This document shows, one piece after another, positions 1-64,000 of a stretch of DNA of 64,000 nucleotides. The DNA comes from Xanthomarina spongicola. Lineage in GTDB: Bacteria; Bacteroidota; Bacteroidia; Flavobacteriales; Flavobacteriaceae. The notes beneath the pieces are model-generated. The model was not told where the DNA came from. It ran no database searches and saw only the letters and a program-made list of their open reading frames with translations. Position 1 is the stretch's first letter, and the number at the start of each line of letters is the position of its first letter. The DNA lies in the NCBI RefSeq assembly GCF_003148645.1, contig NZ_QGGP01000002.1, positions 5,001 to 69,000 on the forward strand. The letters are read 5' to 3'. A program made the translations under genes and the position numbers.

Positions 1-266
1 TACAGTGGGCGTTAGAAATTTGAGTGGATCTGACTCTAGTACGAGAGGACCGAGTTGGACAAACCTCTGGTGTATCTGTTGTTCCGCCAGGAGCATTGCA
101 GAGTAGCTACGTTTGGAAGGGATAAGCGCTGAAAGCATATAAGCGCGAAACCCACCACAAGATGAGATTTCTTTAAAGGGTCGTGGAAGATGACCACGTT
201 GATAGGCTATAGGTGTAAAGGCAGTAATGTCATAGCCGAGTAGTACTAATAACCCATAGGCTTATT
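1..266 (+). rRNA. 23S ribosomal RNA, 3' end (partial)
   Basis: Only the last ~265 nt of the large-subunit rRNA are in the window. The universally conserved sarcin-ricin loop (AGTACGAGAGGACC) is at 38-51, and the sequence after it follows domain VI of bacterial 23S rRNA through to a 3' end near 266. A 5S gene follows ~130 bp downstream on the same strand, so this is the end of a standard rrn operon entering from the left. The exact 3' boundary is an estimate. Confidence 0.97.
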
Positions 267-395
267 GTACACCGTTCTTTTTATAAAGTACAATTAAAAA
301 TTCATGTTATTTTTTTCAATATGTTAAGATATTTGTTCCGATTATTTTCGGAACGCTGGAAGTAATAAATTTAATACTTATTACTGCAGCAATAA

Positions 396-504
396 CTTAA
401 GGTGGTTATTGCAATGGGGCTCACCTCTTACCATTCCGAACAGAGAAGTTAAGCCCATTAGCGCCGATGGTACTGCATTTGTGGAAGAGTAGGTCATCGC
501 CTTT
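396..504 (+). rRNA. rrf: 5S ribosomal RNA
   Basis: The stretch holds the 5S hallmarks: a GGTGGTTATTGC start, CACCTCTTACCATTCCGAAC, the CAGAGAAGTTAAGCCC loop B/C segment, GCGCCGATGGTACTGC, and a closing AGGTCATCGCC that pairs with the 5' end. It lies directly after the 23S rRNA and before a strong terminator. Ends are set by helix I pairing and may be off by a few bases. Confidence 0.95.
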
Positions 505-508
505 TTAG

Positions 509-544
509 AATCCCGATTCATTTTCTTGAATCGGGATTTTTTTT
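509..544 (+). terminator. Rho-independent terminator of the rrn operon
   Basis: Perfect 12-bp stem (509-520 with 527-538) with a TTTTCT loop, followed by a T tract to 544. It sits immediately after 5S rRNA. Confidence 0.93.
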
Positions 545-642
545 ACCCTATTTCTTTACAACCTTATGTGGTTTTTAAATATCAATTCATGAAATTTGAT
601 TATATTCGAAATATTAGATTTCTTAAATTATAATTAATATTC

Positions 643-1140
643 ATGAACCTTATTTTAAAAGCTAATTTACAATCACTAGATAAAACAAGGGTATTATTGA
701 CTATTATATCAAATGATATATTAACGAATAAAACGGTTTCTCCATATAATTCAAGCATAGGCTCTCATATTAGGCACATTTTAGATTTTTATGATTGTGT
801 GCTAGTTAAAAGTAATACGATAGATTTAACTGCCAGAAAACGTAATAGTGATGTAGAAACTAATTGTGAAAAAGCTTTAGAGTATTATAATAATATACTT
901 AAAAAGATTTATGCTATAGAAGAAAATGATTTGGATAAAATTATATCTGTAACAGATGATTTAGGTCTAGGTAATATTAGAATAGATTATACTTTTTCAG
1001 GTTTATTAGCCCAAGCAAATAGTCACACCATTCATCATTATGCGATTATTAATTATATTTTGGAAGGTTTGGGTGTTTGTCTTAATGATGAAACTTTTGG
1101 ATATAATCCAACTACTCCAAAAGTAAATTCTCTTAATTAG
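643..1140 (+). CDS. DinB-like family protein (putative metal-dependent four-helix enzyme)
   Basis: 165-aa protein with the DinB/YfiT-like pattern: an early helix with SHIRHILDFYD (His42 and His45) and a later SHTIHHYAI segment (His128, His131, His132). In this superfamily three histidines bind a divalent metal in a four-helix bundle. Known members act in bacillithiol or mycothiol transfer or as DNA-damage-inducible proteins of unknown activity; the substrate here cannot be told. The gene is monocistronic after the rrn terminator and its last 8 bp overlap the convergent DUF6095 gene. Family assignment is fairly firm, function is not. Confidence 0.75.
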   Translation: MNLILKANLQSLDKTRVLLTIISNDILTNKTVSPYNSSIGSHIRHILDFYDCVLVKSNTIDLTARKRNSDVETNCEKALEYYNNILKKIYAIEENDLDKIISVTDDLGLGNIRIDYTFSGLLAQANSHTIHHYAIINYILEGLGVCLNDETFGYNPTTPKVNSLN

Positions 1141-1372
1141 TTGTTTTGTAAAACATACTATCCATTATAGTTTTTAAGCCAATAAAAGCAAGATAAACAG
1201 CTAGGATGCAAATTAATATTGAAAGAATTAAAAGTGGAATATAGAGTGTTTTTTCTTGGTTACTAAAGGCAACGTATATTAAAGTTGGACCTAGGAACAT
1301 ACAAACTAATGAAAGCCCCATTTTTTTCAATCCTTTAATAAGAGTATCTTTATTTGTTCTTTTAGTTTCCAT
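1133..1372 (-). CDS. DUF6095 family small membrane protein
   Basis: 79-aa protein with a basic N-terminus and two hydrophobic helices (about residues 16-34 and 45-67) around a short loop with SNQEKTLYIPLLIL, a pattern typical of the DUF6095 family in Flavobacteriia. It should be an inner-membrane protein of unknown function. Its start codon lies inside the end of murQ (11-bp overlap, same strand), so the two are co-transcribed and probably translationally coupled. The 3' end overlaps the convergent DinB-like gene by 8 bp. Confidence 0.8.
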   Translation of the reverse strand: METKRTNKDTLIKGLKKMGLSLVCMFLGPTLIYVAFSNQEKTLYIPLLILSILICILAVYLAFIGLKTIMDSMFYKTTN

Positions 1373-2180
1373 TTTTATAATTTTTTATTGCTTCTCGAAC
1401 ACTTTTGTAAGTTATTAAAAGTTGTTTTGCTTCTTCTTTAGAAATATGCAGTTCATTCATAATCATTTTAGTTCCTCTTTCAACAAGTTTATTGTTACTT
1501 AGTTGCATATCTACCATTTTATTTCCTTTTATATGACCTAATTTAATCATGGTTGTGGTGGTTATCATATTTAGGACTAATTTCTGGGCTGTTCCTGCTT
1601 TCATTCTAGAACTACCTGTTACAAATTCTGGACCTACTATTACTTCAATTGGAATTTTTGCAGTTAAAGATAACGGACTTTTTTGATTGCATGTGATGCA
1701 ACCTGTTAGAATATCATTTTCATTACATGTTTTTAGCGCATGAATAACATAAGGTGTTGTTCCTGATGCTGCAATACCAACTACAACATCTTTTGTCGAT
1801 ATATCATAATTTTGGAGATCTTCCCAACCATCTGTTGTAGAATCTTCAGCAAACTCTACAGCTTTTCTAATAGCTGTATCACCTCCTGCAATTAAGCCAA
1901 TTACTAAATCGTGTGAAACTCCAAAAGTTGGTGGGCATTCTGAAGCATCTAAGATGCCTAACCTACCACTTGTTCCTGCTCCTATATAAAACAAGCGACC
2001 ACCATTTTGCAACTTTTCTACAACGTGATTAACAAGAATTTCTATTTGAGGTAAAGCTTTTTCGACAGCTAGTGGAACTATTTTATCTTCAGAATTAATA
2101 TTTGATAATAATTCTGAAACAGACATCTTTTCTAGATGGTTATAATTTGAATCTTGCTCTGTAGTTTTTGTAAAATTCAT
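1362..2180 (-). CDS. murQ: N-acetylmuramic acid 6-phosphate etherase
   Basis: 272 aa, cytoplasmic. MurQ cleaves the lactyl ether of MurNAc-6-phosphate to give GlcNAc-6-phosphate and D-lactate in peptidoglycan recycling. The SIS-type fold is clear: phosphosugar loop GAGTSGRLG at residues 67-75, then DASECPPTFG with the catalytic-type Glu81, and the C-terminal signature EFVTGSSRMKAGTAQK near 183-198. The length is slightly under the usual ~300 aa. A CAAAAGTA (-10 element on this strand) ends 5 nt before the ATG, so the mRNA may be leaderless. The gene leads an operon with the DUF6095 gene. Confidence 0.96.
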   Translation of the reverse strand: MNFTKTTEQDSNYNHLEKMSVSELLSNINSEDKIVPLAVEKALPQIEILVNHVVEKLQNGGRLFYIGAGTSGRLGILDASECPPTFGVSHDLVIGLIAGGDTAIRKAVEFAEDSTTDGWEDLQNYDISTKDVVVGIAASGTTPYVIHALKTCNENDILTGCITCNQKSPLSLTAKIPIEVIVGPEFVTGSSRMKAGTAQKLVLNMITTTTMIKLGHIKGNKMVDMQLSNNKLVERGTKMIMNELHISKEEAKQLLITYKSVREAIKNYKNGN

Positions 2181-2185
2181 ATATT

Positions 2186-2193
2186 CAAAAGTA
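2186..2193 (-). promoter_or_regulatory. TAnnTTTG -10 element of murQ
   Basis: TACTTTTG on the minus strand matches the Bacteroidota sigma-factor -10 consensus (TAnnTTTG). Only 5 nt separate it from the murQ ATG. No clear -33 TTG/TTTG box was seen. Confidence 0.6.
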
Positions 2194-2238
2194 CATTTTT
2201 TTTAATGTTTAAATAGATAAAATCATCTCGATATTTGT

Positions 2239-3057
2239 TTACTCTAAAACTGTATAGATAACTTCTGAAACTTCTGAAAGTCTAAAATAACCCAAAGGAT
2301 AATTGCTAGAATTTGTTATGTTCATACAGTTCCCTCTAACGGTTGCAGGTTGTGTTTCAAATGGACCACCACTATCTCCAGTTTGTTGTAAGAGTACATA
2401 CATGAATTCGTAAAAACGTTTTGAAACGCCATGATTTCTTATTGTTACACTATCTCCAGGATTTAGATCTTCTTCAACATAGAACCCAAAAATTAAATTT
2501 CCATTCACAAATTCATCTTTAAATGTGTCTAATGTTTTTATGACAGGAATATTAGGGATAAATTCGAAAAAATAATAATTTTCTTCATTAATAGGATCTG
2601 TAAAGAATGCTTTAATTTCTGTTTCTTCACCAGTTATACCACCTTCTAAGTTTTGTTCAACGAATTCTATGTCTGGTACTGCTAGAAGCGTTTCTGTTCC
2701 TGTATAGGTTTCATTTTTGTAAACTATAGTTAATAGATACTCTGTGTTTATTATAGGAATAAAAGATGAATTAAGGTATATGCCTGAGTTTCCATCTTCT
2801 ATAAAATTAAATATGTTACTATTTTCATCTGTAATATATACTTGAGCATTGTTTGCAGGAGGCACTTCTTCATCGAAAAATGGAGCAGTTAACGTTAATT
2901 TTATAGATTGTTCATTTCCTGTGGTTCCTTTAATCCAATTTATTGAAGCATCAATTACTAATCTTGGTTCAGAAGTTGGGACATCTACATCTATGACATC
3001 TTCACATGAAAAGAATGATATTAAAATAAGGACTATAAAGACATATTGAAATTTCAT
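2239..3057 (-). CDS. DUF4249 lipoprotein, partner of a TonB-dependent receptor
   Basis: 272 aa starting at the ATG at 3057. The N-terminus MKFQYVFIVLILISFFSC is a lipoprotein signal with Cys18, followed by EDVIDVDVPTSEPRLVI, the typical opening of DUF4249 proteins. A longer in-frame reading to 3213 is rejected because it would bury the signal peptide and run into the upstream receptor gene. The gene lies 4 bp after the stop of the TonB receptor and is surely in its operon. DUF4249 proteins are habitual companions of this receptor class in Bacteroidota, but their ligand is unknown. Expected location: outer-membrane lipoprotein. Confidence 0.88.
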   Translation of the reverse strand: MKFQYVFIVLILISFFSCEDVIDVDVPTSEPRLVIDASINWIKGTTGNEQSIKLTLTAPFFDEEVPPANNAQVYITDENSNIFNFIEDGNSGIYLNSSFIPIINTEYLLTIVYKNETYTGTETLLAVPDIEFVEQNLEGGITGEETEIKAFFTDPINEENYYFFEFIPNIPVIKTLDTFKDEFVNGNLIFGFYVEEDLNPGDSVTIRNHGVSKRFYEFMYVLLQQTGDSGGPFETQPATVRGNCMNITNSSNYPLGYFRLSEVSEVIYTVLE

Positions 3058-3061
3058 AACA

Positions 3062-5434
3062 TTAAAATTTAAAATTATAAGAAATAGAAGGCACGATTCC
3101 AAAAATGGATAATCTAACAGCTTCATTTGCTCCTGTATCACTATTCTCTTTAAATGAAATTGAAGCTGCATTTCGCCTATTGTAAACATTATAGATTCCA
3201 AAAACCCATTCACTTTGCCATCCTTTTAATTTATATGGTTTTGGAACATAGGTTGCAGATATATCAAGCCTGTTATAGCTTGGCAATCTATATTCATTTC
3301 TTAAACCATAATTTGGGATTGTAATGCCATTATATTCATATTGAGCATTTGGATAAGTGACTGGCTGCCCTGTTTGAAATATAAAGTTGGCATTAAAACG
3401 CCATTTCTCATTTAAATCATAACTACCTGTAAATGACAAATCATGTGTTTTATCGTATGCTGTATTATACCATTCACCATTATTAATTCCAGGTTCTTCT
3501 GGTGTTCTTCCAGGTGTTCTTTGTTCAGACTTAGATAGTGTGTAAGCAATCCAGCCTTTAAAACGACCTTCATTTTTTCTGAATAATATCTCTAAACCAT
3601 AAGCTCTAGCTTCACCATTAAGAATTACTTGCTCTATTGCATTATTTGCAATTAAATCTGCACCATCTATATAATCAATCCTATTCTTTACTTTTTTGTA
3701 GAATGTTTCAGCTTCTAATGAATATATGTTTTCTTTAAAATTTTTAAAATAACCTAAAGCTATTTGATCAAGAATTTGTGGCTCAATATACTTACCACTA
3801 GGTGTCCAAATATCTAATGGTGTTGGTGAACTAGTGTTTGACAATAAATGTAAATATTGATTTAAACGATTATAACTTGCTTTGATTGATGTATTGTAAT
3901 TAAGTTCGTATGCTAAAGAAAGTCTAGGCTCTAAATATCCAAAAGATTTTATGACATCGCTTCTATTAAAAGTTTCGGTTCCAATAGGTTCAGCTTTTTC
4001 GTAAATCTGAAGTTCTTGGTTATAAATTACAGCTTGGTCGTTTTCATATATATTCATTTCATCTTGACCTAATCTTAAAAATGAGCTATATCTTAAACCA
4101 TAAGATGCCATTAATTTGTTTGAAATTCTATGTTCAACATCTAAATATAGAGCATTTTCAAAAGCATATTTATCGATTAATTTTTCGGCATTAATTCCAG
4201 AATTTTCACCAGTAGGTTTAATTTCGCCAGGATTAAATTTATGATAGATACTATTTAAGCCATATTGTAATTTTATTTTATCGCTTATATAATGCTTAAA
4301 ATCATATTTTAAATTGAAATTTCTAATACCAGAATCCCAATTAAATCCAATAAAATCTAAGTTTAAACCATAGTAATAATCGGAATAAATAATTGATAAG
4401 TTTGAAAATAGTTTGTTAGAAAAAAGATGATTCCACCTGAAATTCAAGACAGAATTACCGTAGGTGTTTTTAAAACTATCGTTTATGCTAAAGACATCTC
4501 TTCCGAAATATCCAGATACATAAACATTATTATTCTGATTTAGTTTATAACTTATTTTAGTATTCAAATCATAAAAATACGCTTTGTTTTGGATATCGAA
4601 TAGAGGTAAAAATAGATGTGCATATGTAGCTCTTCCACCTAACAAGAACGAGCCTCTTCCTTTGTTAATAGGGCCTTCGGCTAAAAGCCTACTTGAAATA
4701 AGACCAATGCCACCATTCATATGAAACTTATTGCTATTACCTTCTTTTTGATAAATATCTAATACAGATGAAACTCGTCCTCCATATCGAGCAGGAATAC
4801 CACCTTTGTATAGTTTTAAATCTTTTATAGCATCTGGATTAAATACAGAAAACAAACCAAAAAGATGAGATGAATTATAAATTGTGGCTTCGTCTAATAA
4901 AATTAAATTTTGATCTGCAGCTCCACCACGAACATTAAAACCTGAAGCACCTTCGCCAGCATTTGTAACTCCTGGTAATAAGGTAATAGCTCTTATAACA
5001 TCTGCTTCACCAAAAACCACAGGAATTTGTCTAATAGTATTTGCAGTTAAAGTATTTAAACTCATTTGTGGTTTTCGAATGTTTAGTCTTTCTACATTCT
5101 CTTTAATAACTACCTCATTTAAACTTTCAACAGATTCTGTTAAGCTAAAATTCTTTGTAAGATTTTCATTTAAATTAATGGTTTCTGAAAGATCTTTAAA
5201 GCCTAAATAGCTAATAACAATATTATAATTTCCTTTTGGAATTGTAATAGAGTAGAAGCCATATTCATTAGTTGTGGCTCCTGTTTGTAATTCTGGGAAT
5301 AATATATTTACACCAATAAGAGTTTCGTTGCTTTCTGTATCTGAAACAATACCACTTAAGGTAACTTTGTCTTGAGCATAAGCCCAATTTAAGTTTAGGC
5401 CAAATATGAGTAAGCAGAATATGCGTATATTCAT
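3062..5434 (-). CDS. TonB-dependent outer-membrane receptor with carboxypeptidase-like regulatory domain
   Basis: 790 aa. Signal peptide to about residue 20 (cut after WAYA), a carboxypeptidase-regulatory-like beta-sandwich at about 23-105 (LSGIVSDTESNETLIGVNI), a plug domain at about 130-225 with FNVRGGAADQNLILLDEA, then a beta-barrel ending in an aromatic residue (SYNFKF), as BAM substrates do. It imports an unidentified ligand with TonB energy. It differs from SusC proteins in length and in having a DUF4249 partner instead of SusD. A terminator at 5466-5489 separates it from icd upstream. Confidence 0.93.
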   Translation of the reverse strand: MNIRIFCLLIFGLNLNWAYAQDKVTLSGIVSDTESNETLIGVNILFPELQTGATTNEYGFYSITIPKGNYNIVISYLGFKDLSETINLNENLTKNFSLTESVESLNEVVIKENVERLNIRKPQMSLNTLTANTIRQIPVVFGEADVIRAITLLPGVTNAGEGASGFNVRGGAADQNLILLDEATIYNSSHLFGLFSVFNPDAIKDLKLYKGGIPARYGGRVSSVLDIYQKEGNSNKFHMNGGIGLISSRLLAEGPINKGRGSFLLGGRATYAHLFLPLFDIQNKAYFYDLNTKISYKLNQNNNVYVSGYFGRDVFSINDSFKNTYGNSVLNFRWNHLFSNKLFSNLSIIYSDYYYGLNLDFIGFNWDSGIRNFNLKYDFKHYISDKIKLQYGLNSIYHKFNPGEIKPTGENSGINAEKLIDKYAFENALYLDVEHRISNKLMASYGLRYSSFLRLGQDEMNIYENDQAVIYNQELQIYEKAEPIGTETFNRSDVIKSFGYLEPRLSLAYELNYNTSIKASYNRLNQYLHLLSNTSSPTPLDIWTPSGKYIEPQILDQIALGYFKNFKENIYSLEAETFYKKVKNRIDYIDGADLIANNAIEQVILNGEARAYGLEILFRKNEGRFKGWIAYTLSKSEQRTPGRTPEEPGINNGEWYNTAYDKTHDLSFTGSYDLNEKWRFNANFIFQTGQPVTYPNAQYEYNGITIPNYGLRNEYRLPSYNRLDISATYVPKPYKLKGWQSEWVFGIYNVYNRRNAASISFKENSDTGANEAVRLSIFGIVPSISYNFKF

Positions 5435-5465
5435 TAAAATTAGAAATTTTTAATAAAGCTATAAA

Positions 5466-5489
5466 AAAAGCTCCTTTAAAGGAGCTTTT
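5466..5489 (-). terminator. Rho-independent terminator downstream of icd
   Basis: A 9-bp perfect stem (AAAAGCTCC/GGAGCTTTT) around TTTAAA. On the minus strand it is followed by a seven-base T run, so it ends icd transcription before the TonB receptor gene. Confidence 0.9.
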
Positions 5490-5505
5490 AACATAATTTT
5501 TATAA

Positions 5506-7797
<2,292 letters not shown>

Positions 7798-7882
7798 TCA
7801 ATCAGTTTTTTAATGTAGATTGCCTTAAACACACTCTTATTATGAAGTTGATAAAAAAGTGGGTTGCCTTTTATTAATTTGA

Positions 7883-8455
7883 TTATTCTATGTCTAAATT
7901 ATATGATTTTAATAAGTTTAAAGCACCTTCTTTTGAGAATCTAGCTTGACTTAGCCTATTATTTTCAGGGTTTATGTAGTAATTAAACGACGTTCTAAAA
8001 TCTGTTTTTTCTAAATTGGTATTATTAAAGATACTTTGCTGCAAATTGCATTCTAAAAATTTAGATTGACTCAAATTTGCTTCAGAAAATTCGATGTTTT
8101 CTAAGATACAGTTATCAAAAGAGGTGTTATTAAGATTGCATTTATAAAATGAAGAAAAACTTAAATTAGATTTATTAAAACTAAACGACATTAAAAACTG
8201 ATTACAGTCGTTAAAATGAATTCCTAGTAATTTGCAGTCTGTAAAAATGGTATCTTTAAAAGTTGTGTTCTTAACTTTTACACTGCTTAGATTGCAGTTA
8301 ATAAATGCACACTCTATAAATGCAATGTTTGATAAATACGTTTCTGAAAAATTACAATTAATAAAGGTGCAATTATCATATTCAGCTTTTTGAAGCTCTT
8401 TTTTTGTGTAATCTATTTTTGTAAACTCTTGGTCTATAATAAGAGGAAGATTCAT
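7883..8455 (-). CDS. Pentapeptide-repeat protein
   Basis: 190 aa built almost entirely of A(N/S)(L/F)xx-type pentapeptides (for example CNFSETYLSN, CNLSSVKVK, SNLSFSSFYK, CNLNNTSFD, ANLSQSKFLE, TNLEKTDFRT), which should fold as a right-handed quadrilateral beta-helix. The overall plan resembles the Qnr/McbG branch, whose DNA-mimicking members shield gyrase from inhibitors. The closing TDFRTSFNYYINPENNRLSQARFS segment also resembles that group. There is no signal peptide. A quinolone or toxin protection role is an inference from family only. The gene stands alone. Confidence 0.85.
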   Translation of the reverse strand: MNLPLIIDQEFTKIDYTKKELQKAEYDNCTFINCNFSETYLSNIAFIECAFINCNLSSVKVKNTTFKDTIFTDCKLLGIHFNDCNQFLMSFSFNKSNLSFSSFYKCNLNNTSFDNCILENIEFSEANLSQSKFLECNLQQSIFNNTNLEKTDFRTSFNYYINPENNRLSQARFSKEGALNLLKSYNLDIE

Positions 8456-8504
8456 TTTTAAATATATATTCTAGAAGGCTAAAGATACTAAGTTTATATA
8501 AAAC

Positions 8505-8925
8505 AAAAGCCATATCACAATAGATCGAAATCTATATCTGACATGGCTTTCTTTGAAATAGCTTAACATGATCTAATCCAACATTGCTGTTAAATAGTAT
8601 AAAATTTTCATCTATACGTTTCAATTCAAGTGTCACTACTTCAAAAGAAACAATCCGTTTGATGCAACTTTCAAAATGTATTGACGTGTTGCCGAAATGT
8701 TTCTAGTTTAATTGTTTTTCTTGATGTTTCACATATTGCACGTCGTTTTCACAATTTACAACTTGTAATTCATTGCTTCCTTGTTTAGTATATGCTTTCA
8801 CAGATACTACTTTTAGAAACTTTCAACTTTTCTAGTTTTTGTCTGCCTAGACATACAACACTTTTAAAAGTATCATGATTTCTCAGTTAAACACGCATAC
8901 ACCTGCCACCTTAAAATCTCAAAAA
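8505..8925 (-). ncRNA. Possible structured non-coding RNA (unassigned)
   Basis: No reading frame of useful length is open on either strand between 8456 and 9150. On the minus strand the region ends in a terminator-like hairpin (8506-8550) whose apical stem carries a UUCG tetraloop and whose lower stem holds a G-U pair that would be an A-C mismatch in plus-strand RNA; both favour minus-strand transcription. Several short inverted repeats lie upstream. It lacks the tmRNA ends and tRNA-like arm, and the RNase P P4 core. The 5' end is a guess and no -10 consensus was found. It could also be a decayed gene. Confidence 0.3.
8506..8550 (-). terminator. UUCG-capped terminator-like hairpin
   Basis: Outer stem AAAGCCAT/ATGGCTTT (8506-8513 with 8543-8550), extended by a G-U and two Watson-Crick pairs in minus-strand RNA, an internal loop, then a 6-bp inner stem (8520-8525 with 8530-8535) closed by UUCG. 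A T-rich stretch (TTTTGTTTT) follows on the minus strand. It lies upstream of the pentapeptide gene, so it must end something transcribed from farther right. Confidence 0.6.
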
Positions 8926-9105
8926 ACAATTATAATAAAGAACGTTACTTTATAGAATTTATAACTAATTCATTTTCATGAAACCAACTTGACGTTGTTT
9001 ATAATTTCTTTAGCTAATATATACTAAGATTTGAAATTTCCAAAAAATTTAATGGTTTAGATATCAACCATTTATAAACTACAGTTATTAACTTTTGTTA
9101 ATAAA
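8926..9105. other. AT-rich intergenic stretch, nothing recognised
   Basis: Between the candidate RNA and the rplS terminator no ORF, tRNA, repeat or TAnnTTTG element was recognised. Confidence 0.5.
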
Positions 9106-9131
9106 AAAAGCCCTGTATTTACAGGGCTTTT
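9106..9131 (-). terminator. Rho-independent terminator of rplS
   Basis: An 11-bp stem AAAAGCCCTGT/ACAGGGCTTTT with an ATTT loop and, on the minus strand, a seven-base T run. It lies 20 bp after the rplS stop codon. Confidence 0.93.
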
Positions 9132-9150
9132 CAATGTTATTAAACGTTTA

Positions 9151-9504
9151 TTAACGTCTCATACTTTCTTTGATTCTTGCTTTTTTACCAGTAAGACCTC
9201 TGAAATAATAGATACGAGCTCTACGAACACTACCTTTCTTGTTCACTTCAATTTTTTGTAAGGCTGGCATGTTTACAGGTATAATACGTTCTACACCTAC
9301 AATTCCAGACATTTTTCTAATTGTAAAAGTCTCAGAAGCTCCAGAGCCTCTTTTTTGAATAACTACACCTCTAAAAAACTGAGTACGAACTTTTTCTCCT
9401 TCTCTAATTTCGTAGTATACTGTAATTGTGTCTCCAGCGCTAAACTCTGGAAAATCTTTTTTTGTTACAAATTCGTCTTGTACAAATTTTACTAAAGATT
9501 CCAT
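9151..9504 (-). CDS. rplS: 50S ribosomal protein L19
   Basis: 117 aa from the ATG at 9504 (MESLVKFVQDEFV), the standard bacterial L19 length; a longer in-frame reading to 9714 would overlap trmD and is rejected. Typical L19 segments are FSAGDTITVYYEIREGEK, FRGVVIQKRGSG, TFTIRKMS and RARIYYFRGL. L19 sits at the 30S-50S interface. The gene follows trmD, a classic pairing, with a 130-bp spacer that carries its own -10 element and a possible leader hairpin. Confidence 0.97.
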   Translation of the reverse strand: MESLVKFVQDEFVTKKDFPEFSAGDTITVYYEIREGEKVRTQFFRGVVIQKRGSGASETFTIRKMSGIVGVERIIPVNMPALQKIEVNKKGSVRRARIYYFRGLTGKKARIKESMRR

Positions 9505-9578
9505 ATCTTTAAATTTAATTATAATTAATTCGAAACAACATTCACGATTTTCGCCAGAGGTTAACCCGAAATTGGGTG

Positions 9579-9586
9579 CAAAAATA
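9579..9586 (-). promoter_or_regulatory. TAnnTTTG -10 element in the trmD-rplS spacer
   Basis: Minus-strand TATTTTTG would give rplS its own promoter with a leader of about 70 nt. The leader begins with a short ACCC/GGGT hairpin at about 9564-9577. Confidence 0.45.
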
Positions 9587-9634
9587 ATGATTAATAAATG
9601 ATTTGCAATTAATAATTGAGTTTTTTTAGTCTTC

Positions 9635-10303
9635 TTACAAATCTGGACGTCTTTTTTTTGTGTGCTCATAGGCTTTTTCTTCTCGCCATTTTTCAATTTC
9701 AGGAAAATTACCACTAAATAAGACTTCTGGAACTTGCCATCCTTTATAGTTTCTTGGACGTGTATAAATAGGAGGAGCTAATAAGTTATCTTGAAAAGAG
9801 TCTGTTAAAGCCGATGTTTCATTGCCTAATACTCCAGGTATTAGCCTGATTATAGCATCACATAAAACTGCTGCACCAAGTTCGCCACCAGAAAGCACAT
9901 AATCTCCAATAGATATTTCCCTTGTTATAAAATGATCCCGAACACGTTGGTCCACTCCTTTATAATGTCCACAAAGGATAATGATGTTTTCTTTTAGTGA
10001 TAATTGATTGGCAATGCCTTGATTTAAAGTTTCACCATCTGGAGTCATATAAATAACTTCATCGTAAACTCTTTCAGATTTTAGTTTAGTAATACACTTA
10101 TCTATAGGTTCTACCATCATAACCATTCCAGCTCCACCACCAAACTGGTAATCGTCTATGGTTTTATAATTATCTGTTGTAAAATCTCTTAAATTATGAA
10201 AATGGACTTCTACCAAATTGGCTTCAATAGCTCGTTTTAAAATAGAAGCTTCAAACGGACTTTTAAGTAATTCTGGTAAAACAGTTATAATATCGATACG
10301 CAT
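9635..10303 (-). CDS. trmD: tRNA (guanine-N1-)-methyltransferase
   Basis: 222 aa. TrmD methylates G37 of tRNAs reading CNN and related codons, using SAM bound in a deep trefoil knot, and so prevents +1 frameshifts. Hallmarks are [11 protein letters not shown] (52-62), the SAM-binding GHYKGVDQR at 112-120 and [11 protein letters not shown] at 131-141. The length is typical. It lies upstream of rplS on the same strand. A minus-strand TATATTTG at 10322-10329 lies 18 nt before its ATG. Confidence 0.97.
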
Positions 10304-10321
10304 AACAAAACTTTAGAGCTG

Positions 10322-10329
10322 CAAATATA
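10322..10329 (-). promoter_or_regulatory. TAnnTTTG -10 element of trmD
   Basis: Minus-strand TATATTTG, 18 nt before the trmD start codon. Confidence 0.55.
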
Positions 10330-10407
10330 CTTGAAATGTTTTAGGAAATTTTTGGTTTGAGCTGGGAAGTTTTGTTAGCGTGTTTAATACTCGCTGATAT
10401 AACGTTT

Positions 10408-11223
10408 TTAATGATTAATGAAATCTAAAATTGGCAGATACAAGCTATCGGATACATTTTTATAAATAGCATTATGACCAAAATCTTCTAACAAGAGAAT
10501 AGTAGCATTATCTCCTGCAGCCTGCTGTAAATCTTGACTATGACTATATGAAATTGTTTGATCATTCTTACTATGAACATACAATATTGGGATTCTGATA
10601 TCTCTAGCATAGTCTATATTATTCCAAATGTTTGGCCAAAGCCACTGAAAAGTAGTCGATGTTATTTCCTTTTCTACGAGTACTTGTTGTATTGAAGAAA
10701 ATGGAGCATGTATAATTAATTTTGAAGGTGCAGGCTCCATTTTATTAGCAATCCCATGAAGTGGAGCACTTCCCATGGAATGAGACAATGCAATTCTTTT
10801 TTCTGAATTTGGTGTTACACTTATAAACTGATTATAGGCTGAAAGAGCGTCTTCATAAAGGCTTGTTTCTGTTGGAGTCCCAGTGCTGTTGCCAAATCCA
10901 GAATAAGAAAAAACATATGAAGAGAACCCCTTGTCAAATAGATATTTCTGAACAGGTAACCATTCATATAAGGCTTCACCATTTCCGGTACAAATGAAAA
11001 TGGCAGGAGCAGTTTCATTTTTTAAAAGAAAGTTAGCTTTAAGTACTCTGTCCTCCATTTGAATGTCTAACTTTTCTAATTGAAGACTATCTAGAGGACT
11101 TTCTTTTTCTTCAACAAGAACTATTAGTGACATTATTTCTTTAGACTTATATGAACGAATAATAAATATTATTGCAATAGAAGCTATAAGAATTAGTAAT
11201 ATAAAAATTACACTTTTTTTCAT
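10408..11223 (-). CDS. Membrane-anchored alpha/beta hydrolase
   Basis: 271 aa with an N-terminal transmembrane anchor (residues 4-22) and then an alpha/beta-hydrolase domain. Triad candidates are Ser149 in SHSMGS, Asp221 in HSKNDQT and His250 in EDFGHN; the oxyanion-side motif is CTGNGEALY (78-86). The nucleophile elbow is S-H-S-M-G, with Ser instead of the usual first Gly. The fold resembles the FrsA/BEM46-like serine hydrolases (YSGFGNSTGTPTE). The substrate is unknown, probably an ester or acyl group at the outer face of the inner membrane. No operon partner is visible. Confidence 0.85.
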   Translation of the reverse strand: MKKSVIFILLILIASIAIIFIIRSYKSKEIMSLIVLVEEKESPLDSLQLEKLDIQMEDRVLKANFLLKNETAPAIFICTGNGEALYEWLPVQKYLFDKGFSSYVFSYSGFGNSTGTPTETSLYEDALSAYNQFISVTPNSEKRIALSHSMGSAPLHGIANKMEPAPSKLIIHAPFSSIQQVLVEKEITSTTFQWLWPNIWNNIDYARDIRIPILYVHSKNDQTISYSHSQDLQQAAGDNATILLLEDFGHNAIYKNVSDSLYLPILDFINH

Positions 11224-11355
11224 TATTGAGCTTTTGTGTGATACAATGCATTAATTTATAATTTTTAAACTGTATATATCAACAATTCCTGTTTGTTGGC
11301 AGTCAGGAGCGAAGTTCGTTTATTTTTTAATAGAAACTTTTCCAACATTCATGCC

Positions 11356-11580
11356 TCATTCTATAATTTCATAATCGATACTTAGTTTTCGCAAAGCTCT
11401 TAAAGCAGAGCCAGAGTTTTTATCTTCTATCTCTATATCTACAGAATCTCCTTCTAAGAGTATGTCTGTAAGTTCATTCGATAGTAATCCATTCATGTTT
11501 GACGAAATCTCAGCAATACAGTTGGCTATCGCTCTTTTATCTGGTCTCTGAGCATCACAAGACAATAAATTTAATTTCAT
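11356..11580 (-). CDS. Small protein of unknown function
   Basis: 74 aa, not recognised. The composition is protein-like: acidic, with two likely amphipathic helices (RAIANCIAEISSNMNG; SALRALRKLSI) and two short strands (SVDIEIED; DYEIIE). No signal peptide or membrane segment. It is flanked by spacers of 130 and 160 bp and stands alone. The regular spacing of hydrophobic residues supports a small alpha/beta fold, but the gene call rests on the open frame and composition only. Confidence 0.5.
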   Translation of the reverse strand: MKLNLLSCDAQRPDKRAIANCIAEISSNMNGLLSNELTDILLEGDSVDIEIEDKNSGSALRALRKLSIDYEIIE

Positions 11581-11742
11581 AATAAGAATTTAATGCAAGA
11601 TACTAGAGTTGAGTTGAATCTGGATTATACTTATTGTATTTTCATTTTAATAAAGCATGATGCATGAATTTCACTGTTAAATTATTTATATCTGTAGTTT
11701 CTGCAGGAATGATGTTTGTTTAATTTTTAGGTTAACCTCAAC

Positions 11743-12180
11743 TTATTTGTTTGTCCAAAAGAAATGTAAGTCTGGATCTTTTTCAAAACCCAAGCGTTGG
11801 TATAAATGTTGTGCTGGATTATTAGCTGCTGTTTGTATAGCCAATCCTTTTAAATTGTTTTCAATACAGTAGCTTTTAGCTTTATTTATTAATGCTTCTC
11901 CAATGCCTTCTCCACGATAGTTTGAACCTACATACAAATCGTTTAACAAATACATAGCTTCCATGGATACCGAAGAAAACAAAGGATATAATTGCGTAAA
12001 ACCAATAGCTTTGTTTTCTATATAGGCTATAAAAATAATGGAGTCGTTATTTTTTAGTCTTTCAAATAAAAATTGTTTTGCAGCATAAAAATCTGAAGGC
12101 TGTTTATAAAACATACGATAGCCATCAAATAATGGAATTAAATGGTCTAAGTGTTCTATTTGTGCTTTTATTATAGTCAT
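11743..12180 (-). CDS. GNAT family N-acetyltransferase
   Basis: 145 aa, cytoplasmic. The acetyl-CoA binding motif A is at about residues 88-107 (YVGSNYRGEGIGEALINKAK, with R/Q-x-x-G-x-G/A), preceded by the strand LNDLYV and followed by the motif B pattern NPAQHLYQRLGFEKD. The substrate cannot be predicted. It lies after the terminator of the coiled-coil membrane gene and is probably monocistronic. Confidence 0.9.
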   Translation of the reverse strand: MTIIKAQIEHLDHLIPLFDGYRMFYKQPSDFYAAKQFLFERLKNNDSIIFIAYIENKAIGFTQLYPLFSSVSMEAMYLLNDLYVGSNYRGEGIGEALINKAKSYCIENNLKGLAIQTAANNPAQHLYQRLGFEKDPDLHFFWTNK

Positions 12181-12184
12181 AAAA

Positions 12185-12214
12185 AAAATCTGTAAACGTG
12201 AATTTACAGATTTT
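12185..12214 (-). terminator. Rho-independent terminator
   Basis: A 12-bp perfect stem AAAATCTGTAAA/TTTACAGATTTT with a six-base loop; on the minus strand a T tract follows. It lies 28 bp downstream of the coiled-coil membrane protein gene. Confidence 0.9.
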
Positions 12215-12242
12215 AAATATGTTTAGAAAAGGAAAAGTGTAT

Positions 12243-12872
12243 TTAACTCCCTTTTTGTTTATTTAATTCGTCTTGTAATTGACGTCTTACTTTTTGTTCT
12301 CGTTCTAAAGCAACTTTTCTATGTTCGTCAAATTCTTCTTCAATTTCTTCAAGTGCAATCTTAGCTTCTTTAGTTATTAAATGACTGTTTTTAAATTTAT
12401 AGATAAAGAATATTAAAAAAGCCAGTAAGCCTGCAATAATAGACCACATTAACACATTGTAACTAGACTTGCTCATTTGTAAACCAAATAGAGCCATGTT
12501 GTTTTTTTCGTTAGTGGTTTTGTCTAAAGTAGCTTGCGTTGTTGAAAGATTTGCTTTTAAATCTGTAATTTCTTTAGTCTGTGCATCAACTATAGTTTGA
12601 GTATCTTTTAATTCTTTTTTCAATGTATTTAATGAATCGTTTGTATGTGCTTGTAAAGTAGTTAACATACTACGTTTAACAGCTTCGTACATCGACCCGT
12701 TTACTCCTCTAAAATCACCAGATTTTTGAAGCACATATTCAAATTGATTATTAATGGTACTATTGTCTAGTGATAGTTTATCGTCTTCATCTGAAGTTTC
12801 GGTTTGGGCATGTAACGTGTTGAAACTGCATAGTATAAATAAGGTAAAGGTGAAAATTTTAAACGTTTTCAT
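12243..12872 (-). CDS. Exported coiled-coil protein with one transmembrane helix
   Basis: 209 aa. Signal peptide (residues 1-22, ending LHAQ), an acidic linker, a helical region with heptad-like spacing (about 75-125; LNTLKKELKDTQTIVDAQ), one transmembrane helix (about 137-157; MLWSIIAGLLAFLIFFIYKF) and a charged, helical C-terminal tail of ~50 residues. The predicted topology places the coiled coil in the periplasm and the charged tail in the cytoplasm. Homologues in Flavobacteriia are often mislabelled as a tRNA methyltransferase; nothing in the sequence supports that. Function unknown; a scaffold or envelope-spanning role is a guess. Confidence 0.75.
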   Translation of the reverse strand: MKTFKIFTFTLFILCSFNTLHAQTETSDEDDKLSLDNSTINNQFEYVLQKSGDFRGVNGSMYEAVKRSMLTTLQAHTNDSLNTLKKELKDTQTIVDAQTKEITDLKANLSTTQATLDKTTNEKNNMALFGLQMSKSSYNVLMWSIIAGLLAFLIFFIYKFKNSHLITKEAKIALEEIEEEFDEHRKVALEREQKVRRQLQDELNKQKGS

Positions 12873-12940
12873 TTGGTTTTGTTAAGTTTTGTTGTTTACG
12901 AAAATAATAAATTAAGTTTAGTATCGATGGATAATAATGA

Positions 12941-12966
12941 AAAAGCCTTACGAATGCAAGGCTTTT
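12941..12966 (-). terminator. Rho-independent terminator downstream of GAPDH
   Basis: A 9-bp stem AAAAGCCTT/AAGGCTTTT around an 8-nt loop, with T runs on both strands. It lies 40 bp after the GAPDH stop. Confidence 0.85.
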
Positions 12967-13006
12967 TTATATACGAATGAAATAATGCTTTAGATGTTTT
13001 TATCTA

Positions 13007-14455
13007 CTAATAATAAGTAAAACGTCTAACTTTTGCTATATATTTTGCAAGTCTAATAACTTGATGACTATAACCATATTCGTTATCGTACCAGATATAT
13101 AATAAAGCATTTTTACCATCTTTTCTAACAATGGTAGCTTTGCTATCGTAAATAGCAGGAGCAGAGCTTCCTACAATATCGCTAGACACAAGCTCATCGC
13201 TTAATTCATATTTAATTTGCTCTACTAAATTACCTTCAAGAGCATATTTTTTAATAATATTATTAATACTTTCTACAGACGTTTCTTTTTCTAATTCTAA
13301 ACATAAAATTGCTAAAGAACCATTAGGAACAGGAACACGAATTGCATTCGATGTTAACTTACCTTCAAGTGCAGGTAATGCTTTTGCAACTGCACTACCA
13401 GCTCCAGTTTCTGTAATAACCATGTTTAATGCAGCTGCACGTCCACGACGGTATTTTTTATGAAAGTTATCTACTAAATTCTGGTCGTTAGTATAGGCAT
13501 GAATTGTTTCTAGATGCCCACTTTTTACACCAAGAGTATCTTCAACAGCTTTTAAAATAGGCGTAATAGCATTAGTAGTACAAGATGCTGCCGAAAAAAT
13601 ATCAACAGTATCTGGATTGTTTTCTAAATGGTTTACACCATGTACAATATTTGGAACGCCTTTACCTGGAGCAGTTAATAATACTTTATTAACGCCTTTA
13701 GAAGTTAAGTGTCTGCTTAATGCTTCTTTATCTCTAAAAGCTCCAGTGTTATCGATAACTAAAGCGTTGTTAATTCCATAAACAGTATAATCAATGTCTT
13801 CTGGATTATTTGCTGAAATAATATTTACAGTTGTTCCATTAATAATTAGAGCACTGTTTTTTAAGTCTGCTGTTACAGTTCCAGAAAAATCGCCATGTAC
13901 AGAATCATTTCTTAATAAAGATGCTCTTTTTTCTAAAACAGTTTGGTCTATAGTTCCACGAGTTACAATGGCTCTTAAACGTAATTGACTTCCTTTTCCA
14001 GTACGTGTCATTAATTCTCTAGCTACTAAACGCCCAATTCTACCAAAACCGTAAAGTACTACGTCCTTAGGCTTGATAGCTTCATCTTTGTTTGCATCTT
14101 TTAATTTGTCTGCAACAAAAGCTAATGCATTGCTATACTTTTTTTCTTCTAAATGAAATTCGTAAGTTAATTTACCAATATCTAATTTAGCAGGAGGCAA
14201 GTCTAGTGTTTGAATAGCTTGTGCAATTTCAACAGAGTCGAAAATAGAAATTGGTTTCTGAACGAATTCACCTGCATATTCGTGTAGGTTAAGAATTTCA
14301 CTAACGTTTCTATCTATTAACTGATTTCTAAAAAGAACCAATTCAATAGATTTGTCGTACCATAGGTCGCTTACTATTTTAATAAACTCTACAGTCGCTT
14401 TTCTTCTGTCTGCTTGAAAAGCTAATTCGCTTTCATAAGTCTCGTTAAAACTCAT
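13007..14455 (-). CDS. gap: Glyceraldehyde-3-phosphate dehydrogenase, long form
   Basis: 482 aa, ~145 residues longer than a classical GAPDH. The C-terminal ~350 residues are a complete phosphorylating GAPDH: NAD-binding GFGRIGR at 136-142, catalytic SAASCTTNAITP with Cys292, and the partner His319 in ETIHAYTN. The N-terminal ~125 residues (helical, from MSFNETYESELAFQADRRK) form an extra domain found in a subgroup of bacterial GAPDHs. The enzyme converts glyceraldehyde-3-phosphate to 1,3-bisphosphoglycerate; a gluconeogenic bias is possible but not visible here. A promoter element lies ~70 bp upstream at 14523 and a terminator downstream. Confidence 0.93.
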   Translation of the reverse strand: MSFNETYESELAFQADRRKATVEFIKIVSDLWYDKSIELVLFRNQLIDRNVSEILNLHEYAGEFVQKPISIFDSVEIAQAIQTLDLPPAKLDIGKLTYEFHLEEKKYSNALAFVADKLKDANKDEAIKPKDVVLYGFGRIGRLVARELMTRTGKGSQLRLRAIVTRGTIDQTVLEKRASLLRNDSVHGDFSGTVTADLKNSALIINGTTVNIISANNPEDIDYTVYGINNALVIDNTGAFRDKEALSRHLTSKGVNKVLLTAPGKGVPNIVHGVNHLENNPDTVDIFSAASCTTNAITPILKAVEDTLGVKSGHLETIHAYTNDQNLVDNFHKKYRRGRAAALNMVITETGAGSAVAKALPALEGKLTSNAIRVPVPNGSLAILCLELEKETSVESINNIIKKYALEGNLVEQIKYELSDELVSSDIVGSSAPAIYDSKATIVRKDGKNALLYIWYDNEYGYSHQVIRLAKYIAKVRRFTYY

Positions 14456-14522
14456 TGTATTTAATTTTTAGTGTGTTGTTAATATTTTTCAACTTGGTAA
14501 ATTGCCTTATTGAATTTGGTTG

Positions 14523-14530
14523 CAAAAATA
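14523..14530 (-). promoter_or_regulatory. TAnnTTTG -10 element of the GAPDH gene
   Basis: Minus-strand TATTTTTG, 67 nt before the start codon. No -33 box was recognised. Confidence 0.45.
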
Positions 14531-14571
14531 AGATATTTAAGTTGTATTTAAACCAGATTTTATAAAATAAA

Positions 14572-14596
14572 AATCCCTCAGAAAAACTGAAGGATT
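14572..14596 (-). terminator. Rho-independent terminator of the Deg protease gene
   Basis: Stem AATCC-T-TCAG/CTGA-G-GGATT in minus-strand RNA (one U-G pair) with a five-U loop, followed by TTTTATTTT. It lies 22 bp after the protease stop codon. Confidence 0.75.
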
Positions 14597-14618
14597 GTGA
14601 ATCATTTTCTTATGTTTT

Positions 14619-16028
14619 TTATTTAAAGTTATAGCGTTCTATTTCGCCTTTTGAATTTATTAGTTCAATTCGCATAGGTTCGTATGGTGATTTATTTCTA
14701 ATGATATCTTGAACATCATCTACATTATTTACTTTTATGTTATTAATGGCAGTTACAATATTGCCTTCGTTAACACCATTGGCTCTTAAATATTTAGAAT
14801 AATTTTCACCCAATCGAGATATTTTAACACCATAAGAAGTGTTGTATTTTTTAAGATCGTCTTTAGATGCATTTCTTACAATGCCAAATTGAGGTATTGT
14901 ATACGATTGATTTCTAGTTAAAGTTACAGGAATTACTTTTTCATTCCCATTTCTTAGAATGCTTACTTTTACAACATCATCAGGACGTTTAGTACTCAAA
15001 TATCCAGATAAATCTGAAAATTTTGAAATCTTAACATGGTCAATTTTCTTTATTATATCACCAGATTCAAGTCCTGCCATGTCTGCTCCAGATTGTTCTT
15101 CTACAGTATCGATGTAAAATCCTTCCGTTTCATTAACGCTTAGTTTTTCAGCAAAACCACTATTTAAAGCACCTCCAGATACACCTAAAATACCATTTTG
15201 TACGTTACCATATTCAATAATATCTTGAACAACTTTTCTAGCTATATTACTTGGAACAGCAAAAGAATATCCAATGTATGAACCAGTTTGCGAGGAAATA
15301 GCTGTGTTAATTCCTATTAAGTCTCCATTAGAATTTACCAAAGCACCACCAGAATTTCCGGGATTTACAGCAGCATCTGTTTGTATAAAAGATTGATTAT
15401 TTCTACCAGATAAATCTCTGGATTTAGCACTAATAATTCCTGCAGTCACAGTTGAAGTTAGATTAAACGGATTTCCAACAGCTAGAACCCATTCTCCAAT
15501 TTTAGCTTGATCGCTATCTCCAAAAGTAGTAAACGGTAAATCTTCTTCTGCTTCAATTTTTAATAATGCAATATCAGTTTTGTCGTCTGTTCCAATAATT
15601 TCAGCGTTATAAGTTCTATTGTCATTTAGTGTTACCGAAAGTTCTCTAGAACCATCTATTACATGATTGTTAGTAATTATATAGCCATCAGGAGAAATAA
15701 TAACACCAGAACCTGTACCTACTTGATATCTTTGTGGAGATCTACCATAGAATAAATCTTCAAAAGTCATTTGCCCAGAATTTCCCAACGTAGTGTTTTT
15801 AACGTGTACAACAGTATGAACAGTTTTTTCTGCAGCTTTTGTAAAGTCTATACTACTTTCAGGCAAAAATTTTGTGTTAGTAGAATTATTTACCGGAATT
15901 GCAAAAGGCAATTCTTCGGTTTGAGCAGTTTGAATAGGTTGCTTTTTTTCTATAAAAATTTTGTAGGTAGATAATGTGATAGCTCCACCTAACACAGAAA
16001 CTAAAACTAAAGTTAAAATCTTTTTCAT
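14619..16028 (-). CDS. Periplasmic Deg/HtrA serine endoprotease with two PDZ domains
   Basis: 469 aa. An N-terminal signal or anchor (about 4-24) is followed by a trypsin-like domain with the full triad: His122 (IITNNHVIDG), Asp152 (TDIALLKI) and Ser226 (NPGNSGGAL). Two PDZ domains follow at about 275-370 and 385-465. Deg proteases degrade or refold misfolded envelope proteins. The length and domain plan match DegP/DegQ. Monocistronic, with its own terminator; no stress promoter could be identified. Confidence 0.95.
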   Translation of the reverse strand: MKKILTLVLVSVLGGAITLSTYKIFIEKKQPIQTAQTEELPFAIPVNNSTNTKFLPESSIDFTKAAEKTVHTVVHVKNTTLGNSGQMTFEDLFYGRSPQRYQVGTGSGVIISPDGYIITNNHVIDGSRELSVTLNDNRTYNAEIIGTDDKTDIALLKIEAEEDLPFTTFGDSDQAKIGEWVLAVGNPFNLTSTVTAGIISAKSRDLSGRNNQSFIQTDAAVNPGNSGGALVNSNGDLIGINTAISSQTGSYIGYSFAVPSNIARKVVQDIIEYGNVQNGILGVSGGALNSGFAEKLSVNETEGFYIDTVEEQSGADMAGLESGDIIKKIDHVKISKFSDLSGYLSTKRPDDVVKVSILRNGNEKVIPVTLTRNQSYTIPQFGIVRNASKDDLKKYNTSYGVKISRLGENYSKYLRANGVNEGNIVTAINNIKVNNVDDVQDIIRNKSPYEPMRIELINSKGEIERYNFK

Positions 16029-16165
16029 TATTTATTAGGTTTAAAGGGTTTGTAAATTAATAACGATTAAAATTAAATTTTTATTGAATCAGTTTTTAAG
16101 TTTTAACGATTTTTAACGTCTGTTTTAACGACGATTTAACATGCCAATAAACAATGTTTAATTCT

Positions 16166-16173
16166 TATATTTG
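16166..16173 (+). promoter_or_regulatory. TAnnTTTG -10 element of the dapF operon
   Basis: TATATTTG ending 8 nt before the dapF ATG, which implies a very short or absent 5' leader. It lies between divergent genes (Deg protease and dapF). Confidence 0.65.
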
Positions 16174-16181
16174 CCTTGCTT

Positions 16182-16961
16182 ATGAAACTTTCATTTTATA
16201 AATATCAAGGAACAGGAAACGATTTTGTGATGATTGATAATCGTCAACAACTATTCGACAAAAACAATACCAAGTTAGTTGCTAAACTATGCGACAGACG
16301 TTTTGGCATAGGAGCAGATGGACTAATTTTATTGGAAAATCATCCAGAATTAGATTTTAAAATGGTATATTATAATGCCGATGGGAATGAAAGCTCTATG
16401 TGTGGAAATGGAGGTAGATGCCTTACTGCGTTTGCCAATTATTTGGGTATTATTAATAAAAAAGCAACTTTTGAAGCTATAGATGGATTGCATCATGCCT
16501 TTATTGAAAACAAAGTTGTAAAGCTTCAGATGCAAGATGTTTTATCAGTTGAAAAACATCAGAACCATGTATTTTTAAATACAGGTTCGCCTCATCATGT
16601 GCAAATGAAATCTCAATTACAAGAACTTTCTATTAAAGAAATTGGATCCAAAATAAGATATGGACAACCATATAATGAAACAGGAGCTAATGTTAATTTT
16701 GTAAAAAAGCTTTCAGAAAACACATTTCAAGTTAGAACTTACGAACGTGGTGTAGAAGACGAAACTTTATCTTGTGGGACAGGAGTTACAGCTGTAGCCA
16801 TTGCCATGTTTGAAACTGGTGAAACTAAAAGCAACTTAATAACTCTTGAAACAGAAGGAGGAAATCTTCAGGTTACTTTTGATAAGGAAAAAGGTATTTA
16901 TAGAAATATCTGGTTAATTGGACCTGCAGTTCAAGTTTTTAAAGGCACAATTTCATGGTAA
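16182..16961 (+). CDS. dapF: Diaminopimelate epimerase
   Basis: 259 aa from the ATG at 16182 (MKLSFYKYQGTGNDF); an upstream in-frame TTG would add two residues but falls at the expected transcription start. DapF epimerises LL- to meso-diaminopimelate for peptidoglycan and lysine synthesis without a cofactor, using two cysteines: Cys74 in MCGNGGRC and Cys198 in SCGTGV. Length and the N-terminal TGNDF signature are standard. First gene of a tight operon: dapF, GNAT (7-bp overlap), mltG (1-bp overlap) and a DUF2279 gene. Confidence 0.97.
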   Translation: MKLSFYKYQGTGNDFVMIDNRQQLFDKNNTKLVAKLCDRRFGIGADGLILLENHPELDFKMVYYNADGNESSMCGNGGRCLTAFANYLGIINKKATFEAIDGLHHAFIENKVVKLQMQDVLSVEKHQNHVFLNTGSPHHVQMKSQLQELSIKEIGSKIRYGQPYNETGANVNFVKKLSENTFQVRTYERGVEDETLSCGTGVTAVAIAMFETGETKSNLITLETEGGNLQVTFDKEKGIYRNIWLIGPAVQVFKGTISW

Positions 16962-17476
16962 CATTAAAAGGAGAACATATTTATTTGAGAGCTCTGGAGC
17001 CAGAAGATTTAGAGTTTATTCACGCTATTGAAAACAATGAGGTTATTTGGGAGCTAAGTAACACACAAACACCTTACTCTAAATTTCTAATAAAACAATA
17101 TCTAGAAAACGCTCATAAAGATATTTATGAAGTGAAACAATTACGTTTAATAATTTCAAATTATAGTAATATTGCACTTGGAATGATTGATCTTTTTGAT
17201 TTCGATTTTAAAAATAGTAGAGCAGGAGTAGGAGTGCTCATAAAAGATACTGCCGAAAGGCAAAAAGGAATTGGAAATGAAGCTTTAGAGTTATTGGTAC
17301 AATATTGTAAAACACATTTAAATTTGCATCAATTGTATTGTAATATTTCGGAAGATAATGAAGCAAGTTTAAAGTTGTTTTCTAAACATGGATTTCAAAT
17401 TGTAGGATTAAAAAAAGATTGGAACTTTGTAAACGGTTCCTATAAAAACGAATATTTACTTCAACTTATTAATTAA
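16955..17476 (+). CDS. GNAT family acetyltransferase (RimJ/RimL-like)
   Basis: 173 aa, cytoplasmic. It starts TLKGEHIYLRALEPEDLEFI, the common opening of RimL-type acetyltransferases, with the acetyl-CoA site AERQKGIGNEALELL and the closing NEASLKLFSKHGFQIVG pattern. Targets in this branch include protein N-termini, diamines and antibiotics; none can be chosen. Start overlaps dapF by 7 bp and the stop overlaps the mltG start (TAATG), so it is translationally coupled to cell-wall genes. Confidence 0.9.
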   Translation: MVTLKGEHIYLRALEPEDLEFIHAIENNEVIWELSNTQTPYSKFLIKQYLENAHKDIYEVKQLRLIISNYSNIALGMIDLFDFDFKNSRAGVGVLIKDTAERQKGIGNEALELLVQYCKTHLNLHQLYCNISEDNEASLKLFSKHGFQIVGLKKDWNFVNGSYKNEYLLQLIN

Positions 17477-18519
17477 TGTATTTTAAAAAAATTCTTTGGG
17501 CAATTGCCTTAATTGGTTTAATAATAGCTGGATTATTTGCTAACTATATATATGGTGTTATGTTAGATAAAAACACTGCATTTAATAATAAGGAAGCTTT
17601 TATATATGTACCAACAAATGGAACTTATGCAGATGTTAGAGAACAACTAGAGCCATTATTAAAAGACATCAATAAATTTGATGCTTTAGCTAAGCAGAAA
17701 AAGTATATATCTAATATTAAAGCAGGTCGATTTGTTATTAGAAAAGACATGAATAATAATGATATTATTAATTCCATTAGAAGCAATAATCTACCAATTC
17801 AACTTTCTTTTAATAATCAATCTAATCTTGAATCTCTAGCTAGTAGAGTTTCTGTACAAATTGAAGCAGATAGTTTAACACTCTTTGAGGCTATGAAAGA
17901 TGAAACATTTTTATCTAAAAATTCATTTTCAGATGCAACAGCTTTAGGAATGTATATTCCGAATAGTTATGAGTTTTTCTGGAATACATCTGCTATTGAA
18001 TATAGAGATAGAATGTTAAAAGAATACAATAGGTTTTGGAATGATAGCCGAAAAGAAAAAGCAAAAACCATTGGATTAACTCAAAACGAAGTAATGACCT
18101 TAGCTTCAATTGTTCATGAAGAATCTAAACAAGCTATAGAACAACCCAGAATTGCAGGTGTTTATTTAAACAGATTAAGAATTGGCATGCCTCTACAGGC
18201 AGATCCAACTTTAAAATTTGCAGCATATCAATTACCACAATATAAAAATACAGTTATAAAACGAGTTTTAAATGTGCATAAAGAAATAGATTCTCCTTAC
18301 AATACTTATATGTATGCAGGCTTACCACCAGGATTAATTACAATGCCAGATATTTCTGCTATTGATGCTGTTTTAAATCCTGAAAAACATAAATATCTTT
18401 ATTTTGCTGCAGATGCCAATAAGTTAGGGTATCATAAATTTGCAACAAATTTAAGTCAGCATAATGCTAATGCTAGAGAATATCAAAGATATTTGTCTTC
18501 ACAAGGAATAAATAAATAG
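17476..18519 (+). CDS. mltG: Endolytic transglycosylase MltG (YceG family)
   Basis: 347 aa with one N-terminal transmembrane helix (6-26), a LysM-like region, and the YceG catalytic domain. The conserved glutamate lies in LASIVHEES (Glu216 of the EE pair), followed by the family segments RIAGVYLNRL, MPLQADPTLKFA and YNTYMYAGLPPGLI. MltG cuts nascent glycan strands at the inner membrane and sets their length. It is third in the dapF operon and followed 2 bp later by the DUF2279 gene. Confidence 0.95.
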   Translation: MYFKKILWAIALIGLIIAGLFANYIYGVMLDKNTAFNNKEAFIYVPTNGTYADVREQLEPLLKDINKFDALAKQKKYISNIKAGRFVIRKDMNNNDIINSIRSNNLPIQLSFNNQSNLESLASRVSVQIEADSLTLFEAMKDETFLSKNSFSDATALGMYIPNSYEFFWNTSAIEYRDRMLKEYNRFWNDSRKEKAKTIGLTQNEVMTLASIVHEESKQAIEQPRIAGVYLNRLRIGMPLQADPTLKFAAYQLPQYKNTVIKRVLNVHKEIDSPYNTYMYAGLPPGLITMPDISAIDAVLNPEKHKYLYFAADANKLGYHKFATNLSQHNANAREYQRYLSSQGINK

Positions 18520-18521
18520 AT

Positions 18522-19433
18522 TTGAGAATTCGTATTAAACATACCATCATTGCGTGTTTAATTACTTTTACATCTGTATCGCAAAGCAAGTTAAATACTT
18601 TTTTAAAACCTAGTGACACATTAAATAAGCCACGACGTAATTTGGTTGTTATTACTGAAACTTCAGTTGCTGCTTTAACGTTGGTTGGTTTAAATCAGCT
18701 TTGGTATGCAGATTATCCAAAATCTAAATTTCACACCTTAAATGATAATAGCGAATGGCTTCAAATGGATAAACTGGGTCATGTTTATTCTTCATACCAA
18801 TTAGGTAGAATAGGAGCCAATATGCTAGCTTGGAGTGGTGTAAGTAAAAAAGACCAATTAATTTATGGCTCTACTATTGGTTTTGCATTTTTAACTGTTG
18901 TAGAAGTTTTCGATGGTTTTTCCGAAGAATGGGGGTTTTCTTGGGGAGACATGGCTGCAAATGCTGCTGGAACTAGTTTGTTTGTTGGTCAGGAATTACT
19001 TTGGAGGGAACAACGTATGACTTTAAAATATTCATTCCATCAAACAGAATATGCAGCTCAAAATCCTGATAAGCTGGGAGATGGTTTGTCTCAGGAGTTT
19101 TTAAAAGATTACAACGGACAAACATATTGGTTAAGTATAAATTTACATTCCTTTTTTAAGGAAAGTAAAATTCCAGTTTGGTTAAATGTAGCATTTGGTT
19201 ATGGAGCAGATGGTATGATTTCTGGTACAAACGAAACAGATAATGATGATGTAACTTACCAAGACCCTTATAGGCAATATTACTTTAGTTTAGATATTGA
19301 TTTAACAAGAATTAAAACAAATTCTCATGTTTTAAAGACTGTTTTTGACATCTTTAATACGATAAAAGTGCCATTTCCAGCTATGGAATTCAACGATAAA
19401 AATGGCATAAAATTTCACGCTATATACTTTTAA
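18522..19433 (+). CDS. DUF2279 family periplasmic or outer-membrane protein
   Basis: 303 aa using a TTG start 2 bp after the mltG stop; there is no nearby ATG that keeps the signal peptide (residues 1-20, ending TSVSQ). The family core is the segment KLGHVYSSYQLGRIGANML plus VVEVFDGFSEEWGFSWGDMAANAAG, shared with YfiM-like proteins. The C-terminal half (YWLSINLHSFF, LNVAFGYGADGM) alternates like beta-strands, which suggests an outer-membrane or surface location. Function unknown; position in a cell-wall operon suggests an envelope role. Confidence 0.8.
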   Translation: MRIRIKHTIIACLITFTSVSQSKLNTFLKPSDTLNKPRRNLVVITETSVAALTLVGLNQLWYADYPKSKFHTLNDNSEWLQMDKLGHVYSSYQLGRIGANMLAWSGVSKKDQLIYGSTIGFAFLTVVEVFDGFSEEWGFSWGDMAANAAGTSLFVGQELLWREQRMTLKYSFHQTEYAAQNPDKLGDGLSQEFLKDYNGQTYWLSINLHSFFKESKIPVWLNVAFGYGADGMISGTNETDNDDVTYQDPYRQYYFSLDIDLTRIKTNSHVLKTVFDIFNTIKVPFPAMEFNDKNGIKFHAIYF

Positions 19434-19533
19434 TTGCATTTTAGCGACTAATTTTTGTTTCATTTTACTTCATATTTAGTTTTGAGTCATTGACCTACTT
19501 AATTGTTCATTTTCAGCATTCAATAAAATAATG

Positions 19534-19541
19534 TATATTTG
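19534..19541 (+). promoter_or_regulatory. TAnnTTTG -10 element
   Basis: TATATTTG followed by GCACG, 51 nt before the start of the lysozyme-like gene. Confidence 0.6.
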
Positions 19542-19592
19542 CACGCTGAAAATTTTGAATAATTTATTTATTAACACTAATAAATTAATGTT

Positions 19593-20258
19593 ATGATAAA
19601 AAATATTGGAAGTTACCTAGCTCTATCAATAACAATATGTTTCTTATTGTTTGGATCGTTTTATATGAATAAAACGGTTAAGGCGAAAAACTATTCTGCT
19701 ATACATTTTGGAATTAATGAAACTGAATATGTAGAGGTAGCAAAAGACAAAATTTTCCCAATTCACGAACCACATGCTAATTTCTCACCTACTTTAGGTA
19801 AGACATTTGTTGGTTTTAAAGAAGCTTTAGGTTTTAAAGAATCAGGAGGAGATTATTTTACAGTCAATTCATTTGGTTACTTAGGAAAGTACCAGTTTGG
19901 GAAAGAAACATTAAAAATGATAGGGATTTACAACCCTGTTCATTTCTTAAAAAATCCTGAATTACAAGAAAAAGCATTTATTGCTAATGCAGAACGTAAT
20001 AAATGGATTTTAAGAAAAGATATTAAGCGTTTTACTGGTAAAGTGGTAAATGGTACAAAAATTACAGAATCTGGGATTTTAGCAGCAGCTCATTTAGCTG
20101 GAGCAGGAAATGTAAAAAAATACTTAAGAAGTTATGGAAAAGATGGTTTCTCTGATGCTTACGGAACGTCTGTTTCTTACTATATTAAAAAGTTTTCAGG
20201 TTATGATACCTCTAAAATAAAACCAAATAGAAAAGCTAAAGTTAAGCACACTATTTAA
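19593..20258 (+). CDS. Lysozyme-like (SLT-fold) exported protein
   Basis: 221 aa with an N-terminal signal or anchor (about 7-25). The core KESGGDYFTVNSFGYLGKYQFG (residues 82-103, with candidate acid Glu83) resembles the catalytic opening of soluble-lytic-transglycosylase and related lysozyme folds (E-S-x-x-N-x-x-S-x-x-x-G-x-x-Q). ILAAAHLAGAGNVKKYL matches the later helix of that fold. Likely a peptidoglycan-cleaving enzyme in the periplasm. No LysM domain is visible although homologues are sometimes named that way. Own promoter; 3' end is 4 bp from the convergent RsmI-like gene. Confidence 0.78.
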   Translation: MIKNIGSYLALSITICFLLFGSFYMNKTVKAKNYSAIHFGINETEYVEVAKDKIFPIHEPHANFSPTLGKTFVGFKEALGFKESGGDYFTVNSFGYLGKYQFGKETLKMIGIYNPVHFLKNPELQEKAFIANAERNKWILRKDIKRFTGKVVNGTKITESGILAAAHLAGAGNVKKYLRSYGKDGFSDAYGTSVSYYIKKFSGYDTSKIKPNRKAKVKHTI

Positions 20259-20262
20259 CTAG

Positions 20263-20979
20263 CTATTCTTTATGAATAATAAATAGCGTAGGTCTTTTAT
20301 GAAAGTCTACGCTATTTTTTTTCCAATCTTTCACAGCTTTAGTTTTAATATATTCTGAAGGCAGTGTAATATCACAAGCCATACAGACTAAGGTGTTTTC
20401 ATTTAAAGAAGCACAGATGTCTTCAAGCATTTTATTATTCCTGTAAGGTGTTTCAATAAATGCCTGCGATTGATTTTGATTAAAAGAAATTTGCTCTAAT
20501 CTCTTTAATTCTTTTTTCCTTTCATCTTTATCTATTGGTAAATAGCCATTAAAAGCAAAGCTTTGTCCATTCATACCAGAACTCATTATTGCCATAATAA
20601 TTGAAGAAGGTCCAACTAATGGAACCACTTGAATATTTTTGCTATGTGCAATTTTAACAACATCTGCACCAGGGTCTGCAACAGCAGGACAGCCAGCTTC
20701 AGAAAGTAAACCAACATTTTTACCTTGTAGACAAGAGTCCAGAAATGAAGGTATTTCGTTAGGATCTGTGAATTTATTTAAATGATATATCTGTAGTTTA
20801 GACTGTTTTTTGCTAGGTTTTATTTTTTTAATAAACCGTCGAGCAGTTTTTTCGTTTTCAACAATATAAATATCTACTTGTTCAATAATTTTTTTAACCG
20901 AAAGTGGTAATACTTCTAAAGGTTCATTTTCGCCTAAAGGAGTAGGAATGAGGTACAGTTTTCCAGTTGGACTTGTCAT
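20263..20979 (-). CDS. RsmI-like SAM-dependent methyltransferase
   Basis: 238 aa of the tetrapyrrole-methylase/RsmI superfamily: LYLIPTPLGE start, VGLLSEAGCPAVADPGA (the GxPxxxDPG signature), VGPSSIIMAIMSSGM and FIETPYRNNKML. RsmI methylates the 2'-O of C1402 in 16S rRNA. Members of this shorter Bacteroidota branch are related but somewhat divergent, so the rRNA target is an inference. Its ATG overlaps the stop of the sugar dehydrogenase gene by 1 bp, and dnaA lies further upstream on the same strand. Confidence 0.85.
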   Translation of the reverse strand: MTSPTGKLYLIPTPLGENEPLEVLPLSVKKIIEQVDIYIVENEKTARRFIKKIKPSKKQSKLQIYHLNKFTDPNEIPSFLDSCLQGKNVGLLSEAGCPAVADPGADVVKIAHSKNIQVVPLVGPSSIIMAIMSSGMNGQSFAFNGYLPIDKDERKKELKRLEQISFNQNQSQAFIETPYRNNKMLEDICASLNENTLVCMACDITLPSEYIKTKAVKDWKKNSVDFHKRPTLFIIHKE

Positions 20980-22388
20980 TAATTGATTATGAGTTTATTT
21001 ATTTTCTTAGAACCATTTTCAGAAATTAACTCAGTTAAATAAAAACCTTTCACCATATTTTCTGTTGAAATATTCATAGTTGATACTATGTTTTCTGTAA
21101 TAGTTTTAATCAATTTCCCTTGTAAATTATAGATGTTTATGGTTTCTATAGAGATTTGAGAATTTGAAATTTCAATTGTAAATTGATTTGTTGCTGGATT
21201 TGGGTAGATTTTAACTCCAAATAAAGCGTTTTCATCAACACTTAAATTTGGATCTATAATTTTGAAAATGTTATCAGAATCAATACCAGCAATATAAATT
21301 TCTCCATATACATCTTCACCAAAAGCTGTCCAGCCATTAGTTGCAAATTGTTCAGTAAAAGTCATATTCCAATTACTGCCATCATATTCAAGAATACCAA
21401 TTTCATCACTACAATAATCTGCAAAAAAGTATAATCCATTTAAATTAGGTTGTGCAGTACCTCTATGTCTATAACCTCCTGTTATAGAGCATCTAAAGTA
21501 GGGACCTCCTGTATGTGTGTATTGCCCAACAGGAAAAGTTAATTCGTTTATGTCTGATGGACAATCGCCAGATGTGTTATAAACTTGATTCCCTTCATAA
21601 CAACGCCAACCGTAGTTTATTCCGGCTTGATTTAAAGCAACCATATTAATCTCTTCTATTTGACCTTGGCCAACATCTGCAATCCATAAGTCATGAGTAT
21701 CTCTGTCAAATGAAAACCTCCACGGATTTCTTAAGCCCGAAGCCCAAATTTCTGGTAAGGCATTTGGTTCCTCGGCATTTGGATAAGGATTATCGGTAGG
21801 AATAGCATAGTTATTTCCACCTTCAGAATTATTAACATTAATACGAAGCATTTTACCAAGTAAGGTTGTTAAGTCTTGTGCTCTATCACCTGGATCTCCA
21901 CCTGAACCACCATCGCCTAAGCCAATATAAAGATTGCCATCATTTCCAAAAGCTAAATCACCTCCATTATGATTAGAATAAGGTTGATTTATTGTAAGTA
22001 AAATTTCTTCTGTAGTATCATCAGCAACATTAGAATCTGGTGGATTTGTAATAAATCTGGAAACAACAGTATTCCCACTATTATTTATGTAATTAACAAA
22101 GAAAAAACCATTTGAATGATATTGAGGATGAAAGGCTAAACCTAATAAACCACGTTCTCCACCACTTAAAACTCTGGGGTCTATGTTTATAAAGGGAGTT
22201 GGATTGGTTGTTCCGTCAGTATTAAGAATTTTAATAATTCCACCACGCTCTACAACAAAAAGTCTTTCGTCTCCTGCATGTTTTATACTTATTGGATCAG
22301 TAAATCCTGAAGCAAAGAGTTCTAACTCGATGACTTGGGAGCACATAAAATATGGAAAAAGCAGTAGTAAAAGAATTATATTTTTCAT
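20979..22388 (-). CDS. PQQ-dependent sugar dehydrogenase-like protein secreted by T9SS
   Basis: 469 aa. Signal peptide (1-17, ending FMCS), a six-bladed beta-propeller of the soluble glucose/aldose dehydrogenase type (GERGLLGLAFHPQY, GGDLAFGNDGNLYIGLGDGGSGGDP, LPEIWASGLRNPWRFSFD, GINYGWRCYEG), then a C-terminal type IX sorting domain from about 395 (KIYPNPATNQFTIEIS to the terminal KLIIN). It probably oxidises sugars extracellularly with PQQ or is a surface sugar-binding propeller; no PQQ synthesis genes are in the window. It sits between dnaA/LMW-PTP and the RsmI-like gene. Confidence 0.88.
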   Translation of the reverse strand: MKNIILLLLLFPYFMCSQVIELELFASGFTDPISIKHAGDERLFVVERGGIIKILNTDGTTNPTPFINIDPRVLSGGERGLLGLAFHPQYHSNGFFFVNYINNSGNTVVSRFITNPPDSNVADDTTEEILLTINQPYSNHNGGDLAFGNDGNLYIGLGDGGSGGDPGDRAQDLTTLLGKMLRINVNNSEGGNNYAIPTDNPYPNAEEPNALPEIWASGLRNPWRFSFDRDTHDLWIADVGQGQIEEINMVALNQAGINYGWRCYEGNQVYNTSGDCPSDINELTFPVGQYTHTGGPYFRCSITGGYRHRGTAQPNLNGLYFFADYCSDEIGILEYDGSNWNMTFTEQFATNGWTAFGEDVYGEIYIAGIDSDNIFKIIDPNLSVDENALFGVKIYPNPATNQFTIEISNSQISIETINIYNLQGKLIKTITENIVSTMNISTENMVKGFYLTELISENGSKKINKLIIN

Positions 22389-22461
22389 TCTATTGTTTAT
22401 TAAATATTGATGTACAAATTACAAAAAATCAAGAAGTTAAACTAAAATCTGTTGAAGTCAA

Positions 22462-22917
22462 TTATTTGAGAAGTGTTTTTGCAATTTCTATACAAGCTTC
22501 GTCTAACATTTTAAATGTGCTTTCAAACCCTTGGATACCTCCTGTATATGGATCAGGAACATCATAATTCTGATTAGGATAAATTTCATTCAGAATCATT
22601 TTAACTTTATTTTTGTCGTTTTCGTTTCTAGCTAGTCTTATTACATTTTCATAATTAGAACTATCCATAACATAGATAATATCGAATTTAATAAAATCTA
22701 ACTCAGTAAATTGTCTTCCTCTTTGATTAGAAATATCTAAACCATATTTTTTAGCTACTTTAATAGACCGATTATCTGGAGTGCTACCAATATGGTAATC
22801 TCCTGTTCCTGCAGAATCAACTATAAATTCTTCAGATGGTAATTTTGACTTTAAAATACCTTCTGCTAATGGTGAACGGCAAATATTACCTAAGCATACT
22901 ATTAGAATTTTAGTCAT
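22462..22917 (-). CDS. Low-molecular-weight protein-tyrosine phosphatase
   Basis: 151 aa from the ATG at 22917 (MTKILIVCLGNICRSP); a GTG-type extension of six residues is less likely. The P-loop C-x5-R-S is Cys8 to Arg14, and the general acid lies in YDVPDPYTGG near residue 118. Such enzymes dephosphorylate tyrosine kinases that control polysaccharide export, or arsenate in related ArsC forms; the DPY motif fits the phosphatase. It lies 35 bp after the dnaA stop on the same strand. Confidence 0.93.
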   Translation of the reverse strand: MTKILIVCLGNICRSPLAEGILKSKLPSEEFIVDSAGTGDYHIGSTPDNRSIKVAKKYGLDISNQRGRQFTELDFIKFDIIYVMDSSNYENVIRLARNENDKNKVKMILNEIYPNQNYDVPDPYTGGIQGFESTFKMLDEACIEIAKTLLK

Positions 22918-22952
22918 ATTTGTTTCCCGAGTCATCGGAAATGATTTTAAGA

Positions 22953-24380
22953 TTAAACAGCTAGTTTTTTAGAAAGATCTTCAACGTATTTTCTGAATTG
23001 TTTATCAGTTGAAGTTAAGTTATCTACAGTTTTGCAAGCATGTAAAACTGTTGCATGATCTCTTTTTCCAATTTGAGAACCTATACTTGCAAGAGACGCT
23101 TTGGTTAATTTTTTAGCAAAAAACATAGCCAATTGCCTTGCTTGAACTATATGGCGTTTTCTGGTTTTAGATTGTAAGGTATCCACATCCATTTGGAAAT
23201 AATCTGAGACTATTTTTTGAATATAATCGATAGATACTTCACGCTTGGTATTTTTTACAAACTTCTCTACAACTTGTTTTGCTAAATCAATGGTAATCTC
23301 TTTTTTGTTAAAAGAAGATTGAGCAATTAAAGAGATGATGGCACCTTCTAACTCACGTATATTAGATTTAATATTCTTTGCTACATATTCAACAATATCT
23401 TCAGGCATTTCTACGCCATCACGATATAATTTGTTTTTCAAGATAGACACACGTGTTTCAAAATCTGGACTTTGCAATTCTGCTGAAAGTCCCCATTTGA
23501 ACCTAGATAATAAACGTTGCTCAATATCTTGCATGTCTACTGGAGCTTTGTCACTTGTTAAAATAACTTGCTTGCCATTTTGGTGTAAATGGTTGAATAT
23601 GTGGAAGAAAACATCTTGAGTTCCAGTTTTTCCTGAAAGGAACTGGACATCATCAATAATTAAAATGTCTATAATCTGATAAAAATGAATGAAATCATTT
23701 CTATTATTCTTTTTTACCGAATCTATATATTGTTGTGTAAATTTTTCAGCAGAAATATATAAAACCGTTTTTTCTGGATATTTATCTTTTATGTCAACAC
23801 CTATAGCATGAGCTAAGTGTGTTTTTCCTAAACCAACACCACCGAAAATAAGCAATGGGTTGAATGAGGTTCCTCCTGGTTTTGAAGCGACAGCTAATCC
23901 AGCACTTCTGGCTAAACGATTAGAATCACCTTCAAGAAAATTCTCAAAACTATAATTAGGATTTAATTGGGATTCAATTTTTACATTTCTAATCCCTGGA
24001 ATAACAAAAGGATTACGTAATTCTGGACTTTTATTATTTAATGGAATATCTACATCTTGAGCTTTAACAGAACTTCTGTTAGAACTTGGAATTCGTTCTG
24101 TAAAAGGCTGTTTGTTACCATAGGTGTTTTCCATTTTTATAATGTATACAAGTTTGGCAGTTTCGCCTAGTTCTTTTGTAAGGGCAACTTTTAAAATTTT
24201 AACGTAATGTTCCTCTAACCACTCATAAAAGAATTTACTAGGTACTTGAATGCTTAAAGAATTATCTGAAAGTTTTACTGCTAAAATGGGTTCAAACCAT
24301 GTTTTATAGGCTTGTGGTTGAATGTTATCCTTTATGAATTCAAGACAATTATTCCATACCGATTGCGCAGTTACACTCAT
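22953..24380 (-). CDS. dnaA: Chromosomal replication initiator protein DnaA
   Basis: 475 aa with all four domains: N-terminal interaction domain (1-85), a short linker with polar composition (90-135), AAA+ ATPase with Walker A GGVGLGKTH at 180-188 and Walker B IIDDVQF with Asp243-Asp244, and the C-terminal DNA-binding domain with the DnaA signature KRDHATVLHACKT. DnaA-ATP opens oriC. The upstream 185 bp to the divergent thioesterase is very AT-rich and has one DnaA-box-like 9-mer (24459-24467, two mismatches), not the cluster expected of an origin. Confidence 0.98.
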   Translation of the reverse strand: MSVTAQSVWNNCLEFIKDNIQPQAYKTWFEPILAVKLSDNSLSIQVPSKFFYEWLEEHYVKILKVALTKELGETAKLVYIIKMENTYGNKQPFTERIPSSNRSSVKAQDVDIPLNNKSPELRNPFVIPGIRNVKIESQLNPNYSFENFLEGDSNRLARSAGLAVASKPGGTSFNPLLIFGGVGLGKTHLAHAIGVDIKDKYPEKTVLYISAEKFTQQYIDSVKKNNRNDFIHFYQIIDILIIDDVQFLSGKTGTQDVFFHIFNHLHQNGKQVILTSDKAPVDMQDIEQRLLSRFKWGLSAELQSPDFETRVSILKNKLYRDGVEMPEDIVEYVAKNIKSNIRELEGAIISLIAQSSFNKKEITIDLAKQVVEKFVKNTKREVSIDYIQKIVSDYFQMDVDTLQSKTRKRHIVQARQLAMFFAKKLTKASLASIGSQIGKRDHATVLHACKTVDNLTSTDKQFRKYVEDLSKKLAV

Positions 24381-24565
24381 TATTGATTTTAAAATTTACT
24401 AGTTAGTTACTGTAAGAGAAAATGGAATTCTCTTGTTGATTTTATAGCTTGACAAATATGTGAACAAAATTCTTAAAAAAAAAATCAAATGCTATTGAAT
24501 TTAAAGATTTTTTTTTGCATGTTTAAAGCATTGCCTAAACTACAAAAAAATATTCTAAAAACGAT

Positions 24566-24964
24566 ATGATTTTCGATGAAATACCAATAAGAGTGAGATA
24601 TGGTGAAACTGACCAAATGGGAGTTGTTCATCATGGAAATTATGCGTTATACTTAGAAATGGGTAGAACTGAATGGTTGCGTAAAAAAGGTATTTCGTAT
24701 AAACAAATGGAAGATGATGGTGTTATGTTGCCTGTAATATCTATGAGTTTAAATTTCAAAAAGTCAGCTGTTTATGATGAGGTTATTAAAGTGAAAACAC
24801 AACTAAAAAAAACACCCTCTGTTAGAATTGAATTTGATTACGAAATTACAAATCAGGCTGGCGAAATTTTAGTTTCAGCAAATACAGAATTAGCATTTAT
24901 TAATATGAAAACTAAAAGACCAATGAAATGTCCAGATTATATATTGGAAAAACTAGAAAATTAA
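24566..24964 (+). CDS. Acyl-CoA thioesterase, YbgC/4HBT family
   Basis: 132 aa hot-dog fold. The 4-hydroxybenzoyl-CoA thioesterase motif RYGETDQMGVVHHGNY puts the catalytic-type Asp at residue 16. It hydrolyses acyl-CoA or acyl-ACP thioesters; in Proteobacteria ybgC sits by tol-pal, which is not the case here. It is divergent from dnaA and its last 4 bp overlap the convergent YigZ gene. Confidence 0.92.
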   Translation: MIFDEIPIRVRYGETDQMGVVHHGNYALYLEMGRTEWLRKKGISYKQMEDDGVMLPVISMSLNFKKSAVYDEVIKVKTQLKKTPSVRIEFDYEITNQAGEILVSANTELAFINMKTKRPMKCPDYILEKLEN

Positions 24965-25575
24965 TTATCTAGTTCTTTTATTTCAACTTCAAAGATTGTA
25001 TTAAATTTATTGTAGATGTTTAAACTATCTTTTAACCTTACTGAAATTATAATCTTACAATCTAACTCTAATGTCTGATTTATTATATTTAGATTCTTTT
25101 CTTTAATAACACGCATTACTTTATTCATATTTTTGTAGTCAAAGCGTATTTCAAATTGTTTATTTATTGTTCTAGTAACAATCCTAGAAGATTCTAAAGC
25201 CATTTGAGCTGTGGTTTTATAAGCATTTATTAAACCTCCAACACCAAGTTTTACACCTCCAAAATATCTTACAACAACAATTAAAATATTGGTAACCTCA
25301 AACGATTGAATTTGCCCATAAATTGGCATTCCTGCGCTATTATTAGGCTCGCCATCATCATTGGCTCTAAACTGAATGTTATTTTCGTCTGTTCCTATTT
25401 GATAAGCATAACACCAATGTCTTGCAGAATGATGTTGTTTTTTTAATTCATCTATATGGTCCTTAACAGTATCTTCATTTAAAACTGGAAAAGCATAACC
25501 AAAAAACTTGCTATTCTTGTCTTTAAATAGTACTTCTTTGGAGGCTTTAGAGATTGTTTTATAAGTATCTTTCAT
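24961..25575 (-). CDS. YigZ/IMPACT family protein
   Basis: 204 aa. N-terminal UPF0029 domain with KDKNSKFFGYAFPV, HSARHWCYAYQIG, NDDGEPNNSAGMPI and VVVRYFGGVKLGVGGLINAY, plus a C-terminal DUF1949-like domain. The eukaryotic relative IMPACT modulates translation control by GCN2; the bacterial role is unclear (nucleic acid or ribosome binding has been proposed). It is separated by 2 bp from the DMT transporter gene upstream and probably ends the ribD-HAD-transporter-yigZ operon. Confidence 0.93.
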   Translation of the reverse strand: MKDTYKTISKASKEVLFKDKNSKFFGYAFPVLNEDTVKDHIDELKKQHHSARHWCYAYQIGTDENNIQFRANDDGEPNNSAGMPIYGQIQSFEVTNILIVVVRYFGGVKLGVGGLINAYKTTAQMALESSRIVTRTINKQFEIRFDYKNMNKVMRVIKEKNLNIINQTLELDCKIIISVRLKDSLNIYNKFNTIFEVEIKELDN

Positions 25576-25577
25576 TA

Positions 25578-26441
25578 TTAGGCTAAAGTTACTAATAGTA
25601 TTGAAATGATTGCAAAACTAACACCTATCCAGTTTTTAATAGATAGCTTTTCTTTAAATAAAATATAACCAATTAAAGATGATAACATTACAATAGCAAC
25701 GTTATTGACTGTAAAAATAGTAGAGCTTTCTATGGATTCATGGTCTAACGCTTTTAATAGGTAATATATAGATGCATAGTTTGTAATTCCTAAAATAGCT
25801 CCTCCAATAAGACTTTGAGGGTTAAATTTGAATTCTTTCTTTATTATTTTTACAATAAGTAAGCCTAAGCCTATACAAGCTGCAAAACAAAAAATAGTTG
25901 CTGAAAATATAGGAATGCCATTTTCTGAAACATAGGTTGTTTCAAGATATTTAATGGAAGTGTCTATTATGCCTGAACCTAAAAACAGAACAAAAGGTAA
26001 AAGCAAACTGCTTTTTAAATGAAGGTTTGAATTTGGTTTAATGGACACAAAATAAACTGCTAAAAGAGCCAATATAATTCCAATTATTTTTTGGTATCCT
26101 GTACTTTCTCCATACATATAAATTCCAAAAAACACAGGAATAATAACACTCATTTTTGTGGCTACTGAAGCTACAGAAATGCCATTACGTTGAGCAGTTA
26201 TGGCCATTACGTTAAAAATAGATATAAATAGAAAACCTAGAGCGATAGCTCCATAAAACCATTTTTCTTCAGTAATTTCGATTAAATTTATTGGCTTATT
26301 ATAGGTTAGTAAGCCACATAAACAAGCAACAATGTAATTAAATACAATAGCCTGTAGTGTATTCACTTTAAATCTATCGAATAATTTGAAGATTAAAAAA
26401 ATGCATGTAGAAGCTAGAATACTTAATAATAAATAAATCAA
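25578..26441 (-). CDS. EamA/DMT superfamily transporter
   Basis: 287 aa with about ten hydrophobic helices in two five-helix halves, typical of drug/metabolite transporters. The inner-half segments ISVASVATKMSVIIPV and STIFTVNNVAIVMLSSLIGYILFKEKLS (family pattern of a small-residue helix followed by an FKE-K/R-S/L loop) support the assignment. The substrate is unknown. It overlaps the HAD gene upstream by 4 bp, so it is part of the ribD operon. Confidence 0.88.
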   Translation of the reverse strand: MIYLLLSILASTCIFLIFKLFDRFKVNTLQAIVFNYIVACLCGLLTYNKPINLIEITEEKWFYGAIALGFLFISIFNVMAITAQRNGISVASVATKMSVIIPVFFGIYMYGESTGYQKIIGIILALLAVYFVSIKPNSNLHLKSSLLLPFVLFLGSGIIDTSIKYLETTYVSENGIPIFSATIFCFAACIGLGLLIVKIIKKEFKFNPQSLIGGAILGITNYASIYYLLKALDHESIESSTIFTVNNVAIVMLSSLIGYILFKEKLSIKNWIGVSFAIISILLVTLA

Positions 26442-27049
26442 AAGAATTCTTTTTTAATGGTGAATAAATTTGAAATATCTTCAGTTTTTGGATTGATATT
26501 CCAAGTATGAATTCCTAATTTTGCTGCTGCTTCAATGTTTTCAATAGTATCGTCTATAAACAAGCAATCTCCTGGATTTAGTTTATTTTCCTTTAAAACA
26601 AAGTTATAAATACTTGCATCTGGTTTTCGTAATTGTATTTCATGAGATAAGTAGAACTTATGAAAACAATTTTTGAAATCTTCATAAAAAGACACTCGCT
26701 CTTTTATCCAGTCTATGTGCAATTCGTTAGTGTTGCTCAATAATATAAGGTTGTATGTGTTTTCTTTGGCAAGATTTTTTATAAAATCTAAACGATGTTC
26801 TGGAAAGTCTTTTAAAATACAATTCCAGGCATAGAGTACATCATCTTCATCTAAATCGGGAAAGTTTTCTAAATAAAATTCTATAAACTCTTCAGTTGAA
26901 ATTAAGCCTTGTTCATAAAGGCTGTTAAAAGCAATTAATTCTTCAGAAAGCGTTTTTAATTTAAAAATATCAAGCGCATGATTCATAGCTCCTTCTTTAT
27001 CTAAATTAATAAAGACATCGCCAAAATCGAAAATAAGGGTTTTATTCAT
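26438..27049 (-). CDS. HAD-superfamily hydrolase, YihX-like
   Basis: 203 aa. Motif I is IFDFGDVFINLD, with nucleophile Asp8 but Gly at the usual second Asp position, as in YihX-type sugar phosphatases. Motif II is ILLSNTNELH, the motif III lysine is in QLRKPDASIY, and motif IV is FIDDTIENIEAA. It should dephosphorylate a small phosphometabolite. It overlaps ribD by 8 bp, so it could be the missing riboflavin-pathway phosphatase; that is inference from context only. Confidence 0.9.
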   Translation of the reverse strand: MNKTLIFDFGDVFINLDKEGAMNHALDIFKLKTLSEELIAFNSLYEQGLISTEEFIEFYLENFPDLDEDDVLYAWNCILKDFPEHRLDFIKNLAKENTYNLILLSNTNELHIDWIKERVSFYEDFKNCFHKFYLSHEIQLRKPDASIYNFVLKENKLNPGDCLFIDDTIENIEAAAKLGIHTWNINPKTEDISNLFTIKKEFF

Positions 27050-28046
27050 TTATGTAAATTTTTAAAGAATCTTCTAAAATTAAAGAATCTTGAATCTGTT
27101 TTCCTTTAAAAACTGGTGCTTTCACGCCATCTTTAAAAGTTGTTTTTCCTATAAAAACTCGAGCTTCATCCCAAAGTTTTTCATTTATAAACGTTTGAAG
27201 TGTGTTTCTTCCACCTTCAATGATAATTGATTGGATGTTATTTTTATGTAATAAATCACAAATTTGTAAAGCCACGTTATTTGAGAAATCTATGTCATTT
27301 TCAGAAATTACAATTGTTTCAGCATCCTTATTAAGGATTTGATACTTTTTTGAAAGTATGTTCTTTTTGTCTAAAACAATACGAATAGGATTTTTTCCAG
27401 TCCAATCTCTAACTGTTAAGCTCGGATTATCTTCAATTACTGTATTTGTGCCAACCAAGATTGCTTGTTCTTCTGATCGCCATTTATGTACTAATTGCCT
27501 AGAAATCTCATTGGTAATCCAAACCGGTTTTTGTTCATGTTTCGTTTTTGGAGCTATAAAACCATCTTGCGTTTCTGCCCATTTTAAAATAATATAAGGA
27601 CGTTTTTTATTATGAAACGTGAAAAACCGTTTATGATGCTTTTTACATTCTTCTTCTAAAACACCAACCTGGACTTTGCATCCAGAGTCTTTAAGTTTTT
27701 CAATTCCTTTTCCAGCTACTTTGCTATGTGTATCAATAGTTCCAATAACCACTTGTGGAATCTTATTTTCTATAATTAAATTACTACAAGGTGGTGTTTT
27801 TCCAACATGGCTACATGGTTCTAAAGTGACATATAGCGTCGATTTATTAAGTAAAGATGGGTCCTTAACAGATTCTATAGCATTCACTTCGGCATGTTTT
27901 TCACCATAAGGGCTTGTAAAACCTTCGCCAATTATTTTGTTATCGTGTACAATGACGCAACCTACCATTGGGTTTGGAGCTGTAGTTCCTAGACCATTTT
28001 TGGCAATTTCAATACAACGTTTTATGTATTTTTCATGTATCTTCAT
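27042..28046 (-). CDS. ribD: Riboflavin biosynthesis protein RibD (deaminase/reductase)
   Basis: 334 aa bifunctional enzyme for steps two and three of riboflavin synthesis from GTP. The N-terminal deaminase has TAPNPMVGCVIV, the zinc ligands in KHAEVNAIE and LEPCSHVGKTPPC; the C-terminal reductase begins near RPYIILKWAETQDGFI and includes PVWITNEISRQLVHKWR. It heads a minus-strand operon with HAD, a DMT transporter and yigZ. No FMN riboswitch fits in the 35-bp spacer to the divergent GNAT gene. Confidence 0.96.
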   Translation of the reverse strand: MKIHEKYIKRCIEIAKNGLGTTAPNPMVGCVIVHDNKIIGEGFTSPYGEKHAEVNAIESVKDPSLLNKSTLYVTLEPCSHVGKTPPCSNLIIENKIPQVVIGTIDTHSKVAGKGIEKLKDSGCKVQVGVLEEECKKHHKRFFTFHNKKRPYIILKWAETQDGFIAPKTKHEQKPVWITNEISRQLVHKWRSEEQAILVGTNTVIEDNPSLTVRDWTGKNPIRIVLDKKNILSKKYQILNKDAETIVISENDIDFSNNVALQICDLLHKNNIQSIIIEGGRNTLQTFINEKLWDEARVFIGKTTFKDGVKAPVFKGKQIQDSLILEDSLKIYINE

Positions 28047-28081
28047 CCCGATTAATTTCGAGGTAAAAATAACATAATAAA

Positions 28082-28569
28082 GTGAGCAATAATAATATTG
28101 TAATTAGAGAAATTGCTTTAGAAGACAATAAGCAAATAGCAAAAGTAATTAGAGATGTTTTAGTGGAATTTGGTGTACCCAAAGTTGGAACAGCTTATGC
28201 TGATGTTTCTTTAGATAAAATGGCAGAAACATATTATGGTGGAAAGTCGGTTTATTTTGTAATAGATAACAATGGAAAAATAATTGGAGGCGCTGGAATA
28301 GCTGCATTAGATAATTATGAAGGTAATGTGTGCGAACTACAAAAAATGTACTTTTTACCTGAAGCAAGAGGAATAGGTTTAGGTAAAAGAATGATGGAAA
28401 CTTGTCTTGAAAGCGCAAAAGCTTTCGGATTTGAAAAATGTTATTTAGAAACCATGCCATATATGGATGATGCCAGAAAATTGTATGCTAAAGTTGGTTT
28501 TAATTCTTTAGATGAACCTTTGGGGAATACTGGTCATTATTCATGCAATGTTTGGATGATAAAAGAATT

Positions 28570-28573
<4 letters not shown>
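28082..28573 (+). CDS. GNAT family N-acetyltransferase
   Basis: 163 aa with a GTG start (VSNNNIVIREIALEDNKQ). The acetyl-CoA motif is YFLPEARGIGLGKRMMETCL and the closing motif DDARKLYAKVGFNSLD. The substrate is unknown. The stop overlaps the prmC start (ATGA), so it is coupled to prmC-ligA. The start is chosen because no ATG precedes the conserved beta-1 strand. Confidence 0.88.
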
Positions 28574-31445
<2,872 letters not shown>

Positions 31446-31510
31446 TAAATGGAATGATTATTAATTATCGTTAATCTATGTTTTTAATCATTTAATTTCA
31501 AATTTTAAAA

Positions 31511-31518
31511 TATATTTG
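31511..31518 (+). promoter_or_regulatory. TAnnTTTG -10 element before YhhN-like gene 1
   Basis: TATATTTG, 54 nt before the start codon of the first of three tandem paralogues. Equivalent elements precede the other two. Confidence 0.55.
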
Positions 31519-31572
31519 TTCGATAATGAGACGATTACAATACAGTTGTCATATTAAAATTCATTTGTTATT

Positions 31573-32268
31573 ATGGTTCAACTTTTATATACATCTTTAA
31601 TTCTTGGAATTGTAAATTCATATATTTTTGAATTATTAGAGTTATTGATTGTTCCATTAATAACAATAGTTTATTTAATTAAAATTAAAGAGAAATCAAT
31701 TCTTTTCACATTGTTTCTTGTAACTTATTCAATATCAGATCTTATAAATTTGATAGATCAAGATAGGCTTTATGAGCTTATATATTTTACTTGTAATTGT
31801 CTTTATATACTATCGTATCTGTTTTTGTTATTTGAAATTTTAAAAACAATAAAATTTAAAACTATTCTAAAAAAATTCTCTACACATTTTGTGGTTTTGT
31901 TGTTACTTAATTTATATATCATTTTTGTAATGGCAACAATTATAAATCCAATAGACTTTGAAACAAGCTATCTAGGATCTGTAAGAATAATTGAACATCT
32001 ATATAATTTTGTATTACTTTCTTTATTAAGTATGTCTTTTTTAAACTATTTATTACACGAAGACACTAAATCTCTTCTTATGTTTTGTGGATGTTTAGCT
32101 ATAACATTTTCTGAGCTCTTATTAATTGGGTACTACTACCTTTCTGAACAAATGGAGGCGCTTGGATTTGTTTCTACTTTACTGAATGTTTGTGCTTTTA
32201 TTCTTTTCTATTTTCAAGCAAGTATTAAAGCAAATAGAGATAGCACAAGTAGCGTTATAAATTATTAA
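31573..32268 (+). CDS. YhhN-like membrane protein, paralogue 1
   Basis: 231 aa, about eight hydrophobic helices. The layout is that of YhhN/TMEM86 lysoplasmalogenase-like proteins: a -V-P-L- segment after the first helix, an acidic residue in helix 3 (TYSISDLINL) and a second one late in the chain (AITFSELLLIGYYYL). Here the TKP motif seen in paralogue 3 is replaced by LELLIVPL, and the second acidic residue is Glu. It is the first of three tandem paralogues with separate promoters. Remote family assignment by motif pattern; lysoplasmalogenase activity should not be assumed. Confidence 0.6.
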   Translation: MVQLLYTSLILGIVNSYIFELLELLIVPLITIVYLIKIKEKSILFTLFLVTYSISDLINLIDQDRLYELIYFTCNCLYILSYLFLLFEILKTIKFKTILKKFSTHFVVLLLLNLYIIFVMATIINPIDFETSYLGSVRIIEHLYNFVLLSLLSMSFLNYLLHEDTKSLLMFCGCLAITFSELLLIGYYYLSEQMEALGFVSTLLNVCAFILFYFQASIKANRDSTSSVINY

Positions 32269-32417
32269 AAATTTCGACAATTAGTTAATTGCAATTATTG
32301 CAGTATATATAAGGGTTTTTTATTAAAATTAGATAATCGTAAAAAGGAGTATTCATATAAATAAATAAAAAATATCGTTAAAGTGTATATTTTTATCGTT
32401 TAATTGTAATTTTTGTG

Positions 32418-32425
32418 TATATTTG
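32418..32425 (+). promoter_or_regulatory. TAnnTTTG -10 element before YhhN-like gene 2
   Basis: TATATTTG, 18 nt before the ATG of the second paralogue. Confidence 0.6.
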
Positions 32426-32443
32426 CTTTCAAATGAATACTAA

Positions 32444-33169
32444 ATGATTTTAACCAAATCAAATATTTTAATAGTTTCAATAATTTTACTCTGTTTTTCT
32501 TTTGCTCTTTGCGAGCTCCAAGGAGAATACTTCCTTTCTAGTATTTCCAAGTCTTTTATAGTTCCTTTATTTACATTGCTTTACTTTCTTAATGTTCAAA
32601 ATAAATCGCCATATTTCTCATGGTTTTTAATTTTATTTTCAATCTCAGAATTAATGGTATTTGCTGAATTCTATATAGATTCTGAAAAAGCTTTCGATGT
32701 CTATTACATGTTTGGAAATTTATTATATATTATTGCTTATATATTGTTGCTTATAGAGGTTTGCAAAAGCCTAAATTTTAAATCAGTTCTTAAAAATTAT
32801 AAAGCACATTTGGTTGTACTTTCCATTCTTAATATTTATATGGTTTATGTATTAATTACAATTGTTGATCCATTTTTATTTAATAATTCATTTATGATAG
32901 GGATTGAGTTGACCTATAATATTGTTATGTTGTTGTTACTTACTTTTTCATTAATTGCCTATTTTTATAATGACAACAAAAAGTCTTTGGCTCTATTTTT
33001 AGGATCTTTAAGTATTGTATTCTCAGAGGTTGTACAGATTGCTTATTTCTACATAGCAGATAAAGATTTATTAAATTTCATATCAACAGTCTTATTTGTT
33101 TTAGCATTTAGTTTTTATTATTACCATTCTAGAATAAAAATTGAACAAGGTTTTAGAGCCATTTCTTAA
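32444..33169 (+). CDS. YhhN-like membrane protein, paralogue 2
   Basis: 241 aa, about eight hydrophobic helices, clearly alignable with paralogue 1 over most of its length (compare SISELMVF with SISDLINL, FKSVLKNYKAHLVVLSILNIY with FKTILKKFSTHFVVLLLLNLY, and IVFSEVVQIAYFYI with ITFSELLLIGYYYL). Both membrane acidic residues are Glu. The KSFIVPLF segment corresponds to TKPLFVPVF of paralogue 3. Own TATATTTG element; spacers of 175 and 129 bp argue against one transcript. Function unknown. Confidence 0.6.
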   Translation: MILTKSNILIVSIILLCFSFALCELQGEYFLSSISKSFIVPLFTLLYFLNVQNKSPYFSWFLILFSISELMVFAEFYIDSEKAFDVYYMFGNLLYIIAYILLLIEVCKSLNFKSVLKNYKAHLVVLSILNIYMVYVLITIVDPFLFNNSFMIGIELTYNIVMLLLLTFSLIAYFYNDNKKSLALFLGSLSIVFSEVVQIAYFYIADKDLLNFISTVLFVLAFSFYYYHSRIKIEQGFRAIS

Positions 33170-33264
33170 TAATTGACTTCTCATTTACAATTCTAATACA
33201 TCTTATTTCATAATTTTTTAACATACTTTTCGATGAACTGCACGTTATTATCGTTGTAATTAAT

Positions 33265-33272
33265 TATATTTG
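33265..33272 (+). promoter_or_regulatory. TAnnTTTG -10 element before YhhN-like gene 3
   Basis: TATATTTG, 26 nt before the GTG start of the third paralogue. Confidence 0.55.
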
Positions 33273-33298
33273 TTTCAACCTACTTATGAATTACTACT

Positions 33299-34078
33299 GT
33301 GAAAGAATGGCTAAAAATTAGTTATAACAGGATATTTTTGTGTGTTCTGTGTATACTTATCCTAATGAATGTGCTCGCTACTTTAAGTGAAAGTGGCTTG
33401 TTATTACAAATTACAAAACCTCTATTTGTTCCTGTTTTTATTATGTATTATTTTATAAAAAATAGATACTTAAGTTTTGTTTTTATTCTGTTTTTAGTCT
33501 TTTCGTTTATAGGTGATTTTTCATCTGTTTTTTCTTCAAATAATTCAATTTTAAAATTTTCAAGTCTCATTTATTTCTTAAGTTATTTATCACTTATTGT
33601 ATACACTATTTCTAAGTTTAAGCGTGTAAGAATAGATATGATTATTGCCTTATATTTACTAATAGTAGTAAGTATAAATTCTTATTTTATATATGAATTA
33701 TTCTCGATTATGAAATCGCAAATTTCAGATCCCTTAGAGGTTTCTTTATTTGCTGCAAAAAGTGTGTCTTTAATTGTATTAACGTTTTTATCGTTTGTAG
33801 TTTATTTAAATTCAGATACAAAGCAGTCTATCCTTTTCTTACTAGTAGCTTTATGTTTTGTGTTTTCAGATGTATTGCACTATATAAGTAATTATTACAT
33901 TTACAATTGGAGTTTTGTAATGTTAGATCGTGTACTGCATGTGGTTGGATTGTTTTTCTTTTTCAATTACATTATTGGTGAAAACAGGATAAGAAAAAGA
34001 CAAATTGTAAAGGAAAGAATAGAAGCTGAATCCTCGAATAATTCTGAAACGTCTTTAATAGCTTTAACTAGACAATAA
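33299..34078 (+). CDS. YhhN-like membrane protein, paralogue 3
   Basis: 259 aa from a GTG start; the nearby ATG at 33286 is out of frame. It is the most family-like of the triplet: ITKPLFVPVFIMYYF matches the TKP-L-hydrophobic opening, VFSFIGDFSSVF has the Gly-Asp pair of helix 3, and LCFVFSDVLHYIS has the Ser-Asp late in the chain. Eight or so membrane helices, then a charged C-terminal tail of ~35 residues. Its 3' end overlaps the convergent metallophosphatase gene by 11 bp. Function unknown; YhhN/TMEM86 relatives hydrolyse the vinyl ether of lysoplasmalogens. Confidence 0.65.
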   Translation: MKEWLKISYNRIFLCVLCILILMNVLATLSESGLLLQITKPLFVPVFIMYYFIKNRYLSFVFILFLVFSFIGDFSSVFSSNNSILKFSSLIYFLSYLSLIVYTISKFKRVRIDMIIALYLLIVVSINSYFIYELFSIMKSQISDPLEVSLFAAKSVSLIVLTFLSFVVYLNSDTKQSILFLLVALCFVFSDVLHYISNYYIYNWSFVMLDRVLHVVGLFFFFNYIIGENRIRKRQIVKERIEAESSNNSETSLIALTRQ

Positions 34079-34985
34079 TAGATGTGCCATTAACTGTCTT
34101 GTTTTTGTCTATATCGAAAAAGAAGTCTATTCTACCTAAATTTATTCCATAACATCCAACTTGATTAACAAGCACATTTTTACCCTCTATATTTTTAGTA
34201 ATAGTTGGTTTTGGTAAAAATGTATGTGTATGTCCACCTATAATTAAATCGATATTTTTTGTGCTTGCAGCTAATTTTAAATCGCTAGGTCTTTCTGGAT
34301 AATTGGTATAATTATAACCTAAATGAGATAAGCAGATTACTAAATCGCAATGTTCCTCTTCTTTAAGGATACGACTCATGTCTTGAGCAATTTCTGTTGG
34401 ATTTAAATATACAGTCTCTTTGTAAAGATCTTTTAAAACTAAACCATCGAGCATAATGCCTAAACCGAAAACACCTATTTTAATACCATCTCTTTTAAAT
34501 ACTTTATAAGGTTTTACATGAGTATCCATAATGGTGTTTGAGAAATCATAATTAGCTGATAAGAAAGCAAATTCTGCATGTGGTAATTGGGCATATAAGC
34601 CATCAATTCCATTATCGAAATCATGATTTCCAATAGTTGCAGCATCATACTTTAACTTACTCATAAGCTTAAATTCAATTTCACCACCATAATAATTGAA
34701 ATATGGTGTGCCTTGAAAAATATCTCCAGCATCTAATAATAATGTATTTGGGTTTTCATTTCTTATGGATTGAACTAAACTAGCTCTTCTTGCTACACCA
34801 CCTTTATTTGGATTTCTACCATCTTCTGGTCCAAAAGGATCGATATGGCTATGTACGTCGTTGGTATGTAAAATAGTTATTTTAGTTGCTTTTTCAGACG
34901 CTTTAAAGCTAGGTAAAGTTATTCCGCCAATAGTAGTAAGTGCTGCTGCAGCAGTAGTTTGTTGAATGAAATATCTTCGTTTCAT
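34068..34985 (-). CDS. Metallophosphatase, N-terminal half of a split 5'-nucleotidase
   Basis: 305 aa. It opens with a twin-arginine-like signal (MKRRYFIQQTTAAAALTTIGG) and continues with a calcineurin-type phosphoesterase domain holding all metal motifs: HTNDVHSHIDP, LLDAGDIFQG, IGNHDFDNG, CLSHLG and GGHTHTF. This is the catalytic domain of UshA-type 5'-nucleotidases, which hydrolyse nucleotides in the periplasm. The substrate-binding C-terminal domain is missing and is encoded by the adjacent upstream gene (4-bp spacer, same strand). Confidence 0.92.
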   Translation of the reverse strand: MKRRYFIQQTTAAAALTTIGGITLPSFKASEKATKITILHTNDVHSHIDPFGPEDGRNPNKGGVARRASLVQSIRNENPNTLLLDAGDIFQGTPYFNYYGGEIEFKLMSKLKYDAATIGNHDFDNGIDGLYAQLPHAEFAFLSANYDFSNTIMDTHVKPYKVFKRDGIKIGVFGLGIMLDGLVLKDLYKETVYLNPTEIAQDMSRILKEEEHCDLVICLSHLGYNYTNYPERPSDLKLAASTKNIDLIIGGHTHTFLPKPTITKNIEGKNVLVNQVGCYGINLGRIDFFFDIDKNKTVNGTSIIV

Positions 34986-34989
34986 ATGT

Positions 34990-35751
34990 TTATTTTTTTA
35001 ATTTAATAAACCTGTCATCTATAACAGGATTTATAGTATCAACCTTTGCAAAATAATCTAAAAAGGCATTACGTATTTTATAATTTAAAATAAATAAGCT
35101 ATCGTTAGGTTGAAAGAAGGTCATAGAATCTCCTCCATTATATAAATAATCGTTAGTAGCTACATAATATGTTTTAGAGGCTTCAATTGGCTTGTTGCTT
35201 ATACTAGTTTCAACTAGATTAAAATCTTCATCAACAACTACTTTTAATTTAGAAATGGGATGCGCTCTTTTAGCTTCAAGTAAATAAGTTATTAATTGAT
35301 TAATGCTACTTCCTTTAAGGCCAACAACAACAATACTGTTTTCGAAAGGCATAATTTCGTAAGCTGTTCTGGTAGTAACATTTCCTTTAGAAATTATAGA
35401 TCTTATACCTCCATGATTTACTAAAACCATATCAATATCTTTTCCAGTCCTTTGTTTAAAAACAGGGTTTGCTTGCTCGAAAATTACATCAGCAAATAGA
35501 TTACCAATAGCTGTATTTAACTCACCATCACTTTTGGAATAGGTGTCAACCGAATAAGCCAGAACACTATCTAATTCTTTATTTACATGTTCTCTATAAG
35601 GCTTAACAAATGCTTCAATTTCTAGATCTGATTCTAAACTGTCTGAGATAGAAATTTGCTTCCCTTCAATACGTGTAAGGTGTTGTGGCTCCTGTTTACA
35701 GCTAAAAAAGAAAACTATAAAAAGAATAAAAAAAAGTGACTTATAATTCAT
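34990..35751 (-). CDS. 5'-nucleotidase C-terminal-domain lipoprotein
   Basis: 253 aa. Lipoprotein signal MNYKSLFFILFIVFFFSC with Cys18, then a 5_nucleotid_C domain: SDGELNTAIGNLFADVIFEQA, VLVNHGGIRSII (the Asn-His-Gly-Gly-x-Arg nucleoside-binding segment), AYEIMPFENSIVVVGL, YYVATNDYLYNGGDSM. In UshA this domain follows the metallophosphatase domain in one chain; here it is a separate protein encoded before it. The two products probably assemble at the periplasmic side of a membrane. Confidence 0.92.
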   Translation of the reverse strand: MNYKSLFFILFIVFFFSCKQEPQHLTRIEGKQISISDSLESDLEIEAFVKPYREHVNKELDSVLAYSVDTYSKSDGELNTAIGNLFADVIFEQANPVFKQRTGKDIDMVLVNHGGIRSIISKGNVTTRTAYEIMPFENSIVVVGLKGSSINQLITYLLEAKRAHPISKLKVVVDEDFNLVETSISNKPIEASKTYYVATNDYLYNGGDSMTFFQPNDSLFILNYKIRNAFLDYFAKVDTINPVIDDRFIKLKK

Positions 35752-35795
35752 GATGAAACATCTGTGTTTTAATAATATGTTGTGAGTACTTTTAT

Positions 35796-35803
35796 TACCT
35801 TTG
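35796..35803 (+). promoter_or_regulatory. TAnnTTTG -10 element of the DUF6913-dapA operon
   Basis: TACCTTTG followed by TTG, 19 nt before the start codon, between divergent genes. Confidence 0.55.
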
Positions 35804-35822
35804 TTGAAAGCATAAAGATATA

Positions 35823-36347
35823 ATGATTTTAAAGGGTTTAAAAGAAAAATCTATTAAAAAGAATTTAAATTTAATTTTAAAGACTAGAGTAGTTGACTCA
35901 AGTAACAACAAGATTGAAACTTTAGGAATTTTATTAAATGCTGATGAAACTAATGATTTTGAAACATTAAAAACCATAGCTGAAACTTTAAATGTTAGAC
36001 CAAATAAATTAAAAATTATAGCGTTTACAACATCTAAAAAAGAGGTTACTTATTCTTGGAATGTTTGCTTTAACCAAAAAGATTTTAATTGGAAAGGCAA
36101 AATTAATAATGTTGAGTTACAATCTTTTTTAGATACAAAATTCGATATTTTAATTAGTTATTATTCTGAAGATGTATTAGAATTAAAGTATTTAACGGCT
36201 GCATCTAATGCTAAATTTAAAGTAGGGATTTTTCAAAACGATAAACGTATTAACGATTTAATAATAAAAACTGATTTTAAGAATATTAAAGCCTTTAAAA
36301 CGGAACTTTTAAAATACGTAACTGTATTAAATAAAATTAAAAAATGA
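35823..36347 (+). CDS. DUF6913 family protein
   Basis: 174 aa, lysine-rich, no signal peptide or membrane segment. The pattern [12 protein letters not shown] at the start, the central [12 protein letters not shown] and [30 protein letters not shown] fit the DUF6913 family, common upstream of dapA in Flavobacteriia. Function unknown. The ATGA overlap with dapA (4 bp) shows tight co-expression with lysine/diaminopimelate synthesis. Confidence 0.75.
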
Positions 36348-37222
36348 AGAACAAATTAACTGGATTAGGCATTGCCATTGTAACACCTTTTAAGAAAGAT
36401 TTAAGTGTAGATCATGAAGCTCTTGAAAAACTTGTAAATTATAATATAGAAAATGGTACAGATTATATTGTAATTAGTGGAACCACTGGAGAAAGTGTAA
36501 CTGTAACAAAGCAAGAAAAAAAAGAAATAATTAACACAATTGTTATGTCTAACAATAATCGAGCGCCTTTAGTCCTAGGTATAGGAGGAAATAATACAGC
36601 AGAAATAATTGAAGAATTAAAAGCTACAGATTTTAGTCATATTTCAGCTATTTTATCTGTGTCTCCTGCATATAGTAAGCCAACTCAAGAAGGCATCTAT
36701 CAGCATTTTAAGGCTATTTCTATGGCTTCACCAGTACCAATTATTTTATATAATGTTCCTGGTAGAACATCATCAAACATGCTACCTGAAACAGTTGTAA
36801 GATTAGCTTCAGAATTCGAAAATATTGTGGCTATTAAAGAAGCAGCAGGAAATATGTCGCAATACTTTCAATTAATAAAAAATAAACCAAAAGATTTTTT
36901 AGTTATTTCTGGAGACGACGACCTAGCATTACCAGTAACTTTAGCAGGAGGAGCTGGAGTTATTTCTGTTATAGGACAAGCATTTCCAAAGCAATTTTCT
37001 AGAATGATTCACTTAGGCTTAGAAGGAAAAGCCAAGGAAGCTTATAAAATTCATTACTCATTTTTAGAGATTATAAGTTTAATTTTTGCTGAAAATAATC
37101 CAGCAGGAATTAAAGCTGTTTTAGAGCAACTAAAACTAACAAACAATACAGTAAGATTACCACTAGTTATTGCATCAAATTCTTTAAAAGAAAAGATTGC
37201 AAGTTTTATTAAAAATTTTTAG
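36344..37222 (+). CDS. dapA: 4-hydroxy-tetrahydrodipicolinate synthase
   Basis: 292 aa TIM-barrel aldolase of the DHDPS/NAL family. It condenses pyruvate and aspartate semialdehyde in the first committed step of lysine/DAP synthesis. Schiff-base Lys165 (VAIKEAAGN), Tyr136 ([10 protein letters not shown]) and the GTTGES loop with Thr47-Thr48 are all present. Full length. Coupled to the DUF6913 gene. dapF is in a separate operon at 16182. Confidence 0.97.
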
Positions 37223-37313
37223 AAAAGTTAAATTATACTTAATCCTTGTATTATGCTAGTTGAAGCAATTATTTTAGCTGAATAAAATATTTTTAAAATC
37301 CATATTAATAGCT

Positions 37314-37321
37314 TAATTTTG
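37314..37321 (+). promoter_or_regulatory. TAnnTTTG -10 element of the bamD operon
   Basis: TAATTTTG followed by C, 17 nt before the bamD ATG. Confidence 0.55.
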
Positions 37322-37338
37322 CATCCTGTTTAAAAATT

Positions 37339-38151
37339 ATGAAGAAACTTTTTTATTTATTTATAACTTTCACTGTATTAAGTTCTTGTAGTCAATACCA
37401 GAAAGCTTTAAAAAAGCCTGATGTTGGCGAGAAATTTAGAGTAGGGGAAGAAATGTATAATAAAGGCAAATTTGCGAAAGCAAATAAACTTTTTGCTCAA
37501 ATAGTTCCTAATTATAGAGGAAAACCTCAAGCTGAAAAATTGATGTTTCTTTATGCTAAGACTTATTTCGAAATGAAAGATTATTACTTAGCAAGTTATC
37601 AATTTGAAAGATTCGCTTCAGCATATCCTCAAAGTGAGAAAGTTGAAGAGGCATCTTTTTTAAGTGGAAAGAGTGCTTATATGCTTTCTCCAGTTTATTC
37701 TAAAGATCAAACAGAAACTAGAGATGCTATTGAAAAGCTTCAATCTTTTATAAACCTATATCCTGAATCTGAATTTTTAGCAGATGCAAATGAGCTTGTT
37801 AGAGAATTAGATTTTAAATTAGAAAGAAAAGCATTCGAAATAGCTAAACAATACAATAAAATTGCAGGCTATAATGGAGATTATACAGCATCTATAAAAG
37901 CATTCGATAATTTTATTTTAGATTTCCCAGGTTCTACATATAGAGAAGAAGCTTATTTTTACAAATTAGATTCAGCCTTTAAAATGGCAATGAACAGTGT
38001 TGAAACAAAAAAGGAAGAACGTTTAGAAAACGTTAAGTTGCATCATAAAAACTATAAAAAGAATTATAGTGAATATGAGCGTATGGAAGATGCAGATAAG
38101 ATGATTGAAGAAGTGATTAAAGAATTAGAAAAATATAGAACTAAAAGCTAA
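37339..38151 (+). CDS. bamD: Outer-membrane assembly lipoprotein BamD
   Basis: 270 aa. Lipoprotein signal ending LSSC with Cys17, then five TPR-like helical repeats (for example YNKGKFAKANKLFAQIVPNYRG; DYYLASYQFERFASAYPQSEK; ASIKAFDNFILDFPGSTYREE). BamD is the essential partner of BamA in beta-barrel insertion. It starts an operon with rpoZ (10-bp spacer), coaBC, a DUF4835 gene and probably recN, an order common in Bacteroidota. Confidence 0.95.
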   Translation: MKKLFYLFITFTVLSSCSQYQKALKKPDVGEKFRVGEEMYNKGKFAKANKLFAQIVPNYRGKPQAEKLMFLYAKTYFEMKDYYLASYQFERFASAYPQSEKVEEASFLSGKSAYMLSPVYSKDQTETRDAIEKLQSFINLYPESEFLADANELVRELDFKLERKAFEIAKQYNKIAGYNGDYTASIKAFDNFILDFPGSTYREEAYFYKLDSAFKMAMNSVETKKEERLENVKLHHKNYKKNYSEYERMEDADKMIEEVIKELEKYRTKS

Positions 38152-38161
38152 ATACAATAAA

Positions 38162-38491
38162 ATGGATTTAAAAAAAATCAAAGCTCCTGTTAACACTATT
38201 ACTTATAATAGAAATAAAATAGATGCAGAAACGCAAAATATCTATGAGTCTATCTCTATTATATCTAGAAGAGCAGAGCAAATTAATTCTGAAATTAAAA
38301 AAGAATTAATAGAAAAGCTTGAAGAATTTGCTACTTTTAACGATAGTCTTGAAGAGATTTTCGAGAACAAAGAGCAAATTGAAGTTTCTAAATTTTACGA
38401 AAAACTTCCTAAACCACATGCATTAGCGGTTCAGGAATGGTTAGATGGTAAAATTTATTATAGAAACACTGAAGACGATATTCAAGAATAA
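38162..38491 (+). CDS. rpoZ: DNA-directed RNA polymerase subunit omega
   Basis: 109 aa of the RNA polymerase Rpb6/omega type seen in Bacteroidota: TYNRNKIDAETQNIYESISIISRRAEQIN matches the omega helix that packs on beta', followed by helices with KFYEKLPKPHALAVQEWLDGKIYY. Small acidic C-terminal tail. The omega subunit helps assemble beta' and stabilise the core enzyme. Positioned between bamD and coaBC (5-bp spacer), as elsewhere in the phylum. Confidence 0.92.
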   Translation: MDLKKIKAPVNTITYNRNKIDAETQNIYESISIISRRAEQINSEIKKELIEKLEEFATFNDSLEEIFENKEQIEVSKFYEKLPKPHALAVQEWLDGKIYYRNTEDDIQE

Positions 38492-38496
38492 ATAAT

Positions 38497-39705
38497 ATGT
38501 CAATATTAAGCGGCAAAAATATACTTTTAGGCATTAGTGCTGGTATTGCTGCTTATAAAACTGCTTCATTGGTTCGGCTTTTTATTAAAGCCGGAGCCAA
38601 TGTAAAAGTAGTAATTACTCCTTCTGCTAAAGATTTTGTTACACCTTTAACATTATCTACCTTATCCAAAAATCCCGTACATTCCACTTTTGTTGACAAT
38701 GCAGATGAAGATTTGTGGAATAATCATGTAGAATTAGGGCTTTGGGCAGACTTATTTGTTATTGCTCCAGCTACTGCAAATACTATGTCTAAAATGGCAA
38801 ATGGTGTTTGCGATAATTTACTTTTGGCTACCTATCTATCTGCTAAATGTCCAGTATATTTTGCTCCTGCAATGGATTTGGACATGTATAAGCATCCAAC
38901 TACAAAGCAATCTTTTAAAAGTTTAAAAAGTTTTGGTAATATTATTATTCCAGCTACAAGTGGTGAATTAGCCAGTGGATTAGTTGGTGAAGGTAGAATG
39001 GCCGAACCAGAAGATATTGTTGCTTTTATAGAAAAAGATATTATCAATAAATTGCCACTTCGTGGGAAGAAAGTATTAATTACAGCAGGACCAACTTACG
39101 AAGCCATAGATCCAGTTCGTTTTATTGGTAATCATTCTAGTGGAAAAATGGGCTTTGAAATTGCAAAAGCTTCAGCTAATCTTGGTGCTGAAGTCTTTTT
39201 AATTACTGGCCCAACACATCAAAAACTTCAGCATAGCTTAGTAAATGTCATTCCTGTTACTAGTGCAGAAGAGATGTATCTTGAAGCGCACAAATATTTT
39301 AAATCTGTTAATGTTGCCATTTTAGCAGCAGCTGTTGCAGACTATAAACCAATGCAAGTTGCTAATCAGAAAATAAAAAAGTCAGATTCAACGTTAGTAT
39401 TACAATTAGAGAAAACTAAAGATATATTAGGTTCATTAGGTAAAATTAAATCTAAACAGATTTTAGTAGGTTTTGCTCTAGAAACAGAAAATGAACTTGA
39501 AAATGCAAAAGCAAAACTAAAAAAGAAGAATTTAAATTTAATTGTGTTAAATTCGTTGAAAGATAAAGGAGCTGGTTTTAAAACCGAAACCAATAAGGTT
39601 ACCATTATCGACAACAAAAATACAGTTACAAAATATCAATTAAAGTCTAAGGCAGAAGTGGCTTCAGACCTTTTAAAAGAAATTATAAAACAGTTAGATG
39701 CGTAA
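38497..39705 (+). CDS. coaBC: Bifunctional phosphopantothenoylcysteine decarboxylase/synthetase
   Basis: 402 aa. The N-terminal FMN-dependent CoaC (about 1-180; ISAGIAAYKTASLVRLF, WADLFVIAPATANTMSKMANG, PAMDLDMYKHP) decarboxylates phosphopantothenoylcysteine, and the C-terminal CoaB (about 185-402; ITAGPTYEAIDPVRFIGNHS, ILAAAVADYKP) makes it. Both are steps of coenzyme A synthesis. The 3' end overlaps the DUF4835 gene by 8 bp. coaE lies in another operon at 49791. Confidence 0.97.
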   Translation: MSILSGKNILLGISAGIAAYKTASLVRLFIKAGANVKVVITPSAKDFVTPLTLSTLSKNPVHSTFVDNADEDLWNNHVELGLWADLFVIAPATANTMSKMANGVCDNLLLATYLSAKCPVYFAPAMDLDMYKHPTTKQSFKSLKSFGNIIIPATSGELASGLVGEGRMAEPEDIVAFIEKDIINKLPLRGKKVLITAGPTYEAIDPVRFIGNHSSGKMGFEIAKASANLGAEVFLITGPTHQKLQHSLVNVIPVTSAEEMYLEAHKYFKSVNVAILAAAVADYKPMQVANQKIKKSDSTLVLQLEKTKDILGSLGKIKSKQILVGFALETENELENAKAKLKKKNLNLIVLNSLKDKGAGFKTETNKVTIIDNKNTVTKYQLKSKAEVASDLLKEIIKQLDA

Positions 39706-40585
39706 AATTCTATTAATCTTAATGTTGTGTTTTAGCGTTTCGGCTTACACTCAAGAATTAAATTGTAATGTTGTTATTAATGCAGAACAGACAGGAAATC
39801 CAAATTTACCTGTATTCAAAACATTAGAAAAGCAAATAAGAGAGTTTGTAAACAATACCAAATGGACAAATAAAGAATTTACAAATCAAGAGCGAATAGA
39901 ATGCTCTATGTATATTAACATAACAGAATATGCAAGCGATGTTTTCAATGGTACAATCCAAGTGCAATCTTCTAGACCAGTTTACGGATCATCTTACACA
40001 TCTCCAGTACATAATATAAACGATAAAGATTTTACTTTTAGATATTTAGAGTTTCAGAATATGGTATATAATCCAAATCTTTTTGAAACAAATTTAATTT
40101 CGGTCTTAGCTTATCATGTATATATGGTTTTAGGTATCGATGCAGATACGTTTTCACCAAATGGAGGTCAAGAATATTTTAATCAAGCTCAAATTATTGT
40201 AAATTATTCACAAGGTGAAAATACAAAAGGGTGGAAATTAAGTGATGGAAATCAAAATAGATATACCTTAATAGATAATATGTTATCTCCAACTTTTGAA
40301 GACTATAGATCAACTATGTATAATTACCATAGAAATGGATTAGATATTATGCATAGTGACCAAAAAGAAGCTAAAACTAATATAGCTGATGCTATTATTA
40401 GTCTTGAAGCAATGAATAGAGTTAGACCAAATTCTTATATTTTAAGAACTTTTTTCGATGCTAAATCAGACGAGATTCAAGATATTTTTAGTTCTGGTCC
40501 AAATGTAGAAATTACAAAATTAATATCAGCTCTTAATAACGTGGCTCCAATGTATTCTAGTCAATGGAGAAATATTAAGTACTAA
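39698..40585 (+). CDS. DUF4835 family exported protein
   Basis: 295 aa. Signal peptide 1-18 (ending SAYTQ), then a domain typical of DUF4835: QELNCNVVINAEQTGNPNLPVFKTLEKQIREFVNNTKWT, LISVLAYHVYMVLGIDADTFSPNGG, SDGNQNRYTLIDNM, YRSTMYNYHRNGLDIM. No membrane anchor; periplasmic or outer-membrane associated. Its constant place between coaBC and recN in Bacteroidota suggests a conserved but unknown envelope role. Confidence 0.88.
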   Translation: MRKILLILMLCFSVSAYTQELNCNVVINAEQTGNPNLPVFKTLEKQIREFVNNTKWTNKEFTNQERIECSMYINITEYASDVFNGTIQVQSSRPVYGSSYTSPVHNINDKDFTFRYLEFQNMVYNPNLFETNLISVLAYHVYMVLGIDADTFSPNGGQEYFNQAQIIVNYSQGENTKGWKLSDGNQNRYTLIDNMLSPTFEDYRSTMYNYHRNGLDIMHSDQKEAKTNIADAIISLEAMNRVRPNSYILRTFFDAKSDEIQDIFSSGPNVEITKLISALNNVAPMYSSQWRNIKY

Positions 40586-40659
40586 ATTATTTTTCAAGAT
40601 ATATTTAGCATTTTCTTTTCTTAATATTAATTACCTTTAACCTAAATACTTGAATTGGT

Positions 40660-42312
40660 TTGATAACATCTCTCTCTATAAAAAATTATGCGTTAATAGA
40701 TAATTTACAGGTTAATTTTAACCAAGGGTTCTCTATTATTACTGGCGAAACTGGAGCTGGAAAATCTATTTTATTGGGAGGCTTGTCTTTAATATTAGGA
40801 AAAAGAGCAGATTTAAGTAGTATAAAAGATGTATCTAAAAAATGTATTATTGAAGCTGTTTTCGATGTCACGAATTACAATCTACAAAGCCTTTTCGAAG
40901 CTAATGACTTAGATTATGAGCCACAAACAATAATTCGTAGAGAAATATTGCCAACAGGAAAATCTAGAGCCTTTATAAACGATTCTCCAGTTAATCTAAA
41001 TAGCCTCCAGATTCTAGGCGAACAATTAATAGATATTCATTCACAACACCAAACACTACAGTTGGTAGACGATGCTTTTCAATTCGAAATAATTGATGCT
41101 CTAGCAAATAATAATTCTAAATTAAATACGTATTCCCAGCAACTTAAAGCATATAAATCAATTCAGAAAGAGTTAGAAAATTTATTGTCTTTTAAAGCTG
41201 AAGCCATAAAAGAATATGATTACCATTCCTTTTTATTAAACGAATTAAACGAAGCAAATCTTATAGAAGGTGAATTAGAAACTCTTGAGGAAGCATATGA
41301 AACTTTAAATAATGTTGAAGAAATTAAAGAATCCTTAATATTATCTAGTCAGTTATTTAACGATGAAGAAGTAGGCCTAATTACAGCGTTAACTACTTTA
41401 AAGAATAACTTCAAAAAAATAAGCAGATTTTCAGATAAATATGAAAATCTATATCATAGAATTGAAAGTAGTTTTATTGAGTTAGATGATGTTTTCTCTG
41501 AAATTGAAACGTTTCAAGAGCATTTAGATGCAGATCCAGAAAGATTAGATCAAGTAAATTCTAAATTACAAATTTTGAATAATTTGTTTAAAAAGCATGT
41601 AGTATCAACTGTTTCAGAATTAATTGAGATTAAAGAAGAACTTACTCTAAAAGTATCTGAAACCGAAAATTTAGACGAAACTATTCAGAAAAAAGAGGAA
41701 GAACTAATAGAAGTAGAAGCAACTATTAATAAAACAGCCGAAACAATACATAAAAAACGAATTCAAGCAATCCCTGAATTAACTAAGCAATTAGAATCTA
41801 TTTTAAAAGAATTAGGCATGCCAAATGCTAAATTCAATGTCAGTTTAAAGACATCTAATACCTTTTATCTAAATGGGAAAGACGATTTATCTTTTATGTT
41901 TTCGGCAAATAAAGGAGGTCAATTTAACGAGCTTAAAAAAGCAGCGTCTGGAGGTGAATTATCTAGAATTATGCTAGCCATAAAATCTATATTATCTAAG
42001 TATAAACAATTGCCAACTATTATGTTCGATGAAATTGACTCTGGCGTTTCTGGAGAGATTTCAAACAAAATGGGACAAATCATGTTACAGATGAGCCATA
42101 CCATGCAGGTTTTTGCCATTACTCACATTCCACAAATTGCTGCAAAAGGAAATACACATTTTAAAGTTTACAAAGAAGATATAGATAACGTAACTGTTAC
42201 AAACCTAAAAAAATTAAATCACGACGAACGTTTGGTAGAGATTGCACAAATGCTTGGAGGAATAGAAATTTCAAATTCTGCTATGGCACATGCTAAACAA
42301 TTATTGAATTAA
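40660..42312 (+). CDS. recN: DNA repair protein RecN
   Basis: 550 aa from a TTG start (L/MITSLSIKNYALID); no ATG precedes the conserved first strand. SMC-like ATPase: Walker A GETGAGKS at 29-36, long coiled-coil arms in the middle (about 155-365), ABC signature SGGELSRIMLA and Walker B IMFDEIDSGVSGE near the C-terminus. RecN acts early in double-strand break repair. It follows the DUF4835 gene after 74 bp. Confidence 0.96.
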   Translation: MITSLSIKNYALIDNLQVNFNQGFSIITGETGAGKSILLGGLSLILGKRADLSSIKDVSKKCIIEAVFDVTNYNLQSLFEANDLDYEPQTIIRREILPTGKSRAFINDSPVNLNSLQILGEQLIDIHSQHQTLQLVDDAFQFEIIDALANNNSKLNTYSQQLKAYKSIQKELENLLSFKAEAIKEYDYHSFLLNELNEANLIEGELETLEEAYETLNNVEEIKESLILSSQLFNDEEVGLITALTTLKNNFKKISRFSDKYENLYHRIESSFIELDDVFSEIETFQEHLDADPERLDQVNSKLQILNNLFKKHVVSTVSELIEIKEELTLKVSETENLDETIQKKEEELIEVEATINKTAETIHKKRIQAIPELTKQLESILKELGMPNAKFNVSLKTSNTFYLNGKDDLSFMFSANKGGQFNELKKAASGGELSRIMLAIKSILSKYKQLPTIMFDEIDSGVSGEISNKMGQIMLQMSHTMQVFAITHIPQIAAKGNTHFKVYKEDIDNVTVTNLKKLNHDERLVEIAQMLGGIEISNSAMAHAKQLLN

Positions 42313-42315
42313 TAC

Positions 42316-42323
42316 TATATTTG
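42316..42323 (+). promoter_or_regulatory. TAnnTTTG -10 element of fabI
   Basis: TATATTTG, 61 nt before the fabI ATG and starting 4 bp after the recN stop. Confidence 0.55.
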
Positions 42324-42384
42324 TTCTTTAAGCTAACAACAAAACAAAATTAAAGTCTATAAACTAACGACTAAAATTCACAAT

Positions 42385-43209
42385 ATGTCATACAACTTAT
42401 TAAAGGGAAAAAGAGGAATTATTTTTGGAGCTCTAGATAAAAATTCTATAGCTTGGAAAACAGCTGAACGTGTTCATGAAGAAGGTGGAACTTTTGTTCT
42501 TACAAATGCTCCTGTAGCACTACGTATGGGAGAAATTAATGCGTTAGCAGAAAAAACAGGCTCTCAAATTATTCCAGCAGATGCAACTTCATTAGAAGAT
42601 TTAGAAAATCTTGTGGAAAAATCTGTAGAAATTTTAGGTGGAAAATTAGATTTTGTTTTGCATTCTATTGGAATGTCTATCAACGTTAGAAAAGGTAACG
42701 CTTATACAAGTCAAAATTACGATTGGACTCAAAAAGGAACAGATATATCTGCTATGTCTTTTCATAAAGTCATGCAAACACTATATCAAAAAGATGCCAT
42801 GAACAAATGGGGAAGTATTGTAGCCTTAACTTATATGGCAGCACAACGTGTATTCCCAGATTATAACGATATGGCTGATAATAAAGCGTATTTAGAAAGT
42901 ATTGCACGTAGTTTTGGATATTTTTTCGGAAAAGATAATAAGGTACGTGTGAATACTATTTCTCAATCTCCAACACCTACAACTGCTGGAAGTGGCGTAA
43001 AAGGTTTCGATGGATTTATTGCCTATGCAGATAAAATGTCTCCATTAGGAAACGCTACAGCTTTAGATTGTGCCAACTATACAGTAGCCATGTTTAGCGA
43101 CTTAACAAAAATGGTAACATTACAAAACTTATTCCATGATGGTGGATTTAGTAATATGGGAGTAAGTAATGAAGTTATGGAAGCCTTTGTTAAAGGGGTC
43201 GAAAAATAA
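42385..43209 (+). CDS. fabI: Enoyl-[acyl-carrier-protein] reductase FabI
   Basis: 274 aa short-chain dehydrogenase. It reduces the enoyl-ACP double bond in the last step of each fatty-acid elongation cycle and is the triclosan target. The FabI-type active site Y-x6-K is Tyr160 to Lys167 (DYNDMADNKAYL); the NADH site includes GALDKNSIAWK and LHSIGMS; the NTISQSPTPTTAGSGVKGF loop is characteristic. Own promoter and terminator, so monocistronic. Confidence 0.97.
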   Translation: MSYNLLKGKRGIIFGALDKNSIAWKTAERVHEEGGTFVLTNAPVALRMGEINALAEKTGSQIIPADATSLEDLENLVEKSVEILGGKLDFVLHSIGMSINVRKGNAYTSQNYDWTQKGTDISAMSFHKVMQTLYQKDAMNKWGSIVALTYMAAQRVFPDYNDMADNKAYLESIARSFGYFFGKDNKVRVNTISQSPTPTTAGSGVKGFDGFIAYADKMSPLGNATALDCANYTVAMFSDLTKMVTLQNLFHDGGFSNMGVSNEVMEAFVKGVEK

Positions 43210-43230
43210 ATAATTTTATATTATATAGTA

Positions 43231-43265
43231 AAAGCGAGCCATATTTTTATGGTTCGCTTTTTTTT
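43231..43265 (+). terminator. Rho-independent terminator of fabI
   Basis: A 13-bp stem (43231-43243 with 43248-43260, one G-U pair) with a TTTT loop and a T tract. Confidence 0.93.
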
Positions 43266-43407
43266 GATTTAAAAGTTAATAATTGTAATTAATCTGTTGA
43301 AGATATTGGTTTTTTAAAGCAATAGAATAAACCTGAAAAATATACAATTATAAACATGGAACCATACTATTATATAAATAGTTTATATTGTTATTAGTAG
43401 AAATAAT

Positions 43408-43460
43408 ATGCATTTCGTCGGACTAATTCGGATTTAATCGATAAAAAATGCATTTTATCG
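43408..43460. repeat. Direct-repeat pair upstream of the first T9SS cargo gene
   Basis: ATGCATTTCGTCG (43408-43420) and ATGCATTTTATCG (43448-43460) share 11 of 13 bases and start exactly 40 bp apart, about four helical turns. They lie 80-130 bp before the start codon, in the 330-bp gap between fabI and the first T9SS gene, where nothing else was recognised apart from the fabI terminator. They could be a regulator site; that is inference. Confidence 0.35.
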
Positions 43461-43539
43461 AGTTAGATAAATTATCATTTATTTAACTGATAATAATCTA
43501 TATTTTTAGCCCTTTAAATAACAATTTAATCAAATAAAT

Positions 43540-45441
43540 ATGAAAAAAATTACATTATTATTTTTTACTATAATTGCTTTTGCATTTAGCTTTCAGGCTA
43601 ATGCACAATGTAATTATACTTTAGAAATGAACGATTCTTACGGAGATGGTTGGAATGGGAATACTATGGATGTTCTAGTTAATGGAACTGCTGTTTTAAC
43701 AGGTGTAACTCTAGCTGATGGTTCACAAGGCACTATGGCTTTTACAGTTAATGATGGCGACGATGTTACTACTAACTGGATAGGTGGCGGTTCTTATGCT
43801 TATGAAACTTCTTACAGAATCTTAAATTCAGTAGGAGGTGAGGTTGGAGCAGGTGCTGAAACTAGTATCACAACTGGTACTATTACTGCTTCATGTCCAA
43901 CATGTACACAAGTAGTATCAAACAGCGAAACAGTGATTCCAGATTGTGGAAACTCACAATTTAGTGTAGATGTAGATGTCGCTACAGTAGGAGACGGAAC
44001 GTTTATAACAGATGGTTTAGGAGGTTCTTTTGCAATTGTTAATGGAATAGTAACTGCTGGGCCTTATGCAACAAGTTCAACAGTAACTTTAACCGTAGAA
44101 CATTCAGATGGAGCTTGTGATTATTCTTTAGGAGATTTTAGCTATGACTTATGTCCATCAATTGTGATATGTGGGACTCCAACAAATTCAACATACTGTT
44201 ATAATGATTATGATACAACAATGTTTGCTTATCAAAGTTCTGACGGTTCGGTATTAAAAGTAACATTTAATGCAGGTGGTATAGAAAGCTGTTGTGATGA
44301 TTTAGTTATTTTAGATTCTGATGGAGTTACAGAATTATATAGAGGTGCAAATGGTGGTGATTTAACTGGAGTTACAGCAACAGCTACTGGTGATACTATT
44401 TATGTAGGTGTAGATTCTGATGTGTCAAGTAGTTGTGATAGTGGTGCACAAACTCCACAGTGGGATTGGGATGTAGTTTGTTTAGCTTGTACTTCAGGTG
44501 AAGCAACAGCAACTGTAATTGAAAATTGTGGAGCATCAACTTATACTATTCAAGTAGATGTTACTACTGTAGGAGATGCAACTGATATTACTGATGGGAC
44601 TACAACTTTACCATTTACTGGTACTCAAACATTTGGTCCTTATGCTTTTGGAGTTAATACTACTTTAGATGTAGTACATTCAGATTCAGCTTGCGACTTC
44701 GCTTTAGGAACATATACTTTTGCTGCTTGTCCTCCTGCAAATGATGATTGTGCTAATGCAGAGGCTTTAATACCTTCTGCAACTGCAGCAATAGTATGGG
44801 TTACAGGTACAACTTCTGGAAATACAGCTTCTGGAGAAGTAGCGGACGTTGATGTGTCTTGTGGTTCATTTGGTAGTGGTAGAGACACATGGTACTCAGT
44901 CGAGGTGCCAGCTTCTGGAGAAATTACAATAGAAACTCAAGCTTCTACAGGATCTTCATTAACAGACACTACTGTTTCTGTATTCTCAGGAACTTGTGGA
45001 GCTATGGCTGGAACAGAAATTGCTTGTAATGATGATGGAGGTACAGGTGCTTTCTCATTAATTGCATTAACGGGTCAAACTGCTGGAGCTATACTTTATG
45101 TAAGAGTTCAAGAATATGGTGCTGCTGCAGCTAGAGGTCCTCAAGATGGTCCTTTTGAAATTGCTGCTTATGCTACAGACCCAACTTTATCTACTCAAAA
45201 TTTTGATAAAGGCTTAGCATTTACTTACTATCCAAACCCTGTAAATAACTCACTTTCTTTAAGAGGTTTAAATACTATCCAAAACGTAGCAATTTATAAT
45301 ATGCTAGGTCAAGAAGTATTACGTACAGCTCCTAATACAGTAGATAGTAATATTGATATGTCTAATCTTCAACCAGGAACTTACTTTGTACAAGTAATGG
45401 TTGAAAATGCAACAAAAACAATTAAAGTGATTAAGAAATAA
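43540..45441 (+). CDS. Modular T9SS-secreted surface protein 1
   Basis: 633 aa. Signal peptide 1-22 (ending QANAQ), an N-terminal beta-domain (about 23-120; NDSYGDGWNGNTMDVLVNG), module A (about 120-207; VIPDCGNSQFSVDVDVA, DGLGGSF, TLTVEHSDGACDYSLGDF), a CUB-like domain (208-316; SCCDDLVILDSDG), module B (316-398; VIENCGASTYTIQVDVT, DVVHSDSACDFALGTYTF), a PPC-like domain (400-545; NDDCANAEALIP), and a type IX sorting domain (560-633; YYPNPVNNSLSLRG to KTIKVIKK). It should be exported and anchored or released at the cell surface. Binding target unknown. Modules recur in the next gene in the opposite order. Confidence 0.88.
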   Translation: MKKITLLFFTIIAFAFSFQANAQCNYTLEMNDSYGDGWNGNTMDVLVNGTAVLTGVTLADGSQGTMAFTVNDGDDVTTNWIGGGSYAYETSYRILNSVGGEVGAGAETSITTGTITASCPTCTQVVSNSETVIPDCGNSQFSVDVDVATVGDGTFITDGLGGSFAIVNGIVTAGPYATSSTVTLTVEHSDGACDYSLGDFSYDLCPSIVICGTPTNSTYCYNDYDTTMFAYQSSDGSVLKVTFNAGGIESCCDDLVILDSDGVTELYRGANGGDLTGVTATATGDTIYVGVDSDVSSSCDSGAQTPQWDWDVVCLACTSGEATATVIENCGASTYTIQVDVTTVGDATDITDGTTTLPFTGTQTFGPYAFGVNTTLDVVHSDSACDFALGTYTFAACPPANDDCANAEALIPSATAAIVWVTGTTSGNTASGEVADVDVSCGSFGSGRDTWYSVEVPASGEITIETQASTGSSLTDTTVSVFSGTCGAMAGTEIACNDDGGTGAFSLIALTGQTAGAILYVRVQEYGAAAARGPQDGPFEIAAYATDPTLSTQNFDKGLAFTYYPNPVNNSLSLRGLNTIQNVAIYNMLGQEVLRTAPNTVDSNIDMSNLQPGTYFVQVMVENATKTIKVIKK

Positions 45442-45462
45442 TTTAACACTTATATAAATTTT

Positions 45463-45492
45463 AAAAAGCCACTCTATTGAGTGGCTTTTTTT
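45463..45492 (+). terminator. Rho-independent terminator of T9SS gene 1
   Basis: Stem AAAAAGCCACTC/GAGTGGCTTTTT with a TATT loop and T tract. It is nearly identical to the terminator of the next gene (47773-47802). Confidence 0.93.
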
Positions 45493-45613
45493 ATTGTAAT
45501 TTATTTTGTCGATTAAAACAGAGTTATATCGATTTAAATTTTTGCAAGATAAGATTGTTATTATTTATTTATAAATTTAATATTATTAATTATGTTAAAT
45601 AAACTTATCACTT

Positions 45614-47746
45614 ATGAAAAAAATTACATTTTTGTTATTTGCTTGTGTTGCCTTTTGTTGGCAAGCTAATGCACAATTTACGGAGAGTTTCGACACTGAA
45701 ATTCCCACGACATGGACCATTTTAAATGAAGATGGTGGAACTTATACTTGGACACATCAAACACAATATCCACAGGCAGGAGCTGGTCATGCTAGAATTC
45801 ACTGGGAAACTGCAGCTCATAATGATTTTTTAATAACACCTCAATTTTCTGTAACTGCTAATGTTTCTGATAGAATCTCATTTTTTGCTGGTATTGATGG
45901 AACATTTTGGACAGAAACTTTTGATGTAAGAGTATCTACTACTGGAACAGCAGCTGGAGACTTTACAACTATAGCTAGTGAAACTGCGACTACTGATGCC
46001 GATGGTAATTATACTAAATATACATACGATTTGTCTGCTTACAATGGGATGAATGTATATGTTGCTATTGTAGCAACAGATACTGATCGTTTCTACTTAT
46101 ATGTTGATGAATTTGTAAATGATGGTGTACCTACTTGTACTCCAGGTGTGGCAAATGCAACTATAATTGAAGATTGTAACTCGTCTTCTTATACAATTGA
46201 AGTAGTAGTTACTAATGTTGGAGACGCTACAACAATTACAGACGGAGTAACATCATTGGCATTTACTGGAACTGTAACATTTGGACCTTATGCTTTTGGG
46301 GTTGATACAACTTTAGATGTTGTTCATTCTGATGGAGCTTGCGATTTTACTTTAGGTACTTATACTATGAATGCTTGTCCTACACAAAACGATGAGTGTG
46401 CTAACGCTATAGATTTAGATGCTTATGCTAATAGTGATGGGTCTTGTACATTAACTTACGTAGGCTCAAATATTGGTGCAACTTTCTCTGCTGCAGAGGG
46501 AGCTCCAAGTGCAACTTGCGTTGATGGATCTGCAACTCCAGCAGATATATGGTTTACATACACAGTGCCAGCTTCTGGAACATTTGATTTTGAATTTATA
46601 ACAAACCCTGGGTTCTCATCTATAGTAGAATTATATACGGGAACTTGTGGAAGTTTAACAGCATGGACTCCTGTAAACTGTGCTAATTCAGCAAGTAGAA
46701 CTTTTAGTGGGTTAACTCCTGCATCTACAGTTTATTTACGTGTATGGGATTATGGTAGTGATGATGAAGGCACATTAGAATTATGTGTTAATTATGTAAA
46801 CTGTTCTGCAACTGTTGTAGATAGTTCTACAGTAGTACCAGATTGTGGAAACGATCAATTTAGTGTAGATTTAGTTGTATCTTCAGTAAACGATGGTACT
46901 TTTGTAACAGATGGTTTAGGTGGTTCTTTTGCAGTAGTAGCAGGAACAGTAACAGCTGGTCCTTATGCAGATGCTTCAACTGTAACTTTAACAGTAGAAC
47001 ATTCTGATGGTGCTTGCGATTATTCATTAGGAGATTTCAGCAATACGTGTGGACCTTCTGAAAATTGTGGTGCTTATTCTAGCTCACCAGGAAGTGCAAT
47101 TACGACAGGAACACCAGTAAATGATATTATTACTGTTTCTGGTACTGGACCACAAGTCCTTTTAGATTTAAACGTTATTGTTAAAATTAATCATACTTTT
47201 TTAGGTGATTTAGAGATTACATTAACTAGCCCAACAGGTACTGTTGTAGATTTAATGTTTGACCAATGCCTTGGTAATGATAATATGGATATTGAGTTTG
47301 ATGATGATGGTGTGGCTATAGTTTGTGGAACACCTACTATAGGTACCTTCACTCTTTCAAATACAACAGGAGCTTTATTAGCTGATTTTGATGATGAAAC
47401 TTTTGATGGAGATTGGACATTAACAGTAGTAGATGATGCTGGTGGTGATGATGGGACTTTAATACAATGGTGCTTAGTTCCTGCGTTATATAATTTAGGT
47501 ATTGAAGAATTATCTCCTGACAATTTCTCTTACTATCCAAACCCAGTGAATGAAAACTTAACATTAAAAGCTCAAAAAAATATAGAAAACGTAGCTATTT
47601 ATAACATGTTAGGTCAAGAAGTATTACGTACAGCTCCTAATACATTAGATAGTGATATTGATATGTCTAATCTTCAACCAGGAACTTACTTTGTGAAAGT
47701 AACTGTTGAGAATGCGACGAAAACTATTAAAGTAATTAAGAAATAA
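45614..47746 (+). CDS. Modular T9SS-secreted surface protein 2
   Basis: 710 aa. Signal peptide 1-20 (WQANAQ), a choice-of-anchor/MAM-like jelly-roll domain (about 22-170; FTESFDTEIPTTWTILNED, HNDFLITPQFSV), module B (174-257), a PPC-like domain (258-395; QNDECANAIDLDAY), module A (396-479), a proprotein-convertase P-domain (482-635; VIVKINHTFLGDLEITLTSPTGT, FDGDWTLTVVDDAGGDDGTL), and a type IX sorting domain (640-710; YYPNPVNENLTLKAQ). The last ~70 residues are almost the same as in protein 1, also at the DNA level. No catalytic domain is visible; an adhesin-like role is an inference. Confidence 0.88.
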   Translation: MKKITFLLFACVAFCWQANAQFTESFDTEIPTTWTILNEDGGTYTWTHQTQYPQAGAGHARIHWETAAHNDFLITPQFSVTANVSDRISFFAGIDGTFWTETFDVRVSTTGTAAGDFTTIASETATTDADGNYTKYTYDLSAYNGMNVYVAIVATDTDRFYLYVDEFVNDGVPTCTPGVANATIIEDCNSSSYTIEVVVTNVGDATTITDGVTSLAFTGTVTFGPYAFGVDTTLDVVHSDGACDFTLGTYTMNACPTQNDECANAIDLDAYANSDGSCTLTYVGSNIGATFSAAEGAPSATCVDGSATPADIWFTYTVPASGTFDFEFITNPGFSSIVELYTGTCGSLTAWTPVNCANSASRTFSGLTPASTVYLRVWDYGSDDEGTLELCVNYVNCSATVVDSSTVVPDCGNDQFSVDLVVSSVNDGTFVTDGLGGSFAVVAGTVTAGPYADASTVTLTVEHSDGACDYSLGDFSNTCGPSENCGAYSSSPGSAITTGTPVNDIITVSGTGPQVLLDLNVIVKINHTFLGDLEITLTSPTGTVVDLMFDQCLGNDNMDIEFDDDGVAIVCGTPTIGTFTLSNTTGALLADFDDETFDGDWTLTVVDDAGGDDGTLIQWCLVPALYNLGIEELSPDNFSYYPNPVNENLTLKAQKNIENVAIYNMLGQEVLRTAPNTLDSDIDMSNLQPGTYFVKVTVENATKTIKVIKK

Positions 47747-47772
47747 TTAATATTATTTAATAAATGCAATTT

Positions 47773-47802
47773 AAAAGCCACTCTATTAGAGTGGCTTTTT
47801 TT
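47773..47802 (+). terminator. Rho-independent terminator of T9SS gene 2
   Basis: 12-bp stem AAAAGCCACTCT/AGAGTGGCTTTT with an ATT loop and T tract. Confidence 0.93.
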
Positions 47803-47813
47803 ATTGGTTTAAT

Positions 47814-47821
47814 TACATTTG
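47814..47821 (+). promoter_or_regulatory. TAnnTTTG -10 element of the glycosyltransferase operon
   Basis: TACATTTG ending only 4 nt before the ATG at 47826, so the mRNA is predicted to be leaderless. It begins 11 bp after the preceding terminator. Confidence 0.6.
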
Positions 47822-47825
47822 TGAC

Positions 47826-48827
47826 ATGCAATTACAATTTTCATTTATTATTCCTGTTTATAATCGTCCAGACGAAATAGAAGAATTGTTATTTAGTTTT
47901 TCTAAGTTAGATACAGCCACTAATTTTGAGGTTGTAATTGTAGAAGATGGATCTAGTGAAACAGCAAAGGAAGTAGTTAATAAGTATAGAAGCTTATTAG
48001 ATATTTCCTATTATTTTAAAGCTAATTCTGGTCCTGGAGATTCCAGAAATTATGGAATGAAACAGGCAAAAGGGAATTATTTTATCATTTTAGATTCAGA
48101 TTGTATTTTACCACCACACTATTTAAATGAAGTTGAGGAAAGTTTAGAATTAGATTTTGTGCATTGTTTTGGTGGACCAGATGCTGCTCACGATTCTTTT
48201 TCTTATGTGCAAAAAGCTATTAATTATTCTATGACTTCTTTTCTTACAACAGGAGGTATTAGAGGAAATAAAAAAAGTATAGATAAGTTTCAACCTAGGA
48301 GTTTTAATATGGGACTCTCAAAAGAGGCATTTTTAAAAACAGAAGGATTCGGGAAGATACATCCTGGTGAAGATCCAGACCTTACAATTAGGCTTTGGAA
48401 GTTAGGTTATAAAACAAAGCTATTTCCAAATGCGTTTGTGTTCCATAAGCGAAGAATATCTTGGTCCAAATTCTATAAACAAGTAAGTAAATTTGGTTTA
48501 GTAAGACCTATTTTAAATAAATGGCATCCTGAAACAAGAAAACTAACATACTGGTTTCCTACAATATTTATTTTTGGTCTCATTTTCGCATTTATTTTCT
48601 TTGTTTTGTTTCAGTATAAATGGTTGCTAACTATATATTTAGTATATTTTATATTCGTTTTTATTCATGCTTTTGCAAGAACAAAAATTTTGTATGTGGC
48701 TATTTTATCAATAATAGCTGTTATTATACAATTTTTTGGCTATGGTATTGGGTTCTTTAAATCGACAGTAGTTATTAGCTTTTTAAATAAAAAACCAAAA
48801 GAATATTTTCCAGAATTATTTTTTTAG
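47826..48827 (+). CDS. Glycosyltransferase family 2, membrane-bound
   Basis: 333 aa. The GT-A domain occupies about 1-240: FSFIIPVYNRPDEIEELL, VVIVEDGSSE, the acceptor-side loop NSGPGDSRNYGMKQA, LDSDCILPPHYL (metal/UDP-binding Asp residues) and HPGEDPDLTIRLWKLGYK. Three C-terminal transmembrane helices follow (about 240-315). It likely transfers a sugar to a lipid-linked glycan at the inner membrane; the donor is unknown. It starts an operon with the YbbR-like gene (4-bp spacer) and coaE. Confidence 0.9.
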   Translation: MQLQFSFIIPVYNRPDEIEELLFSFSKLDTATNFEVVIVEDGSSETAKEVVNKYRSLLDISYYFKANSGPGDSRNYGMKQAKGNYFIILDSDCILPPHYLNEVEESLELDFVHCFGGPDAAHDSFSYVQKAINYSMTSFLTTGGIRGNKKSIDKFQPRSFNMGLSKEAFLKTEGFGKIHPGEDPDLTIRLWKLGYKTKLFPNAFVFHKRRISWSKFYKQVSKFGLVRPILNKWHPETRKLTYWFPTIFIFGLIFAFIFFVLFQYKWLLTIYLVYFIFVFIHAFARTKILYVAILSIIAVIIQFFGYGIGFFKSTVVISFLNKKPKEYFPELFF

Positions 48828-48831
48828 CCTC

Positions 48832-49794
48832 ATGTTAAGAAATATTAAATCTAAAATACTAGCATCGATACAGAATAAGAAAATTAATATTTTTCTATTG
48901 TTTTTGGTATTGTCTTTTGTTGTGCTTTTAGTATTAAAACTTTCTACAACTTATACTAATACTATTACTTTTAAAATAAATAAAATTAATGTCCCAGAAA
49001 GTTATTTAGTGTTAAATGATAGCTCACATACATTAAAAATTACTTTAAGGACTAGTGGGTTTAACTTGCTTAAGTATTATTTCAAAAAACCTAATGTCGA
49101 CATTGGTTTTAACGAGAATATTGAAAAGTCAAAAGATTATTATATTTGGAATAAGCATCAAGGGTTTTCCGATTTGAACCTTCAATTTGATAAAGACATT
49201 GAGATAGTGAGTATAATTCCGGATACTTTAAAATTTAGATTCGATGTTAATGCAGTTAAGAAAGTGCCTATTAAATTAAATAGTAAATTGTCTTTTAGTG
49301 TGGGATTTGATCTGCTAGATTCTATTAAAATTGTACCAGATTCTATAAAAATAATTGGTCCAGAAGTGTTAGTTTCTGAAATATCATTTGTAGAAACAGA
49401 TACTTTTAGACTAAAGGATATTAAATCGGATATAGATAGCCCTGTTTTATTAAACCTTCCTAAAGACAACAATCTTATTTTTTCTGAAAATTCCGTTGAA
49501 ATTAAAGCAGACGTTGATAAATTTACAGAAGGGCATTTAAAAATTCCAGTAACTGTAATTAATGTTCCAGATAGCCTTAAAATTAAGTATTTTCCAAAAA
49601 AACTTTATGTTACTTATTATACAAGTCTTTCCAATTATAATTCAATTAGTGCAAATGATTTTATTATTACTTGTAATTTTAATGAAGTAGAAAAAGAATC
49701 AGAATATTTAAAACCTCAAATAGTACAACAACCTAAAGATGCTAGAAACGTGAAATTATCTCAAGAACAAATAGAATTTATAATAATAGAATGA
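48832..49794 (+). CDS. YbbR-like domain protein
   Basis: 320 aa with one N-terminal transmembrane helix (about 19-38) and a beta-rich extracytoplasmic region of YbbR-like repeats (for example VKKVPIKLNSKLSFSVGFDLLDSIKIVPDSIKIIGP; EGHLKIPVTVINVPDSLKIKYFPKKLYVTY). In Firmicutes YbbR/CdaR regulates the diadenylate cyclase CdaA; no cyclase gene lies in this window. The 4-bp overlap with coaE is a Bacteroidota feature. Confidence 0.85.
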   Translation: MLRNIKSKILASIQNKKINIFLLFLVLSFVVLLVLKLSTTYTNTITFKINKINVPESYLVLNDSSHTLKITLRTSGFNLLKYYFKKPNVDIGFNENIEKSKDYYIWNKHQGFSDLNLQFDKDIEIVSIIPDTLKFRFDVNAVKKVPIKLNSKLSFSVGFDLLDSIKIVPDSIKIIGPEVLVSEISFVETDTFRLKDIKSDIDSPVLLNLPKDNNLIFSENSVEIKADVDKFTEGHLKIPVTVINVPDSLKIKYFPKKLYVTYYTSLSNYNSISANDFIITCNFNEVEKESEYLKPQIVQQPKDARNVKLSQEQIEFIIIE

Positions 49795-50378
49795 TAATTG
49801 TAGGTCTAACAGGAGGAATTGGTAGTGGTAAAACCACAGTTGCAAAGCAATTTAATGCTTTAGGTATCCCTGTTTATATTGCAGATGATGAAGCAAAAAA
49901 ACTTATGATTAGATCCAAAATCATAAAACGAAAGCTAATTCAATTATTTGGTGAGCAAGCTTATATAAATGGAGCATTAAACAGACCTTTTTTGGCAAAG
50001 AAAATTTTTAATAATGCTTCCAATTTAGAAAAAATGAATGCAATTGTGCATCCAAAAGTGGCTTCACATTTTAAAAGATGGGTTAATAAACAAAAAGCAC
50101 CTTATGTACTTAAAGAGTCAGCAATTCTATTTGAAAATAATTCATATATAAATTGCGATTATATAATTACAGTTACTGCTCCTAAAGAATTAAGGATTGA
50201 AAGACTTCTAAAAAGAGATGAAACTAGTTTGGAAAAGATTCAGGCTATTATGAATAATCAATGGAATGATGATAGAAAAACTGAAAAGTCAGATTTTGTT
50301 ATTGTCAATACAAATTTAGAAGATACTATACGTCAGGTACAACTGACTCATAATAAAATCGTTAACTTCATACAATAA
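49791..50378 (+). CDS. coaE: Dephospho-CoA kinase
   Basis: 195 aa P-loop kinase catalysing the last step of CoA synthesis (3'-phosphorylation of dephospho-CoA). Walker A GLTGGIGSGKTTVAK at residues 5-19, VYIADDEAKKL (substrate Asp), HPKVASHFKRW and LKESAILFENN follow the family. Overlaps the YbbR-like gene by 4 bp. Confidence 0.96.
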   Translation: MIIVGLTGGIGSGKTTVAKQFNALGIPVYIADDEAKKLMIRSKIIKRKLIQLFGEQAYINGALNRPFLAKKIFNNASNLEKMNAIVHPKVASHFKRWVNKQKAPYVLKESAILFENNSYINCDYIITVTAPKELRIERLLKRDETSLEKIQAIMNNQWNDDRKTEKSDFVIVNTNLEDTIRQVQLTHNKIVNFIQ

Positions 50379-50443
50379 ATCTTAAATTTTAACATTTTTG
50401 TTAATGTAAGGTTAAATGATAAGTAAGCTAAATGTTAAAATGT

Positions 50444-50451
50444 TAATTTTG
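50444..50451 (+). promoter_or_regulatory. TAnnTTTG -10 element of the histidine kinase operon
   Basis: TAATTTTG ending 4 nt before the ATG at 50456; the transcript would be leaderless. Confidence 0.6.
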
Positions 50452-50455
50452 AACG

Positions 50456-52033
50456 ATGGGCAAAAAGTTATTCATCATACTGATACTATTAATGAGCTTA
50501 TCTTTAATAGGTATCATTTTCGTTCAGGCATATTATATTAATAACTCTATAGAAAATGAAGAAGAACAATTTACTTTTAATGTAAAAAAGGCGTTAAGCT
50601 ATACGTCTAAAGAAATTGAAAATAGAGAGTTTAAAGATTATGTTATTAAATTGCAGCCGCTTATAAATCAAGGTGTAACACCAGATTCGACAGCGTTTAG
50701 AGAATTTTATTTAAAAGAAGATAATAGCGATTCTAACGAAAAGCTAATATATAGAAATAGTATTTTAGAAGAGAATTATAAATTATCTTCATCGATCTTT
50801 GACATAGGTTTAGATAGTATTAATATTAGAAAAGTATTAAGCGATAGAGAAACCAAAATATTGAAAGGAAATGCCATTGAGTCTAATTCAAATTTGAATT
50901 TAGATGCTATGATGTTTGAATTTGGTAAATTATCTAAAGGCGTAGAAATTTTTTATGATACAGCTTACGAAGATTTATCTTACCGAGTACCTATCCATAA
51001 ACGTATTTCTCAAGAAGAAATTAATAACTTACTAAAAAGTAAACTTGCTGAAGATAATATTTACATAGATTATCAATTTGCTATTTACAGTAATGATTTG
51101 GCTACAAAAGTACAAAGTGAAGATTTTGAACTAGAAAATGCATCAACTTTTAGTATACCAATCTTTCAAAATAAAAACGATTTAAGTAATTATAGATTGT
51201 TAATAAATTTCCCTAAAAGAAATGTATTTGTACAGTCGTCCATTATAAAAATGACATTGCTTTCAATCATTTTTACGTCTATTATAATTATTGCTTATGC
51301 AAGTGCTTTAATGCAACTTTTAAGACAGCGTAAGATTTCTGAAATAAAAACAGACTTTATTAATAACATGACTCACGAATTTAAAACACCTATTGCTACC
51401 ATAAATTTAGCTCTAGATGCCATTAAAAACCCTCAAGTTATTGACGATAAAGAAAGAGTCTTGCGATACTTGAAAATGATTAAGGACGAAAACAAACGGA
51501 TGCATGCTCAAGTTGAAAATGTATTAAGAATATCTAAACTAGAAAGAAACGAACTAAACATAAGTAAGGAACGTGTTATTTTACACGACTTAATAGAAGA
51601 TGCAATAACACATGTTCAATTAATAGTTGAAGATAGAAATGGGAAGATAAATATTGAATTATTAGCAGATAAATCTTCTGTTTTAGCAAATGAAACACAT
51701 TTTACCAATGTTATAGTGAATATTCTAGATAATGCTATAAAATATACGCCAGAGTCTAGAGCACCAATAATAGATGTTTCTACAGAAAATGTTGGAACAA
51801 ATATTTTATTAAAAATAAAGGATCAAGGCAGTGGTATGAGTAAAGCTGCACAAAAACGTGTTTTTGAAAAATTTTATAGAGAACACACAGGAGACAGGCA
51901 TGATGTAAAAGGTCATGGACTAGGTTTAGCATATGTTAAACGAATTGTAGAAGACCATCAAGGTCATGTATCAGTTGAAAGTGAAAAGGACAAAGGAAGT
52001 ACTTTTATAATTAAGCTTCCATTAATATCGTAA
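50456..52033 (+). CDS. Sensor histidine kinase
   Basis: 525 aa. Transmembrane helices at about 5-27 and 262-285 enclose a ~230-residue periplasmic sensor region with no recognised fold. HisKA domain with phosphoacceptor His307 (NNMTHEFKTPIA), then HATPase_c with N-box NVIVNILDNAIKYTP, G1 DQGSGMS and G2 GHGLGLAYVK. The stimulus is unknown. It is 4 bp upstream of its response regulator and has its own promoter element. Confidence 0.96.
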   Translation: MGKKLFIILILLMSLSLIGIIFVQAYYINNSIENEEEQFTFNVKKALSYTSKEIENREFKDYVIKLQPLINQGVTPDSTAFREFYLKEDNSDSNEKLIYRNSILEENYKLSSSIFDIGLDSINIRKVLSDRETKILKGNAIESNSNLNLDAMMFEFGKLSKGVEIFYDTAYEDLSYRVPIHKRISQEEINNLLKSKLAEDNIYIDYQFAIYSNDLATKVQSEDFELENASTFSIPIFQNKNDLSNYRLLINFPKRNVFVQSSIIKMTLLSIIFTSIIIIAYASALMQLLRQRKISEIKTDFINNMTHEFKTPIATINLALDAIKNPQVIDDKERVLRYLKMIKDENKRMHAQVENVLRISKLERNELNISKERVILHDLIEDAITHVQLIVEDRNGKINIELLADKSSVLANETHFTNVIVNILDNAIKYTPESRAPIIDVSTENVGTNILLKIKDQGSGMSKAAQKRVFEKFYREHTGDRHDVKGHGLGLAYVKRIVEDHQGHVSVESEKDKGSTFIIKLPLIS

Positions 52034-52037
52034 AGCT

Positions 52038-52748
52038 ATGAGTGAACAACAAAAAAAAATATTATTAGTAGAAGATGATCCAAACTTTGGAACCATTCTT
52101 AAAGATTATTTAATGATGAACGATTATCAAGTAATACATGCTAAAAATGGTATGGAAGGCTTTGAGAAATTTAAAAAAGACGATTTCGATTTATGCATAC
52201 TTGATGTAATGATGCCTTATAAAGATGGGTTTACATTAGCTAAAGAAATTAGAGAAAAAAATACAGACGTACCTATTGTTTTTCTTACTGCAAAAGCAAT
52301 GAAAGAAGACGTGCTTAAAGGATACAAAGTAGGAGCAGACGATTATTTAAACAAGCCGTTTGATAGTGAAGTGTTATTAATGAAAATTAAAGCTATCATG
52401 CAACGTAAAGCTACAGAAACAGTGGCTGATAGTAAACAATTCGAATTTAAAATTGGTGGTTTCCATTTAAACTCTAAACTTCGTTTTTTAACTTATAATG
52501 GAGGAGAGCAAGTAAAATTATCACCTAAAGAAAACGAATTATTACGTTTGTTGGCTTTACATGAAAACGATTTAATGCCAAGAGAATTAGCATTAACTAA
52601 AATTTGGAGAGACGATAACTACTTTACTTCGAGAAGTATGGATGTTTATATAGCAAAACTTAGAAAGTATTTAAAACTTGATGAAAATGTTGAAATTTTG
52701 AACATTCATGGAGAAGGGTTTAGGCTTGTAGTAAACCAGAATGCTTAA
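52038..52748 (+). CDS. OmpR-family response regulator
   Basis: 236 aa. Receiver domain (1-120) with acidic pair Asp13/Asp14, phosphoacceptor Asp56 (CILDVMMPYKDG), the conserved Thr in FLTAKAM and Lys in NKPF. Winged-helix DNA-binding domain (about 135-235) with LSPKENELLRLLALHENDLMPRELAL and SRSMDVYIAKLRKYLK. Partner of the upstream kinase; target genes unknown. Confidence 0.97.
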   Translation: MSEQQKKILLVEDDPNFGTILKDYLMMNDYQVIHAKNGMEGFEKFKKDDFDLCILDVMMPYKDGFTLAKEIREKNTDVPIVFLTAKAMKEDVLKGYKVGADDYLNKPFDSEVLLMKIKAIMQRKATETVADSKQFEFKIGGFHLNSKLRFLTYNGGEQVKLSPKENELLRLLALHENDLMPRELALTKIWRDDNYFTSRSMDVYIAKLRKYLKLDENVEILNIHGEGFRLVVNQNA

Positions 52749-52770
52749 ATAATAATTTTTATAAAAAGAA

Positions 52771-52795
52771 AAACCAGGTATTAGCTGGTTTTTTT
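52771..52795. terminator. Bidirectional terminator between convergent genes
   Basis: 7-bp stem AAACCAG/CTGGTTT around a 7-nt loop, T-rich on both strands. It serves the response regulator (+) and the SnoaL-like gene (-). Confidence 0.8.
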
Positions 52796-52797
52796 GT

Positions 52798-53310
52798 TTA
52801 ATATCTACTGTAATCATCTATTGCAAAAGCTTTATTATATGTAGAAACATCTACAGTATTTTTTTCGCTTGAATCATAATCAATAAGTATTTTCCAAATG
52901 TCTTTTTCCTTTCTTAAAATCACATGAAATTGTCCATAATAGCTTTGTTCTTGGGCTGTATTTGAATTAATAGTTAATTTGTAAACCCCTCTTTCAGAAG
53001 CTGAATCTTCGTTATTTAAGCGTTCAAAAAAACGAAATGAGATAGTTTGTTCAGCATTGTGGCTTTTCCATCTTTCTTCGTAATTTTTTATATAAGCTTC
53101 TTTGTTTTGAATCCGTTTTCCATCGGCATTAATTCTAATTAAATCATTACTATGAATGTTAGCAAATATCTTATAATCATATGTTTCAAAAGCATTTGTA
53201 AAAGGTATCCAAATTTGATTATCAATGGCATTTAATGATGATACAGTTTGTGAGAAAACTTGAAAATGCATTATGAAGCAAAGCAATAAAATAATCTTGT
53301 TAGTTTTCAT
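52798..53310 (-). CDS. Exported SnoaL/DUF4440-like protein
   Basis: 170 aa from the ATG at 53310, which overlaps the miaA stop (ATGA). Signal peptide about 1-20 (ending FQVFSQ). The rest has the cone-shaped NTF2-like pattern: IWIPFTNAFETYDYKIFANIHSNDLIRINADGKRI, then RWKSHNAEQTISFRF and QFHVILRKEKDIWKILIDYDSS. Such domains bind small ligands or act as isomerases; no catalytic residues could be assigned. Role at the end of the K+ channel-miaA operon is unknown. Confidence 0.78.
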   Translation of the reverse strand: MKTNKIILLLCFIMHFQVFSQTVSSLNAIDNQIWIPFTNAFETYDYKIFANIHSNDLIRINADGKRIQNKEAYIKNYEERWKSHNAEQTISFRFFERLNNEDSASERGVYKLTINSNTAQEQSYYGQFHVILRKEKDIWKILIDYDSSEKNTVDVSTYNKAFAIDDYSRY

Positions 53311-54218
53311 ATACAATTTATTTTAGTGTTAATAGAATTAATTACGTCTTGAATATCATGATTGTAGTCAAACCAAATTATACCTTCGTTTTTTCTAAAC
53401 CATGTCAACTGTCTTTTAGCAAAACGCCTAGAATTTTTTTTGATTTCAGAAACGGCAACATCTAAAGTCCATTCGCCTTCAAGGAATTTAAACAACTCTT
53501 TGTAACCAACTGTATTTAGAGCATTTAAGTGTTGTTTGTTTTTTAGGTTTTTTACTTCATCTAATAAGCCTTCATTCATCATTATATCTACACGTTGGTT
53601 AATTCTGTTATATATAATGTCTCTATCTGCAGTTAGGCCAATTGAAATAGTATTAAAATGGCGTTTTCCTTTTTCTTTATTTAAAAAAGAAGAATATGGT
53701 TTCCCAGAACCAATACAAACTTCTAATGCTCGAATAACACGTTGCGGATTATTTATAGCTATATTTTTGTATGAAACCGGATCTAAATCTTTTAATTTTT
53801 TCTGAAGAGTTTCAAGTCCTTCATTTTTTAATTGCGTGTTTAAAGTATCTCTTATACTGGAATCTACCTCAGGAAAATGGTCTAACCCATTAATTACAGC
53901 ATCTACATATAAACCAGAGCCACCAACCATAATAACAATATCATGTGTTTTATATAAGTTTTCTAAAAGGTTAATAGCATCTTTTTCAAATGCACCTACA
54001 TTATAATTATCTTCAATAGACTTATGATGAATAAAATGGTGTTTTGCTGCAGCTAATTCGGTTGTAGTGGGAGCAGCTGTTCCAATTTGCATTTCTTTAA
54101 AAAATTGTCTGGAATCTGCCGAGATAATTTCAGTATTAAAATAATTTGCTAATTTAATACTTAATGATGTTTTACCAATGGCTGTTGGACCAATTATACT
54201 AATTAACGTTTTAGTCAT
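53307..54218 (-). CDS. miaA: tRNA dimethylallyltransferase
   Basis: 303 aa from the ATG at 54218 (MTKTLISIIGPTAIGKTS); a longer reading to 54260 overlaps the channel gene more and is rejected. MiaA adds an isopentenyl group to A37 of tRNAs reading UNN codons. P-loop GPTAIGKTS at 10-18, DSRQ in ISADSRQFFKEM, VGGSGLYVDAVINGL, and NNPQRVIRALEV are all present. Overlaps the upstream channel gene by 8 bp and the downstream SnoaL-like gene by 4 bp. Confidence 0.97.
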   Translation of the reverse strand: MTKTLISIIGPTAIGKTSLSIKLANYFNTEIISADSRQFFKEMQIGTAAPTTTELAAAKHHFIHHKSIEDNYNVGAFEKDAINLLENLYKTHDIVIMVGGSGLYVDAVINGLDHFPEVDSSIRDTLNTQLKNEGLETLQKKLKDLDPVSYKNIAINNPQRVIRALEVCIGSGKPYSSFLNKEKGKRHFNTISIGLTADRDIIYNRINQRVDIMMNEGLLDEVKNLKNKQHLNALNTVGYKELFKFLEGEWTLDVAVSEIKKNSRRFAKRQLTWFRKNEGIIWFDYNHDIQDVINSINTKINCI

Positions 54219-55062
54219 GGTGTAATTCGCATCCACATTTATAGCAAAATTGTGCTCCATCTTGATGCTTTTCGTTTAAGCAATTAACACAACATTGGGT
54301 GTTAACATGAACAGGGTTGTCTTTAGGAGCTTCTTTTGGTTTATTTTGAGCTGTATATTCTGCCGAAACAATTCCAGTTGGAACTGCAATAATACCATAA
54401 CCAAGAATCATTACCAATGAAGCAATAAATTGCCCAATTGGTGTTTGTGGCGTAATATCTCCAAATCCAACAGTTGTTAAAGTAACAATACACCAATATA
54501 CGCTTTTAGGAATGTTTGTAAAACCATTTTCTTCACCTTCTACTAAATACATAATGGTTCCAATAATAACTGCTATTATAACAACAGCAAATAAAAACAC
54601 CGAAATTTTCGCTCTGCTTGCTTTTAAAGCTAAAACTAGGTTGTTTGATGCTCCTAAAAACCTAACAAGTTTTAAAATTCTGAAAACTCTTAATAAGCGT
54701 AAAGCTCTTAAAGCGACTAAGGCATGTGTTCCAGCAAAGATTATAGATAAATATTTAGGAATGGTTGAAAGTAAATCAATTATTCCATAGAAACTGGTAA
54801 TATATTTTATAGGCCTTTTAACCGAAACTATTCTGGCTATATATTCAATAGTAAATAGAATGGTTATTATCCATTCAGAAATGTCTAAAAAAGTATGAAA
54901 TCTAGCATCAATACTTTTAACACTTTCAAGCATAACAAGAACTATACTAGCTAAGATAGCTACAAGTAATATCAGGTCGAATAATTTTCCTGCAGGAGTA
55001 TCTGCTTCATAAATAATTTCATGAAGTTTATCTTTCCAGTCTCTATTAGTTTTGTTGTCCAT
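54211..55062 (-). CDS. Voltage-gated-type K+ channel with C-terminal zinc ribbon
   Basis: 283 aa from the ATG at 55062. Six transmembrane helices; the S4 helix carries regularly spaced arginines (ALRALRLLRVFRILKLVRF, about 117-135), the pore has the K+ selectivity filter TTVGFGD at 196-202 and S6 follows (about 212-233). After a polar linker the chain ends in CCVNCLNEKHQDGAQFCYKC (Cys258, Cys261, Cys273, Cys276), a CxxC...CxxC zinc ribbon in the cytoplasm. First gene before miaA; a -10 element lies 6 nt upstream of the ATG. Confidence 0.92.
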   Translation of the reverse strand: MDNKTNRDWKDKLHEIIYEADTPAGKLFDLILLVAILASIVLVMLESVKSIDARFHTFLDISEWIITILFTIEYIARIVSVKRPIKYITSFYGIIDLLSTIPKYLSIIFAGTHALVALRALRLLRVFRILKLVRFLGASNNLVLALKASRAKISVFLFAVVIIAVIIGTIMYLVEGEENGFTNIPKSVYWCIVTLTTVGFGDITPQTPIGQFIASLVMILGYGIIAVPTGIVSAEYTAQNKPKEAPKDNPVHVNTQCCVNCLNEKHQDGAQFCYKCGCELHHD

Positions 55063-55068
55063 TAAGTT

Positions 55069-55076
55069 CAAAAGTA
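55069..55076 (-). promoter_or_regulatory. TAnnTTTG -10 element of the K+ channel-miaA operon
   Basis: Minus-strand TACTTTTG, 6 nt before the ATG at 55062. Possible leaderless transcript. Confidence 0.55.
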
Positions 55077-55088
55077 CTAAAAGATTTG

Positions 55089-57047
55089 TTATTTATGCTT
55101 TAATACTAATAATGAGTTTTTTTGCACATCTATAATAGTTCCCATAAACATTTTTAAACTTTCATAGTAATCTGGATTATAAATAGCTTCTTTAAAATTA
55201 AATTTAAAATACATCAAAATAGAGTTATCTACTACTTTTGTTGTAAAAATCAATAACCCCTTATTGTTTGGGAGGCCTATATTTAAATCTTCTGGAGTTT
55301 CAAGTACATCATAGTTTTCGTTTAAATCTATCTTCAAAGTATATAAATAAGTGTCTTTAAAGCCAAAATCTATTGGATAAGTTCTCTCTTGTAGCTTAAA
55401 TGGGTTTTCGTCCATTAATTTAAAGAGGAAGGGGTTAATATATAAATTACCGCCAATATTTTCTGCTTGATATTCTATTTCAAATTCTTCTAAAAACTCA
55501 TAACTAGTTTTATCCTCACTAGATACTGTATGGTTTAAAAATGTAATAGAATGATACTTTTCTTTATACTTTTTTAGATAATCGATTTTATTATCATAGT
55601 ATTTCTTTTTTATTGGTAATGCATGATAACCTGTTGTATTGGCATTGATTTTTCCTAATAGAATGTCATCGTCTTCTAATTTCAAATCTACTCTGTAATG
55701 CGTAGTTGTTATGTTTGTTGGGTTTAAATCTATCCAATACCCATTGGTTTTGAAATCTAATAAATGGCCATATTGATTTAAGCATCTAAAAGGGAGTTGT
55801 CCAAATGCTAAATATTTATCTGTGGCATCTAATAAATATGTATTATCATTAATTTTGATTTGCACTATTAAGTAATTAAAATCAGAGATAACAGGATATA
55901 ATTTAGTAGGAAGACCATTATCTCTTGTAGATATTAATATTGGTGTAACATCAAAATCCTGACTTTCTAATAAGTTATAAAGTAGCATGTTAATTTCAGA
56001 CACTTTTCCAGACTTATTATTAATTAGATCCTTTACAGACACATCATTCCAAATGCTGTACTTTTCATTCCAAGTATAATTAGTTTGAACATATTTATAT
56101 ATGTCTGTTGCTTTTTTTAAAACATCCAATTCATCAGTAATATTACGAGGAAGTAATTCCTTTGTATAGCTATTATTTCCTAATTGTTTACCTAGGTTTT
56201 TATCAGATTTAATTTCGGAATGGACAGTTTTCCATGTTTTTGTGTAATTATTTGTTAACCCTCTAAAATCTTTAAATGTTTTTAACTCGTATTCTAGTCT
56301 TGATAAATAATTCTCTTTAGTAGTCATAAAATCTTCCATAATAAAAGCTGGAATATCTTTCATTCTATAAATGGTATTAATACAATTTGCTTTACCTCCA
56401 TTACCTACTTCTAAACAAGTTTTTTCAATAGATTCTTCCATATTTGTTAGATTTAAGTATCCAACTAGTCTAATGTTATATTCCCAATTACCTGGAATAC
56501 TTGTGTTATATTCTGAATAGAGTTTAGGGATATCTTCTTGAAAATCCCATTCTTTATATTTAAACATAAAGGGAGAATCTATCATATAGCTATAATTAAT
56601 AACAGAACCTTCTTTTAAGTTTGGGAAAGTGAATTTTATAATAGAATTATTTTCGTTATAAACCTCTTCAATAATATCATTTTCATTTAATTGAGTTTTT
56701 GTAACCAGACCATTTTCAACATTATAGGTTGTTGCCATAATGTTTGTTACTTTTTCTCTACGTCTATCTTTATTATATAGATAAATCTGTATAGTGGCTT
56801 TGTTGAACCCTTGTTTATTGAATATTTTAATTTTTTTCTTTATTTCGGTTTTTAGCCTAAAATCTCTATCATCTACATAGCTGTTTCCATATTCATAAAG
56901 TACTAAAGCATTTGCAGTAGAATCCTTTTCATAAAAATTAGTTTCCAAATCTGCGCTTGTAACAGTGAAATTTTCGGAATTAAAAACTGATTGCGAATAA
57001 ATGTTTATTGAGAGTAAAATGGCGCAAATTAAGTAGGGTTTTTTCAT
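55089..57047 (-). CDS. DUF3857/transglutaminase-fold exported protein
   Basis: 652 aa. Signal peptide about 1-18, DUF3857 domain about 55-225 (FNKQGFNKATIQIYLYNKDRR, EGSVINYSYMIDSPF), a transglutaminase-like core about 310-420 (IYKYVQTNYTWNEKY, INMLLYNLLESQDFDVTPILISTRD, TYLLDATDKYLAFG) and a DUF3858-like C-terminal part. In the core, the position of the catalytic Cys appears to be Val (NNKSGKVSEINML), and the His of the triad is not evident; only the Asp is kept. So it is probably not an active transglutaminase. ATGA overlap with the nuclease gene upstream. Confidence 0.85.
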   Translation of the reverse strand: MKKPYLICAILLSINIYSQSVFNSENFTVTSADLETNFYEKDSTANALVLYEYGNSYVDDRDFRLKTEIKKKIKIFNKQGFNKATIQIYLYNKDRRREKVTNIMATTYNVENGLVTKTQLNENDIIEEVYNENNSIIKFTFPNLKEGSVINYSYMIDSPFMFKYKEWDFQEDIPKLYSEYNTSIPGNWEYNIRLVGYLNLTNMEESIEKTCLEVGNGGKANCINTIYRMKDIPAFIMEDFMTTKENYLSRLEYELKTFKDFRGLTNNYTKTWKTVHSEIKSDKNLGKQLGNNSYTKELLPRNITDELDVLKKATDIYKYVQTNYTWNEKYSIWNDVSVKDLINNKSGKVSEINMLLYNLLESQDFDVTPILISTRDNGLPTKLYPVISDFNYLIVQIKINDNTYLLDATDKYLAFGQLPFRCLNQYGHLLDFKTNGYWIDLNPTNITTTHYRVDLKLEDDDILLGKINANTTGYHALPIKKKYYDNKIDYLKKYKEKYHSITFLNHTVSSEDKTSYEFLEEFEIEYQAENIGGNLYINPFLFKLMDENPFKLQERTYPIDFGFKDTYLYTLKIDLNENYDVLETPEDLNIGLPNNKGLLIFTTKVVDNSILMYFKFNFKEAIYNPDYYESLKMFMGTIIDVQKNSLLVLKHK

Positions 57048-58414
57048 TGATTTATAAGTGGAATAATTTTGAGGTTTTTATTTCGCCTTAAATAACTTTG
57101 AATAATATGCTGAGCATCTCTATTGTTTTCCATAGGTGTAATTAGAGATTCTAACACATCTGTATTTGTTATTTGATAATTAAGATTTGCAAAGCCAAAA
57201 CCAGAAAATACGCCGTTTTTTATTAATATAACACTGCGTTCGTCGACGTCTCTTCCTTTATCAATTATAGCCATGTTTAAATTACTATATCTATTTTTTT
57301 CTATAAGTTTATTAACTCGTTGGTTGTAAATCTCTATTTCTTCTTTATTAATACATGCGCCATTGCATTGTTTTAAGTTATAATTAAAACAACTATTTTT
57401 TGTAGGATACAAGCCAGTAAGTTTCTGGCACAAATTAAATTCTTCTACTATTTTAAAAAGAAACTGTTTAGCACTATTTCTCGTACTAAATGTTGTAATA
57501 GCACTTTTTCTACCATCGGCTTTATCAATTGTTAAATTAATATATCCATTTTCATCTTTAAAACTATATAAGGCATGAGTAAAAATGTTTCTTCGAAGAG
57601 CTCTGTTAAAAATAGGTTTATTACGTTTTATTTCTTCGCTCTCTTTCAATAATGCAATTAATTCATTTCCTGTAGCTTCATAAGTAACAGCTGCTGTTTG
57701 TAATTGAATTTTTTTTGATTTAGAATTAGTATTAGAAAAATGTTGACTGAGTCTATTCTTGATGTTTTTGCTTTTACCTATGTAGATAATTTCTCCTTTA
57801 TCATTATGAATATAATAAACACCAGTAGTATGAGGAAGATTGTTTAATATTTGCTTTAAACTAGGTTCCATTTTGAAAGTTGGTTCTACTACTATAGCAT
57901 CTTGTACAATCACTTTTTTAATGTCCTTAGCAAGTAGCATTTTAAAAAGTTTTATAGTAGCCAATGCATCTCCATTAGCTCTATGTCTGTCGCTTACTGG
58001 AATACCTAATGATCTAGCTAATTTTCCTAAACTATAGGATGCTTGATCTGGAATAAGTGTTTTAGAAAGCGAAACTGTACATAAGGTTTTTCTTTTATAT
58101 GGGAATCCTAATCGTTTGAATTCAGTTCTTAATATTCTGTAGTCAAATTCGGCATTATGAGCAACAATCACACAATCTTCGGTAATTTCAATAATACGTT
58201 TAGCTACTTCATAGAATTTAGGGGCATTTTTAAGCATATTGCTATTAATACCTGTAAGATTTACAACAAAAGGTTGAATGTCTCTCTCAGGATTAACCAG
58301 ACTAATAAATTGATCGACTACTTGATGCCCATCAAATTTATAAATAGCTATTTCTGTAATGCCTTCTTCGTTATACTTTCCACCTGTGGTTTCTATGTCG
58401 ACTATTGCGTAAAT
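57044..58414 (-). CDS. DnaQ-type 3'-5' exonuclease fused to a GIY-YIG (UvrC-like) domain, ATT start
   Basis: 456 aa if read from the ATT codon at 58412-58414; the first ATG in frame is at 58237. The exonuclease domain (1-165) needs the upstream part: IYAIVDIETTGG gives ExoI Asp6 and Glu8, HNAEFDYR gives ExoII Asp91, HRANGDA gives ExoIII His144/Asp149. The GIY-YIG domain follows (GVYYIH 198-203, IYIGKSKNIKNRL from 210), then a Cys-containing UvrC-like part. Homologues usually begin MYAI(V/L)DIETTGG, so ATT stands where ATG is expected. An in-frame stop lies six codons upstream. Role: likely DNA repair or polymerase-associated nuclease. Confidence 0.8.
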   Translation of the reverse strand: MYAIVDIETTGGKYNEEGITEIAIYKFDGHQVVDQFISLVNPERDIQPFVVNLTGINSNMLKNAPKFYEVAKRIIEITEDCVIVAHNAEFDYRILRTEFKRLGFPYKRKTLCTVSLSKTLIPDQASYSLGKLARSLGIPVSDRHRANGDALATIKLFKMLLAKDIKKVIVQDAIVVEPTFKMEPSLKQILNNLPHTTGVYYIHNDKGEIIYIGKSKNIKNRLSQHFSNTNSKSKKIQLQTAAVTYEATGNELIALLKESEEIKRNKPIFNRALRRNIFTHALYSFKDENGYINLTIDKADGRKSAITTFSTRNSAKQFLFKIVEEFNLCQKLTGLYPTKNSCFNYNLKQCNGACINKEEIEIYNQRVNKLIEKNRYSNLNMAIIDKGRDVDERSVILIKNGVFSGFGFANLNYQITNTDVLESLITPMENNRDAQHIIQSYLRRNKNLKIIPLINQ

Positions 58415-58468
58415 AAGATATTCGTTTATTTAAGTCGTAAACTGAAAAAATACGACTATAACTGTTTG

Positions 58469-59128
58469 TTAATTATAATTTCGTTCTCCAAAGATACTAC
58501 TTCCAACACGAATCATGGTACTACCACAATCAATTGCTAATTGATAATCACCACTCATTCCCATAGAAATAATATTCATTTCTGGATGTATAGTTTTAAG
58601 CTGATTAAAAACGTGTTTTAGTTTAAAAAATTCGCTTTTAATTTGCTCTTGGTTGTCTGTAAAGGTTGCCATCCCCATCACACCAACCACGTTGATGTTT
58701 TTTAATTCTGAAAATTCTGTTGCTTGTAAAATCTTTGAAGCATCGCTTGCTGTCATTCCAAATTTAGAATCTTCTGAAGCTATTTTTATTTGAAGTAAGC
58801 AATCTATAACTCTATCATGCTTATTTGCTTGTTTATTTATTTCTTTAAGCGTTTTAAAATTTTCAACTCCATGAATTAAACTTACAAACGAAGCCATGTA
58901 TTTTACTTTATTTCGTTGTACATGACCAATCATATGCCATTTAACATCTTTTGGCATTTGCTCATGCTTTTCAGTCATTTCCTGGATTTTGTTTTCCCCA
59001 AAAACACGCTGTCCAGCTTGGTAAGCTTCCAAAAGGTCGCTAACAGGTTTAGTTTTAGAAACAGCAACAAGTGTTACATGTTGTGGTAAGGTAGATTTTA
59101 TGTTTTGTAAGTTTTGTTTTATGGACAT
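58469..59128 (-). CDS. YggS family pyridoxal-phosphate-binding protein
   Basis: 219 aa from the ATG at 59128 (MSIKQNLQNIKSTLP), 1 bp after the DUF1015 stop. PLP lysine candidate Lys25 in VAVSKTKP; RVFGENKIQEM, DVKWHMIGHVQRNK, LLQIKIASEDSKFGM and SMGMSGDYQLAIDCGSTMIRVGSSIFG are family signatures. YggS/PROSC proteins keep vitamin B6 homeostasis. Likely co-transcribed with the DUF1015 gene. Confidence 0.95.
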   Translation of the reverse strand: MSIKQNLQNIKSTLPQHVTLVAVSKTKPVSDLLEAYQAGQRVFGENKIQEMTEKHEQMPKDVKWHMIGHVQRNKVKYMASFVSLIHGVENFKTLKEINKQANKHDRVIDCLLQIKIASEDSKFGMTASDASKILQATEFSELKNINVVGVMGMATFTDNQEQIKSEFFKLKHVFNQLKTIHPEMNIISMGMSGDYQLAIDCGSTMIRVGSSIFGERNYN

Positions 59129-59129
59129 T

Positions 59130-60368
59130 TTAAAATTCGTAAATAGTGACACCACTTCTTAGTTTTGGCTCAATATAAGTGCTTTTTGGAGGCATTTTTA
59201 AACCATCCTCTGCTATCTGTTTTAGTTCTTCTACTAATACAGGAACCATAACAAAACCAACTTTAAATTCACCACTATCTACACTACTTTTAATATTTAA
59301 AATATCTTTTTTTCCATTGATATAAGTAATTCTTTGATCGTTTCTTAAATCTTCAATTCCTAAAATAGGGTTTAGAATGGTTTTATATAGAATTTGAGAA
59401 TCTAAACCATCTAAGGATGTTTCAATATTATAAATGGTTTTTCGTAAGTATAGAGAATAGAAATCGCCATCTAAATACATACTGAAATGATGCTTCTTTG
59501 TTGGTTGATATGGTATTTTCCCTCTATTTTCAATTCGATAGAAAGTATCCAGCTGAATTAAAAATTCTTCTTTAGTTAACCCGTTTAAATCTTTAATCAA
59601 TCTATTAAAAGCATGAATTTGTAAATCGGATTCAGGTATTAAATAACTCATAAAAAAATTATAATCCTCATCTCCATGATGGTCAGGATTTGCATCTTTT
59701 AAATCTTTATAAAGTAAATATGAAGAAGCAGATCGATGATGTCCATCTGCAATATAAATTGTTGGAATATTATTGAATTCTTTCTGTATAATTTCTATTG
59801 TTTCGGGGTTGTCAACCTTCCATAGATAATGTGTGTCTCTATAGGTAGTAGTAAACTCAAATTCGGCTCTTTCTTTATGTGTTTCGTTTATTATTGAATC
59901 TATTACTGCATTATCTGGATAGGTTAGGAGTACAGGTTCTGCATTAAAACCAACAGTTTTTAAGTAATCTTTAAATACAATTTCCCTATAAGCAATGGTG
60001 TCTTCATGTTTTTTAATAACATTGTTTTCGTAATCAAGAGCACTTGCAGCTGCAATAATGCCATTAAATACTTGATGTTCTCTATCTACAATTTTATAGA
60101 TATAATAACAAGGGTTTTCATCTTGAGCAAAAATATTATCTTCTATAAATTCTAAATATCTGTTTCTAACTAGGCTATATCTTGCTTCACCAGAAATTTC
60201 TTTGTCGAATCTATATCCAGGATTTACAATTTGTAAAAATGAAAACGGATTATCTCTAAGTCTGGATTCAAGCTGTTCCTTTGTATAGCTTTGGTATGAT
60301 CTAGCTGCCACAAGACTTACTTTGTCTCGTGTAGGACGTACTGCTTTAAAAGGAATTATTTTAGCCAT
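59130..60368 (-). CDS. DUF1015 family protein
   Basis: 412 aa, cytoplasmic. Family features are IIPFKAVRPTRDKVSLVAARSYQSY at the start, NPFSFLQIVNPG, IVDREHQVFNGIIAA, TIYIADGHHRSASSYLLY and DLRNDQRITYING. The HHR segment suggests a metal-dependent or phosphotransfer activity but no reaction is established for this Bacteroidota branch. In these genomes it often lies near serine-synthesis genes (serA/serC), which are not in this window. Upstream of YggS with 1 bp between. Confidence 0.9.
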   Translation of the reverse strand: MAKIIPFKAVRPTRDKVSLVAARSYQSYTKEQLESRLRDNPFSFLQIVNPGYRFDKEISGEARYSLVRNRYLEFIEDNIFAQDENPCYYIYKIVDREHQVFNGIIAAASALDYENNVIKKHEDTIAYREIVFKDYLKTVGFNAEPVLLTYPDNAVIDSIINETHKERAEFEFTTTYRDTHYLWKVDNPETIEIIQKEFNNIPTIYIADGHHRSASSYLLYKDLKDANPDHHGDEDYNFFMSYLIPESDLQIHAFNRLIKDLNGLTKEEFLIQLDTFYRIENRGKIPYQPTKKHHFSMYLDGDFYSLYLRKTIYNIETSLDGLDSQILYKTILNPILGIEDLRNDQRITYINGKKDILNIKSSVDSGEFKVGFVMVPVLVEELKQIAEDGLKMPPKSTYIEPKLRSGVTIYEF

Positions 60369-60382
60369 AATTTGTTTTTTTA

Positions 60383-60476
60383 TGTCATTACGAGCTTATT
60401 TATTTAAAAAAAACGGATAATCTTAAAACGTGACTTTTCCAAAGAGATTGTCACGACCTTCGTCTTTGTAATGACA
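60383..60476. repeat. Palindromic intergenic repeat (REP/MITE-like)
   Basis: 94-bp element bounded by TGTCATTAC (60383-60391) and GTAATGACA (60468-60476), with an inner inverted pair CGTGAC/GTCACG (60429-60434 and 60450-60455) around a segment containing AATCTCTTTGG on the minus strand. This resembles the family of intergenic repeats with GTCATTGCGAG ends and GCAATCTCTT cores found in many bacterial genomes. It fills the gap between the hbd and DUF1015 genes and may also act as a terminator for hbd. Confidence 0.6.
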
Positions 60477-60484
60477 GCGCTTTT

Positions 60485-61375
60485 TTATTTTAAAAACTGC
60501 TTAGCAACTTTCTCTGCTTTTCTGCTTTCAGAATAATCGTAAAAGCCTTCCCCAGATTTCACACCTAGTTTTCCAGCCATTACCATATTAACTAGTAAAG
60601 GACAAGGTGCATATTTAGGGTTTTTAAAGCCATCGTACATGACATTCAATATAGATAAACATATATCAAGGCCAATAAAATCTGCTAGTTGTAATGGTCC
60701 CATTGGATGAGCCATGCCTAGCTTCATAACAGTATCTATTTCTTCAACACCAGCAACACCATTATAAAGTGTTTCAATAGCTTCGTTTAGCATTGGCATT
60801 AAAATTCTATTTGCAACAAAACCTGGATAATCGTTTACTTCGGTTGGAGTTTTACCTAATTGTTTAGATAGTTCCATGATAGTATTTGTAACCTCATCGC
60901 TTGTATTGTAGCCACGAATAATTTCCACCAATTTCATAATTGGAACAGGATTCATAAAGTGCATACCAATAACCATTTTTGGTCTGGATGTAACAGCAGC
61001 TATTTGTGTAATTGAAATAGATGATGTGTTACTAGCCAGAATAGTATCTTCTGGACAAGCGTCGTCAAGTTGTTTGAAAATTTTAAGTTTTAAATCAATA
61101 TTTTCTGTTGCAGCTTCAACAACTAAACTTGCGTATTCAACACCTTCGTTAATATTAGTAAACGTTGTTATGTTACTTAATGTTTTAGCTTTATCTGCTT
61201 CGGTAATTTTTTCTTTAGCAACCATTCTATCTAAGTTTTTAGAAATGGTATCCATACCTCTTTTTAAAGAAGCTTCGCTAATATCTATAAGTTGTACTTT
61301 AAATCCACTTTGAGCAAAAGTATGTGCAATACCATTTCCCATGGTTCCGGCTCCTATTACTGCTACGTTTTTCAT
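60485..61375 (-). CDS. 3-hydroxyacyl-CoA (3-hydroxybutyryl-CoA) dehydrogenase
   Basis: 296 aa. Rossmann domain VIGAGTMGNGIAHTFAQSGF (residues 5-24) with acidic end of strand 2 (LIDIS), catalytic His in GMHFMNPVPIMKLVEII, then the C-terminal dimerisation domain with DYPGFVANRILMPMLNEAIE and KLGMAHPMGPLQLADFIGLD. It oxidises L-3-hydroxyacyl-CoA with NAD+ in beta-oxidation, butanoate or phenylacetate metabolism. The ~285-aa stand-alone form matches Hbd/PaaH. Own transcription unit. Confidence 0.95.
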   Translation of the reverse strand: MKNVAVIGAGTMGNGIAHTFAQSGFKVQLIDISEASLKRGMDTISKNLDRMVAKEKITEADKAKTLSNITTFTNINEGVEYASLVVEAATENIDLKLKIFKQLDDACPEDTILASNTSSISITQIAAVTSRPKMVIGMHFMNPVPIMKLVEIIRGYNTSDEVTNTIMELSKQLGKTPTEVNDYPGFVANRILMPMLNEAIETLYNGVAGVEEIDTVMKLGMAHPMGPLQLADFIGLDICLSILNVMYDGFKNPKYAPCPLLVNMVMAGKLGVKSGEGFYDYSESRKAEKVAKQFLK

Positions 61376-61390
61376 TGAAAATTTATTTTC

Positions 61391-61410
61391 ATTCCCTTGA
61401 AAAAGGGAAT
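61391..61410. repeat. Short inverted repeat between two minus-strand genes
   Basis: ATTCCCTT/AAGGGAAT (61391-61398 with 61403-61410) with a GAAA loop, downstream of the Gfo/Idh/MocA gene and 15 bp upstream of hbd. No T tract follows, so it is not a typical terminator. Confidence 0.4.
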
Positions 61411-61473
61411 CTTGTTAATTTTTATTTTATAATGTTTGCGTTTTTTTTCTTTTGTAAAATAATAGAAATGAGA

Positions 61474-62433
61474 TTAAAATTGATCAATTATCATTGTTGC
61501 TACACGTAAGGCTTCTGTACCATCATGTAATGTAACTATTGGTGATCTGTTGTTATTTATAGCGTCTGCAAAAGAATTTAATTCATCCAGAATAGCGTTG
61601 TTGTTAGCTATTTCAGGATTGTCGAAATAAATTTGTTTTTTTACGCCTTCTGCATTTTGAAGAATCATATCAAAATCTCCAGGATTTTTTGGTGCATCTT
61701 TCATTTTTACTACTTCGCATTTCTTTTCCAAGAAATCTACAGAAATATATGCGTCTTTTTGAAAGAAACGCGATTTACGCATGTTCTTCAATGAAATCCT
61801 GCTAGCAGTTAAATTTGCTACACAACCATTTTCAAATTCTATTCTGGCATTGGCAATATCTGGTGTATCGCTAATTACCGAGACACCACTTGCAGAGACA
61901 TTTTTAACTTTAGATTTTACAACACTAAGGATAATATCTATATCATGTATCATTAAATCTAAAACCACAGGAACATCTGTACCTCGAGGATTAAATTCTG
62001 CCAATCGATGTGTTTCAATAAACATAGGATTAACAATTTGATCCTTTACAGCCAGATATGCTGGATTAAATCTTTCAACATGCCCTACTTGCCCACGAAT
62101 ATTGTGTTGTGCTAAAAGTTCTCTAATATGCTCGGCTTCTTCAACCGTATTTGTAATAGGCTTTTCAATAAAAATATGTTTACCTTTATCTATGGCTTTA
62201 ATGGCACATTCGTAATGCGAAAGCGTTGGTGTAACAATATCCACCATGTCAACAGCATCAATTAAAGCATCAATAGAATTGAAGTATTTATAACCAAATT
62301 CTGCCTCAATTTTTTTTGCATATGTTTCATCTGCATCATAAAAACCAACCAATTCATATTTTTCAGATTGATTAAGAAGTCTTAAATGAATTTTCCCAAG
62401 GTGTCCAGCACCTAGAACTCCAGCTTTTAGCAT
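61474..62433 (-). CDS. Gfo/Idh/MocA family oxidoreductase
   Basis: 319 aa. NAD(P)-binding GVLGAGHLGKIHLRLL at 5-20, YELVGFYDADE, the EKP motif in HIFIEKPITNTVEEA, and the second domain with LDLMIHDIDIILSVV (catalytic-type Asp and His). Members oxidise or reduce sugars or related polyols; the substrate is unknown. A TAnnTTTG element (62450-62457, minus) lies 16 nt before the ATG. Confidence 0.93.
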   Translation of the reverse strand: MLKAGVLGAGHLGKIHLRLLNQSEKYELVGFYDADETYAKKIEAEFGYKYFNSIDALIDAVDMVDIVTPTLSHYECAIKAIDKGKHIFIEKPITNTVEEAEHIRELLAQHNIRGQVGHVERFNPAYLAVKDQIVNPMFIETHRLAEFNPRGTDVPVVLDLMIHDIDIILSVVKSKVKNVSASGVSVISDTPDIANARIEFENGCVANLTASRISLKNMRKSRFFQKDAYISVDFLEKKCEVVKMKDAPKNPGDFDMILQNAEGVKKQIYFDNPEIANNNAILDELNSFADAINNNRSPIVTLHDGTEALRVATMIIDQF

Positions 62434-62449
62434 GATTTTACGTTTTCAA

Positions 62450-62457
62450 CAAAAATA
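62450..62457 (-). promoter_or_regulatory. TAnnTTTG -10 element of the Gfo/Idh/MocA gene
   Basis: Minus-strand TATTTTTG, 16 nt before the start codon, in the spacer to divergent pcm. Confidence 0.5.
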
Positions 62458-62555
62458 AGATTTTACTTTTAGAAATAGGATAATAGAAAATAGAAATTAA
62501 TTGAAAGTTTAAAACTTTAAACTTTGAACTTGTTGCTTATTGAATTATTTTAGCC

Positions 62556-63215
62556 TTGAAAATTCACCTACCATTGAAAGATACTTTTAAACATAAAGGA
62601 TTAAGACAACAACTTGTTGAAACTATAAAAAGCAAAGGCATTAAAAATGATAAAGTTTTAGAGGCTATTGGTAAGATTCCACGACATTTATTCATGGATT
62701 CCGGTTTTTTAGACCACGCTTATCAAGACAAAGCGTTTCCTATTGCTGCAGATCAAACTATATCTCAGCCATATACTGTAGCTTTTCAAACAGAATTATT
62801 GCAAGTAAAACCAGGAGATAAAATATTAGAAATTGGTACAGGTAGTGGCTATCAAACAGCTGTTTTGTGTGAACTTGGAGCAGTAGTTTATAGTATAGAA
62901 AGACAACGTGAGCTCTATAAGAAAACGAGTAAGTTTTTACCAAAATTAGGATATAGAGCCAAGAAACTTATTTTTGGTGATGGTTATATAGGCTTAAAAG
63001 CAGAAGCGCCATTTAATGGTATAATAGTAACAGCTGGTGCACCTTTTGTGCCAAAACCTCTTCTTAGTCAGTTAGCAATTAATGGTCGTTTGGTAATACC
63101 AGTTGGAGACGATATTCAAGTAATGACATTATTCATTAGAAAAGGAGTGAAAGATTTCGAAAAACATGAGTTTGGCGAATTTAGATTTGTACCTTTATTA
63201 GAAGACAAAAATTAA
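62556..63215 (+). CDS. pcm: Protein-L-isoaspartate O-methyltransferase
   Basis: 219 aa from a TTG start (L/MKIHLPLKDTFKHKGLRQQL); no ATG lies before the conserved N-terminal helix. PCMT signatures: IPRHLFMDSGFLDHAYQDKAFPI, DQTISQPYTVAFQTELL, SAM loop ILEIGTGSGYQTAVL, and ITAGAPFVPKPLLSQLAINGRLVIPVG (I to V change aside). It methylates isoaspartyl residues so that damaged proteins can be repaired. The stop overlaps the convergent gene by 4 bp. Confidence 0.96.
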   Translation: MKIHLPLKDTFKHKGLRQQLVETIKSKGIKNDKVLEAIGKIPRHLFMDSGFLDHAYQDKAFPIAADQTISQPYTVAFQTELLQVKPGDKILEIGTGSGYQTAVLCELGAVVYSIERQRELYKKTSKFLPKLGYRAKKLIFGDGYIGLKAEAPFNGIIVTAGAPFVPKPLLSQLAINGRLVIPVGDDIQVMTLFIRKGVKDFEKHEFGEFRFVPLLEDKN

Positions 63216-63739
63216 TCTTTAGGCAGATATTCCATTGGGATTGGATTATCTGGAGTTTCTTGAGTCCAATAAATATTTAAAACCCACCATCTTTGGCCAT
63301 CATTAAGCAATTGAATACTATTGATACCTCTCATAAAAGGTTCAGTATCGGTTTCACTATAAAAAGATTCATAGGTGCTGAAAACTTGAGTTATATTTCC
63401 AAATGTATCAACTTTCCTATAAATTTCTTTTTCAAAAAAACCATTTTCAACTAACCAAGTTCCAGAAGTATTGATATAATCTAAAGGAGTCATAAAACGA
63501 GCTTCATAAATACCTTCTTTGTTTTTTCCTGAAGGGATAAGCTTTGCATCTGGCTTGAATAAGTATTTAAATAAATCCCAATCTCTTTCTTCTCCTTTTT
63601 CACCAGAAATTACAGCATAAAGAGTTTTTATAGTGGTATCTAGTGTTTCTACTTTATACGAATATGCATCAGTGTTTTCTTGGGCATTTAATGTAAAAGA
63701 AAGTAATAATATAAATAGTAAAGAGATTAGTTTTTTCAT
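63212..63739 (-). CDS. Exported protein of unknown function (NTF2/SnoaL-like)
   Basis: 175 aa from the ATG at 63739 (MKKLISLLFILLLSF), with a signal peptide to about residue 19 (LNAQ). The mature part TLDTTIKTLYAVISGEKGEERDWDLFKYLFKPDAKLIP and the closing WWVLNIYWTQE suggest a small cone-shaped NTF2-like domain. No catalytic residues assigned. Neighbours are pcm (convergent, 4-bp overlap) and smpB upstream. Confidence 0.75.
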   Translation of the reverse strand: MKKLISLLFILLLSFTLNAQENTDAYSYKVETLDTTIKTLYAVISGEKGEERDWDLFKYLFKPDAKLIPSGKNKEGIYEARFMTPLDYINTSGTWLVENGFFEKEIYRKVDTFGNITQVFSTYESFYSETDTEPFMRGINSIQLLNDGQRWWVLNIYWTQETPDNPIPMEYLPKD

Positions 63740-63809
63740 TTTAATTAGCATTTAATGAAATTAAAATTAATGTTTTTTGAATAAAATGAGAGTTAAAAGA
63801 TTAATAATT

Positions 63810-64000
63810 CTAATTAAAACTTTTTTTAACTCTGTCCAATCTTACTTTATTCTCTCGATCTTTTATTGTGTCTCGCTTGTCAAAAAGTTTTTTACCACGT
63901 GCTAGAGATATATCAAGTTTAGCTAAGCCTTTTTCATTAATAAATAATCTGAGAGGAATAATAGTTAAACCAGTATTTTTAACCTCTTTTTCAAGTTTTT
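63810..64000 (-). CDS. smpB: SsrA-binding protein SmpB, C-terminal part (runs off the window)
   Basis: The last 62 codons are visible and end at the TAG at 63810-63812. The segments TIIPLRLFINEKGLAKLDI, ARGKKLFDKRDTIKDRE and the basic tail KVRLDRVKKSFN are the SmpB core end and C-terminal tail that mimic the anticodon arm in trans-translation. The 5' end lies beyond base 64000. The tmRNA partner was not found in this window. Confidence 0.95.
   Translation of the reverse strand, partial: KLEKEVKNTGLTIIPLRLFINEKGLAKLDISLARGKKLFDKRDTIKDRENKVRLDRVKKSFN

Follow-up and report, generated by a model that had tools for sequence, protein, structure and literature searches.

Orthologue comparison indicates a conserved, weak ATT start codon in a DnaQ/GIY-YIG nuclease gene of Xanthomarina spongicola

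Comparison with orthologues indicates that ATT, a rare start codon, is the true beginning of a DNA-repair-type nuclease gene of marine bacteria, among them Xanthomarina spongicola, and that the same or another weak start is kept in dozens of related genera. The gene lies on the minus strand of the window, the 64,000-nucleotide stretch of contig NZ_QGGP01000002.1 that was analysed, at positions 57044–58414 and, as delimited by its open reading frame and by domain searches, comprises 456 codons from ATT (58412–58414) followed by TGA (57046–57044). A preliminary description had pointed to an exonuclease frame that remains open, ExoI motif included, upstream of the first in-frame ATG (58235–58237) and that lacks ATG, GTG and TTG between that motif and the in-frame stop. 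Re-reading of the minus strand bore this out: the in-frame stop TAA (58432–58430) is followed by ATA AAC GAA TAT CTT ATT and then by TAC GCA ATA GTC GAC ATA GAA ACC, with no ATG, GTG or TTG in the nuclease frame between the TAA and the ExoI motif formed by codons D6-I7-E8 (58391–58399). The ATA at 58427–58429, in frame five codons before the ATT, is a further near-cognate codon in X. spongicola. Upstream on the same strand is a gene (58469–59155; mechanical first start GTG) that we take to encode a YggS-like PLP-binding protein and whose stop codon ends 54 nt before the ATT; downstream, also on the minus strand, the ATG of a gene for a 652-aa protein (55089–57047) overlaps the nuclease stop as ATGA. 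No Rfam match was found at 56500–59500, and no tRNA was found in the window.

The exonuclease domain of the product matches PF00929 (RNase_T; E = 9.6e-34), and residues D6, E8, D91 and D149, present in 190 of 190 family loci, and H144, present in 24 of 24, are presumably the catalytic residues of a DEDDh exonuclease. The GIY-YIG domain (PF01541, E = 1.5e-9; residues 198–265, 57620–57823) is accompanied by a match to the UvrC N-terminal domain (1yd6, E = 3.3e-9), and the protein contains a four-cysteine stretch (C329, C342, C350 and C354; 57353–57430) that we take to resemble the arrangement in UvrC. Within the 456 aa, there is no Pfam match to the UvrC C-terminal EndoV-like nuclease or HhH domains, the UvrC model TIGR00194 scores 83 bits (cut-off 285), and the NCBIfam PRK07883 DEDD exonuclease models reach at best 272 bits (cut-off 495). 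As judged from these matches, the protein is a DnaQ/DEDDh exonuclease joined to a UvrC/Cho-type GIY-YIG nuclease and falls outside UvrC proper.

Residues 2–59 are the best conserved part of the protein (mean top-residue frequency 0.898, compared to 0.826, 0.675 and 0.629 further on), and the predicted fold places D6 and E8 within the first strand, residues 2–10. Together with the invariance of D6 and E8, these features argue against start loss, one of three options initially put forward, in which the sole product would be a truncated protein made from the ATG at 58237 and devoid of exonuclease activity. Met60, encoded by this ATG, is kept in 189 of 190 loci, as might be expected of an internal start, but it is equally conserved in orthologues with canonical starts and is therefore a structural residue. 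We consider start loss highly improbable, and as a recent event it is ruled out by the conservation of the ATT in many separate assemblies. Gene finders restricted to ATG, GTG and TTG would cut the protein after the ExoI motif and give it a false truncated, exonuclease-dead appearance.

Four loci without the motif (L087, L219, L238 and L239) were removed from the 208 taken, as were 14 more that were duplicates over the first 600 bases or had too short an upstream sequence, leaving 190 distinct orthologues from Flavobacteriaceae; these counts do not include the paralogues L011 and L122. Of 30 loci from outside the family, 23 were parsed and seven were not. Codon 1 among the 190 is ATT in 65, TTG in 60, ATG in 41, ATC in 10, GTG in 9, ATA in 2 and another codon in 3, with the last three carrying TTG one codon upstream; CTG, ACG, AAG and AGG occur at this position in none of the 190. 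In the close relatives, with which an alignment of the start had been advised, codon 1 is ATT in all eight genomes of the genus, and ATT likewise recurs in dozens of separate assemblies. A sequencing or assembly error at 58412, another of the initial options, found no supporting evidence and is ruled out by this recurrence, so that we assign it a negligible probability. ATT, ATC or ATA stands at codon 1 without a canonical start upstream in 73 of the 190 loci, a recurrence that exceeds chance and supports the remaining option, a true ATT start. In none of these 73 loci does a canonical codon follow before codon 32, a position past the catalytic D6 and E8. The gene shares two properties of natural genes with IF3-discriminated (AUU, AUC or AUA) starts, namely a non-canonical codon with no in-frame canonical codon upstream and the next one too far downstream, conserved in relatives. 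The ATT-type start of the nuclease occurs in some 30 genera of Flavobacteriaceae, and the codon counts indicate that a weak start is common to the family and interchangeable with TTG and GTG.

Initiation further upstream, at a near-cognate codon such as the ATA in the window or by frameshifting from another frame, is quite improbable. An upstream in-frame ATT, ATC, ATA or CTG does exist in 28 of the 73 loci, but the other 45 contain no such codon except codon 1, which is therefore the shared site. A stop codon immediately precedes the ATT in locus L032, and stop and codon 1 are separated by a single codon in 10 further loci of the 73. The sequence upstream of the start is not conserved, and ATG is absent from −30 to −1 in any frame in all 73.

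The surroundings of the start are depleted of competing codons. The initiation region from −30 to +27 (58388–58444, minus strand) contains no ATG, TTG or GTG in any frame in X. spongicola; across the 73 loci it contains no ATG in any frame, and TTG or GTG is present in 14. Synonymous resampling of codons 2–9 gave expectations of 44.8 ATG and 72.3 TTG for these loci, compared to 0 and 10 observed, and upstream of the start there were 0 ATG compared to 21 in shuffles. Five control windows covering codons 13–52 had totals near expectation; one of them, codons 37–44, was off for GTG alone (0 compared to 8.5). In relatives, synonymous variation within codons 2–8 (58391–58411) is strongly constrained at positions 2, 3, 4, 6 and 7. 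On the tree, codon 2 underwent 15 synonymous changes, compared to 54 at the only further column of conserved Tyr, and codon 7 underwent 17, compared to 42–72 at ten other Ile columns. These two codons would be constrained because TAT followed by G creates an ATG and ATT followed by G creates a TTG; the ATG depletion comes mostly from the former site. The preferences for GAC at codon 6, GCA at codon 3 and ATA at codon 4 are unexplained by start avoidance, and the early codons of X. spongicola's own genes lean the same way, more weakly. In raw counts, an extra ATG occurs in 0 of 73 ATT/ATC/ATA loci, 6 of 69 TTG/GTG loci and 12 of 41 ATG loci, and the element TACGCAAT..GACATAGA occurs in 116 of 142 weak-start loci compared to 14 of 41 ATG loci. 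Phylogenetically independent pairs showed no significant association of a weak start with the constrained element or with start-free surroundings (median p 0.06 to 0.63). A role of TACGCAAT..GACATAGA as a regulatory downstream motif was rejected, since avoidance of out-of-frame starts better explains codons 2 and 7. The best reading of these patterns is that competing starts around the weak codon 1 have been cleared away.

Ribosomes of Flavobacteriaceae do not use Shine-Dalgarno (SD) pairing, and the start site would therefore be defined by the leader and by the absence of competitors. An SD-like sequence precedes codon 1 in only one of the 73 loci, and a strong or extended SD is not a feature of this start. 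The mean MFE of the initiation region is −1.25 in the 73 loci compared to −3.59 in 831 own ATG genes. In the window the start region has an MFE of −5.3, with 79% of own ATG genes equal or weaker; it is thus more structured than most, and the open-leader trend fails in X. spongicola itself. An A at −3, which favours initiation in F. johnsoniae, is not enriched (29/73). Two studies on F. johnsoniae describe initiation as depending on leader adenines, low structure and no nearby AUG (PMC9976891; PMC6847099). We consider it very likely that the nuclease has a genuine weak ATT start, with no SD help, an A-rich open leader and purged competitors, and that its synthesis is probably low as a result. 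Initiation would be directed to codon 1 by a leader that is rich in A and largely free of structure, commonly lying just after the yggS stop, and by the lack of any better start codon within ~30 nt. Alternatively, ribosomes that finish yggS could reinitiate at the AUU, so that nuclease output follows yggS translation and a weak codon suffices. By a crude motif match, 172 of 190 loci have a yggS-like end upstream, with a median gap of 24 nt in the ATT/ATC/ATA class. The gap is equally short with TTG/GTG (24 nt) or ATG (31 nt) and hence does not track the start codon, and the window has a gap of 54 nt. We regard such coupling as possible and somewhat unlikely.

On the reading of a genuine weak start, the ATT would be read by initiator tRNA as formyl-methionine, giving the N-terminus formyl-MYAIVDIETTGG. 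In E. coli, AUU pairs poorly with initiator tRNA and is rejected by IF3. Few ribosomes would therefore start at this codon and the nuclease would be scarce, so that the weak start probably caps its synthesis at a low level; the reason may be that an excess of the dual nuclease is harmful. IF3 sensitivity of the start is plausible. The preliminary description had drawn a parallel to infC, and this proved apt: in the genus and family genomes examined, infC likewise lacks ATG, GTG and TTG and carries ATA where it starts. (The infC set excluded L152, which was below the cut-off; one of 37 family loci was unparsed by the script and read by eye, and 5 of 29 wider-class loci were unparsed.) The purge is weaker around infC, with 2 ATG and 11 TTG/GTG in −30 to +27 over 36 loci. 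A dicodon scan of 1.25 Mb and 1016 genes (40% of the genome), which detects only long coding stretches before the first canonical start, ranked this nuclease gene and infC first and second. Among other scan candidates, C2:83639 (rank 4) proved to be a frame break within a longer gene; inspection by eye suggests that those on C3 and C12 are shadow frames of other genes, and C2:169280 includes unread letters.

The two top ranks in the scan, and the likelihood that the IF3 level itself depends on the same discrimination, would suit an IF3-responsive switch in which the AUU, as in the autocontrol of infC, couples nuclease output to free IF3, rising when IF3 is limiting (stress, cold or ribosome imbalance). 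However, in 69 of the 190 loci codon 1 is TTG or GTG, and in 41 it is ATG; the free replacement of ATT by TTG and GTG, which are canonical starts for IF3, weakens an IF3-specific role, and a mere low set point explains the pattern better. We regard the switch as possible and somewhat unlikely. Equally tentative is a broader proposal, that competition alone renders AUU usable, selection at synonymous and leader sites having removed almost all better starts on either side within ~30 nt and in every frame, and that the nuclease and IF3 are the main chromosomal genes under IF3 discrimination, which would tie the dose of a DNA-repair nuclease to initiation fidelity.

To our knowledge, natural AUU starts on chromosomes have been established for only a few genes. 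The infC gene for IF3 starts with AUU in E. coli and AUA in S. aureus; like the nuclease, it has an IF3-discriminated codon at a conserved position and no canonical alternative. In contrast to infC, the nuclease is not a translation factor, has no direct feedback loop, lacks an SD, and its codon interchanges with TTG, GTG and ATG. Binns and Masters reportedly described an AUU start for E. coli pcnB in 2002, where, as we infer for the nuclease, the start limits enzyme synthesis; pcnB encodes another enzyme in another phylum, whereas the nuclease start has been kept across a bacterial family and has no SD. In domain order, the nuclease resembles DnaQ–GIY-YIG fusions (Cho/UvrC relatives) of Mycobacterium and others, which likewise have a 3′–5′ exonuclease before a Cho/UvrC-type GIY-YIG (PMC1564403); that paper covers actinobacterial and betaproteobacterial fusions and does not contain the term Bacteroidetes. 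A study of S. aureus reports that cvfC1 (AUU) and ccpN (AUA) have conserved non-canonical starts that lower expression and carry an extended SD; the three non-canonical starts tested there gave ~10% of AUG in poor medium, and one of them reached as much as 30% when the medium was rich (PMC13009471). The S. aureus AUU-type starts lean on a strong SD, whereas the nuclease start spans some 30 genera without one and offers a natural test of ribosomal start choice under differences in codon strength and context alone. The nuclease start, in a lineage without SD pairing, resembles those of E. coli infC and pcnB and of S. aureus cvfC1 and ccpN.

The nuclease gene (57044–58414, minus strand) begins at an ATT codon (58414–58412, minus strand) that is followed by TAC GCA ATA GTC GAC ATA GAA ACC, and its frame is open from there to a TGA at 57046–57044, spanning 456 codons. 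Read from the sequence, an in-frame TAA at 58432–58430 and the codons ATA AAC GAA TAT CTT precede the ATT on the same strand. The product consists of an RNase_T exonuclease domain (residues 4–157, E 9.6e-34) and a GIY-YIG domain (residues 198–265, E 1.5e-9). By sequence, the closest solved structures are the DinG (8zef) and PolC (2p1j) exonuclease domains and the UvrC N-terminal domain (1yd6). In the predicted model (mean pLDDT 81, pTM 0.55), the first strand comprises residues 2–10 and contains the ExoI residues D6 and E8. Both lie before Met60, the first in-frame ATG (58237, minus strand), which bears out the claim in the preliminary description that the frame upstream of this ATG is open and encodes the ExoI motif.

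Comparison of the start with orthologues, which the same description had proposed, revealed that the ATT is shared (65/190 family loci). Genomes with a match, counting paralogues and exonuclease-only relatives too, numbered 8/8 in the genus, 116/120 in the family (100/100 among good-quality genomes; E ≤ 1e-60) and 77/149 in the class (E up to 1e-50). Across the 190 distinct Flavobacteriaceae loci, codon 1 was otherwise TTG (60), ATG (41), ATC (10), GTG (9) or ATA (2), and the three remaining loci had AAC, AAT or TTA with a TTG one codon upstream. In 73 loci, here termed ATT-type, codon 1 is ATT, ATC or ATA and no canonical codon (ATG, GTG or TTG) occurs back to the preceding stop, while 4 further loci with ATT, ATC or ATA have a canonical codon upstream. 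The stop lies immediately 5′ of the ATT in one relative (L032) and is separated from the start by one codon in 10 of the 73; no other in-frame ATT, ATC, ATA or CTG lies upstream of codon 1 in 45/73, and the earliest downstream canonical codon is codon 32 or later in 73/73. Outside the family, where 23 of the 30 loci tried were readable, codon 1 was ATG or GTG in 16/23, and in the remaining 7 a canonical codon lay upstream at a distance of one to five codons; the predicted ATT-type start is therefore restricted to Flavobacteriaceae within the loci sampled. A FastTree tree, built with the first 12 residues left out, places at least 24 changes between the ATT-type state and other start types, and the weak starts predicted for this gene turn over yet persist. 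Many Flavobacteriaceae also carry a second DnaQ-GIY-YIG paralogue (~40% identical; for example L011, the second copy in genome G001, and L122 in G028), and L011 has an ATG one codon 5′ of its IYTIIDVETTG start.

Competing starts were counted against synonymous resampling downstream and shuffles upstream, with raw counts inflated by the kinship of the loci. In codons 2–9 of the 73 ATT-type loci, ATG occurred 0 times (44.8 expected) and TTG 10 times (72.3 expected), whereas totals in five control windows across codons 13–52 were near expectation (54/47.9, 94/94.1, 133/131.5, 26/33.0 and 125/121.6, observed/expected), the single departure being a low GTG count in codons 37–44 (0 vs 8.5). Downstream ATG depletion is graded by start class, from ATT-type through the 69 TTG/GTG-start loci (3 vs 43.1) to the 41 ATG-start loci (9 vs 23.2), with a single site accounting for most of it; independent-pairs tests across start classes gave no significant difference. 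Upstream, ATT-type loci had no ATG (21 in shuffles). Within −30 to +27, an ATG other than codon 1 was found in 0/73 ATT-type, 6/69 TTG/GTG and 12/41 ATG loci, and any ATG, TTG or GTG in 14/73, 23/69 and 35/41, respectively. Among 831 ATG genes of the window's own genome, downstream depletion was mild (165 vs 189.5) and upstream depletion stronger (170 vs 305).

The codons just after the start are themselves constrained: codons 2, 3, 4, 6 and 7 ranked 2, 7, 18, 13 and 1 of 449 columns for synonymous constraint (109 loci), and the other high-ranking columns are mostly Ser, a residue split over two codon boxes, which exaggerates its score. Tree-corrected synonymous changes numbered 15 at codon 2 vs 54 at the sole other conserved Tyr column, 17 at codon 7 vs 42 (codon 4) to 72 across ten further Ile columns, and 25 at codon 6 vs 28–53 at five other Asp columns. 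Start competition likely constrains codons 2 and 7, since TAT before GCN would create an ATG out of frame, and a TTG would likewise arise out of frame from ATT before GAA. At codon 6 (58397–58399), GAC is favoured in 70/73 ATT-type loci, although GAT makes no competing start.

An SD-like sequence (AGGA, GGAG or GAGG within −18 to −4) was present in 1/73 ATT-type loci. Adenine is frequent at −11 (59/73) and −12 (57/73) and shows no enrichment at −3 (29/73 vs 450/831 own ATG genes). Mean folding energy over −30 to +30 was −1.25 for ATT-type, −2.25 for TTG/GTG and −4.06 for ATG loci and −3.59 for the 831 own ATG genes (ATT-type vs TTG/GTG and vs ATG, Mann-Whitney 1.5e-6 and 6e-11, kinship ignored). 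The window's gene is an exception to this weak folding (−5.3); its ATT lies within a predicted weak hairpin pairing TAAATAA with TTATTTA (58410–58432), and the relatives' mean folding energy is weaker. By motif match, the end of a yggS-like gene lies upstream in 172/190 loci (ATT-type 71/73, TTG/GTG 61/69, ATG 33/41, ATT/ATC/ATA with an upstream canonical codon 4/4, other 3/3), with a median gap of 24 nt in ATT-type loci. Tandem TTTTAAC heptamers occur in this gap in several genera (L027, L032, L034, L055, L067 and L153).

Coding signal 5′ of the first ATG, GTG or TTG was scanned for with a dicodon model in 1.25 Mb (40%) of the own genome, comprising 1016 genes, and the nuclease gene and infC ranked first and second. 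Rank 3 and several lower candidates were judged by eye to be apparent shadow frames, and rank 4 (C2:83639) was rejected as a frame break inside a longer gene. The gene at that position (G000:C2:82740–84220, beyond the window), which looks thioredoxin-like on inspection, is split, with frame 1 reaching a stop and frame 0 continuing, and is either a pseudogene or a sequencing error. In infC, a canonical start is absent before the conserved N-terminus in 37/37 family loci (including L098, the own copy at G000:C6:196715–197215). By eye, the start codon is ATA in 36/37, in the context GCC/GTC ATA GCA ATA, and probably ATC in L149; automatic reading of 36 loci gave ATA 32, ATC 2, ACC 1 and ACT 1, the odd readings being the codon preceding ATA except in L149. 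The infC surroundings are less purged (2 ATG and 11 TTG/GTG within −30 to +27, 36 loci). In other Bacteroidia families (39 genomes matched, 29 loci tried), infC lacks a canonical codon in 11/24 readable loci. In E. coli, AUU is an established IF3-discriminated codon, reportedly from the work of Butler (1987) and Sacerdot (1996). Because family infC has ATA at its start site and no canonical start, IF3 of this lineage appears to be made from the type of codon that IF3 itself rejects.

Taken together, we conclude from sequence comparison that the nuclease ATT is probably a genuine, inefficient start that would cap nuclease synthesis. The ATT is probably usable without an SD because few better start codons lie nearby. 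IF3 may act at this start; since TTG and GTG freely replace ATT, a low set point is likelier than a dedicated IF3 switch. The mycobacterial GIY-YIG/exonuclease fusion has been suggested to nick a damaged strand and go on to degrade it (PMC1564403), and limiting damage would be a reason for a weak start that fits this type of enzyme.

Natural AUU starts are already known as a kind; among the matches listed in a literature search on non-canonical starts and GIY-YIG/DnaQ nucleases, which included few subscription papers, no title or abstract concerned the start of this nuclease. What appears to be new is an AUU-type start on a nuclease gene that is spread across a family, SD-free and in surroundings purged of starts. 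Initiation in F. johnsoniae, where the anti-SD is masked, is reported to need adenines at −3, −6, −12 and −13, low structure and no AUG near the start (PMC9976891), and AUG is described as scarcer than expected near Bacteroidetes starts (PMC6847099). Measured against AUG, the non-canonical starts of S. aureus cvfC1, ccpN and citZ reportedly support ~10% expression in poor medium, rising to as much as 30% for ccpN when the medium is rich (PMC13009471). The S. aureus infC (AUA), cvfC1 (AUU) and ccpN (AUA) starts carry extended SD motifs (PMC13009471), whereas an SD-like sequence accompanies the ATT-type start of the nuclease gene in 1/73 loci.
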